From Argopecten irradians (lineage: Eukaryota; Mollusca; Bivalvia; Pectinida; Pectinidae), in assembly GCF_041381155.1 (NCBI RefSeq), contig NC_091134.1, forward strand, positions 12,278,008 through 12,342,007: a DNA stretch of 64,000 nucleotides, in the 5' to 3' direction. Shown here piece by piece: positions 1 to 64,000 of this stretch. The translations under genes were made by a program, and so were the position numbers. Position 1 is the first letter of the stretch. The number at the start of each line of letters is the position of its first letter. Below the pieces are notes generated by a model that did not search any database, had not been told where the DNA came from, and saw nothing but the letters and a program-made list of their open reading frames with translations.

Positions 1-67
1 TTAATTCAATTTAAAAAATTGTTGAATATTGTATGTTAATTCAACTCATGTATCCTTATTGTTTCAG

Positions 68-184
68 CGTATCCGATCAAGTATTGCTCCATCTCCGAAA
101 TGGAAACCTGCTGTTTGTCAGGTGAATGGGAACAAGGAAACTCTGGAGTATGTGGCGATATCCAACACAGAAGAGAAATCCTAG
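68..184 (+). CDS. Probable last exon of an SLC6-family transporter
   Basis: A 39-codon open stretch follows a good acceptor (ttgtttcag ends at 67) and closes with TAG at 182-184. It reads RIRSSIAPSPKWKPA followed by a hydrophilic tail. The pattern R-I-R-x3-A-P-x-P-x-W-x-P resembles the cytoplasmic C-terminal tail of SLC6 glycine/GABA transporters (R-L-K-x3-SP-x-P-x-W-G-P), which follows the last membrane helix. Earlier exons would lie left of the window. The gene runs toward the minus-strand SLC6 exons at 1133-3428, so the two would be convergent or overlapping paralogues. The match is short and from memory. It could also be the tail of an unrelated gene. Confidence 0.35.
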   Translation, partial: RIRSSIAPSPKWKPAVCQVNGNKETLEYVAISNTEEKS

Positions 185-539
185 ACTTTGTTGAGACCTA
201 CTGAAGTCGCTTATAGACAATGCATTTTTAGATTCTGTGTCTTCTGTTATCCTTACCGCAGCTAAAAGACTACGAAAAGACAAGAACGTTTCGTGACCTA
301 ACGTTAATATGTCGAGCTACATTAACAAAGGATGTCGATTTTGTGTACGTCTCAGAGTTAGTTAAAAACGATAAGTTTGCAATGGGATTATGACTCTAGA
401 CCCAGATATTAAACTTTGGTTTCATGAGAAAAATGTTTATTTTTATAAATCAGCTCAAAGTCATGGAGCCCTAAATCTCCTATAGTATAGTATAATTATA
501 TGTTATATGTCTCATGTCATACACTCATGATGTCGCATG

Positions 540-663
540 AGGCTGTGTTGCATGCCTACTCATGCAATACAGCCTCGTGAGGTCACGGCGTCAACAAAAT
601 CACTATTTTCTCGGTAAAAGTTTACCCTTTTCAGAAACTAGGCAGGTTTTACTATAAGAGATG

Positions 664-698
<35 letters not shown>

Positions 699-990
699 GA
701 TTTGCGTTGGAAATATAACGTATTTTGGATGTATCCATAACTGACTTACAGTCGCAGTTTTCTACAACCTTACGCCAAAATGGCGGGATAGTTGTAATAA
801 AACATCGAGATATGAAAGAAATATACTTTTTCATATGCAGATATGTTGGATAGGGATATTCTTTCCTCTGGATCGCAAAAAGTGGTACAACCCTCGGAAA
901 ACCTCTTGTTTTATAACATTTTGTGACCGTTGGGTATAATATTATTCATATCCTTCATATCCACATATGGAATAGTCTTATATATTATTT
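540..990. repeat. Foldback element with long palindrome (copy 1), including poly-A
   Basis: Contains a palindrome at 825-978 whose arms read 'gatagggatattct...' and '...atatccttcatatcc', plus a short hairpin around 548-590 (gcatgaggctgtgttgcatg) and a poly-A run at 664-697. The same parts recur in the same order at about 25,940-27,410, there interrupted by a 1-kb insertion. Related fragments are seen near 6,720-7,120 and 13,510-13,620. No coding capacity. Probably a non-autonomous DNA element. Confidence 0.6.
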
Positions 991-1132
991 ACGCAATAGA
1001 ATCATAGAATGGCCAAAGTATCTCAAGGAAATACATATACAGTTATGTACTACTAATGCCGTGGTTTTAGAAAATAATTTTCTTTAAGTTTTAAACTTAT
1101 CTATATATGTCGTCTAATATCGAGTAACTTAC

Positions 1133-3428
1133 CTCCAGAATTCTGTGGATGCTGTTGGATAAAAATCATGGGACTGATTCAAAACGGATGATACATTGTA
1201 ACCAGTGTTATTGAGTATTCTATACGAAACATTTAAGAATGAGCTCTCATTCTGTGCGGTAAGATTTAGCGTATTCCCAGAATTGGCTGACCGCAAGACT
1301 ACACAGTTATCAGAGTTCCAGGCGTTGTCACAGGACGCCCAGGGAAGGGTAGGGAAGAACGAGTAGAAAGGCGTTGTCACAGGACGCCCAGGGAAGGGTA
1401 GGGAAGAACGAGTAGAAAAGGTAGCATAATACCCAAGCTACCACCAGGCCGTAATACCAAGTGATGATGAAAGATATGGTTACCATGCAAAATCCCAAAC
1501 CTAAAGAATAGCAGATAATGTCAATGTGTTAGATAATGATTACAGTAAAGTATCTTATTTTCACTCATTAGAAAGTTCAACAAATTCGCGTATTCATAAA
1601 GGATTTGCCATCAAGGGCAGGTTTTTTTTTCGTTTTTTGTTTTGTTTTAGTTTTCATTTTATAATTACGTTTTATACATTACATTATTCTCGAAGCAATT
1701 GAATTAGCGTTTGAACTGTCTCGTGCAGTATTGCCAAAATAAAGTGGTTCTAACCATCTAGCTACAACAACGGTGACTGTGCGGAATATGGAACAACACC
1801 TACCTTGAAACAAGGGACAAATACACCACAAAACCAACGGGCTTTTTCCAGAAAATTGACCTAAGCTCAACTCCATGAAATAGAGTGGGAATCCACAGAT
1901 TAGCATGAATATGAAAAAGGGAACCAAAAAAGCACCTGAAATAGGAAGGATATTTATTACATTTGTATATTCAAAAAGAGATATATTTTCACCGTTTGAT
2001 TTTATTAACGTTACAATAATACAACACTTCATGTATAAGCAAAGCAACTGTATTAAAATAATCAACTTCACAAAATCATCGTCATTTCTGGGTGCTTTAG
2101 AAATAAAAAAAAACCTGAAGGAAATGGAACTTTTATCACGTCAGTAAAAATGTGAGAGCCAAAACAAACAAAAAAGTTTCAGTATAGACTATTTTGTCCT
2201 TCGGGGGCTTGTCAAGGATAATATGTTAAATGGTGCGATGATACTGAAACATATTAAGGTTTATACATATCTTTATTTTTACTTTTCTGTTGTGTATTTA
2301 AGGAACTTAAATTCGTGTAAAGAAAACCCGTTTTATGGGTAAATGAAGCGCATTCGTGGAACGAATTAATGGTTGTCGACCTATTTTTTATGCCCGGGGC
2401 TGATTTATTGGCTCACTTAATGAGCGTTTGACTCCAAGGAAACATACCATCATGGTAGTTTATACATTTACAACTGCAAATATACAAGATGCGAGATTTG
2501 CATTCATGTGTATTGTGCTAGTTTTATCGCTAAATGAAGTTAAGTTAGGTCTACACACATGTACATAGGTAAGGAAACTGCTACGGATGAAACGTTTCCA
2601 AATAATCATCATATCCTTTATCTGGCACATTTATGGCAATAATTATCAGTTAATTATACTCTTGAGCAAAACCAAGATAAGACGGCAGTTTTATATCGTT
2701 TTGGATGGGATAAGGAATACTGTCATTAGCCAAAACAGGCCCCTGGGACCTTTTGAATTTCAAGGATTGACTCAAAGGTAGCCAAATATAACATTTTGTT
2801 ATATTGAAATCGGTTTGTCAGGAAATTCCCATTGTTCATGAAAAATGCTTTGGGATATTGCCATATTAAACAGATATACGACTATAACGATGTAATCATC
2901 ATGCATACTGTAAAATCATTATATTTCGTAGGAGTTTAATTTTTGTGACTTACGTTTTTTTAACCAAAAACAACTTTAAGTCCCAACGAAAGATAAGCAT
3001 ACAACAATTACATTATGTAGACTTACATTCCACAAAATTCTACTTTGTATCATTCTAGTTTTTTACTGTAAGGTCTTGTCTCCGAATTGAAGTGCCAACA
3101 AAATTAAAAATAAAAATTACAATTAACGAATCTTATTGATTGCACAATATTATAAACCAATTAAACACCGTGTAGAGATTCAATACCGGTGTAAAATGTT
3201 GCAATCATGACCACAAGAGTGGACAAATTCTGTAAATAATAACTTACCACCTCCATTCCGCATGCACAGGTATGGGAACCTCCAGACAACACCCAGTCCT
3301 ACGGAGAAACCAATCAAAGACAATAGATATTCTGCCTTTCTGGCCCAAACATCACGGGACGCACTTTTCTCCTGATTTTCGATTTCTTCCTTGAAAGAGT
3401 TGAGCGATTGCTTCTCAGGTATCTCCAT
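1133..3428 (-). CDS. SLC6 sodium-coupled neurotransmitter/glycine-type transporter, N-terminal three exons (partial, disrupted)
   Basis: Coding exons are 3428-3248, 1935-1804 and 1500-1133, all with GT-AG borders and compatible phases; a further acceptor at 3453-3454 suggests an upstream 5'UTR exon. Exon 1 gives the cytoplasmic N-terminus and TM1 ([14 protein letters not shown]). Exon 2 gives TM2 ([27 protein letters not shown]). Exon 3 gives TM3 and the large extracellular loop, with the [10 protein letters not shown] cysteine pair and about six N-glycosylation sequons. The family imports glycine, GABA or amines with Na+ and Cl- across the plasma membrane. Two oddities stand out. The TM1 motif reads GLGVVW where nearly all members have GLGN-(V/F)-W; that Asn binds Na+ in LeuT. 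A 49-bp tandem duplication (1321-1369 and 1370-1418) shifts the frame of exon 3 to an early TGA. TM4-12 are not seen in the window. The gene may be a fragment, a pseudogene or a mis-assembled allele. Confidence 0.85.
1321..1418. repeat. 49-bp perfect tandem duplication inside SLC6 exon 3
   Basis: Two adjacent identical 49-bp copies (1321-1369, 1370-1418), each starting ggcgttgtcacaggacgccc. The unit encodes the TM3 end and the LPWASCDNA start of the extracellular loop. Because 49 is not a multiple of three, reading both copies shifts the frame. With one copy removed the exon is open throughout. Confidence 0.95.
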
Positions 3429-3452
3429 ATTTGTCTATTCCTTTTATATAAA

Positions 3453-6400
3453 CTAAAGAAAAAAGTCAGCACTTAGTTGTACAACAGCGAAAATCAATGC
3501 AGACAAAATTCATTTAAAACTTGTCTTTTGCGTCCACAAGTGTTGTGAATGAAAACGTTTGCCAGAGCGACATTGACTGATATGTTTCACTGCAATGGGC
3601 TAGTTTAAGTGAACTGGTTTAGCGGTAGGGCGTGTGTATAAATAATACACACATCCACCGAAGCGTGACGCCTCAACACACACAGGTTTAGGCCAATAGA
3701 ATGTTTACATATTTTCACAATAGTTCTATCATGATCAGTTAGTGCAAAATGCTGTTAAACATATTTTTCGCAATTGATTACGGAAGTTGAGAGTAGAAGT
3801 CAGAAACAGATCATTTACCTATCTGAACAATATTTATTTTGTTATCCAAGTAACGATTTATGCTGAGTATTCAAATAAAGGAAAAGTAATAAGAGAAAGT
3901 CGATGACGAATTTAATCTGGATTTTACATATTTCACACCATTAGACATGCTTTGAATTTTCAGAATGGAAAATGGAACATGCTTGGTCCATTAATATAAA
4001 ATGAACCCGTTTTTTGTGGTTTTTTTTTACAAGCACCAAGTCAGTATAACGTTTTGTGACGCCATATTCTCATAACGTTCGTGTCCTTAGAAAGGTGTCC
4101 ACGGGTCATTCTCCTTAAATTAATAGCATATATGATTACTATTATGAAGTCGAATCTTTTTAAATCTTGAATAAAATCTTAATATATATAAGAAATAAAA
4201 ACCTTTGAGTCGGTCAATATCATGCAATACCGATCTTGTAAATCTAAAATATTATTAACGTTTTGCATTAACATTAAAAAGTACTTTAACAGTTATAAGC
4301 CAACTAGTATAAATAGAAGTTACACAACGACAGATAATCGAAAAGTTTCAAAAGCACATAAGCTATTTTCGAAATCCTAGAAAGGTCAATTTTGAAGAGT
4401 GAAAATAAGATAAAGACAATAAAAAGTCGTAATAATGCCTTTTTAATTGCAACGACCAGCCCAGTCCAATATTCTTTATGCAAAATTTATAGATTTATTG
4501 GCTTACCCTCGAAAGAAAAATATTCAAATTCAATTTATCTGATATTATTTTGTCATTATATTTTTTATTATAACTACTGTATTAACCAAGCGGATCTCCT
4601 CGTCATTTCCTTCAAAGATTCACATAGAGGTCGACGAGGTGTCGCGATGGTTATCTAGGTCGGATGTCATCAAGACTGTATTTGAAGCTGAATCTGATTG
4701 GATTTAATGGGGTCGAGAGTGTAAAACCAATTACTCTTAATCTGATGTTGAGTAGTTTCCAGCTATATTTGCTCTAATACATAAAGTGTGATGCATTCTT
4801 GATCAGTACATATTCACACGCACAACCCAGGTCAATTCTGTAGTATAGCCGACACAATGAAAACCACAGCGAGCTATTATAAAGAGTGACTAGTTTTTAA
4901 AGATAATATACACACAGTAAAATGCTATTTAATAATTTACCCTTTAAACTATAAAAGTAATTTGGCAAATTAATCACATAGCATTATAACTGGTTATGGC
5001 ACATTATGTATGTATGAGGTAATAAGAGACACCAGGAATTAATGCATACATATTGTAAGTAAACACACACAAATGTGCAACTATCTGATTAAAAACCCGA
5101 TTTAGGATGATTTTTGTATTTTTGTTTAAATGAGGCTGTTATTTTCTTTCTGGTCGCACTTTACATAGTTGTGTAGGGTCATTGTGAATAGAAAATCATC
5201 GCTTTTTCTCGCCGGAAATATGACTATTTAGCCATTAAATCCACAGGTGGGGTAGATTCTTTGTCTCCAGAAGCTCCCCCCTTCCTCCCCTTCAACCATC
5301 TCCTGATATACACATCATGTGATTTCCATCGATTTTGTTAGCAAGAACCCTAAGATCTCTAAAACGCGCTATAAAAACTCTGGTGCGTAGAATTCTTTAA
5401 AACTACAAATCTCGTGTCCCTGTGTATGACAGCTGGTTTTGGAAAGCCTCAGTATACGGAGAAAAAAACAGTCCCATTTGGTCACTGCGTATACGGATGG
5501 GTAAGATCTGTTTTGAACCGCAACCGAAGGAAGTTCATCGTATCAGCCAATCTGAATGAGTATATCACGGTTGTTAGTCGACAGCTGTTATATTCATCTG
5601 ATACGCTGAAAGTTGCATAATAACCACCTATTGTGACGGAAAATATTATGAATGTTTCGATAAGATCTTATCGACTGAATTGGTGCTTAAAATACATGTA
5701 TTATCTAAAATTATTTAAGTATTCCGGATTTCGACATTTGTTTCCGGAGATTTACATAACGGTTAAAACAAAATATTACGTGATCCACTGCCATTTCCAA
5801 ATGCTGATTGGTTGTCTTGGTAAACCTTGACAGAATTACTTTTTCCTTAGTGCCACGTTATCATTTATCAACGTCATTAAGAATCGAGTGACGCTATACT
5901 ATTTTGTGATAGCCGCTTGACGTCCAAACTGCAAGTGGAAATTAGATCTTTGTCGTGTTCGTTGTGTGAAAGTACATGTTACTGACATTTTATGCGTGGT
6001 GTAATATCGACCTGAAATGTTGATAACGGTTTTTGACCTAAGAGGATCTTACTGATGAGTTTTGTAGAGAGTCTGAAACGGACTTAAACTTGATAACAAT
6101 GGTTAGTTGATTATTTTTGTGGGGGAGTAGATAACACCACTTTAGTGTTTCATCACGTACAGTATTTAAAAGTTTCTTAATAATTATACTAAAGTTCATA
6201 TTTATTATTCTTACTATTAAAAATAGAAAAGCAAACATATTGCAAACAAGAGAAAAAAATCGATATAGAGTCCAGTACTTAAAATAATGACCTATTTCCC
6301 ATATGTTAGCGGCAATGCCATTTTGAGGATCTCAGTGAGAATGCCTTCCACTTCTTCTTCTTGGCTTGTAATAAATACGTTTACTAAAGAATACAATTAT

Positions 6401-7339
6401 TTCGAACGCTAAATAATTCCATTTCTTTAGGTCTGCAGCAATATGAAAGTCTAATGTTATCGCTATGTGATAGTAAATAATTGACTCCATATCCGCACGC
6501 TAATAGCGTTGTTTCCATGAACAGATTGGTGTATCATTATTCAAACATTGGTAACTCTCCTTTTTTTTGAAAGTAATTACTTTCTTTTTTTAAATTTCGA
6601 AAGTATTCGCGGTTATTTCTTTCCGGCTTCAAAATTAGCTTACCACAGTGGTATGTCGTATAAGATTCAAAAACTCTTTCAAATGTGAAAATAAAGGAAA
6701 GGGGTATTCTAGTCGAGGCTCACAACATGTGATAAAACCTGAGTCGTTTTTCCATTTTGTGACCCCGATGGTAGTTTATATATCCCTATCCTTCACATCA
6801 AATATGAAAGATCATTTACCTTTATTTAATTTACTATATTATTATAGCCCGCCATTTTAGTTCGGTGAAATCTGCAACTGCAAACAAATTTTCCATTCAT
6901 GAAAATTGCGTGATATTTGAACGTAAATACCGTTGTTTGCATTCTTTAATGTAAAACCAGCATTTTCAAGTTATGCAAATAATGTTGAAATCAGCCGAAT
7001 TTCGTTCACGCAGTGACGTCACGAAGTAGGTTTTCATGGGTAATACAGTCTCAGGCGACACGAGTGTACATGTACTGCAGGGGATAAACCAGTACTACAT
7101 GTATACCTATATGTATGAGAGTAATATGTTTCTGCCATTATATACATGTATTGCGTGCGATTGAAATCTATGTTAAAAGCATATTTTTTACTAAAATGAC
7201 CTCTTTGAACTTGAACTAGGATTTATAAACTGGTTCACAGAAAATAGTCATTACGATTTTGTGAGTGAATACACACTATTTTATCAAATATCTTTCAAGT
7301 TAATATCTAGACGTGTTTGTATACTAATTCCTACTTGCC
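3453..7339. other. Non-coding stretch, no gene recognised
   Basis: Upstream of the SLC6 start. Open frames are short and AT-rich, with no splice-consistent protein match. Around 6,720-7,130 are fragments of the foldback repeat family (a tail with 'ccctatccttcacat', and 'ggggataaaccagtac'). Confidence 0.5.
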
Positions 7340-7454
7340 TGAAACAGAAACATAAGCAGGAATTAATAGTATTGTTAGGGCTTGTAAAATATATCAAGTA
7401 CATGGGTAAATATTTACCGATAAAGACGAAATGCGAGTCACTGCATTGATGCAT

Positions 7455-7490
<36 letters not shown>

Positions 7491-8157
7491 TTGAACTGGT
7501 GCATATCGACGCCGAAGTACGTTTGCCTTTATCACTGGACAGGTCGGCTTTTGACTTCTGAGCGTATTTTGAGACGGTATGCCTGTTTTTACAACTCGTA
7601 AATTTTTTTATATCAAAATCATCAGTCAGTGGAATTTATTTAGTCCAACGCAGTAATTTGGCGAAGTTTGTGCTGAACGGCTAATGTACCACGGATATTT
7701 CACATATTTTTCCAATAGACCATTCTTTAAGAATTTACCTACAGTGTGTGTCATTGTTCACCAGACCTTCCATTGGGAACACGCCCTAGCTAGAAGCTGT
7801 GAATTTGTAACGACACGATCAATTTCCGACAGCATTCATTGTTCACATTCAACGTTGAATACTTACCTCTGGTCAACTATGATATGAACCCTACATCATG
7901 AGAAAACATTCCGGTTGCCCACGACGGATATAAGGCCTAGTAAGTGTAACTTCATCAGGTGATATAAACTATTTCTATATTGAAAAACTAGAAGTTTGGA
8001 ATGTTTATCACTAAGGTGTTCTATCATCGAAGCCGATATTCAAACCAATTCTTAATAAATAAAATGGAAACATATATTCTATCATGTTATTATGGCGCCG
8101 TTAATTACTTACCTGGTATACTGTAGCTGCAACACAAACCCACGCCTGTAGATGTAA
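7340..8157. repeat. Duplicated unit A-B, first copy
   Basis: Part A (7,340-7,520) runs from the 'gaaacagaaacataagcagg' region to 'gacgccgaagtac' and contains a (CT)n tract. Part B (7,520-8,157) is about 640 bp and recurs at 11,388-12,048 at high similarity with small indels. Part A recurs at 8,157-8,272, and its end again at about 8,576-8,620. On the minus strand B contains an exon-like block, 11 codons AWVCVAATVYQ followed by a gtaagt donor, kept in both copies. No protein family could be named. Confidence 0.7.
7457..7488. repeat. (CT)n microsatellite
   Basis: About 16 uninterrupted CT dinucleotides inside duplicated part A. Confidence 0.95.
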
Positions 8158-9659
8158 TGAAACAGAAACATTAGCAAGAATCAATAGTATTATTAGGGCT
8201 TGTATAATATATCAAGTACATGGGTAAATATTTACCGATAAAGACGAAATGCGAGTCACTGCATGGATGCTATCATTACGACAAACCCTTGACTCAAATT
8301 CTGTGCCATAATGATTTCTAATTCTATAAATACAGGTCAAATGAAGCTACGAAAGTATCATTATCGGTCACAGAGCTCGACATTATAAAACATATCAACA
8401 AAACTTGGAAAATTGTATAGATCTTGATTTTCATGTTTTGTAGTTCATTCCGACATATTCGATTCACGGAAAGCTCACATTTTTAGTCAAGTTCTTCCCG
8501 ACAGTGACTACTTAAAAAATCTGTATCTGAAGATACGTTTCTGGGCTAACGTGTTGAGAACGTGTATGAAATGATCCCTCTCTCTAAGTGAACCGTTGCA
8601 TATAGACGCCGAAGTACAGCCTAAACGAATCAACATGACAGAGAATAAGAAAACTTTTCTAGTGGCATCTTACAGAGAAATGAAGCATTATATATAAATG
8701 ATTGCATAAACACGTGGAGTTAAGAAAGGGGTGCACCATAGTGCTAGATACTATACGCTGCCAAAAAGAATGGCCTCGGTAAAAACATCATTGTCACAAC
8801 TATCTAACATTTCTCGATTCGGATTTCAGATTTTACCTTTATGTTTCTATTTTCAACATAATAATTTACATTTAACAAAATCATATTTCAATGCGTTTAC
8901 GGTGTTAAAGTGTAGTAATTAATGCTTTAATCATCAGACCTATTCATAGCAATTAGCAATTTAATATTGACGACACCATCATTATCAACATTTATTTTCT
9001 GAACCGAAATTTCATATGATGAATTTCGAATTTGGTCCATATAAAGATATACATATAATGTAAAGATTCAAATGCATTCGTTATGAAATACAGCAGATTT
9101 AAAAGAATTAATTTGTTCATGCAAAATTAATTAAGCTAATTAAGTTTTTATTTATTTGAGCCTTTGGTAAGTATAATTAAAGCTTCTAAGACTCGTTTTA
9201 TTTAAATCTCATATGAAATTATGATACTTTATTTTTTCACATCGTAAATCTACAATTTCACATTTAATGACGCAATAAAGACACAGATTGTAAAAAGGAA
9301 AATCGCCATCCTATAACAAAATGCTCACGTGTCATTGTGTAACTTCTACTGAAGAGGTATGACGTTTTATTGCTTTTCATAAGTTTGAAGCAAAATTCAT
9401 CGAGATTTTTATGTAGATGTAGTATAGGCCAGGGAAGAAAGACCTTGGGAAATGTTTATGCATTTTGATAGATGCTAGCATGTCATTTAACAGGGATTTC
9501 GATAAAGTTTGAATACGATTTGATAATATCAATGGGTGGATGTACAATTGTGATTATCTCCCTGCCAGAAACAAATGTTTGAAAAAAAAAAATATAAATT
9601 TCTTTACACATTTTAAGGATCAAAGAAGTAATATAAACAGGATTTTTCAGATGTCATGG

Positions 9660-10290
9660 GATCCTTTCCAACGTTAGTCTGTAGGATACAAATTACTTCA
9701 AATCTCTCGATCGTCGCTTGGTTTGTGTCCAGTAGAAACATTGGACAAGCGCAATCGCCTGGGAGTCTTTACAACTATGGCGGGGTAAGTTGAAATGTCT
9801 GGCAACTGGAAAGTCAGGTTTGTTCTGTTTGATAGACCAGTGGTGATTGTTAATTCTGACGTTGAGTGGACCGCCGGTTTCCCCACCGTATTGCATCGAA
9901 CATTTCCTACTAGAGAGGAAATAGGTGACATTGTTGGATAATTATGTCACATTCTGTAGGATATTGTATGCTTTGCTTTTGATAGCACATTCAGCTGTGG
10001 ATGCTGTGTATGGACATATCATGCACCGTTTATTGTTGTATTTCTTGAATGAACCAGTTTGTGCAGCAGGAACAAGAGGAGACAGTTTGCTGCTCACTAC
10101 AAGGTCTTTTACATTTGTTGGGTCTGCGGTAGGCTAGTAGCGGGGTTCTGGGAAAATACGCCTACGTCTGGTTAATGACTTGATGATTTTTCAGTGGTTC
10201 CTAAGGATAGAAGGGAGATGTGGTAAGTTAGGAAGGAATGCTACCATACAGGGAACACGTTGAGTGGCAGTTCTGGTTTTTCACACATTT
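9660..10290 (-). mobile_element. Penelope-like element, C-terminal GIY-YIG endonuclease relic
   Basis: Minus-strand frames give a segment like PLLAYRRPN, then CMICPYTASTAECAIKSKAYN, then CSMQYGGETGGPLNVRINNH and KQNKPDFPVARHFNLPRHSC, ending near 9,690. This is the cysteine-containing linker and GIY-YIG nuclease region found at the C-terminus of Penelope-like retroelements: Y-x-G-x-T plus an R-(I/L)-N-x-H helix. The tyrosine-glycine core is Y-G-G-E-T-G. The reading frame is broken and no reverse transcriptase domain is visible upstream, so this is a truncated relic. It lies between the two copies of duplicated unit B. Confidence 0.7.
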
Positions 10291-11387
10291 TACATCTACA
10301 TGTAATGCCCAAACCACATATTAAACATTTGAATCTAATGCAACCTGAATACCCAATCAGCGATGTCCGAAACATTCACATCTCTATGAAAGCTTCTGTC
10401 CAAAAGGGGATTTCCAGAAATGTATTTATGGTTTGATTCTGCGGTTCCTATAAAAGGTCCGTACAGTATACTAATGGGATACGTGTATCAGCGATTGTTT
10501 CTACATATACCCCCATTTGTTGTGGAATGAAGGTAGATCACATTACTCTATGTGATCATAAATCACATAGAATAATGGAAAAGAAATTGATGATGGTACA
10601 AATAAGTAGAATATATTATATTTTATTTCATGTTGATATGATATTTAATTTTTTTTTATATCTTTACGAACCTGCAGCACTAACAGTGTTCAGCATCCCA
10701 TGAACACGATACTGATTTTTAGTATTAATTTGGACATTATACTGTATCGAGGTAAAAATTAAATCGCGACAATTTATCAGTCATTTTAGTAATTTCAGAT
10801 GCCAATGTTATACCAAAGTACATTATGGGTGACTTATATAACTTTCAATAAAATATCTGATGCTAATACATTAGGCGCAATGAATGGCAATTCATTTTTG
10901 GAACATTAAGATATTGCATAATAGTAAGTTAATAATTGACACAATTTCAGTGAATACAATGTCATTCCATCTATCAAAATTTGTAATTTTAATTGTATTA
11001 ACTCTAGGAGACTCTTATAACATCCTGTTGTTCAAGCTTGATAACTTAAGCTAATACATTACTGTTATGCCAAGGTTTCAACAGTTTTTTTTCGTGTTTT
11101 TTTGTCTTCGTGTTTCTTTGTCTATCCGATAACCCTTCCAGTGACGTAGGTTGTCCCTATTTGAACATCACAAACAAAAAATAAATGTATGCTTCGCCAC
11201 GTGCATATTGCATAATAATGCTCCGCATTAGTGACACGAGTACATGCTAGGTTTGATTAAACACGAATTCAAATATAACACATTCATCCATAATATTGCT
11301 CAATGGGCTGGTCTAATCATTGATTTAGAAGAGTCTAAATTTGTCTTTAACAGGGTGAAGGAGTCATATTTTCAATAATTTCACACA

Positions 11388-12048
11388 CGTTTGCCTTTAT
11401 CACTGGACAGGTCAACTTTTGACTTCTGAGCGTATTTTGCGACGGTATGCCTGTTTTTTACAACTTGTAAAAATTTCATATCAAAATCATCAGTCAGTGG
11501 AATTGATTCAGTACAACGCAGTAATTTGGCGAAGCTTGTGCTGAACGGCTTATGTACCACGGATATTTCACATATTTTTCCATTAGACCATTCTTTAAGA
11601 ATTTACCTACAGTGTATGCCATTGTTCACCAGACCTCCCATTGGGAATACGCCCTAGCTAGAAGCTGTGAAATGGTCAACGACACGATCCATTTCCGACA
11701 GCATTCATTGTTCACATTCAACGTTGAATACTTACCTCTGGTCAACTATAATATGAACCATACACCATGAGAAAACATTCTGGTTGCCCACGACGGATAT
11801 AAGACCACTAGATATTTTCCTGACCTAGTAAGTGTAACTTCATCAGGTGATATAAACTATTTCTATATTGTAAAACTAAAAGTTTGGAATGTTTATCAAT
11901 AAGGTGTTCTATCATTGAAGCCGATATTCAAACCAATTCTTGATAAATAAAACGTAAACATATATTCCTTCATGTTATTATAGCGCCGTTAATTACTTAC
12001 CTGGTATACTGTAGCTGCAACACAAACCCACGCCTGCAGCTGTAATGT
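11388..12048. repeat. Duplicated unit B, second copy
   Basis: Matches 7,520-8,157 in the same orientation about 3.87 kb away, with an extra 20 bp or so near 11,800. The minus-strand gtaagt donor and the preceding 11 codons are conserved, which might mean a real duplicated short exon. No flanking exon was found to support a gene. Confidence 0.75.
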
Positions 12049-14270
12049 ATAATTGCTTCGCCTGAGTGTTTTACGATCCGCCTTCAAGATTTTGCTCCGT
12101 ATGAATTCAGGTATCTGGGAAACGTTTAAACAGTTGTTGTTACGGAAGCATATTAGGCTCACATTGGACAATGTTTTCTTCTGTATATTACGAAATAGTT
12201 TATTTGGCGGTCGGCTTTTAAACTACATGGCGGTCGCCATTTAAATTTCTAGCAGATATATATATACATGGTGGTTGCGAGAAAATTTAAGTTCAATTAA
12301 ATGGGACCGCCATCGTTCTCCTGATTTTTTTTCCTGTGTGATCCTAATACGCTACCGTATTTTCCTGATTTCTAACAATTCTTAGATAAATACAACGTCT
12401 GGACTTGTATCTATGACTCTTTCAATATTCTATTCAAAGAAGCATAAAACTGCAATATGAAAATTCTGAGGCTGCAACAAGCAAACACCCTATTTTTAAA
12501 TTTTACATTTCGTAAAATATCTTACATGATATAGTAAGTACATTAAGTAATTTGGAGAAACAATGATAAAAAATGTATCAAGAAAACTGAATGAACAGTG
12601 GCATGATAATGGAAGTTCTTTTGTTTATTTACGGAGGTTGGAAAGCTGTTCTGCACTATATCCATTCAGAGTCGGTTCCTTATTGTTCTTGTGTTACAAG
12701 ATACATCAGAAAGTAGATAAAACAAACAATAAAGATATATGATATGGAAAAGTGTTGGTGGATTATATGTACATAAACTTTATTTCATTAGTCAGTAAAA
12801 ATATCGCGGGGTTTTCGGTTTTTCAGAAAAGGGTGGATAGGAATAGGGAGTCATGTGCATCAGAGTCGCGACGGAAAAACAAAGGAAGCTGTTTTAAGTT
12901 TTATTTATTTATTTATTTATTTTATTTTATTATTATTATTATTTTTTTTTTTTTTGCAATGTCAAATTTTCGATTTTCCATGTTTTCATCAAATTAAATT
13001 GAAAGTTGTCCACTCCTCATTGAGTTATTGTAATTCTGTATCTTAAAAATGGTTCTATATACTTTGTGATGCTCGTATGATGTTCATGGGTGTTTCTTTA
13101 ATCTTCACCGGGAAAAAGACAACTTCCGTGTCAGTCGTTTTTACATTATGACATAGGCGACTGCAAAAAGTACCGTATAACAAAAGTTTTAATTCTGATT
13201 TTATTAACAATTGTTAACAGATAAAAAGATATGTGAAATCATATCAATTAAAAAGATTTTTCACCTGTGTTTAAAAGTAGTTTATAACCACTTATTATTT
13301 TAATTGTTATAATATTTTGTTTCTCCGACCTCGACGTTTTATTACAATTACACTGTATGATATCCTGCCAATTTAAAATTTGAAATATGTTTGAAGAAAA
13401 CCCCGACTGGAATTATCCATACCTGAGCATAGCACGTCATTTTAATGCAATTCCATTTGTTTGCGTCTTTATAGTTAAACCGTGAGTTTAGTAATAGGAA
13501 ACTACGTTATAATTCTCTCAGCGATATCATGAGATTATATTGCATGGGAAACCTCGACCTCGACCGACCTAAGCGTATTGCGTGGGATAAACCAGTATTA
13601 TATCGGTAGGTATAAGAAAAAGTACGTTTCATCCTAATGCACTGACACAGCATACAGTTTAAATACCAGTGAGCTTACACAATACATGGTTGTTGAAGTA
13701 TATTTTATGAAAAGAAAGAGAAGAACAACTTTTTTTAGAAGAAGGTATTTTTGCTATTTGTCAGACGCACACACGAAGGAGACCTGTCTATGCGTAAAAG
13801 ATTAAAGAATAATACAAGGTCGAGTTTCTGAAAATACATATCATAATCACCTATAATATGCACTTTATGATCTAATCTACGAAAGAACATTTAAATATCC
13901 AAATTCCCTGTCACAATGTTACTACGTTGATGTTTATAATTAAAAAAGTCTTTCCGCGAGGTATTTTACAATATATATAGGATCTTTCTTGGGTGTTCAT
14001 ATTATGTGACATTTTATGAAAAGAAGTTCTTACTTTTGCAATGAAAACTTCAAAAGAGTTTTAGTAACACGTTACGAACATGCCTGTGAATATGTCGGCG
14101 GGCAGGATGCCGCATTATAGATGTCAATTAACTGTTCTTCATTGAAAGTGTTTTGAATTGGTCTATGTCAGCAATATTGCAGTACATTTTCTGCACTTTT
14201 ATTGTTTTGCTTTATTATTTCATATTCATCGTTCGATATCAGGCGAATTCTTAAGTTGATAAATACTTGT
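12049..14270. other. Non-coding, low-complexity stretch
   Basis: No gene recognised. Low-complexity TTTA/ATT/T-rich tracts at 12,897-12,956. A fragment of the foldback family (gggataaaccagtattatat) lies near 13,586. Confidence 0.5.
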
Positions 14271-14274
14271 AGAC

Positions 14275-14520
14275 TGTGTCAGTATAATGTGACCGGGTGG
14301 GGTGTGTTGCTTGGTGTCTTCGGCGGCATGCTTCAGTGATATAGCACTATAAAAAGGGCAAAAGTTCCACTATACAAGAAGACACAACATGAATATACCG
14401 CAGTCTCCCAAAACACGCACCTCGCACAACATACACGCAATACACAGCATACATGGGGGGCCGTCCTTACATGACCCTGGCTGTTAATAGGACGTTAATT
14501 AATCAAACAAACAAACTGTG
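14275..14520 (+). mobile_element. SINE-like retroposon, 5'-truncated copy
   Basis: Starts near 'gtcagtataatgtgaccggg' and ends in the tail 'gctgttaataggacgttaat' followed by (caaa)n. It is the inverted partner of 15,093-15,566 and shares the full 3' half with it. The 5' part present in the other copies is missing. Confidence 0.7.
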
Positions 14521-15092
14521 GCACTGTGCTAAGCTTGTATAATGTGAGTTTTGCTCCTAAATTTAATTGCACCAAAATAATTATATTAATTGTACACCTA
14601 CAGTTTGTCCTTACTGAAAAGAAAAAAACAACTATTTTTCCACATATTCTATAGAATAATTGCTACAACTCTAGTCACATGATTGGTTACCTAAAGTTCC
14701 GAAATATTAATATTCAATAATATTTTCACAGACTCTGGGTTAAAGTGAAAAGAAATCTCAAATGGGTACTCCATCAGGGGAAAATATTGATATAATAATC
14801 CGTTCCGTGTCTTTTTTCCTTCTGCATCATTTAAACGAGATATCTGTAAACCAAATAAATATCATATCATTTGTAAACATAGTGTCTACATGACATCCTA
14901 TTGTATGCTAGTATACTCTTTCTGACGCTATCGACATTCAACATTTCTAAAATCGACCGACATCGATGATCAGGGTGATATGAACTTGTATAAGTACTTG
15001 CCCTATAAAAATGCATTTTTGTGAAATCATAGGTACTACATAAAAGAATACCATCACGTGCACTCTGACACAAGGTACAAGTATCACAATCC

Positions 15093-15566
15093 TTGTTTGT
15101 TTGTTTGTTTGTTTGTTTGATTAATTAATGTCCTATTAACAGCTATGGTCATATAAGGACAGCCTCCCATGTATGCGGTTTATTGCATGTATGTAGTGCG
15201 AGGTGCGTGTTTGGGAGACTGCGGTATATTCGTGTTGTATCTTCTTGTATAATGGAACTATTGTCCTTTTTATAGTGCTATTTCACTGAAGCATGCCGCC
15301 AAAGACACCAAGCAACACCCGCTCACATTATACTGACAACGAGCGAAACAGTCGTCCCACTCCCTGTATGCTGAGCGCTAAGCAGGAGCAGAAACTACAA
15401 AGGGGCGAAAGCTCAACTCAAGGCCAAAAGTGAGGCGGTGCCAAAGAAGGCATTAGGAAAGATAAAGTCAGTTAGGAAGAAGAGAAAAGATAAGATCCTA
15501 TATTTAGTCGCCTTTTACGATCATGCAATAGGGGCAGCAGGTACAATTCTTACACCCTACCTGCAG
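15093..15566 (-). mobile_element. SINE-like retroposon with 12-bp target duplication
   Basis: Flanked by the direct repeat gtatcacaatcc at 15,081-15,092 and 15,567-15,578. Read on the minus strand it begins ctgcaggtagggtgtaag, has a body of about 400 bp, and ends in 'ctgttaataggacattaatt' plus (caaa)n. A long target duplication and a simple (caaa)n tail are the marks of LINE-mobilised retroposition. No clear A/B box was found at its 5' end, so a truncated LINE 3' end is the alternative. Confidence 0.75.
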
Positions 15567-15599
15567 GTATCACAATCCACATAGGTATAGCTAAATTAA

Positions 15600-18500
15600 T
15601 CGTTGTAACAGACGCCATATTGCCTCAAGCTGTTAAGTTCAACATCATTGAGTACATCAGTACGGGTGTTGGGATAGGTTGAACACGGAACATTAACAAC
15701 GTATTTACCAGAACATGCATGACATCTGCGAAACGAAATGTTAAGGAGAGCTAAAGGGAAAAGTCATGATAGAAACATAAATTGTAAAAGGTTAGTTGTT
15801 CCAACTGTAAACAACGTACATCAGCGTTGGTGTTAATTAACCGTCTTTACGAAGTACTGACAATCAACAATAAACATTCATTTCAGTTATTTTTATAGAT
15901 GCCCCACCGCAGACAGATCATAGACAATATAATATATCATTGATGTTTAGACGTATATGTATGTCTAATTGAAACAAAGCTGTATATAAAATAGTTGGTG
16001 TCTGTGTATTCAGTATGTATTTCAATATAGAGCATAGTGCTGTGGATTTTTTCATGATGCAATCAATCTTTCTGAAGTAAAACTAAGCTGTTCTCCTGTT
16101 TTTAATTAATACAAACTACCATTCGTTGGCGGCGTAGCCCCTTTTGACTTTACAATATTATACTACAGAATTACCAACAAATATGCTACGCACAATTGCC
16201 ATGCTATTTTATACTATAACCTAAACCACGACGGATGCTTATATAATGAAACATTCGTGATAGTTTCCATCGATGATTTGAAGCATTCAAATCATTTCAT
16301 GTTTATAAATATTCTTAAAATGAAATGCAAAACAAATTTTGTTAATTTTGTTTTCATTACTCCAACCACGAAAGATCATACTTTATACACAACTTCAATT
16401 TATATGTCATACAGAAAAAACATTATCAAAGTGATGCTTACTCATTTAGTAGGTCTACTGGTATATATATATTCTATTATTTATGAATTGTAAGACAAAG
16501 CTCTGTCAGTACAAAAATCACTTTTCAACATATTAGATAAAATAAGTTATTCATTATTTATCAAAACTTATAGGTTTCAATAGATTAATGAAGAAAACAA
16601 AATCGCCCAATTATGACATATACATATTTATGCATTTAAAAATGTACGGTTTTTCAGGTGCAATTGCCATTTTAATAATGTTTCTTCCTGTTTTAAATTC
16701 TGGGCCATACCGTAATAACGTTATTTCATTAATCTGATTAACTTTAATTAAACAAAGTTTTTAACAGTAAATGTTTCTTACCTCAGCTTATCTATCTTAG
16801 CTAATAATATACATGTATAATTTCACCGAACCTTTATCAGAGTGCTGCAATAGACACGTACTTACATAACTGTCTATTTATAATTAGAATTCGATCCTAA
16901 TTGATACAGCTGTTCGTCAAATTACACCGTCGGAACAGCCGGTGTTTTTTTATATATTAAAATCTCATTTCAATTGCTTGGAATGAAGTTGCAATGATAT
17001 CGTTTCAAATTCTTGTATTTACATGTTTTAGATTGGCGGATTGCTGTAAACATCGTGTTTATCAGTATCTTGACAGAATTAAACGGGCATCCCTTCTTTT
17101 GAAAATTAAGGCTGTTTTGAAGGGCAAAGAATAAATGATTGCCGGTGTTAAAATTCCTATTATATCAGTGATTGCAGTAGAATGGTCCTGCAGTAAGTAT
17201 TAATCTTGTCGGTTTTCTCTGACGATCAGCAAATGAACCATTAATTAACTTAAGGTAATCAATGCACCACCGATGTACAGATAATACATACGTAGAATGG
17301 AGAGAAAATGAAATATACATTTTTTTTTATTAAGTTTCATTTTGACACCCTAAAACAGGTCCAAACAAAGAAATATCCCTGTGGTCTCATCTGCAGGTAG
17401 AAGATATTAAAATTGTGACCCTAGTCTACTGATTCAGCTATCATCCTGCACTAGACAGTTGTGGAATTACTTTCTGTTTTCAACTATCAATTATGATATT
17501 TTATTAATTTTTCTTCACAGTTTACATTTTTCTCTTTCAATATCGCTACCATTTGTCCATTTAAAGACGGTCTTGGTATATACATGTATAATAAAACCTC
17601 GATCAGTCGAAATACCATCGTAATAAATGTGGCTCACCTGGTACTCGAATGATGTGTAAACACTGACCGATGAACTTTCCGTCGATTTGGTTACCTACTG
17701 TGTCTAGACAGTGCACATATACTTGTGGTTTATCTTATGTCGTATATCCGTGTTTTCAGTATACTTGTTTTGAAAACTCATTCTTTTAATTGCATTTTAG
17801 TGCAACTTTTGCAATAAAATTAACTGAACGGAACACTGCCTAATAGGAAGTTATTCTAATAAATCACCCACAGTCAGACACTGAACAGATTATTGCCGAA
17901 GATGGAAAGTAGTTAATTATGTAATTTGGTATACTTCATTTATAACCTGAATGTTAGATTTTGTGAAGGTTAGTTATAATGGCCAAGATCTTAACTCCCG
18001 ATTCATGCGAAAAGAAAAAGCCATAGTTGCATAAAACATTATCATAAGGACTTCGTTGGTGAATATTTAAATATGATTCATAGGATGATGATTATTATAT
18101 AATGTAACACCGCGCGTTTCAGTGGCGGCCAGATCTAACAACATGGCTGGTAAATGTTTATTTAAACAACTGAACTGGAGACCGGATTCACAGAACTATA
18201 GTAAATGTTGATGTTGTGAAAACACATGTTTAATTAAATTTGGAACTACAACACCACCTGTATATGACACATATCTACATCTTATACATATTCACTTGTA
18301 CTCCTGAAAGTAAAACATCATTATATTTCATGGTTGCTTCTGTTGATTTTGAAGTAAACGGTATTAATTACTATACGTATCCGTCATTATCCGTTAATCT
18401 ATGAACTTACCTGTAGTATAAAAAAAATAAAAAAAAATCAACATTATGTTAAAATCTTACAAGTTAAATGTAAAGGAAGAGTCATCATCCCTACCAATGT

Positions 18501-19990
18501 ATATGGTCAATGTTAGTCTGAAGACCATTTCAACATTCAAGATACATGTTATTCTTTGCATAGGACGACCTAGCTATTAATACCATACTGTAAAAAAAAC
18601 ATGAAATTTATTTTTCGATTACTTTCCAAAAGTTAATTCCGAAATAAACATTCACAACATTTATATTGCTAGGAATGCCCATTGAATGCTTAAATCCGCG
18701 AAAGCTAGTCTTGGCGAACATGTTTTGAAATGGAAATCGCGAAATTTAGTACGCGCTAAAAAAAGTACTTTAAAGTTTTATCAAGAGTAGAGCAGGAAAA
18801 AGCATGCATGATAATCTGTATAATCCTGGAATGTACGTATATCTGTCTCTGAATTATGTATTACTAACTTTTATGTGGAATAAAATTTGAATAAGTTGTT
18901 GGTTATTATTGTTGGAGTAGAAAAGCTGAAATGAGAACAACACGGAGAGAAAAGTGTAAGTTCACTCATAGGTTAGATTAATTATTTAGGTCATATACAG
19001 CGTGAGCTGTTCGGGCACTCTTAATTAATAAGATCAATCTTCTAAGCAAGACATGATAAGCACACGCGTAGCAAGGTTATATGCACATGCTACATATTAG
19101 GCTAAGCACGCAATGAGATATCGAGCTGTTCTTTGTATATATTTTGGTACATTTTTTTCTATTTTTTTCCTTATTTACCTTTTTTAATGAATACTTCAAA
19201 GACAGAAATGTATTTTGATAACTATCATATTAGAAGATTGTACTTACAATTAAGTCCATTATTTCCCAGTACAGTATCCATGTCACAGATAATATAGCCC
19301 AATATATATACGTTTAAGGTCACTCGAGCTGTCTTTTTTTACAACAGTTGTAATGAATGTTTTATGTATCTAGGTTAGAGGAGTATCTGACATCATTCAG
19401 ACAATGACATCCGAGTTGCTTTGTTTTCACAATAACCTGAGGTCATAGGTCAGTAATACAGCGAGAGTTGCGCACTGGATACATTAAATATTTAGACCTA
19501 CAGCCGGGAAAATGTTTTGGTAAACCAAGTGAAAATATCATTAACATCCGGTCATTATGATTCAGCACAATCAACTTAATGCAGCTGCATACAAATGTGT
19601 AAATATATTTATCAAATCATATTAATATATTTTTTACAACCTCGCTTGACGTTTTCGATAAAACGCAGATCCGAAACAAGGACAGAAAATTTTATTACTC
19701 TAGTTTATTATGTCTGTATAATCACACATTTTGTACGTCTTTACGCATGCCGCTTTACATTTGACTCGTGAGTTCAAGGACGTAGCACCGTTGCCAGACC
19801 TTAGCTTTACGTTTAAAAAATAGGATACAGTTTAAAGAAAATATAAATTAATTGGAATCTAGCCTTGTGTATGTTTTGATGATCTAGAATATATTCAATA
19901 AGAATATGCATTTTTGTAAACTAAAGAATGTTGAATTATCCCCAGATGTTTGTGTATATTTTGGTGATCATTGAGTTCATGCCATACCCT
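15600..19990. other. Intergenic stretch without recognised genes
   Basis: AT-rich, with only short open frames and no convincing exon pair. I see no repeat family I can name apart from simple A/T runs. Confidence 0.5.
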
Positions 19991-22900
19991 CATTGACAGT
20001 GATCGATGTGACCTCGCATTGTCTCTCTCAGTCATCAATGTGACCTTGTATTGTCTCTCTGAGTCATCAATGTGAACTCGTATTGTCTCTCACTGGACAG
20101 TCATCAATGTGACCTTGTATTGTCTCTCACTGACAGTCATCAATGTGACCTTGTATTGTCTCTCACTGACAGTCATCAATGTGACCTTGTATTGTCTCTC
20201 AGTCATCAATGTGACCTTGTATTGTCTCTCTCAGTCATCAATGTGACCTCGTATTGTCTCTCACTGACAGTCATCAATGTGACCTTGTATTGTCTCTCAC
20301 TGACAGTCATCAATGTGACCTTGTATTGTCTCTCTCAGTCATCAATGTGACCTTGTATTGTGTCTCTCTGTCATCAATGTGACCTCGTATTGTCTCTCAC
20401 TGACAGTCATCAATATGACCTCGTATTGTCTCTCACTGACAGTCATCAATATGACCTTGTATTTTCTCTCACTGACAGTCATCAATGTGACCTTGTATTG
20501 TCTCTCACTGACAGTCATCAATGTGACCTTGTATTGTCTCTCTCAGTCATCAATGTGACCTTGTATTGTCTCTCTCAGTCATCAATGTGACCTCGTATTG
20601 TCTCTCTCAGTCATCAATGTGACCTTGTATTGTCTCTCTCAGTCATCAATGTGACCTTGTATTGTCTCTCTCAGTCATCAATGTGACCTTGTATTGTCTC
20701 TCACTGACAGTCATCAATGTGACCTTGTATTGTCTCTTACTGACAGTCATCAATGTGACCTTGTATTGTCTCTCTCAGTCATCAATGTGACCTTGTATTG
20801 TGTCTCTCTGTCATCAATGTGACCTCGTATTGTCTCTCACTGACAGTCATCAATATGACCTTGTATTGTCTCTCACTGACAGTCATCAATGTGACCTGTA
20901 TGTCTCTCTCAGTCATCAATGTGACCTCGTATTGTATCTCTCTCATCATCAATGTGACCTCGTATTGTGTCTCTCTGTCATCAATGTGACCTCGTATTGT
21001 CTCTCTCAGTCATCAATGTGACCTTGTATTGTCTCTCTCAGTCATCAATGTGACCACGTATTGTCTCTACTTACAGTCATCAATGTGACCTTGTATTGTC
21101 TCTCTCAGTCATCAATGTGACCTTGTATTGTCTTTCTCAGTCATCAATGTGACCTTATACTGCCTCTCTCAGTCATCAATGTGACCTTGTATTGTCTCTC
21201 TCAGTCATCAATGTGACCTTGTATTGTGTCTCTCTCAGTCATCAATGTGACCTCGTATTGTCTCTCACTGACAGTCATCAATGTGACCTTGTATTGTCTC
21301 TCACTGACAGTCATCAATGTGACCTTGTATTGTCTCTCTCAGTCATCAATGTGACCTTGTATTGTCTCTCTCTGTCATCAATGTGACCTCGTATTGTCTC
21401 TCACTGACAGTCATCAATATGACCTTGTATTTTCTCTCACTGACAGTCATCAATGTGACCTTGTATTGTCTCTCTCATGTTCTGTCATCAATGTGACCTT
21501 ATATTGTCTCTCTTTCATCAATGTGACCTCGTATTGTCTCTCACTGACAGTGATCAATGTGACCTTGTATTGTCTCTTACTGACAGTCATCAATGTGACC
21601 TTGTATTGTCTCTCTCAGTCATCAATGTGACCTTGTATTGTGTCTCTCTGTCATCAATGTGACCTCGTATTGTCTCTCACTGACAGTCATCAATATGACC
21701 TTGTATTTTCTCTCACTGACAGTCATCAATGTGACCTTGTATTGTCTCTCTCAGTCATCAATGTGACCTTGTATTGTATCTCTCAGTCATCAATGTGACC
21801 TTGTATTGTCTCTCTCAGTCATCAATGTGACCTTGTATTGTCTCTCTCAGTCATCAATGTGACCTCGTATTGTCTCTCTCAGTCATCAATGTGACCTTGT
21901 ATTGTCTCTCTCAGTCATCAATGTGACCTTGTATTGTGTCTCTCTGTCATCAATGTGACCTCGTATTGTCTCTCACTGACAGTCATCAATATGACCTTGT
22001 ATTTTCTCTCACTGACAGTCATCAATGTGACCTTGTATTGTCTCTCACTGACAGTCATCAATGTGACCTTGTATTGTCTCTCTCAGTCATCAATGTGACC
22101 TTGTATTGTCTCTCTGTCATCAATGTGACCTCGTATTGTCTCTCACTGACAGTCATCAATGTGACCTTGTATTGTCTCTTACTGACAGTCATCAATGTGA
22201 CCTTGTATTGTCTCTCTCAGTCATCAATGTGACCTTGTATTGTGTCTCTCTGTCATCAATGTGACCTCGTATTGTCTCTCACTGACAGTCATCAATATGA
22301 CCTTGTATTTTCTCTCACTGACAGTCATCAATGTGACCTTGTATTGTCTCTCACTGACAGTCATCAATGTGACCTTGTATTGTCTCTCTCAGTCATCAAT
22401 GTGACCTTGTATTGTGTCTCTCAGTCATCAATGTGACCTTGTATTGTCTCTCACTGACAGTCATCAATGTGACCTTGTATTGTCTCTTACTGACAGTCAT
22501 CAATTGTGACCTTGTATTGTCTCTCTCAGTCATCAATGTGACCTTGTATTGTGTCTCTCTGTCATCAATGTGACCTCGTATTGTCTCTCACTGACAGTCA
22601 TCAATGTGACCTTGTATTGTCTCTCACTGACAGTCATCAATGTGACCTTGTATTGTCTCTCTCAGTCATCAATGTGACCTCGTATTGTCTCTCTCAGTCA
22701 TCAATGTGACCTCGTATTGTCTCTCTCAGTCATCAATGTGACCTTGTATTGTCTCTCTCAGTCATCAATGTGACCACGTATTGTCTCTTACTTACAGTCA
22801 TCAATGTGACCTTGTATTGTCTCTCTCATGTCATCAATGTGACCTTGTATTGTCTCTTCTCAGTCATCAATGTGACCTTGTATTGTCCTCTCTCACTGTC

Positions 22901-24023
22901 AGTCATCAATGTGACCATTGCTCTCCACTACAGTCATCAATGTGACCTGTATTGTCTCTCAGTCATCAATGTGACCTTGTATTGTCTCTCTCAGTCATCA
23001 AATGTATTGTGTCTCTCTCAGTCATCAATGTGACCTTGTATTGTCTCTCACTCAGTCATCAATGTGACCTTGTATTGTCTCTCTCTGACAGTCATCAATG
23101 TGACCACGTATTGTCTCTCTCAGTCATCAATGTGACCTTGTATTGTCTCTCTCGTCATCAATGTGACCTCGTATTGTCTCTCTCACTGACAGTGATCAAT
23201 GTGACCTAGTGTATTGTCTCCTTACTGACAGTCATCAATGTGACCTTGTATTGTCTCTCTCAGTCATCAATGTGACCTTGTATTGTGTCTCTCTGTCATC
23301 AATGTGACCTCGTATTGTCTCTCACTGACAGTCATCAATATGACCTTGTATTTTCTCTCACTGACAGTCATCAATGTGACCTTGTATTGTCTCTCACTGA
23401 CAGTCATCAATGTGACCTTGTATTGTCTCTCTCAGTCATCAATGTGACCTTGTATTGTCTCTACTCTGTCATCAATGTGACCTCGTATTGTCTCTCACTG
23501 ACAGTGATCAATGTGACCTTGTATTGTCTCTTACTGACAGTCATCAATGTGACCTTGTATTGTCTCTTACTGACAGTCATCAATGTGACCACGTATTGTC
23601 TCTCTCAGTCATCAATGTGACCTTCTATTGTGTCTCTCTGTCATCAATGTGACCTCGTATTGTCTCTCACTGACAGTCATCAATATGACCTTGTATTTTC
23701 TCTCACTGACAGTCATCAATGTGACCTTGTATTGTCTCTCTCAGTCATCAATGTGACCTTGTATTGTCTCTCTGTCATCAATGTGACCTCGTATTGTCTC
23801 TCACTGACAGTCATCAATATGACCTTGTATTTTCTCTCACTGACAGTCATCAATGTGACCTTGTATTGTCTCTCTCAGTCATCAATGTGACCTTGTATTG
23901 TCTCTCTCTTTCATCAATGTGACCTCGTATTGTCTCACTCTCACAATGTGACCAGTGATCAATGTGACCTTGTATTGTCTCTTACTGACAGTCATCAATG
24001 TGACCTTGTATTGTCTCTCTCTC
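19991..24023. repeat. 4.0-kb minisatellite of 32/36-bp units with higher-order repeats
   Basis: About 120 head-to-tail units of the form agtcatcaatgtgacc-t(t/c)gtattgtctctc plus either 'tc' (32 bp) or 'actgac' (36 bp). Variant units recur in a fixed order: one with 'tgtctctctgtcatcaatg', followed by one with 'atcaatatgacc' and 'gtattttctc'. The marker 'tgtctctctg' starts at 20361, 20801, 21641, 21937, 22243, 22552, 23286 and 23631, giving a higher-order period close to 300 bp in the middle of the array (296, 306, 309). Small indels cluster at 22,800-23,220. All three plus frames are partly open because few units hold a stop. Unit lengths not divisible by three argue against coding. Confidence 0.97.
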
Positions 24024-24677
24024 CTTTCCAATCTGGCATGTCCCTTAAATGAACCCTGGCAAATTGGACATTGTTTCTTTTATTGAAATTACATGTGCAT
24101 GGTTCACTGCATTAGTCTGAACAATTTAATAAGTGTAATTTCTGGGCATTTAGCTTAAAGTATTCTATCTATGCATGATCATGATCAATGTCGATTAATT
24201 TTCAGACATATATCAAAATAAAACTTCCAAAAATACATACTGATTGATGGGAGATATTAATTTTATCTTTAAAATCATATCAAAACAAGAAACAGAAAAA
24301 ATCAATTTCTGAAAGTATTGGAATGTTGAAGAAATAGTGAAATTGGCTAACAAAATATGTGGAGAAAGAGCTGTCTGGCTTTCTCTTATCAACACTAGCA
24401 CTAGTAAAACTAGTATCTCATAATCGTGTACTCATGCACAATACTTGTACAGTAATATATATATACAATTTTACATAGTAAAAATATTCATTTAAAATAA
24501 TCAACAAATATTGTTGTCAAATATCAAAGATTTTAAAGTTTCTTAATGATTAAATTCAGTATACTGTATTTTCAAAACAATTATTCACTGATCACAAAAA
24601 TATAAATTATAAATCTGAATTTATTATATGAACTGAATATCAATACTTTAATTCATACACTGTTACCTCCCCTTACA
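24024..24677. other. 3' flank of the mitochondrial carrier gene
   Basis: Begins with a short relic of the SINE tail ('ctggcatgtcccttaaatg', 24,032-24,050). The rest is AT-rich and probably includes the 3'UTR of the minus-strand SLC25 gene. Candidate AATAAA-type signals are too many in such AT-rich sequence to choose one. Confidence 0.4.
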
Positions 24678-27600
24678 TCACACTCTCCTTGATTTAAATT
24701 TCCCATAGAATTCTCTAAGTTGATCCCAGAACAATAGACTAAGCATTGTGTGGGGCACCAGACGAAGAAAAGATGGTCCCCAGCCCTTGTAGAACCCCCA
24801 CAGCCCCTCCTCCCTGAAGATCTTAAGGTAACAGTCCATTACTCCTCTGTAAAGCAGACCGTTTCCCTGAGAATCAAGTCCCTGGTTGTAAATTCGAGTA
24901 GACACAACGTCAAACGGGGTCATAAACAACGTCACCACTACCCCACTTGTGGTGCTGGCACTTAGTGAAACTAAGGCACTGCCTTCAGCAAACACCTGAA
25001 AATATTTATAAAAGTGAGTATAAAGTTCAACCAAACCTAATATTGTTTTGAGCAAATCGAAACATGGAAATCTTTAAATATTTCTGATAGCTCACACACT
25101 TTAAGTATTTAAATTACATGACTCTATAATGGAAATTTAAAAAGGTTTACTGTTAAAGCAATTCCTATTACATGTAAACAGAATTATCTTCATAGTTAGG
25201 CATAAAACTAGTGTTTAAAATTAGTGAATCCAATTTTACATTCCTAATAAAAAATCAGGCATTAGAAATTTGTGAAATAACTTAAATGTGGGTCATCATA
25301 AACACTCCTTACATTTAATTATATTTTAAGTATTCCAGATACCCTTGATATTTAATTTTTATGAGAAAAATTTGTTTCCTTACAAAATGACTAATGAAAT
25401 CATAGTGAAATTAAAGTAGTTCATCTTTGAAGACAGATCATATAAACCTGTATATTTATGAGGAAACACCAGCAGAAAGGTTGTTTGTATTTCTTATCAA
25501 GAACTCAGGTGAAAAAAGTTTTAAAATTTAATAAATCAAATTTGGCCTTTCACAGAACCAGCATTTGCTGCTATCTGCAATGGATGCTGAGTTTCTGCAC
25601 TGCAGCATTTACTGCCGTCAGCAATGTAAGGGGTATGTATACTTACGGACACCTAGCTGTGCTATCTATAACATTATGATCATTATTACTTCATTTCAAC
25701 CAACAAGTCAGATAATTAAGGACAGAGATGGGACTTATTCCATACTACATCATACCTGATCATGTTTGTGTGGGACTATTATACATGTATCTATTGGTGA
25801 TAGAATGATGATAAAAGACGATATCCTACATAAATGTAAACATCATTTCAGCGGGAAGATTACAAAAAGTTAGGTTCCATCACTACTGCAGATACTATAT
25901 ATTCTCTCATACCTACAAGTGTAATACTGGCTGGTCCAGGGCAATACACCTATGTCGCCTGAAGCTGTTTTGCATGGCTACCCATGCAATAAAGACTAGT
26001 TACGTCACAGCGTCAACAAAATTACCATTTTTTAGACACAATCTTCTTAAGGATGTACTCCTCTGAGAAGTCAAAATTTTCTTGTATTAAACTTTTTTTC
26101 TCATATAGATTTTTGGAAAGAGGAGTTCATACCATGAAAGAAAATGGAAGAAAAAACATATGTTCGTGTGCTCGTTTTTGAGTTATTGTCACTCAAAGAT
26201 ACCAAAATGACAAAATAGTGGATTTTATTGGAATTTCGCCGTTTTGACCACATACACTAGAATTTAAAGCCATAATTTCCTAATGAGGTGTTTGATATGT
26301 ATGGATGTTTGTAGAATTTATTTTCTAGTAGTCTTCATAAAGATATATCAGTTATGATTAATAAGAGTCATATTTTTTCTCAAAATAACAACATATGCTA
26401 CCCCTACCCCTTAATTTTGAGCTCCAAAATGCACCATTTTCAGCCATTTTTGTCAAATTTAATACTTTATAGAAAAAGTTCTGGTATTAAACTTTTGTCA
26501 ATAGTTTGCATATCAATAGGAAAAGGGTTGTTCTTTCTAAATCAGGCAGAAAAATGGGGGGTCCGTGTGCTTACTTTTTTGCCCCATTTAAATATATGTT
26601 ATTTTTCAATATTTTTGACTAAACAATAAAAGTGCTCAAATTACCATTAAATGTTAAAATAAAGTGACAAAAGTGTATCATTTCACACATTAATGTTCAA
26701 TATTTTAATTAACATGATCACAGTGAAGATTTACAGCAAAAATTAACTCGTTACAACTGAAAATGCTGACGCGGTGATGATTTAAGTAAAAACAATTTAA
26801 GTAAAAAATGGGAAAACGATGGCTCTTCTCAAAGCCAAAAAAGACACAATTTCAAAATGGCCGCCAAAATGGGCCATTTCTAAAAATCGCTGTGTAAAAA
26901 AATCTACTAAAAATAGAAATGTAATTTTTTGACAAAATTTGCTACAGACCACATGCTACAGATATTGATAAATCGTATTTGAAAATCTCATAACGTTTAT
27001 GATCTATGTTGAAAGGAGACTTTAATGGGACTGAAACCACAGAAGAATACATTCCTTAACAATTTCTTCTTGAAATTAAGCGGGATTTACTTTAAAAGTT
27101 ACAAACAACTGGATCTGCGTTGAAAATATCAAAGGATGTTTTATTTATGGAGATTTGACTTGCAGTCACGGTTTTTTTCCTAATTTATTTCCAAAATGGC
27201 AGAAATTAAATATTAAAGTAAAAGTGCAAGAAAAAGTCGAGGTTTGAGAGAAAAATACTCTTTCATACGCAGATATGAAGGATAGGGATATTCTATCCTG
27301 AGGATCAGAAAATGTTGTAAAACCCTCTGCAAGCCTCGGATTTTACAACATTTTGTGACCCTCGGTTAGAATATCCCTATCCTTCATATTCACGTATGAA
27401 AGAGTCTTTTAGTACAAGTCCTGCACAAATGTCATTGGGTATCATGTTCTATATGAATTAGTCCTATGGTATACAGAAACTTAGCTAACCTTTTTCTTGG
27501 CCAATGCTTCTTTGATTTTGGAGAAGGTGGTAAGTTGAACTGCTGATCCAATGGTCACCCTGGTCATAGCGGCAAACGCACCCCTCCAGAGCCCCAGAAC

Positions 27601-30214
27601 TCCGCCCTCGCTATATACACTACGAAAAGCTCCCCTCATACTCTGATGGTCGTGTTGGTATCCCACTGCTATCTGCTGTACAGATTTCGACTGGAGATGT
27701 GTTTTCACCTACAAGAGAATTGTATATTATGTGAAGTTATTAATTGTAATGGTGTACATGTCAACAAACCTTAAAACAATGTAAGCAAGTCAAAATCTCA
27801 CAATTCTAGTCAACAAACATCTCTAATTAAGAATGAGAAGCTTTTGTCTTGGATACTTTTTGCAGTCAAAATGATTTATATTAATTATTGTAACTTCATT
27901 CTTATATTTTGATTACCAGTTCCTTAATTTATATCATAAAAGAGAAATAATGTAAATAATACTGTGAACTTCATTAATACACCGCATAATTAATGTTCAG
28001 AGATGTCTGGAACACTAAATAAACTTTAAAGTAACTCCCTGCTGAAAGCTCATTTCTCTTAATTAATTGATCATTGACTCTAAATAAGTTATTGTTTTAT
28101 TTCTAGGGGCTGCTGTGGCTCGATATATGACTGCGAGTTTGAATCCCATGTAGGGCAGTTGGCAAGTACTGATCGCTGGTCGGTGGTTTTTCTTTGGGTA
28201 CTCCGGCTTCCTCTACCAACAAACCTGGCATGCCCTTAAATGACCCTGACTGTTAATATGATGTTAAACTAACCAAACCAAATCAAACCAATATGGAATC
28301 TTTAACTACCATATATGGACTGCCCTTATACTACCATATAAAATGGACTGCCCATATACTTACCATATACAAGAGGCCCAGAGGGCCTGTATCACTCACC
28401 TGGTTTGTAATGTCAAGTCATGTTCTGAATACAGGTTCATTGTTTCTTTTCTGAAGGAATTTGAATATTTACCTCTTATTTCCCTATTGGGCCCCGCCCC
28501 TCCTGCCCCCCGGGGGGGTCAGAGCCAAAATTTATACAAGTTCTGTTCCCCTTCCCTCAAATTTGGTTACAATCCATGCAGAACTCTATGACTAGTAGCG
28601 TTTTAAAGGAAAATGTTGACGGACGGACAGACGACATTCATGCAGAACTCTAGGACAAGTAGCGTTTTATAGGATTTACCTCTATTTCCCCTATTGGGCC
28701 CCGCCCCTCCTGCCCCGGGGGGTCAGAGCCAAAATTTATACAAGTTCTTTCCCCCTTCCCCCAAGGATGTTTGTGGCCAAATTTGGTTACAATCCATGCA
28801 GAACTCTAGGACAAGTAGCGTTTTATAGGATTTACCTCTATTTCCCCTATTGGGCCCCGTCCCTCCTGCCTCCAGGGGGTCAGAGCCAAAATTTATACAA
28901 GTTCTTTCCCCCTTCCCCCAAGGATGTTTGTGGCCAAATTTGGTTACAATCCATGCAGAACTCTAGGACAAGTAGCGTTTTATACGATTTACCTCTATTT
29001 CCCCTATTGGGCCCCGCCCCTCCTGCCCCCAGGGGGTCAGAGCCAAAATTTATACAAGTTCTTTCCCCCTTCCCCCAAGGATGTTTGTGGCCAAATTTGG
29101 TTACAATCCATGCAGAACTCTAGGACAAGTAGCGATTTATAGAATTTACCTCTATTTCCCCTATTGGGCCCTGCCCCTCCTGCCCTCGGGGGGTCAGAGC
29201 CAAAATTTATACAAGTTCTGTTCCCCTTCCCTCAAGGATGTTTCTGGCCAAATTTGGTTACAATCCATGCAGAACTCTAGGACAAGTAGCGTTTTATAGA
29301 ATTTACCTTTATTTTCCCTATTGGGCCGCGCCCCTCCTGCCCCCGGGGGGTCAGAGCCAAAATTTATACAAGTTCTGTTCCCCTTCCCTCAAGGATGTTT
29401 GTGGCCAAATTTGGTTACAATCCATGCAGAACTCTATGACTAGTAGCGATTTAAAGGAAATGTTGACGGACGGATGGACGACGGACGCCGCGCCATGACA
29501 TAAGCTCACCGGCCCTTCGGGCCAGGTGAGCTAAAAATGGACTGCCCATATACTTACCATATAAAATGGACTGCCCATACTTACCATATAAAATGGACTG
29601 CCCATACTTACCATATAAAATGGACTGCCCATACTTACCATATAAAATAGACTGCCCATACTTACCATATAAAATAGACTGCCCATACTTACCATATAAA
29701 ATGGACTGCCCATACTTACCATATAAAATGGACTGCCCATACTTACCATATAAAATAGACTGCCCATACTTACCATATAAAATAGACTGCCCATACTTAC
29801 CATATGAAATGGACTGCCCATACTTACCATATAAAATGGACTGCCCACACATGCTCCAACACTGCCTGCCAGTGCTCCAGCAGCGATACTTTTATAAATC
29901 ACCACATCTCCGTTCCTATCTTTGGTGAGTCCGTAGTTCACGAAGACTTGATATGTACCCAGACGGAATCCATTCATTGTCATCTGATACCACAGCGCTG
30001 GCACAAGACCATTTTGAAGCTTGATAAGTCCATCCTTTTTAGCAATGGTGTAAAACGCATGCAAGGCATTACGGTAATGGACTGTATACTTTCCCCGAGC
30101 TTTGAGCTCTCCCTGGAGTTGCATGCGCGTTTTAACAACTTCCAAAGGATTCGTGAAGAATCCGGCACAACTGGTACTGAGAGCACCAATAAGAAATTCC
30201 TCAATCTGCGCCAT
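24678..30214 (-). CDS. SLC25A35: Mitochondrial solute carrier, SLC25A34/SLC25A35 type
   Basis: Three phase-0 coding exons, 30214-29828 (129 codons), 27708-27490 (73) and 24995-24678 (105 plus TGA), give a 307-residue protein; human SLC25A35 is about 300. Each third carries the carrier signature: [18 protein letters not shown] (residues about 20-37), GSPFYMVKTHLQ at the exon 1/2 joint, and [15 protein letters not shown] in exon 3. These proteins sit in the inner mitochondrial membrane with six helices and exchange small anions; the substrate of this branch is poorly known. The start codon matches the family start just before the first helix. Exon 1 ends at ATG with a GTAAGT donor inside the second signature motif. 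That end and its donor are amplified into a 27-bp array. Intron 1 holds a Helentron-like element and a SINE; intron 2 holds the foldback and TTAA elements. A34 and A35 cannot be told apart by eye. Confidence 0.92.
25755..25910. repeat. Dispersed repeat, copy in intron 2 of the carrier gene
   Basis: 'catgtttgtgtgggactatt...gataaaagacgatatcctac...cagcgggaagattacaaaa' matches 30,605-30,730 on the same strand, one copy on each side of most of the carrier gene. No coding potential. Confidence 0.65.
25940..27410. repeat. Foldback element with long palindrome (copy 2)
   Basis: Same order of parts as 540-990: 'gcatggctacccatgcaata', 'gcgtcaacaaaatta', a region with 'aaaatggcagaaat', and a palindrome at 27,257-27,405 with arms of about 65 bp around a short loop (ctctgcaagcctcgg). 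A separate element with TTAA ends sits inside at 26,051-27,055. Confidence 0.65.
26051..27055. mobile_element. Non-autonomous element with TTAA target duplication (piggyBac-like)
   Basis: Flanked by TTAA at 26,047-26,050 and 27,056-27,059. The ends are inverted: ggatgtactcctctg at left against the complement of cagaagaatacattcc at right. The interior (1 kb) is non-coding. TTAA duplication is typical of piggyBac-type transposases; the family assignment rests only on this. Confidence 0.55.
28108..28290 (+). mobile_element. tRNA-like SINE
   Basis: The head carries a B-box-like 'gagtttgaatcccatg'; the body includes 'gggtactccggcttcctct'; the tail is 'gaccctgactgttaatatg' followed by A-rich (accaaa)n. 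The same element occurs at about 63,790-63,960, and a piece in opposite orientation at 49,019-49,140. It shares its 3' tail with the SINE at 15,093-15,566. Confidence 0.65.
28314..29850 (-). repeat. 27-bp minisatellite made of exon end plus splice donor
   Basis: Units read on the minus strand gggcagtccattttatatg followed by gtaagtat. Eleven units run from about 29,550 to 29,850 and one or two more lie at 28,314-28,372, separated by the Helentron-like insertion. Each unit is exactly the last 19 bases of SLC25 exon 1 plus its GTAAGTAT donor. The period of 27 keeps the frame, adding nine codons (VSMGSPFYM or close variants) per unit with no stop. Variants carry L for P or H for Y. The unit next to the gene body (donor at 29,826-29,827) gives the normal family junction. 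Confidence 0.95.
28371..29533 (+). mobile_element. Helentron-like (pearl/HINE-type) element with 157-bp tandem core
   Basis: Left end acaagaggcccagagggcct (hairpin) then actcacctgg; right end a near-perfect hairpin agctcaccggcccttcgggc/caggtgagct. The subterminal ctcacctgg and the right-end ccaggtgag are inverted but asymmetrically placed. Between them are six core units, four at exactly 157 bp, with 'gggccccgcccctcctgccc' and 'aaggatgtttgtggccaaat'. The element sits inside the 27-bp minisatellite with no target duplication beyond 0-1 base. The architecture fits the bivalve 'pearl' elements and Helentron-associated elements; no protein is encoded. Confidence 0.75.
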
Positions 30215-30239
30215 TCTGGGTGGTTAGACTTTGGCTAGG

Positions 30240-31420
30240 ATGATATTATTGTTAAATGAAACATGTGTAATGGATGTAAATTCTGACCCCTCTCCTTTCC
30301 TATACTCAGCATGTTGTGAAATATCTATATTGTCCTCAAAAGTGTTTTGATTTTACATCTTTGCATGCCTAAAAATAAAATAGAACAAAGTAATGATATA
30401 AATTGTTTACAAAAACAAATCTATCTTATTAATCCCATCTAATTTATGCATTGTCATTTCTTTGTTACTGATAACTTACATATGTACTTATCCTCAGATA
30501 TACGTACATGTACCAATTTGTGAAAAGTCTATGATATTTGTTTCTTCCATCTGCATTTTTTCCAGTCAATATTACATGGGACTCATTCACATATCACATG
30601 ATACTCAATAATGTTTGTGTGGGACTAATGTTTCTATTGGTGATGGAATGATGTCATCAAAAGATGATATCCTGCGCTAACGTCATTTCAGCAGGAAGAT
30701 TACAAAATAGATCCATCACCACTGGAGATACTAGCTAGCCCCCCCCCCCCCCCCCCCCCCCCCCCCCCACCCAAACATTATCGCGAATCACATGGTACAT
30801 TGTACATGAATTTGTCTCATTAAAACTAAATGCATAATAAAACACTACTTATAGTTACAAAAAGAATGTTTATATAATTATATAGACCAGCTGCAGCTAT
30901 ATCGTATATTTAATGCCACACAATATGGCTGATCAATGTTATTGTTTGAACATATGTTCAAAACATTGTGTGTGTGTGTGTGTGTGTGTACAGTATGCTT
31001 TGTTTTGTATTCACAAAATATTGTCAATAACGTTACTTTAATGATTTTTATTTCTGTCTCTGGTTGGAGGCAAATCATAAGCTTCTTATTAATTCAGTGC
31101 ATGTAAAACATGAATAAAACGTGAGGCAACATAAACATATGTGTCATTCTCATGCATAATTTATTCATGTTTGATACTCACTTAAATAGTCATAACTTAT
31201 AATTTTGTGTTCCATTCAGGTTTTAACCTCTTACTAAAAGTTAATAAAAAGTCTAATTTAAAGTCAAATAAAAATGTATATATATACTGCACATCAAAAA
31301 CATATATACATAGAGATTGGCAACTCCGCTACTTTTATGATTGGCAGACGTTCCTCTGTATTTGCTTAGGGGTTTTTAGATAAACTTTTGAATAGTTAAA
31401 AAGTTGGATGGGGGGGGGGG
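30240..31420. other. 5' flank of the carrier gene: simple repeats and a dispersed repeat copy
   Basis: Contains the second copy of the dispersed repeat (30,605-30,730), a poly-C run (30,739-30,768), a (GT)n tract (30,967-30,988) and a poly-G run near 31,411. The carrier promoter should lie here, but I cannot point to a defined element. Confidence 0.5.
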
Positions 31421-31429
31421 GGAGTCTTT

Positions 31430-32190
31430 GATAATGAAGGCAGACCAGTAGAGGTTGTACATTTCTGATACATAATTTGAATTTGACCGTTATGACTTTA
31501 AAAGAAGAGTCAAGGTCATTCATTTTAACAAACTTGGTTGCTCTTCATTCCAGCATATGCTACAGGCTCGCCCGAGATACTCTGGTCATAGCTGACACCA
31601 GACTTAGACATTATAACAGATAGATGTCTGGTACCAAACAGTGTATGCGAGTTCCACCTTTTGATATAGCACTGCGCTCTGGTCCTACGCCAAAATCTAT
31701 CTGTCATAATATCTAAGTCTGGTGTCAGCACCAGAATATGTCGGGCTAGCTACAGGCTTAATATCAAGTGATAGTCTTTGACCTTGAAAACAGGTCAAAG
31801 TCATTTATTTGAACAAACTTAGTAGCCCTTATCCCATCATATGATACAGGTAATACAATATTGTATCTAGGCCTCTTCCTGACTCAAAAGTAGGCATTTT
31901 AAGATTTCAAGCAAATCTCTGACTTCCTATTAGTCTGAGTAAGGTTCAAGGTCATCCATTTGAACAAAGTTGATAGTCCACTTCACCAGTATGCTACATG
32001 TACATGTGCAGGCCCAATAGCAGGTCACTAGGCCTTTTATATTTATTTTTGACCAGAAGTTGTTAAAGATTTTATCAGGTCTTTTTCTGTGACTTATAAT
32101 GATGTCATGGTCAAGGTAATTCATTTGAACACACTTGGTAGTCAATAGGACAACAAATTGATTATTAGAGTCTGGTATCAAATAAATAAT
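31430..32190. repeat. Approximately 150-bp tandem repeat with TCAAGGTCA motifs, first cluster
   Basis: Imperfect units built on 'caaggtcattcatttgaaca', 'acttggtagc' and 'cagcatatgctacagg' occur at about 31,511, 31,797, 31,948 and 32,111. The same family occurs at 49,140-49,580, where spacing is about 143 bp. A MITE splits one unit. Confidence 0.6.
31569..31748. mobile_element. 180-bp MITE with 10-bp target duplication
   Basis: Direct repeat gctacaggct at 31,559-31,568 and 31,749-31,758. Inverted ends of about 55 bp: 'cgcccgagatactctggt' and 'ctgacaccagacttaga' at left mirrored at right. A 9-11 bp duplication suggests a Mutator-type transposase, as an inference. Confidence 0.75.
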
Positions 32191-32199
32191 AGCGCAGCT

Positions 32200-33970
32200 C
32201 TCTGCGGGGCCAAAGCCGCTTAAACCAAAGCTCTACTAACCATAAAATGTGTGTGAGCATATAGATTCCAAATACATTCCAGTACCCCTAGCTTGCACTT
32301 TGAAACCGTGTCCTGCGGGAAAGGTCCCGCATCTCCATGCAGGCAGACATGTTTTAATTCTATTTATCAGCACAACGAGACTTGAAATTTTTTCTACAGA
32401 CAAAAGTGTCATCAGATACACTTTAAAATCACTTTGAATTTTAATCAATTTTTAATAACTACACAAAGAGAAGAACCGAATGACACAACAAATGTACTGG
32501 TAAAAATGATGTAGATATAATCTGTGTGTTTTCAGCACATGGCACCATCAGCTGTGACCTCATGGTGCCAAAGATGACTGCACATATTCCTGCACATTTT
32601 TGATTCTAAGTTTTCCACCTTGAGAGAAATAAGATATAAAGGAAATTGAACTATTCTGTAATATGACGACTTTCAATATGTTGATAGACACAAAACATCC
32701 ATCAATAGTGTTGAAAAACTGCAAATTGATGACCGGTGCTGAAGTTATAATCCTAACTATATATACCTTATTTTACATGTAGCTGTGCTCTTCGGAGGCT
32801 TAGTTTGCCTTAAATTCATTTAACACTAGCGGAGATTTAGATAGAACAGCCCTAATTACTTATCCCAATTAAATTATCTATGTCTCTGACACTAGGTCAC
32901 ACATGTACAACGCAATAAACATAATTCTGAATATGACCAGTTACTTCAAATTATCCTCTTCAAACATTGGCCTAATATATATAAATGTTATTCTAGCTGT
33001 CTACATGTCCTAAAACGTACATGCCATACTGCTAAAATATCTGTTTATCTTATACATATGTATTTCCACAGTTTGAATACAGAAGTTACATCAAATAGGT
33101 ATATAATCAGGCGCCTAGGGCTTAAGGCAACAGGTCAAATTGGGGTCATGATCAGCTGATGACAGTCTACAATGTATACACATATTGACCTGTGTTGGTG
33201 ACAATAGTTGAAACATCCACTGTAGGTCTGTTGTGAAGGAATCAAAATCATCTTTCGTTTAAACCAATGTTTTTCGAAATAATGATTAACCGATTGTATA
33301 AAATAAAGTTCATACTTAGTTGATCCAGGTTTGTTTGTTGTTTTGTTTACCTTTTGTCCTTCAGCACGTGTAATGGTGTATTATGAAACCATTCGGAAGA
33401 TTATGGGTCGAAGTGGATAAAATCCGAGAGGTCACTGAAAGAGGGGAGATAACAACTTACATGTATAATTTATGGTAGGTTGCATGCTACAATTTAACAG
33501 CGCTAAAATGTATTTGCAGAGATTAAGATGAATAAATCTCTGATATTAGAAACAGTTTCTGTCACCTGTTAAGGATATATAGACGACATCCTTACTTTTT
33601 TATAAGAAATAATTTGTTCAACTAAATCAATATGATTAACTAAAAAACTAAAAAATAAACAAACAGTTATTATTTTTCAAAGTTTTATCTTATCAGAATA
33701 GCCTATCAACTGGCATCATTGTAGCCAAAGGAAATTCGAGAAAGAGACATACGATTTGGTACAAACAACTACCATCTCTAGTGTTTTCCTTCATAAATCG
33801 GATAGGTTCTAAGTGCTTAATTTGACCGACAAGATTTTTTTTTTCAATCGTTGTTTGAAAATTGTCGTCAAACTAGTCCAACCTATCCCGTCACTTTTTT
33901 AACAACTGGACCTTTCATTGGTACACTGTAGCTATTTTGAGTATTTGTTTATTTTTGTTTAATTAACTAG
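32200..33970. other. Non-coding stretch
   Basis: No gene or named repeat recognised. Open frames are short and lack flanking splice signals that agree with each other. Confidence 0.4.
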
Positions 33971-35858
33971 AGTCTTGGTCATTCATATATGTGACGGCGA
34001 CTGACAAAATGGGCCCAGATGAGGAAAAATCACATTTTCATTTTTTCATATTTTTATTTACTTCATGGTGTGTAGATCATGTTTACAAAATGTTAAAGCC
34101 GTAGGATAAAGCATTTAAGAGATATGCGACTTTGAATGAGGCAACATGTAGATTCATTAATGACAAAATTAGCGACGTCAAATCATCACGTCATGAACAT
34201 TGACGTCATGTCACAAGGCTGCCAATGACGTTGCATAGAAACATACAGGTGCATATGACTATGCTTCGGACTGGTCTTTAACACCTGTAATTTATTTTAA
34301 AAAGTTTAGCTCGATCAGTGTTACATGAAACTACACCGGTACATTGTCAGTTCTATCAAAATACAAGATAATCTGTGACACGTACATGTAACAACCGAAT
34401 TCTACGATGTGACGGGGTGAAACACTGCGTGCTACATGTATGTGTAACAAAATATTTTCGCGTGTGATTTAGTTTCATGGTTTGGAATTTTAAAATGTTT
34501 TCGTTGGTAGAGATATTCATGGATCGACAATGACACCGTTAATGAATCAAATATGATATTTAAAAAAAAAAAAAATTTATGGTTCCACAGCAACCCCCAA
34601 AAGAACAACTTCATGAGGAAAATTTCATGTAACGATATTGATTTGTATGTTCGTATTTAAAAAGTCAAAGATCTGTGCATTTGATTAAAGTGTACATGTA
34701 TATGCTTCCAGATTCTTTTAACTAGAATGTTGGCATATGAATAGCATTAATGGAGTGACCGATGAGATATATACCGAAGAAGTCAAATAATATTACATTT
34801 ACACATGCATGCGTATGCGCTCATGTGCTAAGAATTGACGAAGTCCGAATAGATGATGTAAATAAAATCGTCAAAACTAAATTGAATGTGGATTCAATGA
34901 TCAAATAAAAAGACTAATGTATGAAACATCCTATTCGGGTTAGATGAGGTTTTCAAAGTACTAGTGAATCGAGCCCGAACCCTCCGATCTCTTTGCGTTC
35001 ACCCTTAGAAACCACAGTGTACATGTCTAAACAACCGTCGTGTAGGCTGATTACATTGGTAACCAGGAATATATAGTAAGACCGGAATAATGTCGTTCTA
35101 TCTCATCCACAATACTGCATATAATATATACAATTATACGGATTTATATATATATTGTTATATCTATACATTCAAGATCCATCTTGTTTTTTTATCAGTT
35201 GTTCTTAATCTGATTATAGTGTGCTTGTTTGTTTAATGTTTTTTTTTAAACGATATGACGTGGACAGTTCATACATGCACTCGGGATCGAGCAAAGTGGT
35301 CACAATATATAGCACTAGGAAATTGTGGTGGGGAAGGAGGTTATTATGTTAAACAAAGGCAATTCAGTTTAATAACTGTTGTGTTTTTTAATCAGATCAA
35401 CATTTAAAACACTAAAACGATGTATGTCTTTTACCGGTTTTTTTTCTGTTAAATGTGTGTTTTAAGTCAACTATTTAGATTTCTTAAACTGTGAATCAGG
35501 AAGTGTTCGTAGTTCTCCGATTCACACATTTTAAATTTTATATCATGTAGATATACTACTGGATTTAGCATACTGACCCATTATGGCACATAAAACAAAA
35601 ACCTGTGGATGGAGTGATCAAATTTAAGAAACGATTGATCGCATTTACATTTCAGACTCTTTCCTTTCAATATATCTTATAGACAACTCAAGAACTAAAC
35701 CTATTTTTTAGAGTTCTACTTTATATATATTTCGGATAAAAAACGTTAAGAGTAATTGCAATACACATGATTGAAAAAAGAGACGAAAAAAACGTAACGT
35801 AAACGTAAGAAAATACATATCGATGGCCTAAGATGAGGTTACAACACCAAACATATGC

Positions 35859-35935
35859 CAATCTGATTAAAACCAGCTCTTCAATACGCTTACGCTATGA
35901 AGAAGCGTATTGAAGAGCTAGTTTTAATCAGATTG
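35859..35935. repeat. Hairpin repeat, arms about 33 bp
   Basis: 'caatctgattaaaaccagct' through 'cttcaatacgctt' pairs with 'aagcgtattgaag' through 'tagttttaatcagattg' around a loop of about 11 bases. Foldback repeat, non-coding. Confidence 0.85.
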
Positions 35936-37967
35936 AACATAAGCAAGATTTCCTGCGTAATATATGAAAATTGTGGAGATTCATTTCGCTGTTTTGCCGT
36001 CTGGCGCAGTAGTATTCAGCTACCGCGCGGTAATTAGGACGACGGCGGGAAACATAAGACGACCCGCGTTGTGAAAATTAACATATTATTTATTTTCATT
36101 ATTTTGTTCAGGAGATGATGATGAGTGTAGTATTAACGGTAAGTTAATAACTTTTGCGACTCTACACAATTATCGATCTTGTTTTAGATTCCCATTTTAA
36201 AAATTAAAAGCCGTTTCGGAAAGGTAGTGAGTGATGAGTGATTTGACTAGACTGGGTGGGGTTGGTGTGCGGGATCCTCACAAAACTGTACAAAGTATAT
36301 AAATCATCTTCGTCCCTTGACCACTCCCTGCATCATGTACTGTATAATGTCATCAAAATTAATGCTATGGTCATAATGATCGGTCAGTATCCGGAAATAG
36401 GGGGTAATCATTTTCCGATACTGGACAACACCGGTCAAAAATTTGTCCGACATAATTTACATTAAAAGGAGGCCGTGCGGTAATCGTACGACGTCTGTTT
36501 CCAAAGAATTTTTTGGGGGGGCCAGTGAGGCAGTGAATATCGACCAAACATATCTAATGCTAAATCGACCGATTATCATATGATGTCCGGGCGATAACTG
36601 GCCTATTCACTGGACATCGTAAGAATATCGCCTTAGTTGATTACGGACAACGAAGGACACTTACACCCCAGGCCCGGCCAAATGTCGGGCGATGTGATTG
36701 CCGCTCGATTAAACGATATGTGAAGGATATGTGGCCGAATATGAAATTCTACGGGACACCGGGAATATTCTAACTTCGAATTAAAAATCTTCGTTTTCGA
36801 TTATACGGTTTGTCTGGTTGGACCTAGTTGTTCGTTTATTAATTAAAAACGGACCTGGTGATTTTATATTGTTTTCAGACGAGCCTTGACAAAGCCCTCA
36901 CAGGCCTGTATGGAAATCTACAGGTCCGTCAGGATTTATACTTGACATAATGACTTTAAAGCCGCATAAACGAAAACGGCCCAGGCAAAAATGGCTAAAA
37001 TGCATGCCGGGAATACATCTTAAGCCTAATCGGAAGGTGATGTGACCAAAGCATAAGTACTGAACTCTACCGACGTCCACTATAAATACCACATTCCTTG
37101 GTATCATCGTCGCATAGTTCTACAAGAAAATAGACATCATTTGCACTGATCAGAAACTTAACTTATTCTCATACAAAATTAAAGATCATCCACTGGTGTT
37201 TGGTTCTAGATATTTTTGTTCAATCTCTATCTATTCGAATTACGTATGTATACATGTAATGAGAAAACAATATGTATAAAGCCAAACACCTGCGGTTCAT
37301 CTACAGAATTCAATTCTCGGCTGATGAAATCTGCTTCATTGTCCTCTTACAATTCAGACGACATATTTCTAACACAATTTTCTTGCCTTTATTTTGTCTT
37401 TAAAACAACATCCCGTTGTTTGCATTTTAAGTTTCCGTACTCGTGATATGTTTGCTACATGTATATCAATGTATTCGGTATAATTTCAGTGACTTTTACG
37501 ACTTTGATTTTCGATATCTTATTTTAAATATGTTACGACGTATTGCAAAATATTATCAATTTGTGAAAGAGCAAAGCCTGTGGAATTTCCAGAATATCCG
37601 TGAAGAAACAATATTGCTTGATAAGATTTGAAAATGTTAAAACTGTATTAAATCTATTTACAAATATATTTTGTCCGGATCCCCTGACATGTGGCATATT
37701 GGAATTTCAGTCGAAACTGATGGAGATAAATAATAATTTGTTTCACTCTTATCTTTGATTGCTTTGCAATGAATATATTAATTGTTATCTCTACCAACGA
37801 AGAGAAAAACAATCTCAATATTTTTTCTAATGCGCTGTTTGCAGCTATATTTATTGTTTAGTTGTATTTTTGTTATGTTTGTTTTTGTATATACTGATCA
37901 CCTGATACTCACCAGTCTACCCTTCATATTATGTATTGATACTGTACAGGTAGTTAAATTTATTTAA

Positions 37968-38117
37968 GCATTGATGTCACTATTTTTAATTTTATCGGGG
38001 TATGAAAAAAAATTATTTGCAAACTGTGTGAATCCGCGTAGCGGATTCTCACAAAAGTTTGCAAACAATTTTTCTTTTCATAACCCGATAAAATTAAAAA
38101 ATAGTGACATCAATACT
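37968..38117. repeat. Long palindrome, arms about 65 bp
   Basis: 'gcattgatgtcactatttt...ttatcggggtatg' pairs with 'cataacccgataaa...aaatagtgacatcaatac' around 'aatccgcgtagcggatt'. A diverged relative lies at about 57,826-57,990, and the following 100 bp (atacgcaacgtcaatgtctc) also matches 58,060-58,100. Confidence 0.85.
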
Positions 38118-38573
38118 TATAATTAATTTTATACTCTATTTGATAAAATGAAGTATGTTTAAATGTAACATTACAGTGTTTTTTCAAGGGACTCTTTTTC
38201 CCGAATCAATACGCAACGTCAATGTCTCTATTGTGACGTCACGATAACGTCGGGGTTTCGCGCCATTCTCGGATTTTTTTTTTCATAGTGGTATGCAAAA
38301 AAAATATTGGCCAATCAGAAAGCCAGATTTGGTATGAAAACAAAGAAAAATTAATTATACATTTATAAAATGCGGGCTTTATGAAACGTAGTTTATTGGG
38401 AGTTTCCGCAAATAAACGTGGTGACGTCGGCAAAAAATGTGCGTAACTTTATAACGTCATTTATTCCGACGTCATAATCGCCGCATCTGGGCCCATTTTG
38501 TCAGTCTTGGTCATTCATATATATGTGAACTTTTAAACTATATATATCGTGAAGTCATTGGAATAAAACTGAC

Positions 38574-38658
38574 CACAGGTTTACGACGCACAAAAAAATA
38601 TATATATAGATCTACTATCAGTATTTTTAGTATTTTTGCGCGCGTCGTAAACCTGTGA
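38574..38658. mobile_element. Short MITE-like hairpin
   Basis: cacaggtttacgacgc at left mirrored as gcgtcgtaaacctgtg at right, AT-rich centre, 85 bp. No clear target duplication. Confidence 0.65.
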
Positions 38659-38766
38659 ACTGGCTGCCAATATAATTTTACATTTATATATGTATGTACA
38701 AGGGGCGACAACGGTTGTAGAGTATGCGTATCCGGACATTAAAATATTCCTTCACCAGCTACCAAT

Positions 38767-38852
38767 CAACCGACTTCGCTAGCCAAGGGTATTAGTCCGA
38801 TCCTCTTAATACAGAGATGATCGGACTTAATACCCTAGTCTAGCGAAGTTGT
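38767..38852. mobile_element. Short MITE-like hairpin
   Basis: The left arm runs from 'caaccgacttcgctag' to 'gggtattagtccgatc'; the right arm is its near-complement, ending 'ctagcgaagttg'. The loop is about 12 bases. Confidence 0.7.
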
Positions 38853-38863
38853 CAATTAACGTA

Positions 38864-39028
38864 CAGTCAAACCTCCATGTATCGAAGTTCAAGGGACCGA
38901 CAGAAAAACTTCGAAACATCGAGACTTCGAATTATTCATGGTTGGAATTAAACCGATGTTTTTTTTTTACCATGACCAACTGTGGATGTTGTGTACATGT
39001 CGTCTCATGAATCATAGAGGTTTGACTG
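38864..39028. mobile_element. Pogo/Tigger-type MITE with TA duplication
   Basis: Ends cagtcaaacctcc... and ...gaggtttgactg, flanked by TA on both sides (38,862-38,863; 39,029-39,030). The terminal sequence resembles Tc1/mariner-superfamily pogo elements. Confidence 0.75.
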
Positions 39029-39406
39029 TACTTCTTATTTGTGTGTTCAAAACTTAACACATATGCTGGTGTCTCTGCGTTTTAAAACCCTAAATGACAC
39101 AGAATGGCATAAGTGTTGAGCAAAATAAAATTAAAATCGATTGAAACCAGTTTAATGAAAAGTGGGAAAGGTGTAAATTATTTATTAAACAAGAATGAGC
39201 ATAGTGCACGTATAGTAGACCATTCGATTGCAAAGTCTGCAACAGGAAATAAAGAGTAACGCTTACGATCATATATCAAGGCAGACAAAGGACACAATTT
39301 CCACCGCGGATATTAGGTATATGTATCTACATGTAGTTGTATACTTAAGTACTGAAAACCATTTTAGTTTTGCGGCCACATGGTATGAATTTAAAGGAAA
39401 TCTTTA

Positions 39407-39864
39407 ACAAGAGGCCAAAAGGGCCTGTATCGCCACCTAGTTTATAATGCAAAGTAAAGTTTTGAATGCATGTTCATTGTTGCTTTTCTAAACAATTTTA
39501 AAAACTGCTCCAGAGAGTCAGAGCCAAAACTGATACAAAATCTGTTCCACTTCCCCCAAGGATGTTTCTGGCCAAATTTGGTTACATTCAATACATAACT
39601 CTATGACTTATCGTAGCGATTGAAAAAATAAACGATTTACCTCTATTTCCCCTATTGGGCCCGCCCCTCCTGCCCCCGGGGGTTAGAGCCAAAATTTATA
39701 CAAACTCTGTTCCCCTTCCCCCAAGGATGTTTTTGGCCAAATTTGGTTACATTCAATACATAACTCTATGACTAGTAGCGATTTGAAGGAAATGTTGACG
39801 GACGGACAGACGACGACGCCGCGCCATGACATAAGCTCACCGGCCATTCGGGCCAAGTAAGCTG
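39407..39864 (+). mobile_element. Helentron-like element, short copy
   Basis: acaagaggccaaaagggcct at the left end and ataagctcaccggccattcg/ggccaagtaagctg at the right. It keeps 1-2 core units (gggcccgcccctcctgcccc, aaggatgtttttggccaaat). Same family and orientation as 28,371-29,533. Confidence 0.75.
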
Positions 39865-39869
39865 AAAAT

Positions 39870-40770
39870 GATTCAATCGCAATACTATGGCGTGATATTT
39901 TTTTTAATTAAATCGCGAAGAACGTATCGCTAAACACCATCGATACGGAAAATTACATGTACATGTACTAGTAAGTGGCCGCAAAAATAAAACGGGTTTT
40001 CGTTATAGTCACATAGTGGGGCCTAAATAATATCGTAAAAATATAAAGAATGTCTGATTGTGGCGTGAACTTTGTTTTATTTCAATACTGCATATGGTAC
40101 AATCACTGTCAATCAGTCGACATACTTATACAGATGTTATATTAATGGCAAATGGGCGTGTGTTTTATTACATGGTTAAAATACACCCATCCCATCACGA
40201 TTTTGATATATCAAATCACAAATACATTAACACTGCCTTGACAACTAAGTCATATATACAATGTAAGCTATACTAATAATATGTTTTCGCAAATGTCAAT
40301 ATCAAATGTTTGAGATATTCAATTTCTAGCATCACATCTATGCAAAGTGTTGCAAAGCAATTTACACAGCTAAAGATGATACAATAGCTATGTCAAAACG
40401 TTTTACATAGGAACAGTGTGTATCTGTATATTACGAAAACAAAACACAGAATTCAGTAATACAAACTAAAACGAAATACAATCATGCTGATTGTAAATTA
40501 ATTCAAGTCACAAAATACCATACCCTAGTTCACGTATTTGGTATTGATACATCCCTTACACCTAGAACAAAACACTGTAAGCTTTCATGAAATGTATTTT
40601 TTCCCCTTAACCATGTAGTGAAATTGTTCTTTGCCAATGGAATTTCAATAACAAAAAACTAATTCATAATTTCATATTTCAGAATGAAGCAGTAGCATCA
40701 TATCATCATAATGAACTTATTAAAGTCTTAACGATAATGTATATACTCTGTTGTTTAACTACTTAGCATC
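39870..40770. other. Non-coding stretch
   Basis: No gene or repeat family recognised. Confidence 0.4.
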
Positions 40771-40776
40771 TGGCAG

Positions 40777-41095
40777 ATCATCCTCGATACTCCAGGGGTT
40801 CCGATCACTTTCGATCTCTACACCCCTGGACTATCTCATAGTGAAATTGAAGGCAGTTCAGCAGAAAACATTTGACCAATCACCGACTAGCAAAGATTTC
40901 CTTTGAAGACTACAGAGAGAGCGACGTCCAACTTCAAAGACACACAGTCAACCACAGTGTACCGTTATACGGCTCTTTTGATGTACATCAAAGGACTAAA
41001 TTACCTGTTCTGTTCTTTTGCCTCCAGTTTTGCTATGAGATAGTCCAGGGGTGTAGAGATCGTAAGTGATCGGAACCCCTGGAGTATCGAGGATG
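40777..41095. mobile_element. MITE with 65-bp inverted ends and 8-bp target duplication
   Basis: ctggcaga at 40,770-40,776 and its neighbour base, and again at 41,096-41,103. Inverted ends start catcctcgatactccagggg and continue through 'cccctggactatctcata'. Relatives occur at 49,678-49,995 and 63,022-63,275. An 8-bp duplication is hAT-like. Confidence 0.8.
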
Positions 41096-41604
41096 CTGGC
41101 AGAGCTAACAATAAAACTGTTTACAAGACTTCATATGTTGGTCAACTGTATCTATATTTTACACATAGCATTAATCTTAGTGCCCCCTGTTGTAAAAAAA
41201 TATATATATTTGTACAATGTACGTAATTGTTTTCCACATTTTGAAAATTTACGATATTGATACTTTACACAAATGTACATTTATACAGTATTTTAAAAGG
41301 TTTGTCAATCACTTTTCAAAATTTCAAAATGAAAAATACTACATATCAGTAACATCAACATATGCATTAAAACTAAGTAACATAACTTATATTACAATTA
41401 TGATACTTTGGGATATTCCTTTATACAACTTTTGTACATGACCTTATTTTGGGCTATTCCTTTACACAAAGATTTTTACGACCCTTGGACGCCAAGATAA
41501 AGATTCAAAACTCATCCCTCTGATTCAACATCATGCATGCTAGTGTCGATGATATCCTTACACAGGGAGTTATAAGATGGGATAGGCATTTTTCTGGAAT
41601 ACTA

Positions 41605-41762
41605 CAGTAACACGCGCTTACAACGAATTAATAATTAAAACGTAGTAATTTTTGTTCCTCATCAATATTTCTTTAAGAGGTCTGTATTATGTGTATAACG
41701 AACTATGTTTATCACAAAGTGATTTCGTTGGACCCGAGGTTCATTATAACCATGTTTTACTG
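41605..41762. mobile_element. Pogo/Tigger-type MITE with TA duplication
   Basis: cagtaacacgcgcttacaac at left and ttataaccatgttttactg at right form inverted ends, each flanked by TA. Confidence 0.65.
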
Positions 41763-42213
41763 TACAAACAAAACGCACGACTATTACTATAGGTTTCAAA
41801 TTGTTGTCTGGCATAATGCAAACAGCAAAATAAATTAATTATAAAATGATTTTTTTAATCAAGAAAAATATGCCCAAAACATTTAAGAAATATTTGCTTA
41901 AGTCTAACAAGTTGATTTTCAAAATCAAGTATTATTTACAAAGCTGTAAAAGTTCAATGACGTTCAAATTTTGATCCAGCTTGTAAAACATGTACGCATA
42001 AGAAAAATCAGTTTATGTGTTAAAAGTCAGTTCTGTGCACGTGCATGTATAGAAGTTTTAGTTCCAACGAAGAGTCACTTATCCTGGTGAGAAAGACATC
42101 CACGTATCATTTTAATTTGGATATGCTTGAAAGACTGCACAAGTTTTATCCATAACTATGCCCACTCATTGATCTTAAGATACATTTGTTACCAAAGCAT
42201 AATTCGAGTGAAA

Positions 42214-45200
42214 CTAATTCGTCATAGGAATAATGACATTGACAAGTTCTTGTCCCTCACCAACTTGCAGCTGTATTTGATTAAAAAGCTGGGCGGCTTG
42301 ACCGTTCTCCAGTGTAATGACAGTGCCTTCCTCGAGCACATTCGTTACGTCTTGTTCAATAGGAACCTCCTCAGTCGTATTCAGATCGCCCAACATGGAC
42401 TCGTCGTGATCGGTGGAAACATGTATTTTGAATTCCTCCAGTTCACCAAATATTCTTTCGCAAATTCCACATTTATACAATGTATGCGACATATCTTGGC
42501 TCTCATCTACGATACTTGATGTTTCAGCAATAACATTATCTGTTGTTTCAGCAATAACATTATCAGTAGCAACTTCGCTTTGAGCTGCTTTCTCTACAGG
42601 ACATCTATGTCTGCTGAGAGATTCCTTGTAAAAGTACCCCTTGCCACATGTTGGGCAGTTATACTGTATGCATCCGGGAAGTCTGTCGTGCCTCTCTACC
42701 TCATGTTTCCTATCTATATGCATATGAAACGACTTCTTTGCCTTAAACATGCGCTGGCAAACATCACATTCATATTGGAACTCGGTCTTGATCCCACCAG
42801 TTGGGCAGACACTTTTGTGCTCAATCAAATCCTTTTCTTCTCTAAACAGTGCTTCACATCCAGCGCATTTGTACGCTTGGTACTCTGGGTGAATATTGAT
42901 ATGGGCTTTGAATGATGTCTTATATCGAAAGCTCTTGTTGCAAACTTCACAACGGAATGGTTTCTCTCCGGTGTGGACTACTTTATGTCTCTCCATCTCG
43001 TGTGGCTGTCTGAAGACTTTGCCGCAATAATTGCACGTACTACTTTTCTTGGGCGGCCTTTTGGATACCTTCAATTCCCCAGAGTGAGCTCTCTTTAAAT
43101 GCCACTTCATATGCCGCAAGCGTTTACCACAAATGTGGCATACTGATTTACCATCGCCTGCAGAATGATGATACTTTTGGTGGCGTCGCAATCCAGCGAA
43201 TGTACTGAACTGTAAGCCGCAATCTGGACAACAAAAGAGTTCTGGATGTTCGTGGTATCTCAAATGTCTCAGAAAGTTTGCCCGAGATGTAAACTTCTTT
43301 GCACAGTATGGACAAAGCGCAGCTTCAAAACTGTGGTTTTTCATATGCTCAGCCAAAACCGTCCTTGACTTCAAAATCTTGTTGCAGATTTCACACTGAA
43401 GTACTTTATGATGTTCATCAAAATGGTTCCTTATATGCTTCTGGAAACTTTTCATGGTGGATAGTGTTATTCCGCAAACTAAGCATTCATGCCTATCACT
43501 TGAGTATAAACAGGTATGGACAGACATATGACTCTTCAAAGTGTTCATATTATCAAATGATTTTCCACATATTGTACAGAGACATCCTCCAACCTTGTGC
43601 CTATCTAAATGATTCAGAAGATCCGGTCTGTTGCGATATACACTGTTGCAAATAATGCAAGGATGAATCCGCTTGTCGTCGTCAGGTCGAACTTTGTGAA
43701 CCTTTAAGATGTGCTCATCCAATGCAGCAAATGTGGTATGATCCTGATTACATTCCATACACCGAATGGTCATGATGCCATGGAATAAAGTTTTGTGACT
43801 CTCTAAATTTTCCAAAGGAACAAACAGACCACATACCTCACAAGAACGTTTCCCCATCTTAGTCTGTTTTGGATTCAAGTCTCCATTTTCGAAGTCCAAA
43901 ACATCCTTTTTTCCTTGTTTATTCGGCACATTTTTCTTTTCCTCAGCAGGTTCTTCCCTGGTTTTTTCATCGCCTACATTATTTCCAACAGCAGATATGT
44001 CTTTCACTCTATCAATCGCTGCAGCATCCTGTACCAATGTCGTTAAATCATTATTCTTTTCTTCAATTACTTGCACAGATGAGTATTCCGAACTTGTCAT
44101 AAAACTTCCGATATCAGACATAACTGGTGTCAAATTTTCAGCGGGAACATCTGTTCCAGGAGGAGACATGTCACGGTCTTGATTAGCTGTTTCCTTGGTA
44201 ATTTTGAATGGTTGGTCATCAACAATTTCCTCCGTATTTAGAATGATGCTCAACAAACTCTGGTTGTGCAGATTATGGATATGTTCCGACAGTTGACTAA
44301 TGTAATAGAATGCTTCACCACATATACGGCAGCGCCACCTCACGACGTTTTTGTGATGTAATCGGTGGTAAGAGGCTTGCTTATTTGAACTCAACACCAA
44401 GGGGCATGATCTGCAAACATATGCTTTCTTCGCGTTTGGGTTGGAACACGTGTAGAGCTGTACTTTCTGCTCGGTCAAACTTAAATTTAAATCATCAGTG
44501 TTCAAAGAGTGACTCTTTGCATCATTATCCTGAAGCGATTTAGCTGCATCCCTCCTTGCCTGTTTCCTTAATCGTTTTGCTTTAGAAGGCGCTATCTTAA
44601 TTTTTTCCTTTTGGTGTTCTTGGTTTGTACCGAAAGTAGAATCTGTATCGAAAAATTGTGGGTCAAAGTCGTCAACATCGATATTACTATCCTCTTGCTG
44701 ACAATTAAAGGAACACTTTCTGACAACTTTGTCAAATTGTGTCGATGTATTTTCCACTTCTTTCATTCTTCCAAAACTATCGATTAGAAAAGTGAACTTC
44801 CCTCGGTCACTTGTATTTAAAACAATGCTTTTACACCCACCACTCTTTTGCAGTACCAAGGTCTTCTGCATTTGAACTGTTAGATTTGAGTGCCAGCCTG
44901 TTACGTGACGGCTGGTATCTTCTTTTGTTTTGTAATGTCGGCCGCAATACACACACAGCCAATCGCGGTCTGGAAGCATGGTTTTCTCCAATAGCCCATC
45001 CCATTCATCAGTTTTCTTTAAAAAATGTCGGGCCCATGGTCCATGAATGTTGTGCACATGGGCAACATGTTGAATTCCTGTCAGCTTGTTGGACAACTCC
45101 TTATGGCATTTGTGACATTGCCATTGTTTCTTGTTCTGTGCATGTGTGTTTGAAGATTCATCATCCTTGTGTTGGTAATTTTCCCAGCTCAGATAGAATA

Positions 45201-46305
45201 TGTTTGTATGCGTTACATTAAGTTCTTCAGTGGAAGTTACAAATGGCAAATCTGTTTCATCATCAATGATTTCTGTATCAGATTCTTCTCTTTCATCATC
45301 GAAGAATGAATACGTCTTTTTATCCCATACACTGGTATTCTCTTTCAAACTTGGGGACTTTTCTAAATCCACTTCTCTGATTTTCCCCTTAGAATCAATA
45401 TGATAGCTCCTGGTAACATCTCCTGGCAAGGACAGCACAATAAGTTTAGGACCGCCAGATTTTGTAAGAAGAACATCAGCAGCCATATCGTTTGATAAAT
45501 CAGGATGACAGTCTTTTATATGCTGTGTGGCATGTGCTTGATTTGTGTAATCACGCCCACAAAGTACACAGAGAATGTCACGCTCCAGATGAAATTCATC
45601 CTCAAGTTTCTTGGTCTTCGAGTCTTGTTCTGGGGCAATCTGCCGAACATGATAACGTGCCCATGGTCCATATATTTCATGAGGAAATCGCATATGTCTC
45701 AAAACTGCCTTTTTGGTAGGTAGCCGTTTACCACATTTGATACATTTCCATGGTTTCTGGTCTTTGTTGTATGGGTCAAGTTCTTCTTCGTCTTCTGTGT
45801 CAGCCAAATTTTCATTGTCCTCGGAAACATTATCCTCATTTGCCATTTTATAAACCTCGACCTTTGTCGCGAAGAACTTTTTGCTAGATGCTTCCTGCCA
45901 TTTCTCCTGAACTACATAAGATTTTGCATCTTCTCTGGTAAATCCATGTTTGAGCATCAGATGCCTGAGGACGTCACATTTATGGAAATAGTAAATTGTA
46001 CATAAACCACATCTCCAAGGTTTATTGTATCCGTGTTTGGATCGACCGCGTTCGGAAATTACGAGTTGTGTTTCATCCTCATTTTGCTCCTGTTTCACTG
46101 CCTCAGCCTCATTTTCTGCTACGGGGTCTGTAGAGTTGTCATCCTCTTCTCCAATAGTTGTCTTAATATTACAGTCCACAAGAACTTGAATTATGTTTGC
46201 TTTGATGTCACTGTCATTAACAATATGCTGCTTGACAATGTGCCGCCTTGTGGAAGATTTAGAGACATACAATGACTCGCATATTTTGCACTTCCATCTT
46301 ATCAT
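42214..46305 (-). CDS. C2H2 zinc-finger protein, about 23 fingers (3' part of a split reading frame)
   Basis: An uninterrupted 1363-codon frame from ATG 46305 to the stop at 42214. I count about 23 C2H2 fingers. Those at residues 1-480 are widely spaced, often starting W-x-C. After acidic linkers a denser C-terminal series follows (about 690-1290), with one canonical TGEKPFRC linker. Residues 184-313 and 393-517 are two copies of one module: a finger, a GPWAR motif, a second finger, then an (L/T)-x-KSGG-x-K-x-IVL segment. The protein is probably a nuclear DNA-binding regulator. The frame continues, without shift, the 46324-48194 exon upstream: only TAA and six codons lie between them. So this ATG is probably not an independent start but the continuation of one large protein, unless the locus makes two products. 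Confidence 0.93.
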   Translation of the reverse strand: MIRWKCKICESLYVSKSSTRRHIVKQHIVNDSDIKANIIQVLVDCNIKTTIGEEDDNSTDPVAENEAEAVKQEQNEDETQLVISERGRSKHGYNKPWRCGLCTIYYFHKCDVLRHLMLKHGFTREDAKSYVVQEKWQEASSKKFFATKVEVYKMANEDNVSEDNENLADTEDEEELDPYNKDQKPWKCIKCGKRLPTKKAVLRHMRFPHEIYGPWARYHVRQIAPEQDSKTKKLEDEFHLERDILCVLCGRDYTNQAHATQHIKDCHPDLSNDMAADVLLTKSGGPKLIVLSLPGDVTRSYHIDSKGKIREVDLEKSPSLKENTSVWDKKTYSFFDDEREESDTEIIDDETDLPFVTSTEELNVTHTNIFYLSWENYQHKDDESSNTHAQNKKQWQCHKCHKELSNKLTGIQHVAHVHNIHGPWARHFLKKTDEWDGLLEKTMLPDRDWLCVYCGRHYKTKEDTSRHVTGWHSNLTVQMQKTLVLQKSGGCKSIVLNTSDRGKFTFLIDSFGRMKEVENTSTQFDKVVRKCSFNCQQEDSNIDVDDFDPQFFDTDSTFGTNQEHQKEKIKIAPSKAKRLRKQARRDAAKSLQDNDAKSHSLNTDDLNLSLTEQKVQLYTCSNPNAKKAYVCRSCPLVLSSNKQASYHRLHHKNVVRWRCRICGEAFYYISQLSEHIHNLHNQSLLSIILNTEEIVDDQPFKITKETANQDRDMSPPGTDVPAENLTPVMSDIGSFMTSSEYSSVQVIEEKNNDLTTLVQDAAAIDRVKDISAVGNNVGDEKTREEPAEEKKNVPNKQGKKDVLDFENGDLNPKQTKMGKRSCEVCGLFVPLENLESHKTLFHGIMTIRCMECNQDHTTFAALDEHILKVHKVRPDDDKRIHPCIICNSVYRNRPDLLNHLDRHKVGGCLCTICGKSFDNMNTLKSHMSVHTCLYSSDRHECLVCGITLSTMKSFQKHIRNHFDEHHKVLQCEICNKILKSRTVLAEHMKNHSFEAALCPYCAKKFTSRANFLRHLRYHEHPELFCCPDCGLQFSTFAGLRRHQKYHHSAGDGKSVCHICGKRLRHMKWHLKRAHSGELKVSKRPPKKSSTCNYCGKVFRQPHEMERHKVVHTGEKPFRCEVCNKSFRYKTSFKAHINIHPEYQAYKCAGCEALFREEKDLIEHKSVCPTGGIKTEFQYECDVCQRMFKAKKSFHMHIDRKHEVERHDRLPGCIQYNCPTCGKGYFYKESLSRHRCPVEKAAQSEVATDNVIAETTDNVIAETSSIVDESQDMSHTLYKCGICERIFGELEEFKIHVSTDHDESMLGDLNTTEEVPIEQDVTNVLEEGTVITLENGQAAQLFNQIQLQVGEGQELVNVIIPMTN

Positions 46306-46323
46306 TTTGGTTTGGAATTTTTG

Positions 46324-49300
46324 TTATACACACATCATTGCCCTCCGTCTATTTCGTCTCTCCGTATTGCGTTGTTCTGCTGTCTTCTTTGAGGGTTTTC
46401 CATTGTTGTCCGATTGCTGATTGTCTACACTAACTAAAGCTATGTTTCTCTTGATACAGGATGGAGCATCTTCTTTACTTTTGCAATGTGTCATACGAAC
46501 GTGAGTTAGTGCATTGTTTTCTGTACGCATTTTCAATTCACAAATCAAGCATGTATATGAAGTCACTTCTTTGGTTTTCAGGAAACTGAGCAGCTCTTCT
46601 TGAACACTTGTGTTCATTCCTTTTGGAGTGATAAGATTTACAATTTTTTTTGAAAATTTTTCTTCAATTTCTTCATCATTACAGAGATTGTGTTCCGTCC
46701 TGACATGGTTTCGTATGTCTGTCTCTGAGTACTCCACAGCTTCACATTGTTTACATGACCATATCTCTGGGTTGACAGAATATTGTTTCGTTTTAGCCTT
46801 CCTCTTCCTTTCAGCCATTTTCTTGGCTTTGTGAAGAGGTATGACACGTTTTTCTTTTTCCATTTTTTTAGCTGGTAGTTCCTGTAAGTTACATGCATTC
46901 AGAAATGTCAGTTTTTTCTGTGAGCCGTTGCTGTTCTTATTTTGGCGTAACGCAGATCTTTTACCGAAGATAGATTTCTCTTTCATTGATGAAGAATATT
47001 TTTTTCCTAAGATAGACTTCTCTCTTTCTTTCTTCCTCCCAACAACCACCACCCTTCTATCTATAGCACCCGATCTGATTCTAGTTGTCATTCTTTGTCC
47101 TAACATGTGATCCAGAGGATTGGTTACAGTGGAAGACTTTTTCTCTGAGGTATTGTGATGGCCATCCTTATCAGGGACATAATCTTCATCCATGTCGTCC
47201 GAAAAGTCTTCATTTTCACTTTCTGAATCATTAGGAACATCTGAGAGGTGATCAATTTCCACATGTTTCTGTCCGAGAACTCTTGGGCTTCCAGCATGAT
47301 ATGAATGATCACTAGTGATGTCTCCAGTGTCAGGGAATCTTGTATTACTTGAATCTTCATTTATCAACGTCTCTCTGCCCTCATTGATATCTTGTCCCAT
47401 ATTATCTCTATTCTCTTCTCGTTTTACAAGCTGTCTATGAAAAAGCAAACTGTTTTCATGAAGCTCAGAAGAAGTTTTGGAAGTTTCAGTTTGGCCTCCC
47501 CTTGACAGCTTAGATGGTCTTCCTCTTCCACGTTTAGGTGTTGTAGAAATACTGGTTTTCTCTGCGGTACTAGGTGTTTCTGAAGATGGCCTCTCTATAG
47601 ACAATTTCCTTGGTCGACCTCTCCCATGTTTTACGCTGTCTGCACTACTCACTTTTATCTCAATTTTAGCTGCTCCCGAAGCTGGTGCTTGAATAAGATA
47701 CATCCTTGGTCGTCCTCTTCCACGTTTTTCACTTGTTCCACTTATCACCTTCTGAACATGTTTAGATGTTTCAGGAGATGATGGGTCTGGAGAGTATTTC
47801 TTTGGTCTACCCCTACCTCTTTTCTCGCTTGTCTTCTCACTCACGTCGCCAGTCTTCCTAGACATTTCATCAGCTGGACTACAAGTGGGATATTTTCTTG
47901 GTCGCCCTCTTCCTTGCTTTCCCTTTGTGCCCTCATCAGTCAAATCATTAATACTACTAGATACCCCAGGAGAAGTTGGATTTATTGTGCTTTGTGTCTG
48001 ACTTGGTGTCAGTTTTCCTAATTTGTCTTGACTCGCTTGTAATTTGCAATCATTGGTAGTCACCTTCTTAACTTTTTCTGGAACTGTATTTTCTGTGTTC
48101 AGTAGTTTCCGCTTGGTGTATTCCCGTCCTGACCTTGTCTGCGTCACCGTAATCTGAGTCATTGTTGATGCATTCTTTGTTCCACTCTCAGAACCTGTAA
48201 AACAATACATTTCTGTAAGATTGGTGCAAATTGGACTGTACATTTTTATTGTGTCAATGAGTAATTATTAAAGGTGCATAAATGTAACTGAAAAGACTTT
48301 TAATTTGTGCAATGTAACTTTAAGATGAGATTGATGATTTTGTAGAATCCCAAAAGTTACTGGCTTATTGTAAATAGAACACTTATCATAAGTTCCTGAA
48401 CAATTTTGAAATATTTGGGGGAGGGAGCATGACAATATGCCATGAGGCAAAATAGCGCAATTAACTTTGATTCTTAACATAAATCAAAGTAATATGTGCC
48501 GTAATTTTCACACTCACAAATCGAGAAGAGCTTTTCATATGTTATTCACCATCAAAAGTTACCACGATTTTGAGAATTACACTACTTAAAATGCCTAGGT
48601 TTTGATTTTACAAAGTCAATTATATTTAAGCTTTTGAAATGAGTATGAATGGTTAGATCAGGAGGTCAAGTTAACATTTTCACAGTGTTCTAAGCAATTT
48701 AAAGTGACTTATGCAAATATGTTTTCATTCTGTACAGTACAAGTTTATAGTGTTGTAACCAATGTTTATAAGGCATCATATATACATGTTTACCTATGCC
48801 TTTGAATGATTTCCAAAGTTTTTTTCAGGTTATTGATATAGATTGATGTTCTGATTTTTTTCATGTGTTATTGAAAATATTTGAATTTGTGTTTCCAAAA
48901 CATAGCGAGCCTTTTATAAGCATCTATGGAAACCAATTTATTTTCCCCTGCATTAAAATTTTGAATATATTTCACAGGTACAATGAGTCACAACAAAATG
49001 TTTTGGTTTCATTAGCTTAATGCCCTATTGACAACCAGGGTCATGTAAAGATGTGCCAGGTTTGTTGGTGGAGGAAAGCTGGAGTACCATGAGAAAAACC
49101 ACTGTCGATACCTGGCAACTGCCCCACAAGGGATTCCAATTTTATTTGATGAATTAGACCTTGAATGATGGTCAAGGTCATTAATTTGAATGAACTTGGT
49201 AGCTCTTCATCCCAGCATGTCACAGGCCCAATATCAGATCTCTAGGCCTCTTGTAATTCATGAGAAGTTGTTTAAAGATTTTAGCCTATTTAACTCCTGT

Positions 49301-51256
49301 GACCTTGAATGAAAGTCAAGGTCATTTATTTGAACAAACTTGATAGCCCTTCATGCCAGCATGTCACAGGCCGAAAATAAGAACCCTGGGCCTTTTGGTT
49401 CTTGAGCAGAAGTCATGTAAAGATTTTAGTCTTCTTGACCGCTGTGATGACCTTGAATGAAGTTCAGTCTCATTCATTTGAACAAACTTTGTAGCCCTAT
49501 ATTCCAGCATGCTACATGTCTAATATGAGAACCCTAGCTTGGGCCCATCAGTTATTAAAAAGAAGTCGTTTGAATGAAAAGTTTACAGACGACATACAGC
49601 GCATGACGATGGACTAAGCATGATGACTATAAATAAAAGGCAATATTCATATATATTAGGTAGTCACTTCTAACCCTATCCTTGATAATACAAGGGCTAC
49701 ATACAGTATCCACCCCTGGACTATATCTCATAATAAAACAGCTGGAGGCTACAGATCAAAGACACAGGTAATGTGGTCCTCTGCTGTACATCAAAAGAAT
49801 GAAATAATGCATGGTACACAGTGGTTGATTGTGTGGCTTTGAAGATAGATGTCATTCTCTCTGTAATTTTCAAAGGAAGTTGCTGCAGGCCTGTGATTGG
49901 TCAGGTATTTTTGCCTCCAAGTTTACTATGAGATTGTCCAGGGGTGGATATAACTTCAGTAGTATATGTATAGCAAACCCTTGAAAATTTAGGATGTTGT
50001 AAACCTAGCTATATTACTACTGTCAAGTATGTGTAAGGGCTATAGTCATACAAATAACATTGCAATCTAATAGATCATGTACCTTTATCGTTTCCAGTTA
50101 TGTTAGGAGGGGTACTGGTTTCTCTTTCAGAAATCTGCTCAGTCTCAGCATCAGAGTCCAACTCCTGCTTTGTTGGTGTCTGTTTTGCCAAAAATTGTAC
50201 AAAATTTTCTGCCTCAGCTGCTTCCTGTTTCTTCCGTACAAGATTGTCCATGGCATGGTAGCATCTACAATATCAAACATGAATTTTCATGATCAAAATA
50301 TTTTTGAAAAGATGAAAGGCAACTGAATATATATATATTTATGTACCTTTAATTTACCTCACATGAAAGCTGCTACCATACCGCAACTATAACTGATATA
50401 ATAAGTTATCAAATTAGGTTATCAAATTTACCTTCACCCAACATATATAAGCCAATGATTTTCTTTTGTCAATTTGTACAACTTTGGACTTACATTTATG
50501 TGACACATACATGTAAAAAAATCAGCAATGCAATCTGAATAAAATAATATCTTACACAACATGCACTCGTAACTAGTTTTGTAGCTAGAATGTAAGATCT
50601 GGTGTAATATTAGATTGTCAGCTTAAGTCCAAGGGTTACCTCCCTTCTATTACTCTGTATAAACTGTAAATGTACGTGTATGCAATGAACTAAATGGTTA
50701 CTAGATTCAATTTAAGCATCCTTAGGGTGTTAAACTAAATGGAAATTCATATTTTTCCTGAACCCTGAATTCGTTAACTGAATATAATCATTAATTGGCA
50801 CAACAATATTCTACATTTGGTTAAATAAGCAATTTAATAATTGAAAAATTAAGTCCTAAAAATTAAAAATAAATAAATAGATAAATAAGTATCAGTGGAG
50901 TTGACTGTCACAGCATGCCACAAGAAGTAATGGTAAATATTTGTTTTCATTATATCCTTTCAGTGAATGGTTCTAATAATGGTATGCACTAAACCTTCTT
51001 GTATTTATTCTATCAATTAAATTTTGTGGGTGTGGTTGTTAAAGAAATTGAAATTAAGACAATTCAGAAATATATACCTTGCACAGATGAAGCCGGATGA
51101 AGAATCAAACTCCTGTGCTCTAGCTGGAACATGTTCCTTGAGTATGCTTCTAATAGTAGCAATTCGGATCCAGGACCTAAGAGAGTACCATTTTGTAGAA
51201 TGTCCATCACAGAGTATACAGGCTTGTGCTGCACTCTCGTCGTCAGCCTCCTCCAT
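46324..51256 (-). CDS. ZAD-like/AT-hook zinc-finger protein (5' part of the same frame)
   Basis: Exons 51256-51078 (ATG MEEADDESAAQACILCDG), 50264-50083 and 48194-46324 join in phase to 743 codons ending in TAA. Exons 1-2 form a treble-clef-like domain: C-ILC in exon 1, C-ARC split across the joint (FICA-R-CYHAMDNLVRKK), then a charged helix. This resembles the ZAD dimerisation domain. Exon 3 has five AT-hooks with cores GRGRP at exact 32-residue spacing (about residues 215-345), acidic linkers, basic stretches, and two fingers (WSCKQC near 599, YTCLIC near 667). It ends RNRRRAMMCV-TAA. The in-frame continuation with more fingers begins six codons later. A mature two-part protein would be about 2113 residues. 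ATG 51256 is chosen because it opens the domain and no acceptor lies just upstream. Confidence 0.88.
48250..49010. other. Intron of the zinc-finger gene, no internal feature
   Basis: AT-rich intron between the exons at 48194 and 50083; nothing recognised until the SINE piece at 49,019. Confidence 0.5.
49019..49140 (-). mobile_element. tRNA-like SINE, inverted copy
   Basis: Read on the minus strand: 'gaatcccttgtggggcagtt', 'ggtactccagctttcctcc', 'ctggttgtcaatagggc'. Same family as 28,108-28,290, inserted in an intron of the zinc-finger gene next to the 143-bp tandem repeat. Confidence 0.65.
49140..49580. repeat. 143-bp tandem repeat with CAAGGTCA motifs, second cluster
   Basis: Three units with 'caaggtcattaatttgaatg' or variants at about 49,174, 49,317 and 49,457, each followed by 'tagcccttcatgccagcatg' and 'acaggcc'. 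Same family as 31,430-32,190. Confidence 0.65.
49678..49995. mobile_element. MITE, second copy of the 40,777 family
   Basis: Inverted ends contain 'tatccacccctggacta' and 'tctcataa' at left and the complement at right ('atgagattgtccaggggtgg'). It lies in intron 2 of the zinc-finger gene. Confidence 0.7.
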
Positions 51257-51386
51257 TGTTAGGTAGTGGACTCCATTGTTGAGTAATTAATTCTGTAATA
51301 TTCAATTAAAATCATGAAGTTTTATTTTAAATCAACCTGTCTGGGTGTTGTTTTTTTCTTTTCTTCATTTGTTAATCTGGATAATA

Positions 51387-51512
51387 AAGCCTGGGCCCGG
51401 CACAATAAAACTATTCTCAGTCAGATTTTTTACTCAAGTATATGATTTTACATAGGCTTGAGTAAGCAATCTGTCTAAGAAAGTTTTATGGTGCCAGGCC
51501 CCGGTTTCTTTA
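51387..51512. mobile_element. Foldback MITE upstream of the zinc-finger gene
   Basis: 'gggcccggcacaataaaact' through 'ttactcaag' mirrored by 'cttgagtaa' through 'agttttatggtgccaggccc'. It starts about 130 bp upstream of the zinc-finger ATG, so it may overlap the promoter or 5'UTR. Confidence 0.7.
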
Positions 51513-51714
51513 TATTGCTACCTTTTGTCTATAATATTTTTAAATTTGTTGATAATCTAGTGATATCAAACCAATTGTTGATTTACTTATCAATCTGCAA
51601 GTTGTTGTTTTTTTTTGGCAAAGCCATTTGAAGGGGAATTTGGTCAACTTTTTATGTTTCAATGGTTGAGTACTTTTTAATCAAAACTTTTACAATCAGT
51701 TTTATAGATAAAAT

Positions 51715-51930
51715 ATTTTCAAAGAGGAGAAAATGTAGCGCCCTTGAAGACATACAAGACCCTTATACCACCAACATTGATAGTTTTGTTTGGCACTAAT
51801 ATAGGCAGTTTGTGACAGTCGGGGAGAAAATATAGCCACCAAATGGGATTCGAACCAGGGGCATCCGAACAAAGCCTGATGCTCTCCTGATAGAGGTACT
51901 TGGTCACCAATAATTGACCAGCGCAAAGTT
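51715..51930 (-). mobile_element. tRNA-derived SINE
   Basis: On the minus strand a tRNA-like head with B box 'ggttcgaatccc', then 'ctatattttctccccgactg' and '...ctacattttctcctctt'. Same composite family as 52,440-52,930. Confidence 0.65.
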
Positions 51931-52103
51931 AACCCAATACATTAGCATCAGCATCAACTGCTCAAAAAAAAAAAAAGTCAAAATTTATCTTAATCAAATT
52001 TAATTAAAATCATCTGCTGATGACTTAATTAAATGTTGCCTGATAATCATTAGAAGGATACCAAAACTTCAAAATTAAGGATGCTGATTAGTTTATGCCA
52101 ATA

Positions 52104-52288
52104 CAGGGGTTTCCAGATTCCAAAAGAGCATGGGTGAAGTATAATTTACCATCAATTTTTTTCACCTTTCAGTGATTGTGACGTCACAAATATCGCATCA
52201 ATTGACGTTATCATAATTATCTGATGGTGGGACTAATCGAATGTAAATTGTGCTTTACCCAAGTCGTTTTAGAATCTCGAAACCCCTG
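52104..52288. mobile_element. MITE with TA duplication
   Basis: caggggtttccagattc at left and gaatctcgaaacccctg at right, each flanked by TA; inverted homology extends about 48 bp. Confidence 0.75.
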
Positions 52289-52439
52289 TATTTAAAGGTC
52301 TTCTGATCATGTGTATATGATTGGCCACATCATCACTTGAAAGGATGGGAGAACAATAAGTATCTATATGTAGCAGCTGGTCAAATGGTAGCATATAGTG
52401 ATACGATAGACATAAACTTCTAGCTTTGCACTTGGGAGA

Positions 52440-52930
52440 ATTTCTCTTTAGCTCAGTTGTAAGAACAGCAATTCAGTAAGTCCGAAGGTGAAGTTGTACG
52501 TTATAGCGTGGCTTGTGGCACACTACTCAGTCTCTTGCCCTGTGTCACTGCTGTAGCAGGATTGGACTAAAACGATCATCGGGGATCGGGTAACTCATAT
52601 GGTAGACTAAAGCATTCAGCATCATTATGTTAACTCGAAGGTCCCGGGTTTAAATCCCTGTCTTACCGCTACTTGATCTCCTTTCCTGGTACAAAATTGA
52701 TGCTAAACTAAAATATACACACAGTGGTGGTTTAAGGGTATTGTATGTCTTCGAGAGCAAAGACTTTGCAAAAGAAGTGAGGAGTATAGCAGGTTTGGCA
52801 TGGGTCAATCAGCAGCAGTAGAGCATTCTGCTGGTGTTCAGAGGTTCTTGATTCTAAACTGGTCTGGCCGCTACATTTTCTCCTCTCCTGTTACGCTGCT
52901 ATCGAAATTACTGCAAACTGAGAATTTAGA
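52440..52930 (+). mobile_element. Composite of tRNA-like SINE heads
   Basis: Three tRNA-like pieces in a row: 'ttagctcagttgtaagaaca', then 'ggtcccgggtttaaatccct' with 'ctacttgatctcctttcctg', then 'tagagcattctgctggtg' with 'gctacattttctcctctcct'. Anticodon-arm geometry is not that of a working tRNA. Confidence 0.6.
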
Positions 52931-52999
52931 AGTGAGATGGATTTGTCACTGCCTCTTTACACTACTAAACATCACGCAAGAGCCTATGAACCCGGAATG

Positions 53000-54337
53000 A
53001 AAACCAATTTCTCAAAAAATGCTTGTCTTATCAAGCCAAAAGAAACACCAATGTAAAGCTTAATAAATTTCCCAATGTCTACGTACTCCTTGTTTTAAGA
53101 ACGGAAGATTTAGAAGAAATTTTGTAAATTTTCATTGAAAAAAAAATCTCATGAAATGACTGTCCACTTAAGAAAGTAAAGACGGTAAGCCTCGCACCCA
53201 CAAGCTGAGGTTGCGTCATCAGATATCAATGGAAATCAATCCTCGCCCAACGTCATGGTCAGCTCTGCTAATTTTGCATTTTTTATTTTGCTAAAATAAA
53301 ATTAATCATTTTAGTATTTTTTGCGAAGCAATTTTTTTTACTGAAGAAAGAAAATATATCTGTAATCTCTTTTATTTAGTTCATTCTAAATACCTGAGCT
53401 ATCAAATCCATATGATTCGACAAGATGGATTTTAAGTGCACTGAAAAAATAATGGCATGGTTAATGTTATGGCCTTCAGAAATAGGGATGATTATGAAAA
53501 TATCATGAGCTTTTATTATGATCTTTACAGTTTACTTTTAGCAATTAAAAGCATTGCAATTTTTTCCATACGCGCTATATCATTCATATATTTAGTAATT
53601 TTTAAAGGACAAAAAAGTGACTTTGTCGGGGTCTTGGTTCACGTGCGTTCTACTAAAACATTTTTCTTTTGCTAAATAAAGAAAAAAGAAAGGTTTTAGC
53701 AACTTTTGCTAAGGTGTTTTCTGATCTAGAGTTACCAGTGGTCAGTACACAAACACATGCAATGTATCATCGTCCAAACACCCCTGGGTAAGACTAATCT
53801 TACTCATCTACGTCCTTGTCCAAAGCACACCACGTCTCATGATCAAAAAGTGAATGTCCCACGAAAATGTGGAAATCATATTACAGCAAACATCTCTCTG
53901 TAAGTCACAGTCATCTTTATATAGTAGCATGCAGTTTTGGGGGCGAAATGGTTTGCTGGTCTGATGCAATACACAAATGTAAACTAATTTTATGGGACGA
54001 GAAGGTTTGGGTCGAAACATCATCACATGCCATCCTAAATAAAAATTCCGAGCATGCATTGTGTGTCCCTTGTTATTGTTTAATCGAACACGAATGGAAT
54101 GAAAATTATGATTATTCAACAACAAGCATATTGCCTTGTATGTCCGCACATAATAATATCTGGTTTTGAAAGAAAATTTAAACCTCTGAAAAAATAATTT
54201 TGATAAGTAATGATCGATTTTGTTCAAATTAAGCATCTAAAACAAAACCAACTGTTGTTAATGTTGATTTGATATCTTATGTTATTGAAATAATTACCAT
54301 TAGATTTGGATTATAGCATAGAAATCATTCAAAATGC
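53000..54337. other. Stretch with uncertain content upstream of the CEP15-like gene
   Basis: Two overlapping open frames lie on opposite strands at 53,808-54,236 (minus, 142 codons) and 53,867-54,169 (plus, 100 codons). Neither shows a domain I recognise or splice signals, so no gene is called. Confidence 0.4.
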
Positions 54338-55475
54338 TTTACGAAATCGACCCTGAACTCGTCGTCCATTTTCTTCCAAGTGTAGTTTTAGATCTCGCAA
54401 ACGTTTGTAAGTTGATGAGCAGTGTCTTCTTATACCAAGCGTTTGAGTGACACAGTACCGGACAAGGAACGAAAATTGTACCACTCTCCCGTAGGCGTTT
54501 CACAATGAGTTAGAAACGATTTATTCTTACATTTACCAAATAAATTATCATCTATAAATGAATTTTGTATTTTATGGACAATATCAAATATTTCTATATG
54601 CATTACGATAAAAATTATGTCCTAATATCAACGATTTTATTTCTAAAGATTTTCAAGTTGAAAACTTATCTCCCCTTGGAGAACTCTCCTTTTAGCGTCG
54701 TCGACAACAAACAGAAAACACCAGTCAGTGGAATGAAACGGCCATCAGATCCAAGATATGATGCGGCGGAAACGTACGATGATAAACTCGCAAAATGGAC
54801 ACGAACCGAACTTCAGCTCAGTCGACTTCACGAGGAGATGTAAATATAGCATTTTTGGGTTCTGCATAAACCTCTGAAAAAATTTTTGATCACTCGATCT
54901 GCACCTCACCTTTACGAAATCGACCCTGAACTCGTCGTCCATTTTCTTCCAAGTGTAGTTTTAGATCTCACAAACGTTTGTAAGTTGATGAGCAGTGTCT
55001 TCTTATTTCAAGCGTTTAAGTGACACAGTACCGGACAAGGAACGAAAATTGTACCACTCTCCCGTAGGCGTTTCACAATGAGTTAGAAACGATTTATTCT
55101 TACATTTACCAAATAAATTATTATCTATAAATGAATTTTGTATTTTATGGACAATATCAAATATTTCTATATGCATTACGGTGAAAATTATGTCCTAATA
55201 TCAACGATTTTATTTCTAAAGATTTTCAAGTTGAAAACTTATCTCCCCTTGGAGAACTCTCCTTTTAGCGTCGTCGACAACAAACAGAAAACACCAGTCA
55301 GTGGAATGAAACGGCCATCAGATCCAAGATATGATGCGGCGGAAACGTACGATGATAAACTCGCAAAATGGACACGAACCGAACTTCAGCTCAGTCGACT
55401 TCACGAGGAGATGTAAATATAGCATTTTTGGGTTCTGCAAGAAGTTTTTGATCACTCGATCTGCACCTCACCTTA
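54338..55475. repeat. Tandem duplication of 573 bp including a coding first exon
   Basis: Copy A is about 54,338-54,910 and copy B about 54,911-55,475. They differ by only a few substitutions and a 10-base indel near the end ('ctgcataaacctctgaaaaa' against 'ctgcaagaag'). Both contain the CEP15-like exon with the same ATG and donor. Confidence 0.95.
54733..54839 (+). CDS. CEP15-like first coding exon, copy A
   Basis: ATG 54733, 35 codons plus two bases (MKRPSDPRYDAAETYDDK...), then donor gtaaat at 54,840. The protein is identical to copy B. It could serve as an alternative first exon spliced to 62,833, be skipped, or be an assembly duplicate. Confidence 0.6.
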
Positions 55476-58400
55476 ACATAAGGCTTTGCTTGTGGTTTTA
55501 CTGTTTCCATTTGAACTCATCTTTGATGATATTGTGTGAAAATGTAGAAAAGACATCCCAACAAAATTACAAAATAAAAATATAACGACAATATGTGAGG
55601 TTAAAACCACAGGGGTTTGACGTTCTGTCAATAATAGTAAATATACCTAGCTAGGCCTATACTGTATATAATTGACCGAACGTCGAACTTCTGTGATTGT
55701 TACATGTAATTCTTCTAATTCTATTTCTACCGGTTATCGACCTACTTCAGCATGGTGAAGATTATGTCGAGTGGTTGTGGAGCATGAAATATGGGAGTTG
55801 GTAATTAATATTTGTGTTTTGAGATTGCGGATTTCGAATGAGCTAGGGTACAGTTTCAGAAGATATAATTTGTGTAGGAAGGTGGTTCCCTTCTTTTATT
55901 GTTCTTGGGGAAAAAAGATTCTTTTCTGGAAGTTGTTCTGCATAATGTTGATTCGAATGATAAGTGGTGGTTGTGTCTTGTGGGTCTTTTGATTGGAATG
56001 AGGTGCTTTGTTGTAATAGCTAGTAACCTTCTGGTGGATGATCTTAAACATCATGGTCGTTCTCGCGTCTTTACGGCGATCTTCGAGACTTCGCCAGTTT
56101 AGTACTTCCAACATACCTCCGAGACTAGATGTGTTATGGAAGCGGTTGGAGACAGCTCAGCACTGAACCATTTTTACCTTATCTATATCTTTCTTTAAAT
56201 AGGGGTCCCATACTGCGCTAGCATATTCAACCTGAGGGCGGACCAGGGACTTAGGGCAGGGACGATACACTGATGCATCGGTGAATCGCGGTATACACTT
56301 CAATACGATACAAGTATCGATCCACAGAAGCAAATTACGATACGGTATCGCAGCTATATTGTTGTGAAAAACAAAGAGCAATCCTATATTGTCACTTCAA
56401 AATATATTAACTAATCTTTTTTTTAATAGAATAACTGTAAACAAACACCGAAAGATCGAAATTCTGAAAGTGAAAGTAGTTGTGAGTCTCGTTTCCGGGA
56501 ATACGAGCACTGTGTTAAGATAGCGTTTTAATGGTCGTTTCGCGATGACTGTAAACATGGTTAGCCAATCAAATATGAGATTACATAATCAGTGCGGCAT
56601 ATGTTAAAAAAGCATGGCTGACACGGACTAGTGAGACGGCAAGCACTGTCGGTGACATAAAGTAACCGCTACCAGGAGTGCTCTATTGTTACTGTCCTGA
56701 CACTGTGGACACACTTATTTTCCTAAAGAAGAATCTGTAATCTGTGACAATATAGAACTCTCTATGTTAAAATTAATTAGTTGGGTTTTTTTAATCGCAC
56801 CCATTGAAGTGGTTCATTGCTTTGACAATACCATTTATATAAATAAAGTATCGTGATATGTATCTGATCGTAGGTGAGGTATCGTGATATGTATCGGATC
56901 GTGTAATCTCTGTATCGTCCCAGCAAAGAAAAGGCGTATAAAGGACTTATAGGCCTTTTCTTTGATGGAACATGACGATACTTTGAGGTTCAACCTCAGG
57001 AGGCCAAGGAATAAATATGTTGTTAATATGGGTGTCCCATTTTAGATCTGAATTAATGGTGACACCCAAGTATTTCACCTCAGTTCTAGTTCTTGACCAT
57101 GAAGTACATATGGGTTGATGGTGGTTTAATTGGGGTTTTTACTTTTTAGGGACAGTGAGGACTTGGCATTTCCCAGGATGGAAAGCCATTTTCCATTTTC
57201 TCTCCTATTGTAGGGCGTTAGAATTGTACATGCTGCCCCTATTGCATGATCGTAAAAGGCGACTAAATTTAAGATCTTATCTTTTCTCTTCTTCCTAACT
57301 GACTTGATATTTCCTAATGCCTCCCTTGGCACCGCCTCAGTTCTGACCTTGAGTTGAGCGTTCGCCCCTGTGAGGAAGGCTCTGGGTTTTGTCCCCAGGC
57401 TGAGACCCTCCAAAGTCTATAAAAGTGGTAGTTTCTGCTCCTGCTTAGCGCTCAGCATACAGGGAGTGAGACGTTGTCAGTATTATGTGACCCGGTGGGG
57501 TGTGCTGCTTGGTGTCTTTGGCGGCATGTTTCAGTGAAATAGCACTATAAAAAGGACAACAGTTCCACTATACAAGTAGACAAGCAAACAATCTCCAATT
57601 AGGCCAAATTGCTGAGGTCTCTTTGCAAGTATGTGGCATCCTCTGTGGATGCAACTGCTAAATACATAATGGTATCATCTGCAAAGAGCCTAATGGAGGA
57701 AGAGATGCCATCTACAATGTCATTGATATAATAAAGAAAAAGACTCGGACTGAGGACCTAGCTCTGGTTGACCCCGGATCTTACTCGGACAGATTCTTTT
57801 ACTATTCACAGAGACATTTAGAATTGATTTCACAATTTTCATCAGGGTGATGAAAAAATGCTGTTTCCAAACAGTGTGAATTAATCTGCATAGTGTATTT
57901 TCATAAAATTTTGCAAACAAAATTTATTTCTTAACCCGATGAAGTAAAAAAATAGTGACATCAATGCTTATAATTAATTTTCCAAACTACTTAATGAAAT
58001 AAAACACATATAAATGGACGATTGCATTTAATTTCCAATGGATTATTTTTCAAAATCGATATGCAACATCAATTGTCTCTATTGTGACATCATGATTACA
58101 AAATTAAAGTATGTTGGATTTATGCATCAGTCTCGGATTTATCTATCTTTATCTATATATGATACGTTGTAGAACCCGTTTCTATTTTAACACAACGGTA
58201 GAGAGAGGATCTTACAGGGCATGTTTAAAAGCCTCCAATGTTGGGGCACATACTACCTTATCCTCTGAGTGGTTCCAGTCAATGACTGTACACACAAAGA
58301 AGGAATTCCTGTATTGCTCACAGTTGTGTGTCGGTACCATGAGGCCGGGGTTTTGAATTTCTGGTGACATTTTTTTCAACAATATTTGTGGTGATGTGAT

Positions 58401-61400
58401 TTTCGTAATACTTATATCTCTGATGTTTCTTTTGGGTCGTTGTTTAGTTGTTCATGTCTGATCTGAAGTGATGGTAGTTTCAGATCCTCTAGCATTCTTG
58501 TAACGTATAACCTTCCTCCCTGGTCTTGTAGAAGTTGGAAATTAATCTGGCTGCTAGTCTTTGTATTCTTTCAAGTTTGTCAATGTCTTTTTTGATATAA
58601 GGGTCCCAAATTATTGCACCGTATTCAAGAATAGAGGGCACCAGTGAAATATACCGGGTATGCTATTTTTTTGCATGTAGTTGGGCAGTGTTTGAGTTTC
58701 TGTTTTAGAAAACTTAATGTGGAGCTAGCTTTTTTTGCTATTTTTGTAATATGAGTGTCCCATTTCAAATCGTCCGTAACTGTAAGACCAAGATATGGGT
58801 TGTGTTTTACTTGCTCCAGGATATGTCTGTTTAAGGTGTAGAATTTTTACTTTTTTTTTTATCTTTTATTGACGTTTTTGCATTAAACTTCATTCCCCAA
58901 TTGTTTGCCCAATTGTTCAAAATTGTGTAGCTAGGTCATCCTGTGTTTCTCGGTATAGGAGACAGTCATCTGCAAAGAGTCGTACTTTTTAAACTAACAC
59001 AATCAGGTAGATCATTGATGTGACAGCTAGCGAAACAATAGCGGTCCGAAATAATACTGTTCCCTGAGAGAATTCTCCTTCAAGGGCTATACTCCCATCT
59101 GACGCTGTGTCAGGAAGATTGTGAGAGCCACTAATGTGTAGATTTCCTTTGATACTGTATTGGATCAGCTTGTGTAGGAGTTTTTGGTGGCCGTGGTACA
59201 GTGTCAAATGCTTTTGAAAAGTCGAGGATGGCTAGATTGACTTGTTTGTTTTTATCGTATTATTTCATGAGGTCATCCATAGTGACGGCAAGTTGTGTTT
59301 CACAAGTAAAATCCAGAACGAAATCCATGATTGAACGATGTCAAGATGTTGTGATGCTCTAGATGGTTAAGCATGTGTTTACAAATAATGTGCTCTAGCA
59401 GCTTGCATGGTACCGATGTTAATGATACTGGTCTATAATTCTCTGCTGCATGTCGTTCTCACTTTTTAAAAATGGCCTATATGTTTGCGCACAACCAATC
59501 TGTCAGTAGTAGTCCAGTATTTAGGGAGCTTTAAAATATTGCTGATAGTCTGGGAGAAATTTGTACAGCACATTCCTTAAGTATTCTAGCTATTTGTGAT
59601 GTTGTCGGGTCCAGGTGCTTTTGTTGGATTCACTTTGCGTAATAGCTTGGTAAGGCCGTCTGTTCTAATTGTTATATTTCCAATATGAGATTTTGCTGTT
59701 TTGGTTGTTGATGGCATGGTGTGTCCTTGATCTTCTTTAGTGAACACGGATCAAGGTCACACCATTTATTTCTTCAAAATGGTACGATTGTGATAGCTTT
59801 AAAAAAAACTTAACAAGCCATTTTTGATTTTTAGCTCACCTGGTCCAAAGGACCGAGGTGAGTTTATGGGATACCGCAGCGTCGGTCGTCCATCGTCCGT
59901 CAACAATCGACTTCTTCTCCATAAACGCTGGTCGGATTTCAACAAAGTTTGACTGGTAGTATCCTTATGGGCTAATTACTGAAAATTGTACAAATGATGG
60001 GGCTGATCCCCCGGGGGCCTTAGGGGCGGGGACAAAAGCGGTCAATTTGGCTCTTTCCATATAAACGACTTCTTCTCTGAAACCAAGCATGGGATATATA
60101 GCACCCATAATGCAATGGTAGCATCCTTATAGGGTGGGGATTCAAAATTGTACAAATGATGGGGCTGACCCCCCGGGGGCCTGAGGGGCGGGGTCAAATG
60201 GGGTCAATTTGGCTATTTCCATAAAATGACTTCTTCTCTGAAACTAAGCAAGAGATAGCACTCATAATGCAATGGTAGTATCGTTATAGGGTGGGGATTC
60301 AAAATTGTACAAATGATAGGGCTGACCCCCAGGGGGCCTGAGGGGCGGGGTCAAAAGGGGTCAATTTGGCTATTTCCATATAAACGACTTCTTCTCTGAA
60401 ACCAAGCATGGGATATATAGCACCCATAATGCAATGGTAGCATCCTTATAGGGTGGGGATTCAAAATTGTACAAATGATGGGGCTGACCTCCCGGGGGCC
60501 TGAGGGGCGGGGTCAAAAGGGGCCAATTTGGCTATTTCCATATAAACGACTTCTTCTCTGAAACTAAGCATGGTATAGCACCCATAATGCAATGGTAGTA
60601 TCCTGATAGGGTGGGGATTCAAAATTGTGCAAATGATGGGGCTGACCCCCGGGGACCTGAGGGGCGGGGTCAAATGGGGTCAATTTGGCTATTTCCATAA
60701 AATGACTTCTTCTCTGAGACTAAGCAAGAGATAGCACTCATAGTGCAATGGTAGTATCGTTATAGGGTGGGGATTCAAAATTGTACAAATGATGGGGCTG
60801 ACCCCCAGGGGGCCTGAGGGGCGGGGTCAAAAGGGGCCAATTTGGCTATTTCCATATAAACGACTTCTTCTCTGAAACTAAGCATGGTATAGCACCCATA
60901 ATGCAATGGTAGTATCCTGATAGGGTGGGGATTCAAAATTGTGCAAATGATAGGGCTGACCCCCCCCCCCCCCCCCGGGGGGCTTGAGGGGCGGGGTCAA
61001 AACGGGTCAATTTGGCTATTTCCATATAAATGACTTCTTCGCTGCAACTAAGCATGGTATAGCACCCATAATGCAATGGTAGCATTCTTATAGGGTGGGG
61101 ATTCCAAATTGTGCAAATGATAGGGCTGACCCCCGGGGGCCTGAGGGGCGGGGTCAAAAGTGGTCAATTTCCATATAAATGACTTTTTCTCTGCAACTTA
61201 ACATGGGATTACGCTGATAATGCAATGGTTACATCCTTATAGAGTTTGGATTCAAAATTTTGCAAATGGTGGGGCTGACCCCCGGGGGCCTGAAGGGTGG
61301 GGTCAAAAGGGGTTAATTTAGCTATTTCCATATAAATGACTTCTTCTCTGCAACTTAGAATGGAAGAGCACTTATAATGCAATGGTAGCATCCTTATAGG

Positions 61401-63460
61401 GTTGGGATTTGAAATTGTACAAATGATAGGGCTGACCCCCGGGGCCTTAGACGGCAATACATGTAGATGCGAGGTCAAAAAGGTCAATTAGGCTACTACT
61501 TTCATATAAATTACTTTGTCTCTGAACCTATGTATTGGATAGCATATTTGTATGGTATCAATAGCATCATTGTATGGTTGTGATTCAAAATTAAACTTTG
61601 GAAGTCAATTTTGCTTATTTTTCTAATTGTTTTAATTGTGATAATTACTAACAAAAAACCAGGTGAGCGATACAGGCCCTCTGGGCCTCTTGTTATATAG
61701 CCTAGTCTTTCTTTCTCTCTTCACTTTTCTCTCTCGACTCTATTTCAAAAGCACAAAAAAGGAAACATAATGACATTCAAGTCCTAGATTGTTCAATTGT
61801 CTGCATGCTGAGGTTTAATCAATAGTTCATGTGTAACTGACTGCTCTCAAGTGTAGTAATATAGAAATTCCTTATGATAAATCTGAATCAAATTGTTTAT
61901 TCTATTTAAAGTGATTAGTCGGGCAAAGAAAACCGGTCTAAATGCGTTCATTGGCCTTCCAGAAGTTCTCACTTATCAATACGACGCTCAAGTTATGCTT
62001 AGTTTCCCAGTTCTTACCATTAAAGTAAAGAAAATTTGAAAGCATTGAAAACGAGGCTGCGTGGAAATGTAACCACGGACATAGTGAGCCGGGAGGACGT
62101 TTTAGAATTCTCATACTTTAAATAAAATTTCTTCGTACGCAGACAGATTTTGGCGAGAGATTTTATTTTTCTATTTCACAAGAAATTATACTGGATACAT
62201 TCACACCAATTTTACTGACTTTAGCCATCCTTGCCCGACTGTTCACTTTAAGCATTATTCTCAATATATTCTCAATATCTTTGATTTCATAACCCCAAAA
62301 GGTATTAAGAATAAAGCTTATGATTTAATTCATTTAACTCACTCAGGTATATTAATTAGGCATAAACTTCAGTGATTTTACTTACTTTTACATTGAAACA
62401 AATTGAGTTGTGGCGCAGTGATATGTTATCCAATAATTCAGTTTGGCTATAATTAGACTGTATCGATTTTAAAATTCCCCACAAAACCGTTTTGTAAATA
62501 TGACTTCATAATAGTTGACATACAATTCTTTCAGTTTATGGGAAAATAACCTCAAAGATCTAACCAATAGAAATGAGTGTAACATACAGAATTAAATTAT
62601 ATTTCAATATAAAGATAGATAGAAGTTGAAAACTTTAACACTAAGACATTATATCAAATGTTTTGACTTGTGGTCAATTCACATCAACGTAACGACATAT
62701 ATACGGTAGTGTGTAATAGGAAATTTTGATTGATTTGGCAATTACATGTACTTGCAGATTAAAACACCAATTAAACATGAGTTCTGAAAACTGTTGTAGT
62801 CCAACAGTGACTTGTTCTCTTATATTTTGAAGATTAACCCAAAGAGAGGCTCTGATGAACTACAGCTTTTCTTACACCAAAAGTCAGGACAGCCGAACAC
62901 TTCAAGAAGCAGCAGAACGGGAACGAGCACGTTTACGGAATGAGCAATTTCTGCAGGTATGTAAACTGCATTAACTAAGTATTTTTACATAACTACATAA
63001 ATTTTCAATATTTCAGATATTGTTAGCACTGCCGTTATATCAGCCCCATAACAAAACTGAAGGCAATTTCAGGTCTACAAAGTTTTCCTTTGAAGATTAA
63101 GCAGCAACGTTGTCCAACTTCAAAGTCATACAGTGTATCTTAAATTTATATTTAATTCTTTTGATGTAGACCAAATAACCAAACTATTTATCTCATCTAT
63201 TGTCGCACACAGAAGCTTCAATTTTACTATAAATTGTATATGACACAGACCAGGGGTGGATATAACAACTGTGATGATATACATAATCCACAAAATAATA
63301 AAGCACAACTAAATAATTTTTTAAAGAGAATTTTTTATTTCAATATATGTACAGCAATTTCTTCATGAACACTTTGTTGTTACAGAATATCGCTGACACT
63401 GAAGAAATGTTGGGGGCAGAGGCGGCTATTCCCCCTAGCCCAAGACTGACTACACTGCAG
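55306..63460 (+). CDS. CEP15: CEP15 (C3orf14)-like centrosomal protein, 5' three exons (continues beyond window)
   Basis: Exons 55306-55412 (copy B), 62833-62956 and 63386-63460 join in phase to 102 codons. Across the first joint, AT plus A makes Ile, giving LSRLHEEILTQREALM. I recall human C3orf14 as LSKRHEEIVSQR near its N-terminus. Later pieces also fit: NEQFLQNIADTEEML against NLSLLKDIEAAEKSL, and PPSPRLTTLQ against HPLPRPEVVSLE. The fragment is a charged coiled coil with a basic N-terminal extension (MKRPSDPRYD) longer than in human. CEP15 is a small centrosome/cilium-associated protein; its molecular role is poorly defined. The remaining exons, with the W-x-E-(F/Y) tail, would lie to the right. 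The first ATG has G at -3; an in-frame ATG further up is AT-rich and judged 5'UTR. The assignment rests on memory of one human sequence. Confidence 0.65.
55608..55695. mobile_element. Short MITE-like hairpin in CEP15-like intron 1
   Basis: cacaggggtttgacgttctg at left mirrored by cgaacgtcgaacttctgtg at right. Confidence 0.65.
56256..56942. mobile_element. hAT-like non-autonomous element nested in the LINE
   Basis: Ends cagggacgatacactgatg and ctctgtatcgtcccag (inverted, imperfect). Target duplication is about ggactta on both sides (56,247-56,253; 56,943-56,949). The interior repeats 'atcgtgatatgtat' twice near the right end. No transposase frame. Confidence 0.6.
57212..57590 (+). mobile_element. 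SINE-like retroposon nested in the LINE
   Basis: Same element as 15,093-15,566, starting gtagggcgttagaattgtac and ending in a short caagcaaacaa tail. It lacks the internal 'gctgttaatagg' section. Flanks tctcctatt and tctccaatt look like a 9-bp target duplication with one change. It splits the LINE frame between LSNLA and KMAFHPGKCQ. Confidence 0.75.
58150..59760 (-). mobile_element. LINE relic, jockey/CR1-like reverse transcriptase
   Basis: Minus strand in order: LRKVNPTKAPGPDNI (near 59,600), NYRPVSLTSVPCKLLEHI (near 59,430), FTCETQLAVTMDDLMK and NLAILDFSKAFDTVP (59,210-59,320), a short 'QGT' and LAVTSMIYLIVL near 59,000, LERIQRLAARLISNFYKTRE (near 58,540), and NCEQYRNSFFVCTVIDWN (near 58,310). 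These are successive motifs of the RT domain and its C-terminus. Many breaks; not functional. It lies in CEP15-like intron 1. Confidence 0.88.
59832..61693 (-). mobile_element. Helentron-like element with about ten 157-162 bp core repeats
   Basis: Read on the minus strand it starts acaagaggcccagagggcct...gtatcgctcacctgg and ends with a hairpin (ctcacctcggtcc / ggaccaggtgagct). Core units contain 'aggggcggggtc' at 60022, 60184, 60341, 60503, 60660, 60817, 60987, 61144 and a variant at 61294; spacing is mostly 157 or 162. The 170 step is due to a poly-C tract at 60,960. The GC-rich part of the core matches the core at 28.5-29.4 kb, but the rest does not. Confidence 0.8.
61700..62832. other. Last part of CEP15-like intron 1, no feature seen
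   Basis: AT-rich; no repeat family or exon recognised before the acceptor at 62,831-62,832. Confidence 0.45.
63022..63275. mobile_element. MITE, third diverged copy of the 40,777 family
   Basis: Shares 'aaaactgaaggca', 'tttcctttgaaga', 'gtccaacttcaaag', 'tcttttgatgta' and 'caggggtggatataacaa' with the copies at 40,777 and 49,678. It lies in intron 2 of the CEP15-like gene. Confidence 0.6.
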
Positions 63461-63487
63461 GTGAATATTTCGTCTTTGTATATTGCA

Positions 63488-63622
63488 GAGTTATCTGCCC
63501 TTGCGGGTAGGTATTCATGGTAACTTAATATTTTCTGAGTGAAACTCACATCGTTTTCTCTGAAAAGTATGACGACACACATGATGTCACAATCAATACC
63601 TATCCACAAGGGCAGATAACTC
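63488..63622. mobile_element. MITE with 28-bp inverted ends
   Basis: gagttatctgcccttgcggg at left mirrored by ccacaagggcagataactc at right; 135 bp, non-coding. Confidence 0.8.
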
Positions 63623-63779
63623 TATAATGTGCAAATGTAGAATACTAAAGTCTATAGATTTTTTATCTGGAGAAGTATAGAAAAATGGTAACCCAAAACC
63701 CTCTTCCCAGGTAGCATACTTGTTAAAACATTACATTCAAAACATTCACTGGTTGTGTAACATAATCTTTATGTTCTCC

Positions 63780-63965
63780 ATACTTTCCAACCTGAAACCC
63801 TCCACCTCTGGACCACGAGTTTGAATTCCATGTGGGGCAGTTGCCAGGTACCTTACTTAGGTTGGTGATTTTCTGTGGATACTCTGGCTTTCCTCTATGA
63901 CATAAAACTGGCACATCATTAAATCCTGTTGATAGGACATTAGAATAATCAAACCAAAATTAACC
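63780..63965 (+). mobile_element. tRNA-like SINE
   Basis: 'cacgagtttgaattccatgt', 'gatactctggctttcctct', tail 'ctgttgataggacatta' plus A-rich end. Same family and orientation as 28,108-28,290. Confidence 0.65.
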
Positions 63966-64000
63966 CCAAGAAACTGTTTCGAAATCTTGATATTCCTATA

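Follow-up and report, generated by a model that had tools for sequence, protein, structure and literature searches.

A tandem array of splice donors at the end of exon 1 of an SLC25-type carrier gene in Argopecten irradians, in which the most upstream donor probably dominates

The window analysed here is a stretch of 64,000 nucleotides from Argopecten irradians, in which an SLC25-type mitochondrial carrier gene sits on the minus strand with its ATG at 30214. The gene model has phase 0 junctions between exons 1 and 2 and between exons 2 and 3, and consists of the following parts:

29828–30214, minus strand: coding exon 1 (387 nt, 129 codons), open from the ATG at 30214 and ending in ...GSPFYM
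27490–27708, minus strand: exon 2 (VKTHLQ...), phase 0 at both ends, acceptor TTGTAG/GTGAAA
24678–24995, minus strand: exon 3 with the stop codon, acceptor TTTCAG/GTGTTT

The spliced product of 307 aa matches the Pfam family Mito_carr (PF00153) in three stretches (199.9 bits, E 4.5e-60), and its best relative among the PDB structures compared is UCP1 (8g8w; E 8.8e-34), to which it aligns without a gap at the exon 1/2 junction when no residues are inserted there. We take the carrier to be SLC25A34/35-like. Intron 1 is 2.1 kb long, and exon 1 may be the first exon of the transcript. Downstream of the carrier stop codon, at 19997–24021, a 32-bp unit (CAGTCATCAATGTGACCTTGTATTGTCTCTCT) is repeated over 4 kb (117.5 copies by TRF); this array can also be fitted with a period of 136 bp and has several plus-strand open frames of 60–114 codons.

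The boundary between exon 1 and intron 1 is occupied by a minisatellite in which the splice donor itself is repeated, and which is interrupted by an inserted element. The features of this region are as follows:

29550–29846, minus strand: block of 11 contiguous 27-bp units, each consisting of 19 nt of exon end and GTAAGTAT
29820–29827, minus strand: donor 1 (GTAAGTAT), presumed authentic, which joins SPFYM to VKTHLQ with no insertion
29550–29819, minus strand: donors 2–11, ten identical copies, each ATG/GTAAGTAT
29547 / 28363, minus strand: split copy of the unit, interrupted by the Helentron-like insertion
28356–28363, minus strand: twelfth intact donor (GTAAGTAT), with the insertion and in-frame stops lying between it and the block
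28301–28353, minus strand: two decayed distal copies (starts 28353 and 28325), whose donors now read GGTAGTATAA and GGTAGTTAAA
28370–29533, strand not assigned: non-autonomous Helentron-like (HINE/Pearl-type) element inside the array, its ends uncertain by a base or two
28392–28399, minus strand: possible strong donor CAG/GTGAGTGA, brought in by the Helentron-like element

TRF reports the 27-bp array at 29534–29847 with 11.6 copies, 97% matches and a score of 575, and direct reading finds 14 copies starting GGGCAGT, namely the 11 contiguous units, the split copy and the two distal ones. Within the block, unit starts run from 29846 to 29576 on the minus strand, and the first unit is the true end of exon 1 with its own donor. 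The consensus reads GGGCAGTC(C/T)ATTT(T/C)ATATG, followed by GTAAGTAT. Just two of the 27 columns vary (column 9 is T in 4 of the 11 units and column 14 is C in one), giving three unit types, and the donor columns are invariant; with so few variable columns, selection cannot be read from that invariance. Units 3–6 and units 7–10 form identical 108-bp blocks, which suggests that the array grew by blocks. The period-4 pattern of variants in the block is weak, as 24 of 330 arrangements are equally good. Outside the block, the last block unit and the split copy both carry GTAAGTATAT, the measurable step between them is 29 bp and the next measurable distal spacing is 28 bp; the frame-keeping period is thus confined to the proximal block. 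The decayed end of the array adjoins a dispersed, SINE-looking segment at 28100–28290, with AAACTAACCAAACCAAATCAAACCA near the segment's end, which in our estimation resembles the molluscan V-SINEs.

These observations bear out the earlier note in its central point, that the end of exon 1 and its donor are repeated in tandem, the donor GTAAGTAT being kept in 12 of the 14 copies. The note had further stated that every unit keeps an intact donor and that the 27-bp period preserves the frame without stops; both statements are correct for the contiguous block, but the first fails over the full span of 28314–29850 that the note had assigned to the array, since the two distal donors have decayed, and the second fails at the distal steps of 29 and 28 bp. 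The array is indeed present in that span, but about 1.16 kb of it is the Helentron-like element, which the note did not mention.

The inserted element is unrelated to the 27-bp unit. It contains internal 157-bp repeats (5.2 copies by TRF, at 28639–29458), a terminal palindrome at its right end (29503–29532, with arms 29503–29515 and 29520–29532), a 9-bp subterminal inverted repeat (28395–28403 and 29522–29530) and a GGAC microsatellite, and no clear target-site duplication was seen by eye at its oligo-T/A target. The Cg_HINE/Pearl elements of bivalves are described, in the cited part of PMC7492417, as having central repeats of ~160 bp, a 3′ palindrome, subterminal inverted repeats, a GTCC-type microsatellite and a T-rich target without duplication. 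Likened to that description, the insertion shows all of these features, with an inverted repeat of 9 bp compared with the 11–12 bp given there for HINE (PMC7492417). A difference is that the 27-bp unit here comes from the gene and not from the element. An origin of the unit as part of a mobile element was rejected, as the coding end of exon 1 forms part of the unit, which is itself split by the element. Because array units flank the element on both sides, its insertion would be later than the array, and its point of entry appears to have been the T-rich stretch within a distal unit. The donor CAG/GTGAGTGA at 28399 has a U1 duplex energy of −13.0 kcal/mol; no other GT/GC site in the scan of 30330 to 27709 reached so low a value, and in-frame stops lie before it. 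A second array in the window, at 59982–61444, has a basic period of 157 bp, with alternative fits at 319 and 476. Local alignment shows its unit and the 157-bp repeat of the inserted element to be related to each other in reverse orientation (score 65, compared with at most 20 in 200 shuffles), and by this likeness the locus probably holds a relative of the Helentron-like element.

Donor strength was measured as U1 pairing energy over the same scanned interval. All 12 intact donors share the 11-mer ATGGTAAGTAT, each with a duplex energy of −11.0 kcal/mol, and the array donors have nine contiguous matches to the U1-complementary consensus, at steps of 27 nt. The equality of the donors that had been claimed before is thus confirmed, and among the 11 donors of the block position or context, not strength, must decide. 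Donors 2–11 begin at 29800, 29773, 29746, 29719, 29692, 29665, 29638, 29611, 29584 and 29557. Counted on the coding sequence, the 11 block donors fall at nucleotides 387, 414 and so on to 657, all in frame 0 and with no stop, the first in-frame stop past the block being at 29531–29533. By sequence, use of donor n+1 would add 9n residues, from 9 to 90, with a predicted insertion point at SPFYM/VKTHLQ, within carrier signature 2; donor positions and gene model agree with the earlier proposal on this point.

The preservation of frame might be read as a sign of selection. We simulated 60,000 duplications spanning the donor, each taking 9–40 nt of exon 1 and 6–12 nt of an intron beginning GTAAGT, and 30.5% of them were in frame and open, a proportion that rose to 91.8% when the period was divisible by three. 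A ladder of in-frame donors is therefore an easy accident, and selection as the cause of frame preservation was rejected. The weight that the earlier note had placed on the frame is reduced accordingly, by the simulated fraction of ~0.305 and by the distal spacings.

RNA structure was considered in two further respects. The predicted opening cost at donor 1 is 6.22 kcal/mol, compared with 3.41 to 5.71 kcal/mol for donors 2–11, with the lowest value at donor 11. Local accessibility was thus rejected as a reason for the use of donor 1, which is the least accessible of the 11. The 11 consensus units fold into a long hairpin of −109.3 kcal/mol; however, 33 of 300 arrays of 11 circular-dinucleotide-shuffled units fold as well or better (z −1.30), as do 37 of 300 in which the donor was fixed and the rest of the unit permuted (z −1.06). 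Structure as the reason for the array was rejected, the fold being unremarkable against shuffled units.

Arrays of this architecture are already known in human genes, among them the minisatellite of IFI6 (6-16, G1P3), which has a unit of 12 bp, and hence steps of four residues, and lies at an exon–intron boundary. The title of Turri et al. 1995 states that it provides multiple splice donor sites, and the cited portion of PMC4526556 reports that two downstream repeat units are used as donors, giving three mRNA species. The likeness to the carrier array lies in minisatellite units that supply multiple donors; the gene and the unit are different, and downstream donor use is reported in that account of IFI6, whereas such use here is a prediction. 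Human F7 carries 37-bp repeats at the donor of intron 7, of which only the most upstream is normally used, according to the passage of PMC6627357 that cites Borensztajn 2006 for the repeats; a period of 37 bp breaks the frame, whereas 27 bp keeps it. Human CBS has a 31-bp VNTR, c.1444_1467+7(16_21), of 16–21 copies, whose numbering as given in PMC2630376 implies 24 exonic and 7 intronic bases, much like the 19 and 8 of the carrier unit, and whose period again breaks the frame. The earlier note's statement that it knew of no described gene with such a donor array is therefore contradicted by these sources, in the parts cited. Other papers on VNTRs and splicing deal with genes such as ABCA7 and TERT. 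The carrier array is an exon–intron-boundary minisatellite with repeated donors of the IFI6, F7 and CBS kind, and a neat new example of it. Its distinctions are modest: a frame-keeping 27-bp coding unit in a conserved transporter, and the Helentron-like insertion. Keeping the frame may itself not be unique, given the 12-bp unit of IFI6. A literature search for such arrays in molluscs returned nothing relevant by title or opening of the abstract, which is no proof of absence.

We propose that a stretch across the exon 1 donor, comprising 19 nt of exon and 8 nt of intron, was duplicated in tandem and later expanded, which gave each unit of the block its own copy of the original donor. Splicing would mainly use donor 1, the most upstream: where donors are of equal strength, the advantage tends to lie with the one that is transcribed first and is closest across the exon, as has been reported for F7. 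The remaining donors would be copies that do little harm, their use adding 9n in-frame residues and no stop, and occasional use of donor 2, donor 3 and so on would insert VSMGSPFYM-like repeats into signature 2. On this analysis, dominance of donor 1, with the array as a tolerated minisatellite, has a probability of about 0.7, and of the two outcomes that the earlier note had offered, dominance of a single donor appears, by analogy, better supported than a series of length isoforms. Only use of donor 1 yields a carrier free of an insert, which supports this reading, and the identity of units 3–6 and 7–10 fits the proposed expansion. Further support comes from studies of donor choice. Where minigenes offered a pair of identical donors at a distance of 52 nt, splicing under exon definition went exclusively to the upstream donor, and transcriptome-wide the upstream of near-equal donors was preferred in 60% of events, as reported in the cited parts of PMC9225289. 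The same source places the change to exon definition at an intron length of 200–250 nt, which the 2.1 kb of intron 1 exceeds, and this too supports the upstream donor.

Several observations count against dominance of donor 1. Downstream donors are used in IFI6, according to the sources cited for it; the predicted opening energy is highest at donor 1; and the weak period-4 pattern adds a further reservation about the proposed course of events. If exon 1 is the first exon, results obtained on internal exons are no direct model for it. A further case is the 68-bp duplication of CBS, in which the competing sites are reportedly on the acceptor side. The more distal of the two duplicated sites is strongly favoured there (PMC2630376, in the part cited), which also counts against the most upstream donor. 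Finally, the lengthened products keep Mito_carr in three stretches, falling from 199.9 bits with no inserted unit to 187.9 with one and 184.6 with ten, a loss of just 12.0 and 15.3 bits. An insertion in signature 2 would probably entail a loss of transport; the profile can bridge the insert, so the modest loss of score is weak evidence of damage.

In another reading, use is spread over several or all donors at similar rates, and carriers longer by 9, 18 and up to 90 residues are made, perhaps altering transport or tuning the amount of functional carrier. It draws on the 11 identical in-frame donors without a stop, and on IFI6, which makes three mRNA species from such repeats in the account cited above. 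However, the insertion hits a conserved signature and lowers the family score, if modestly, an in-frame and open arrangement is expected in ~30% of such duplications and the measurable distal spacings are no multiples of three, and we consider this reading unlikely. That all or many of the 11 donors are used, so that the carriers form a graded series in which signature 2 holds anything from 0 to 10 copies of the 9-residue insert, we regard as distinctly unlikely; if it were true, alleles differing in copy number would change the set of isoforms directly. A preference for the far end of the block would instead give an mRNA carrying most of the array, with a repeat insert of 90 residues. The older rule recounted in PMC9225289, by which the downstream member of a donor pair prevails across the intron, agrees with such an outcome, as do the ~60% downstream preference (2,497 of 4,171 events) found in that source without a strength filter and the low opening cost of donor 11. 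The cited text ties this preference to intron definition and short introns, however, whereas the carrier intron measures 2.1 kb, and in its minigenes, where the donors were equal and the introns 365 nt long, splicing went to the upstream site; the long insert would also fall in a conserved carrier. That the block's last intact donor is the one that wins therefore seems very improbable.

The extra donors may also be thought of as U1-binding sites that make no isoforms, serving as an intronic enhancer or platform, either to strengthen donor 1 or to guard against early polyadenylation. U1 bound downstream has a general role of this kind, and every 27 nt, in each unit, nine contiguous bases match the 5′ end of U1. 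Against this stand the lack of any sign of selection, with donor constancy uninformative when only two columns vary, and the loss of the donor from both distal copies, and such a function has little probability in our judgement. An error of assembly, with a wrong copy number or an array expanded by the assembler, is the remaining alternative. The identical 108-bp blocks would be consistent with it, and elsewhere in the window an SLC6 exon is broken by an exact tandem duplication of 49 bp, which makes local assembly or haplotype errors possible. By contrast, the three unit types, the decayed distal copies and the unit split by an insertion point to a real, older array, evidence that covers the existence of the array and not its exact copy number; an artefact is most improbable.

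The locus offers a natural test of spliceosome choice, in which 11 identical in-frame donors at a fixed 27-nt step differ mainly in position and each outcome leaves an mRNA that can be read as a distinct length. Taken together with human IFI6, F7 and CBS, this molluscan array suggests that exon-end minisatellites recur, and the usual dominance of one donor may be the reason that they are tolerated.

Two other loci of the window are recorded here. The 49-bp duplication lies at 1320–1418 on the minus strand, inside an exon of an SLC6 (sodium:neurotransmitter symporter) gene; as 49 is no multiple of three, the reading frame is lost after LPWASCDNA and the coding sequence goes on in a different one. 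Either the allele or gene is broken, or the duplication is an artefact of assembly or haplotype. At 42214–46323 and 46324–48264, also on the minus strand, two long open frames abut in the same frame with one TAA between them, the one encoding 1369 aa rich in C2H2 zinc fingers and the other 646 aa without a Pfam match. The 646-aa frame contains repeated GRGRP(R/K/S) motifs, which we take to be AT-hook-like, and the whole of 42214–48264 is possibly one large exon interrupted by a stop.
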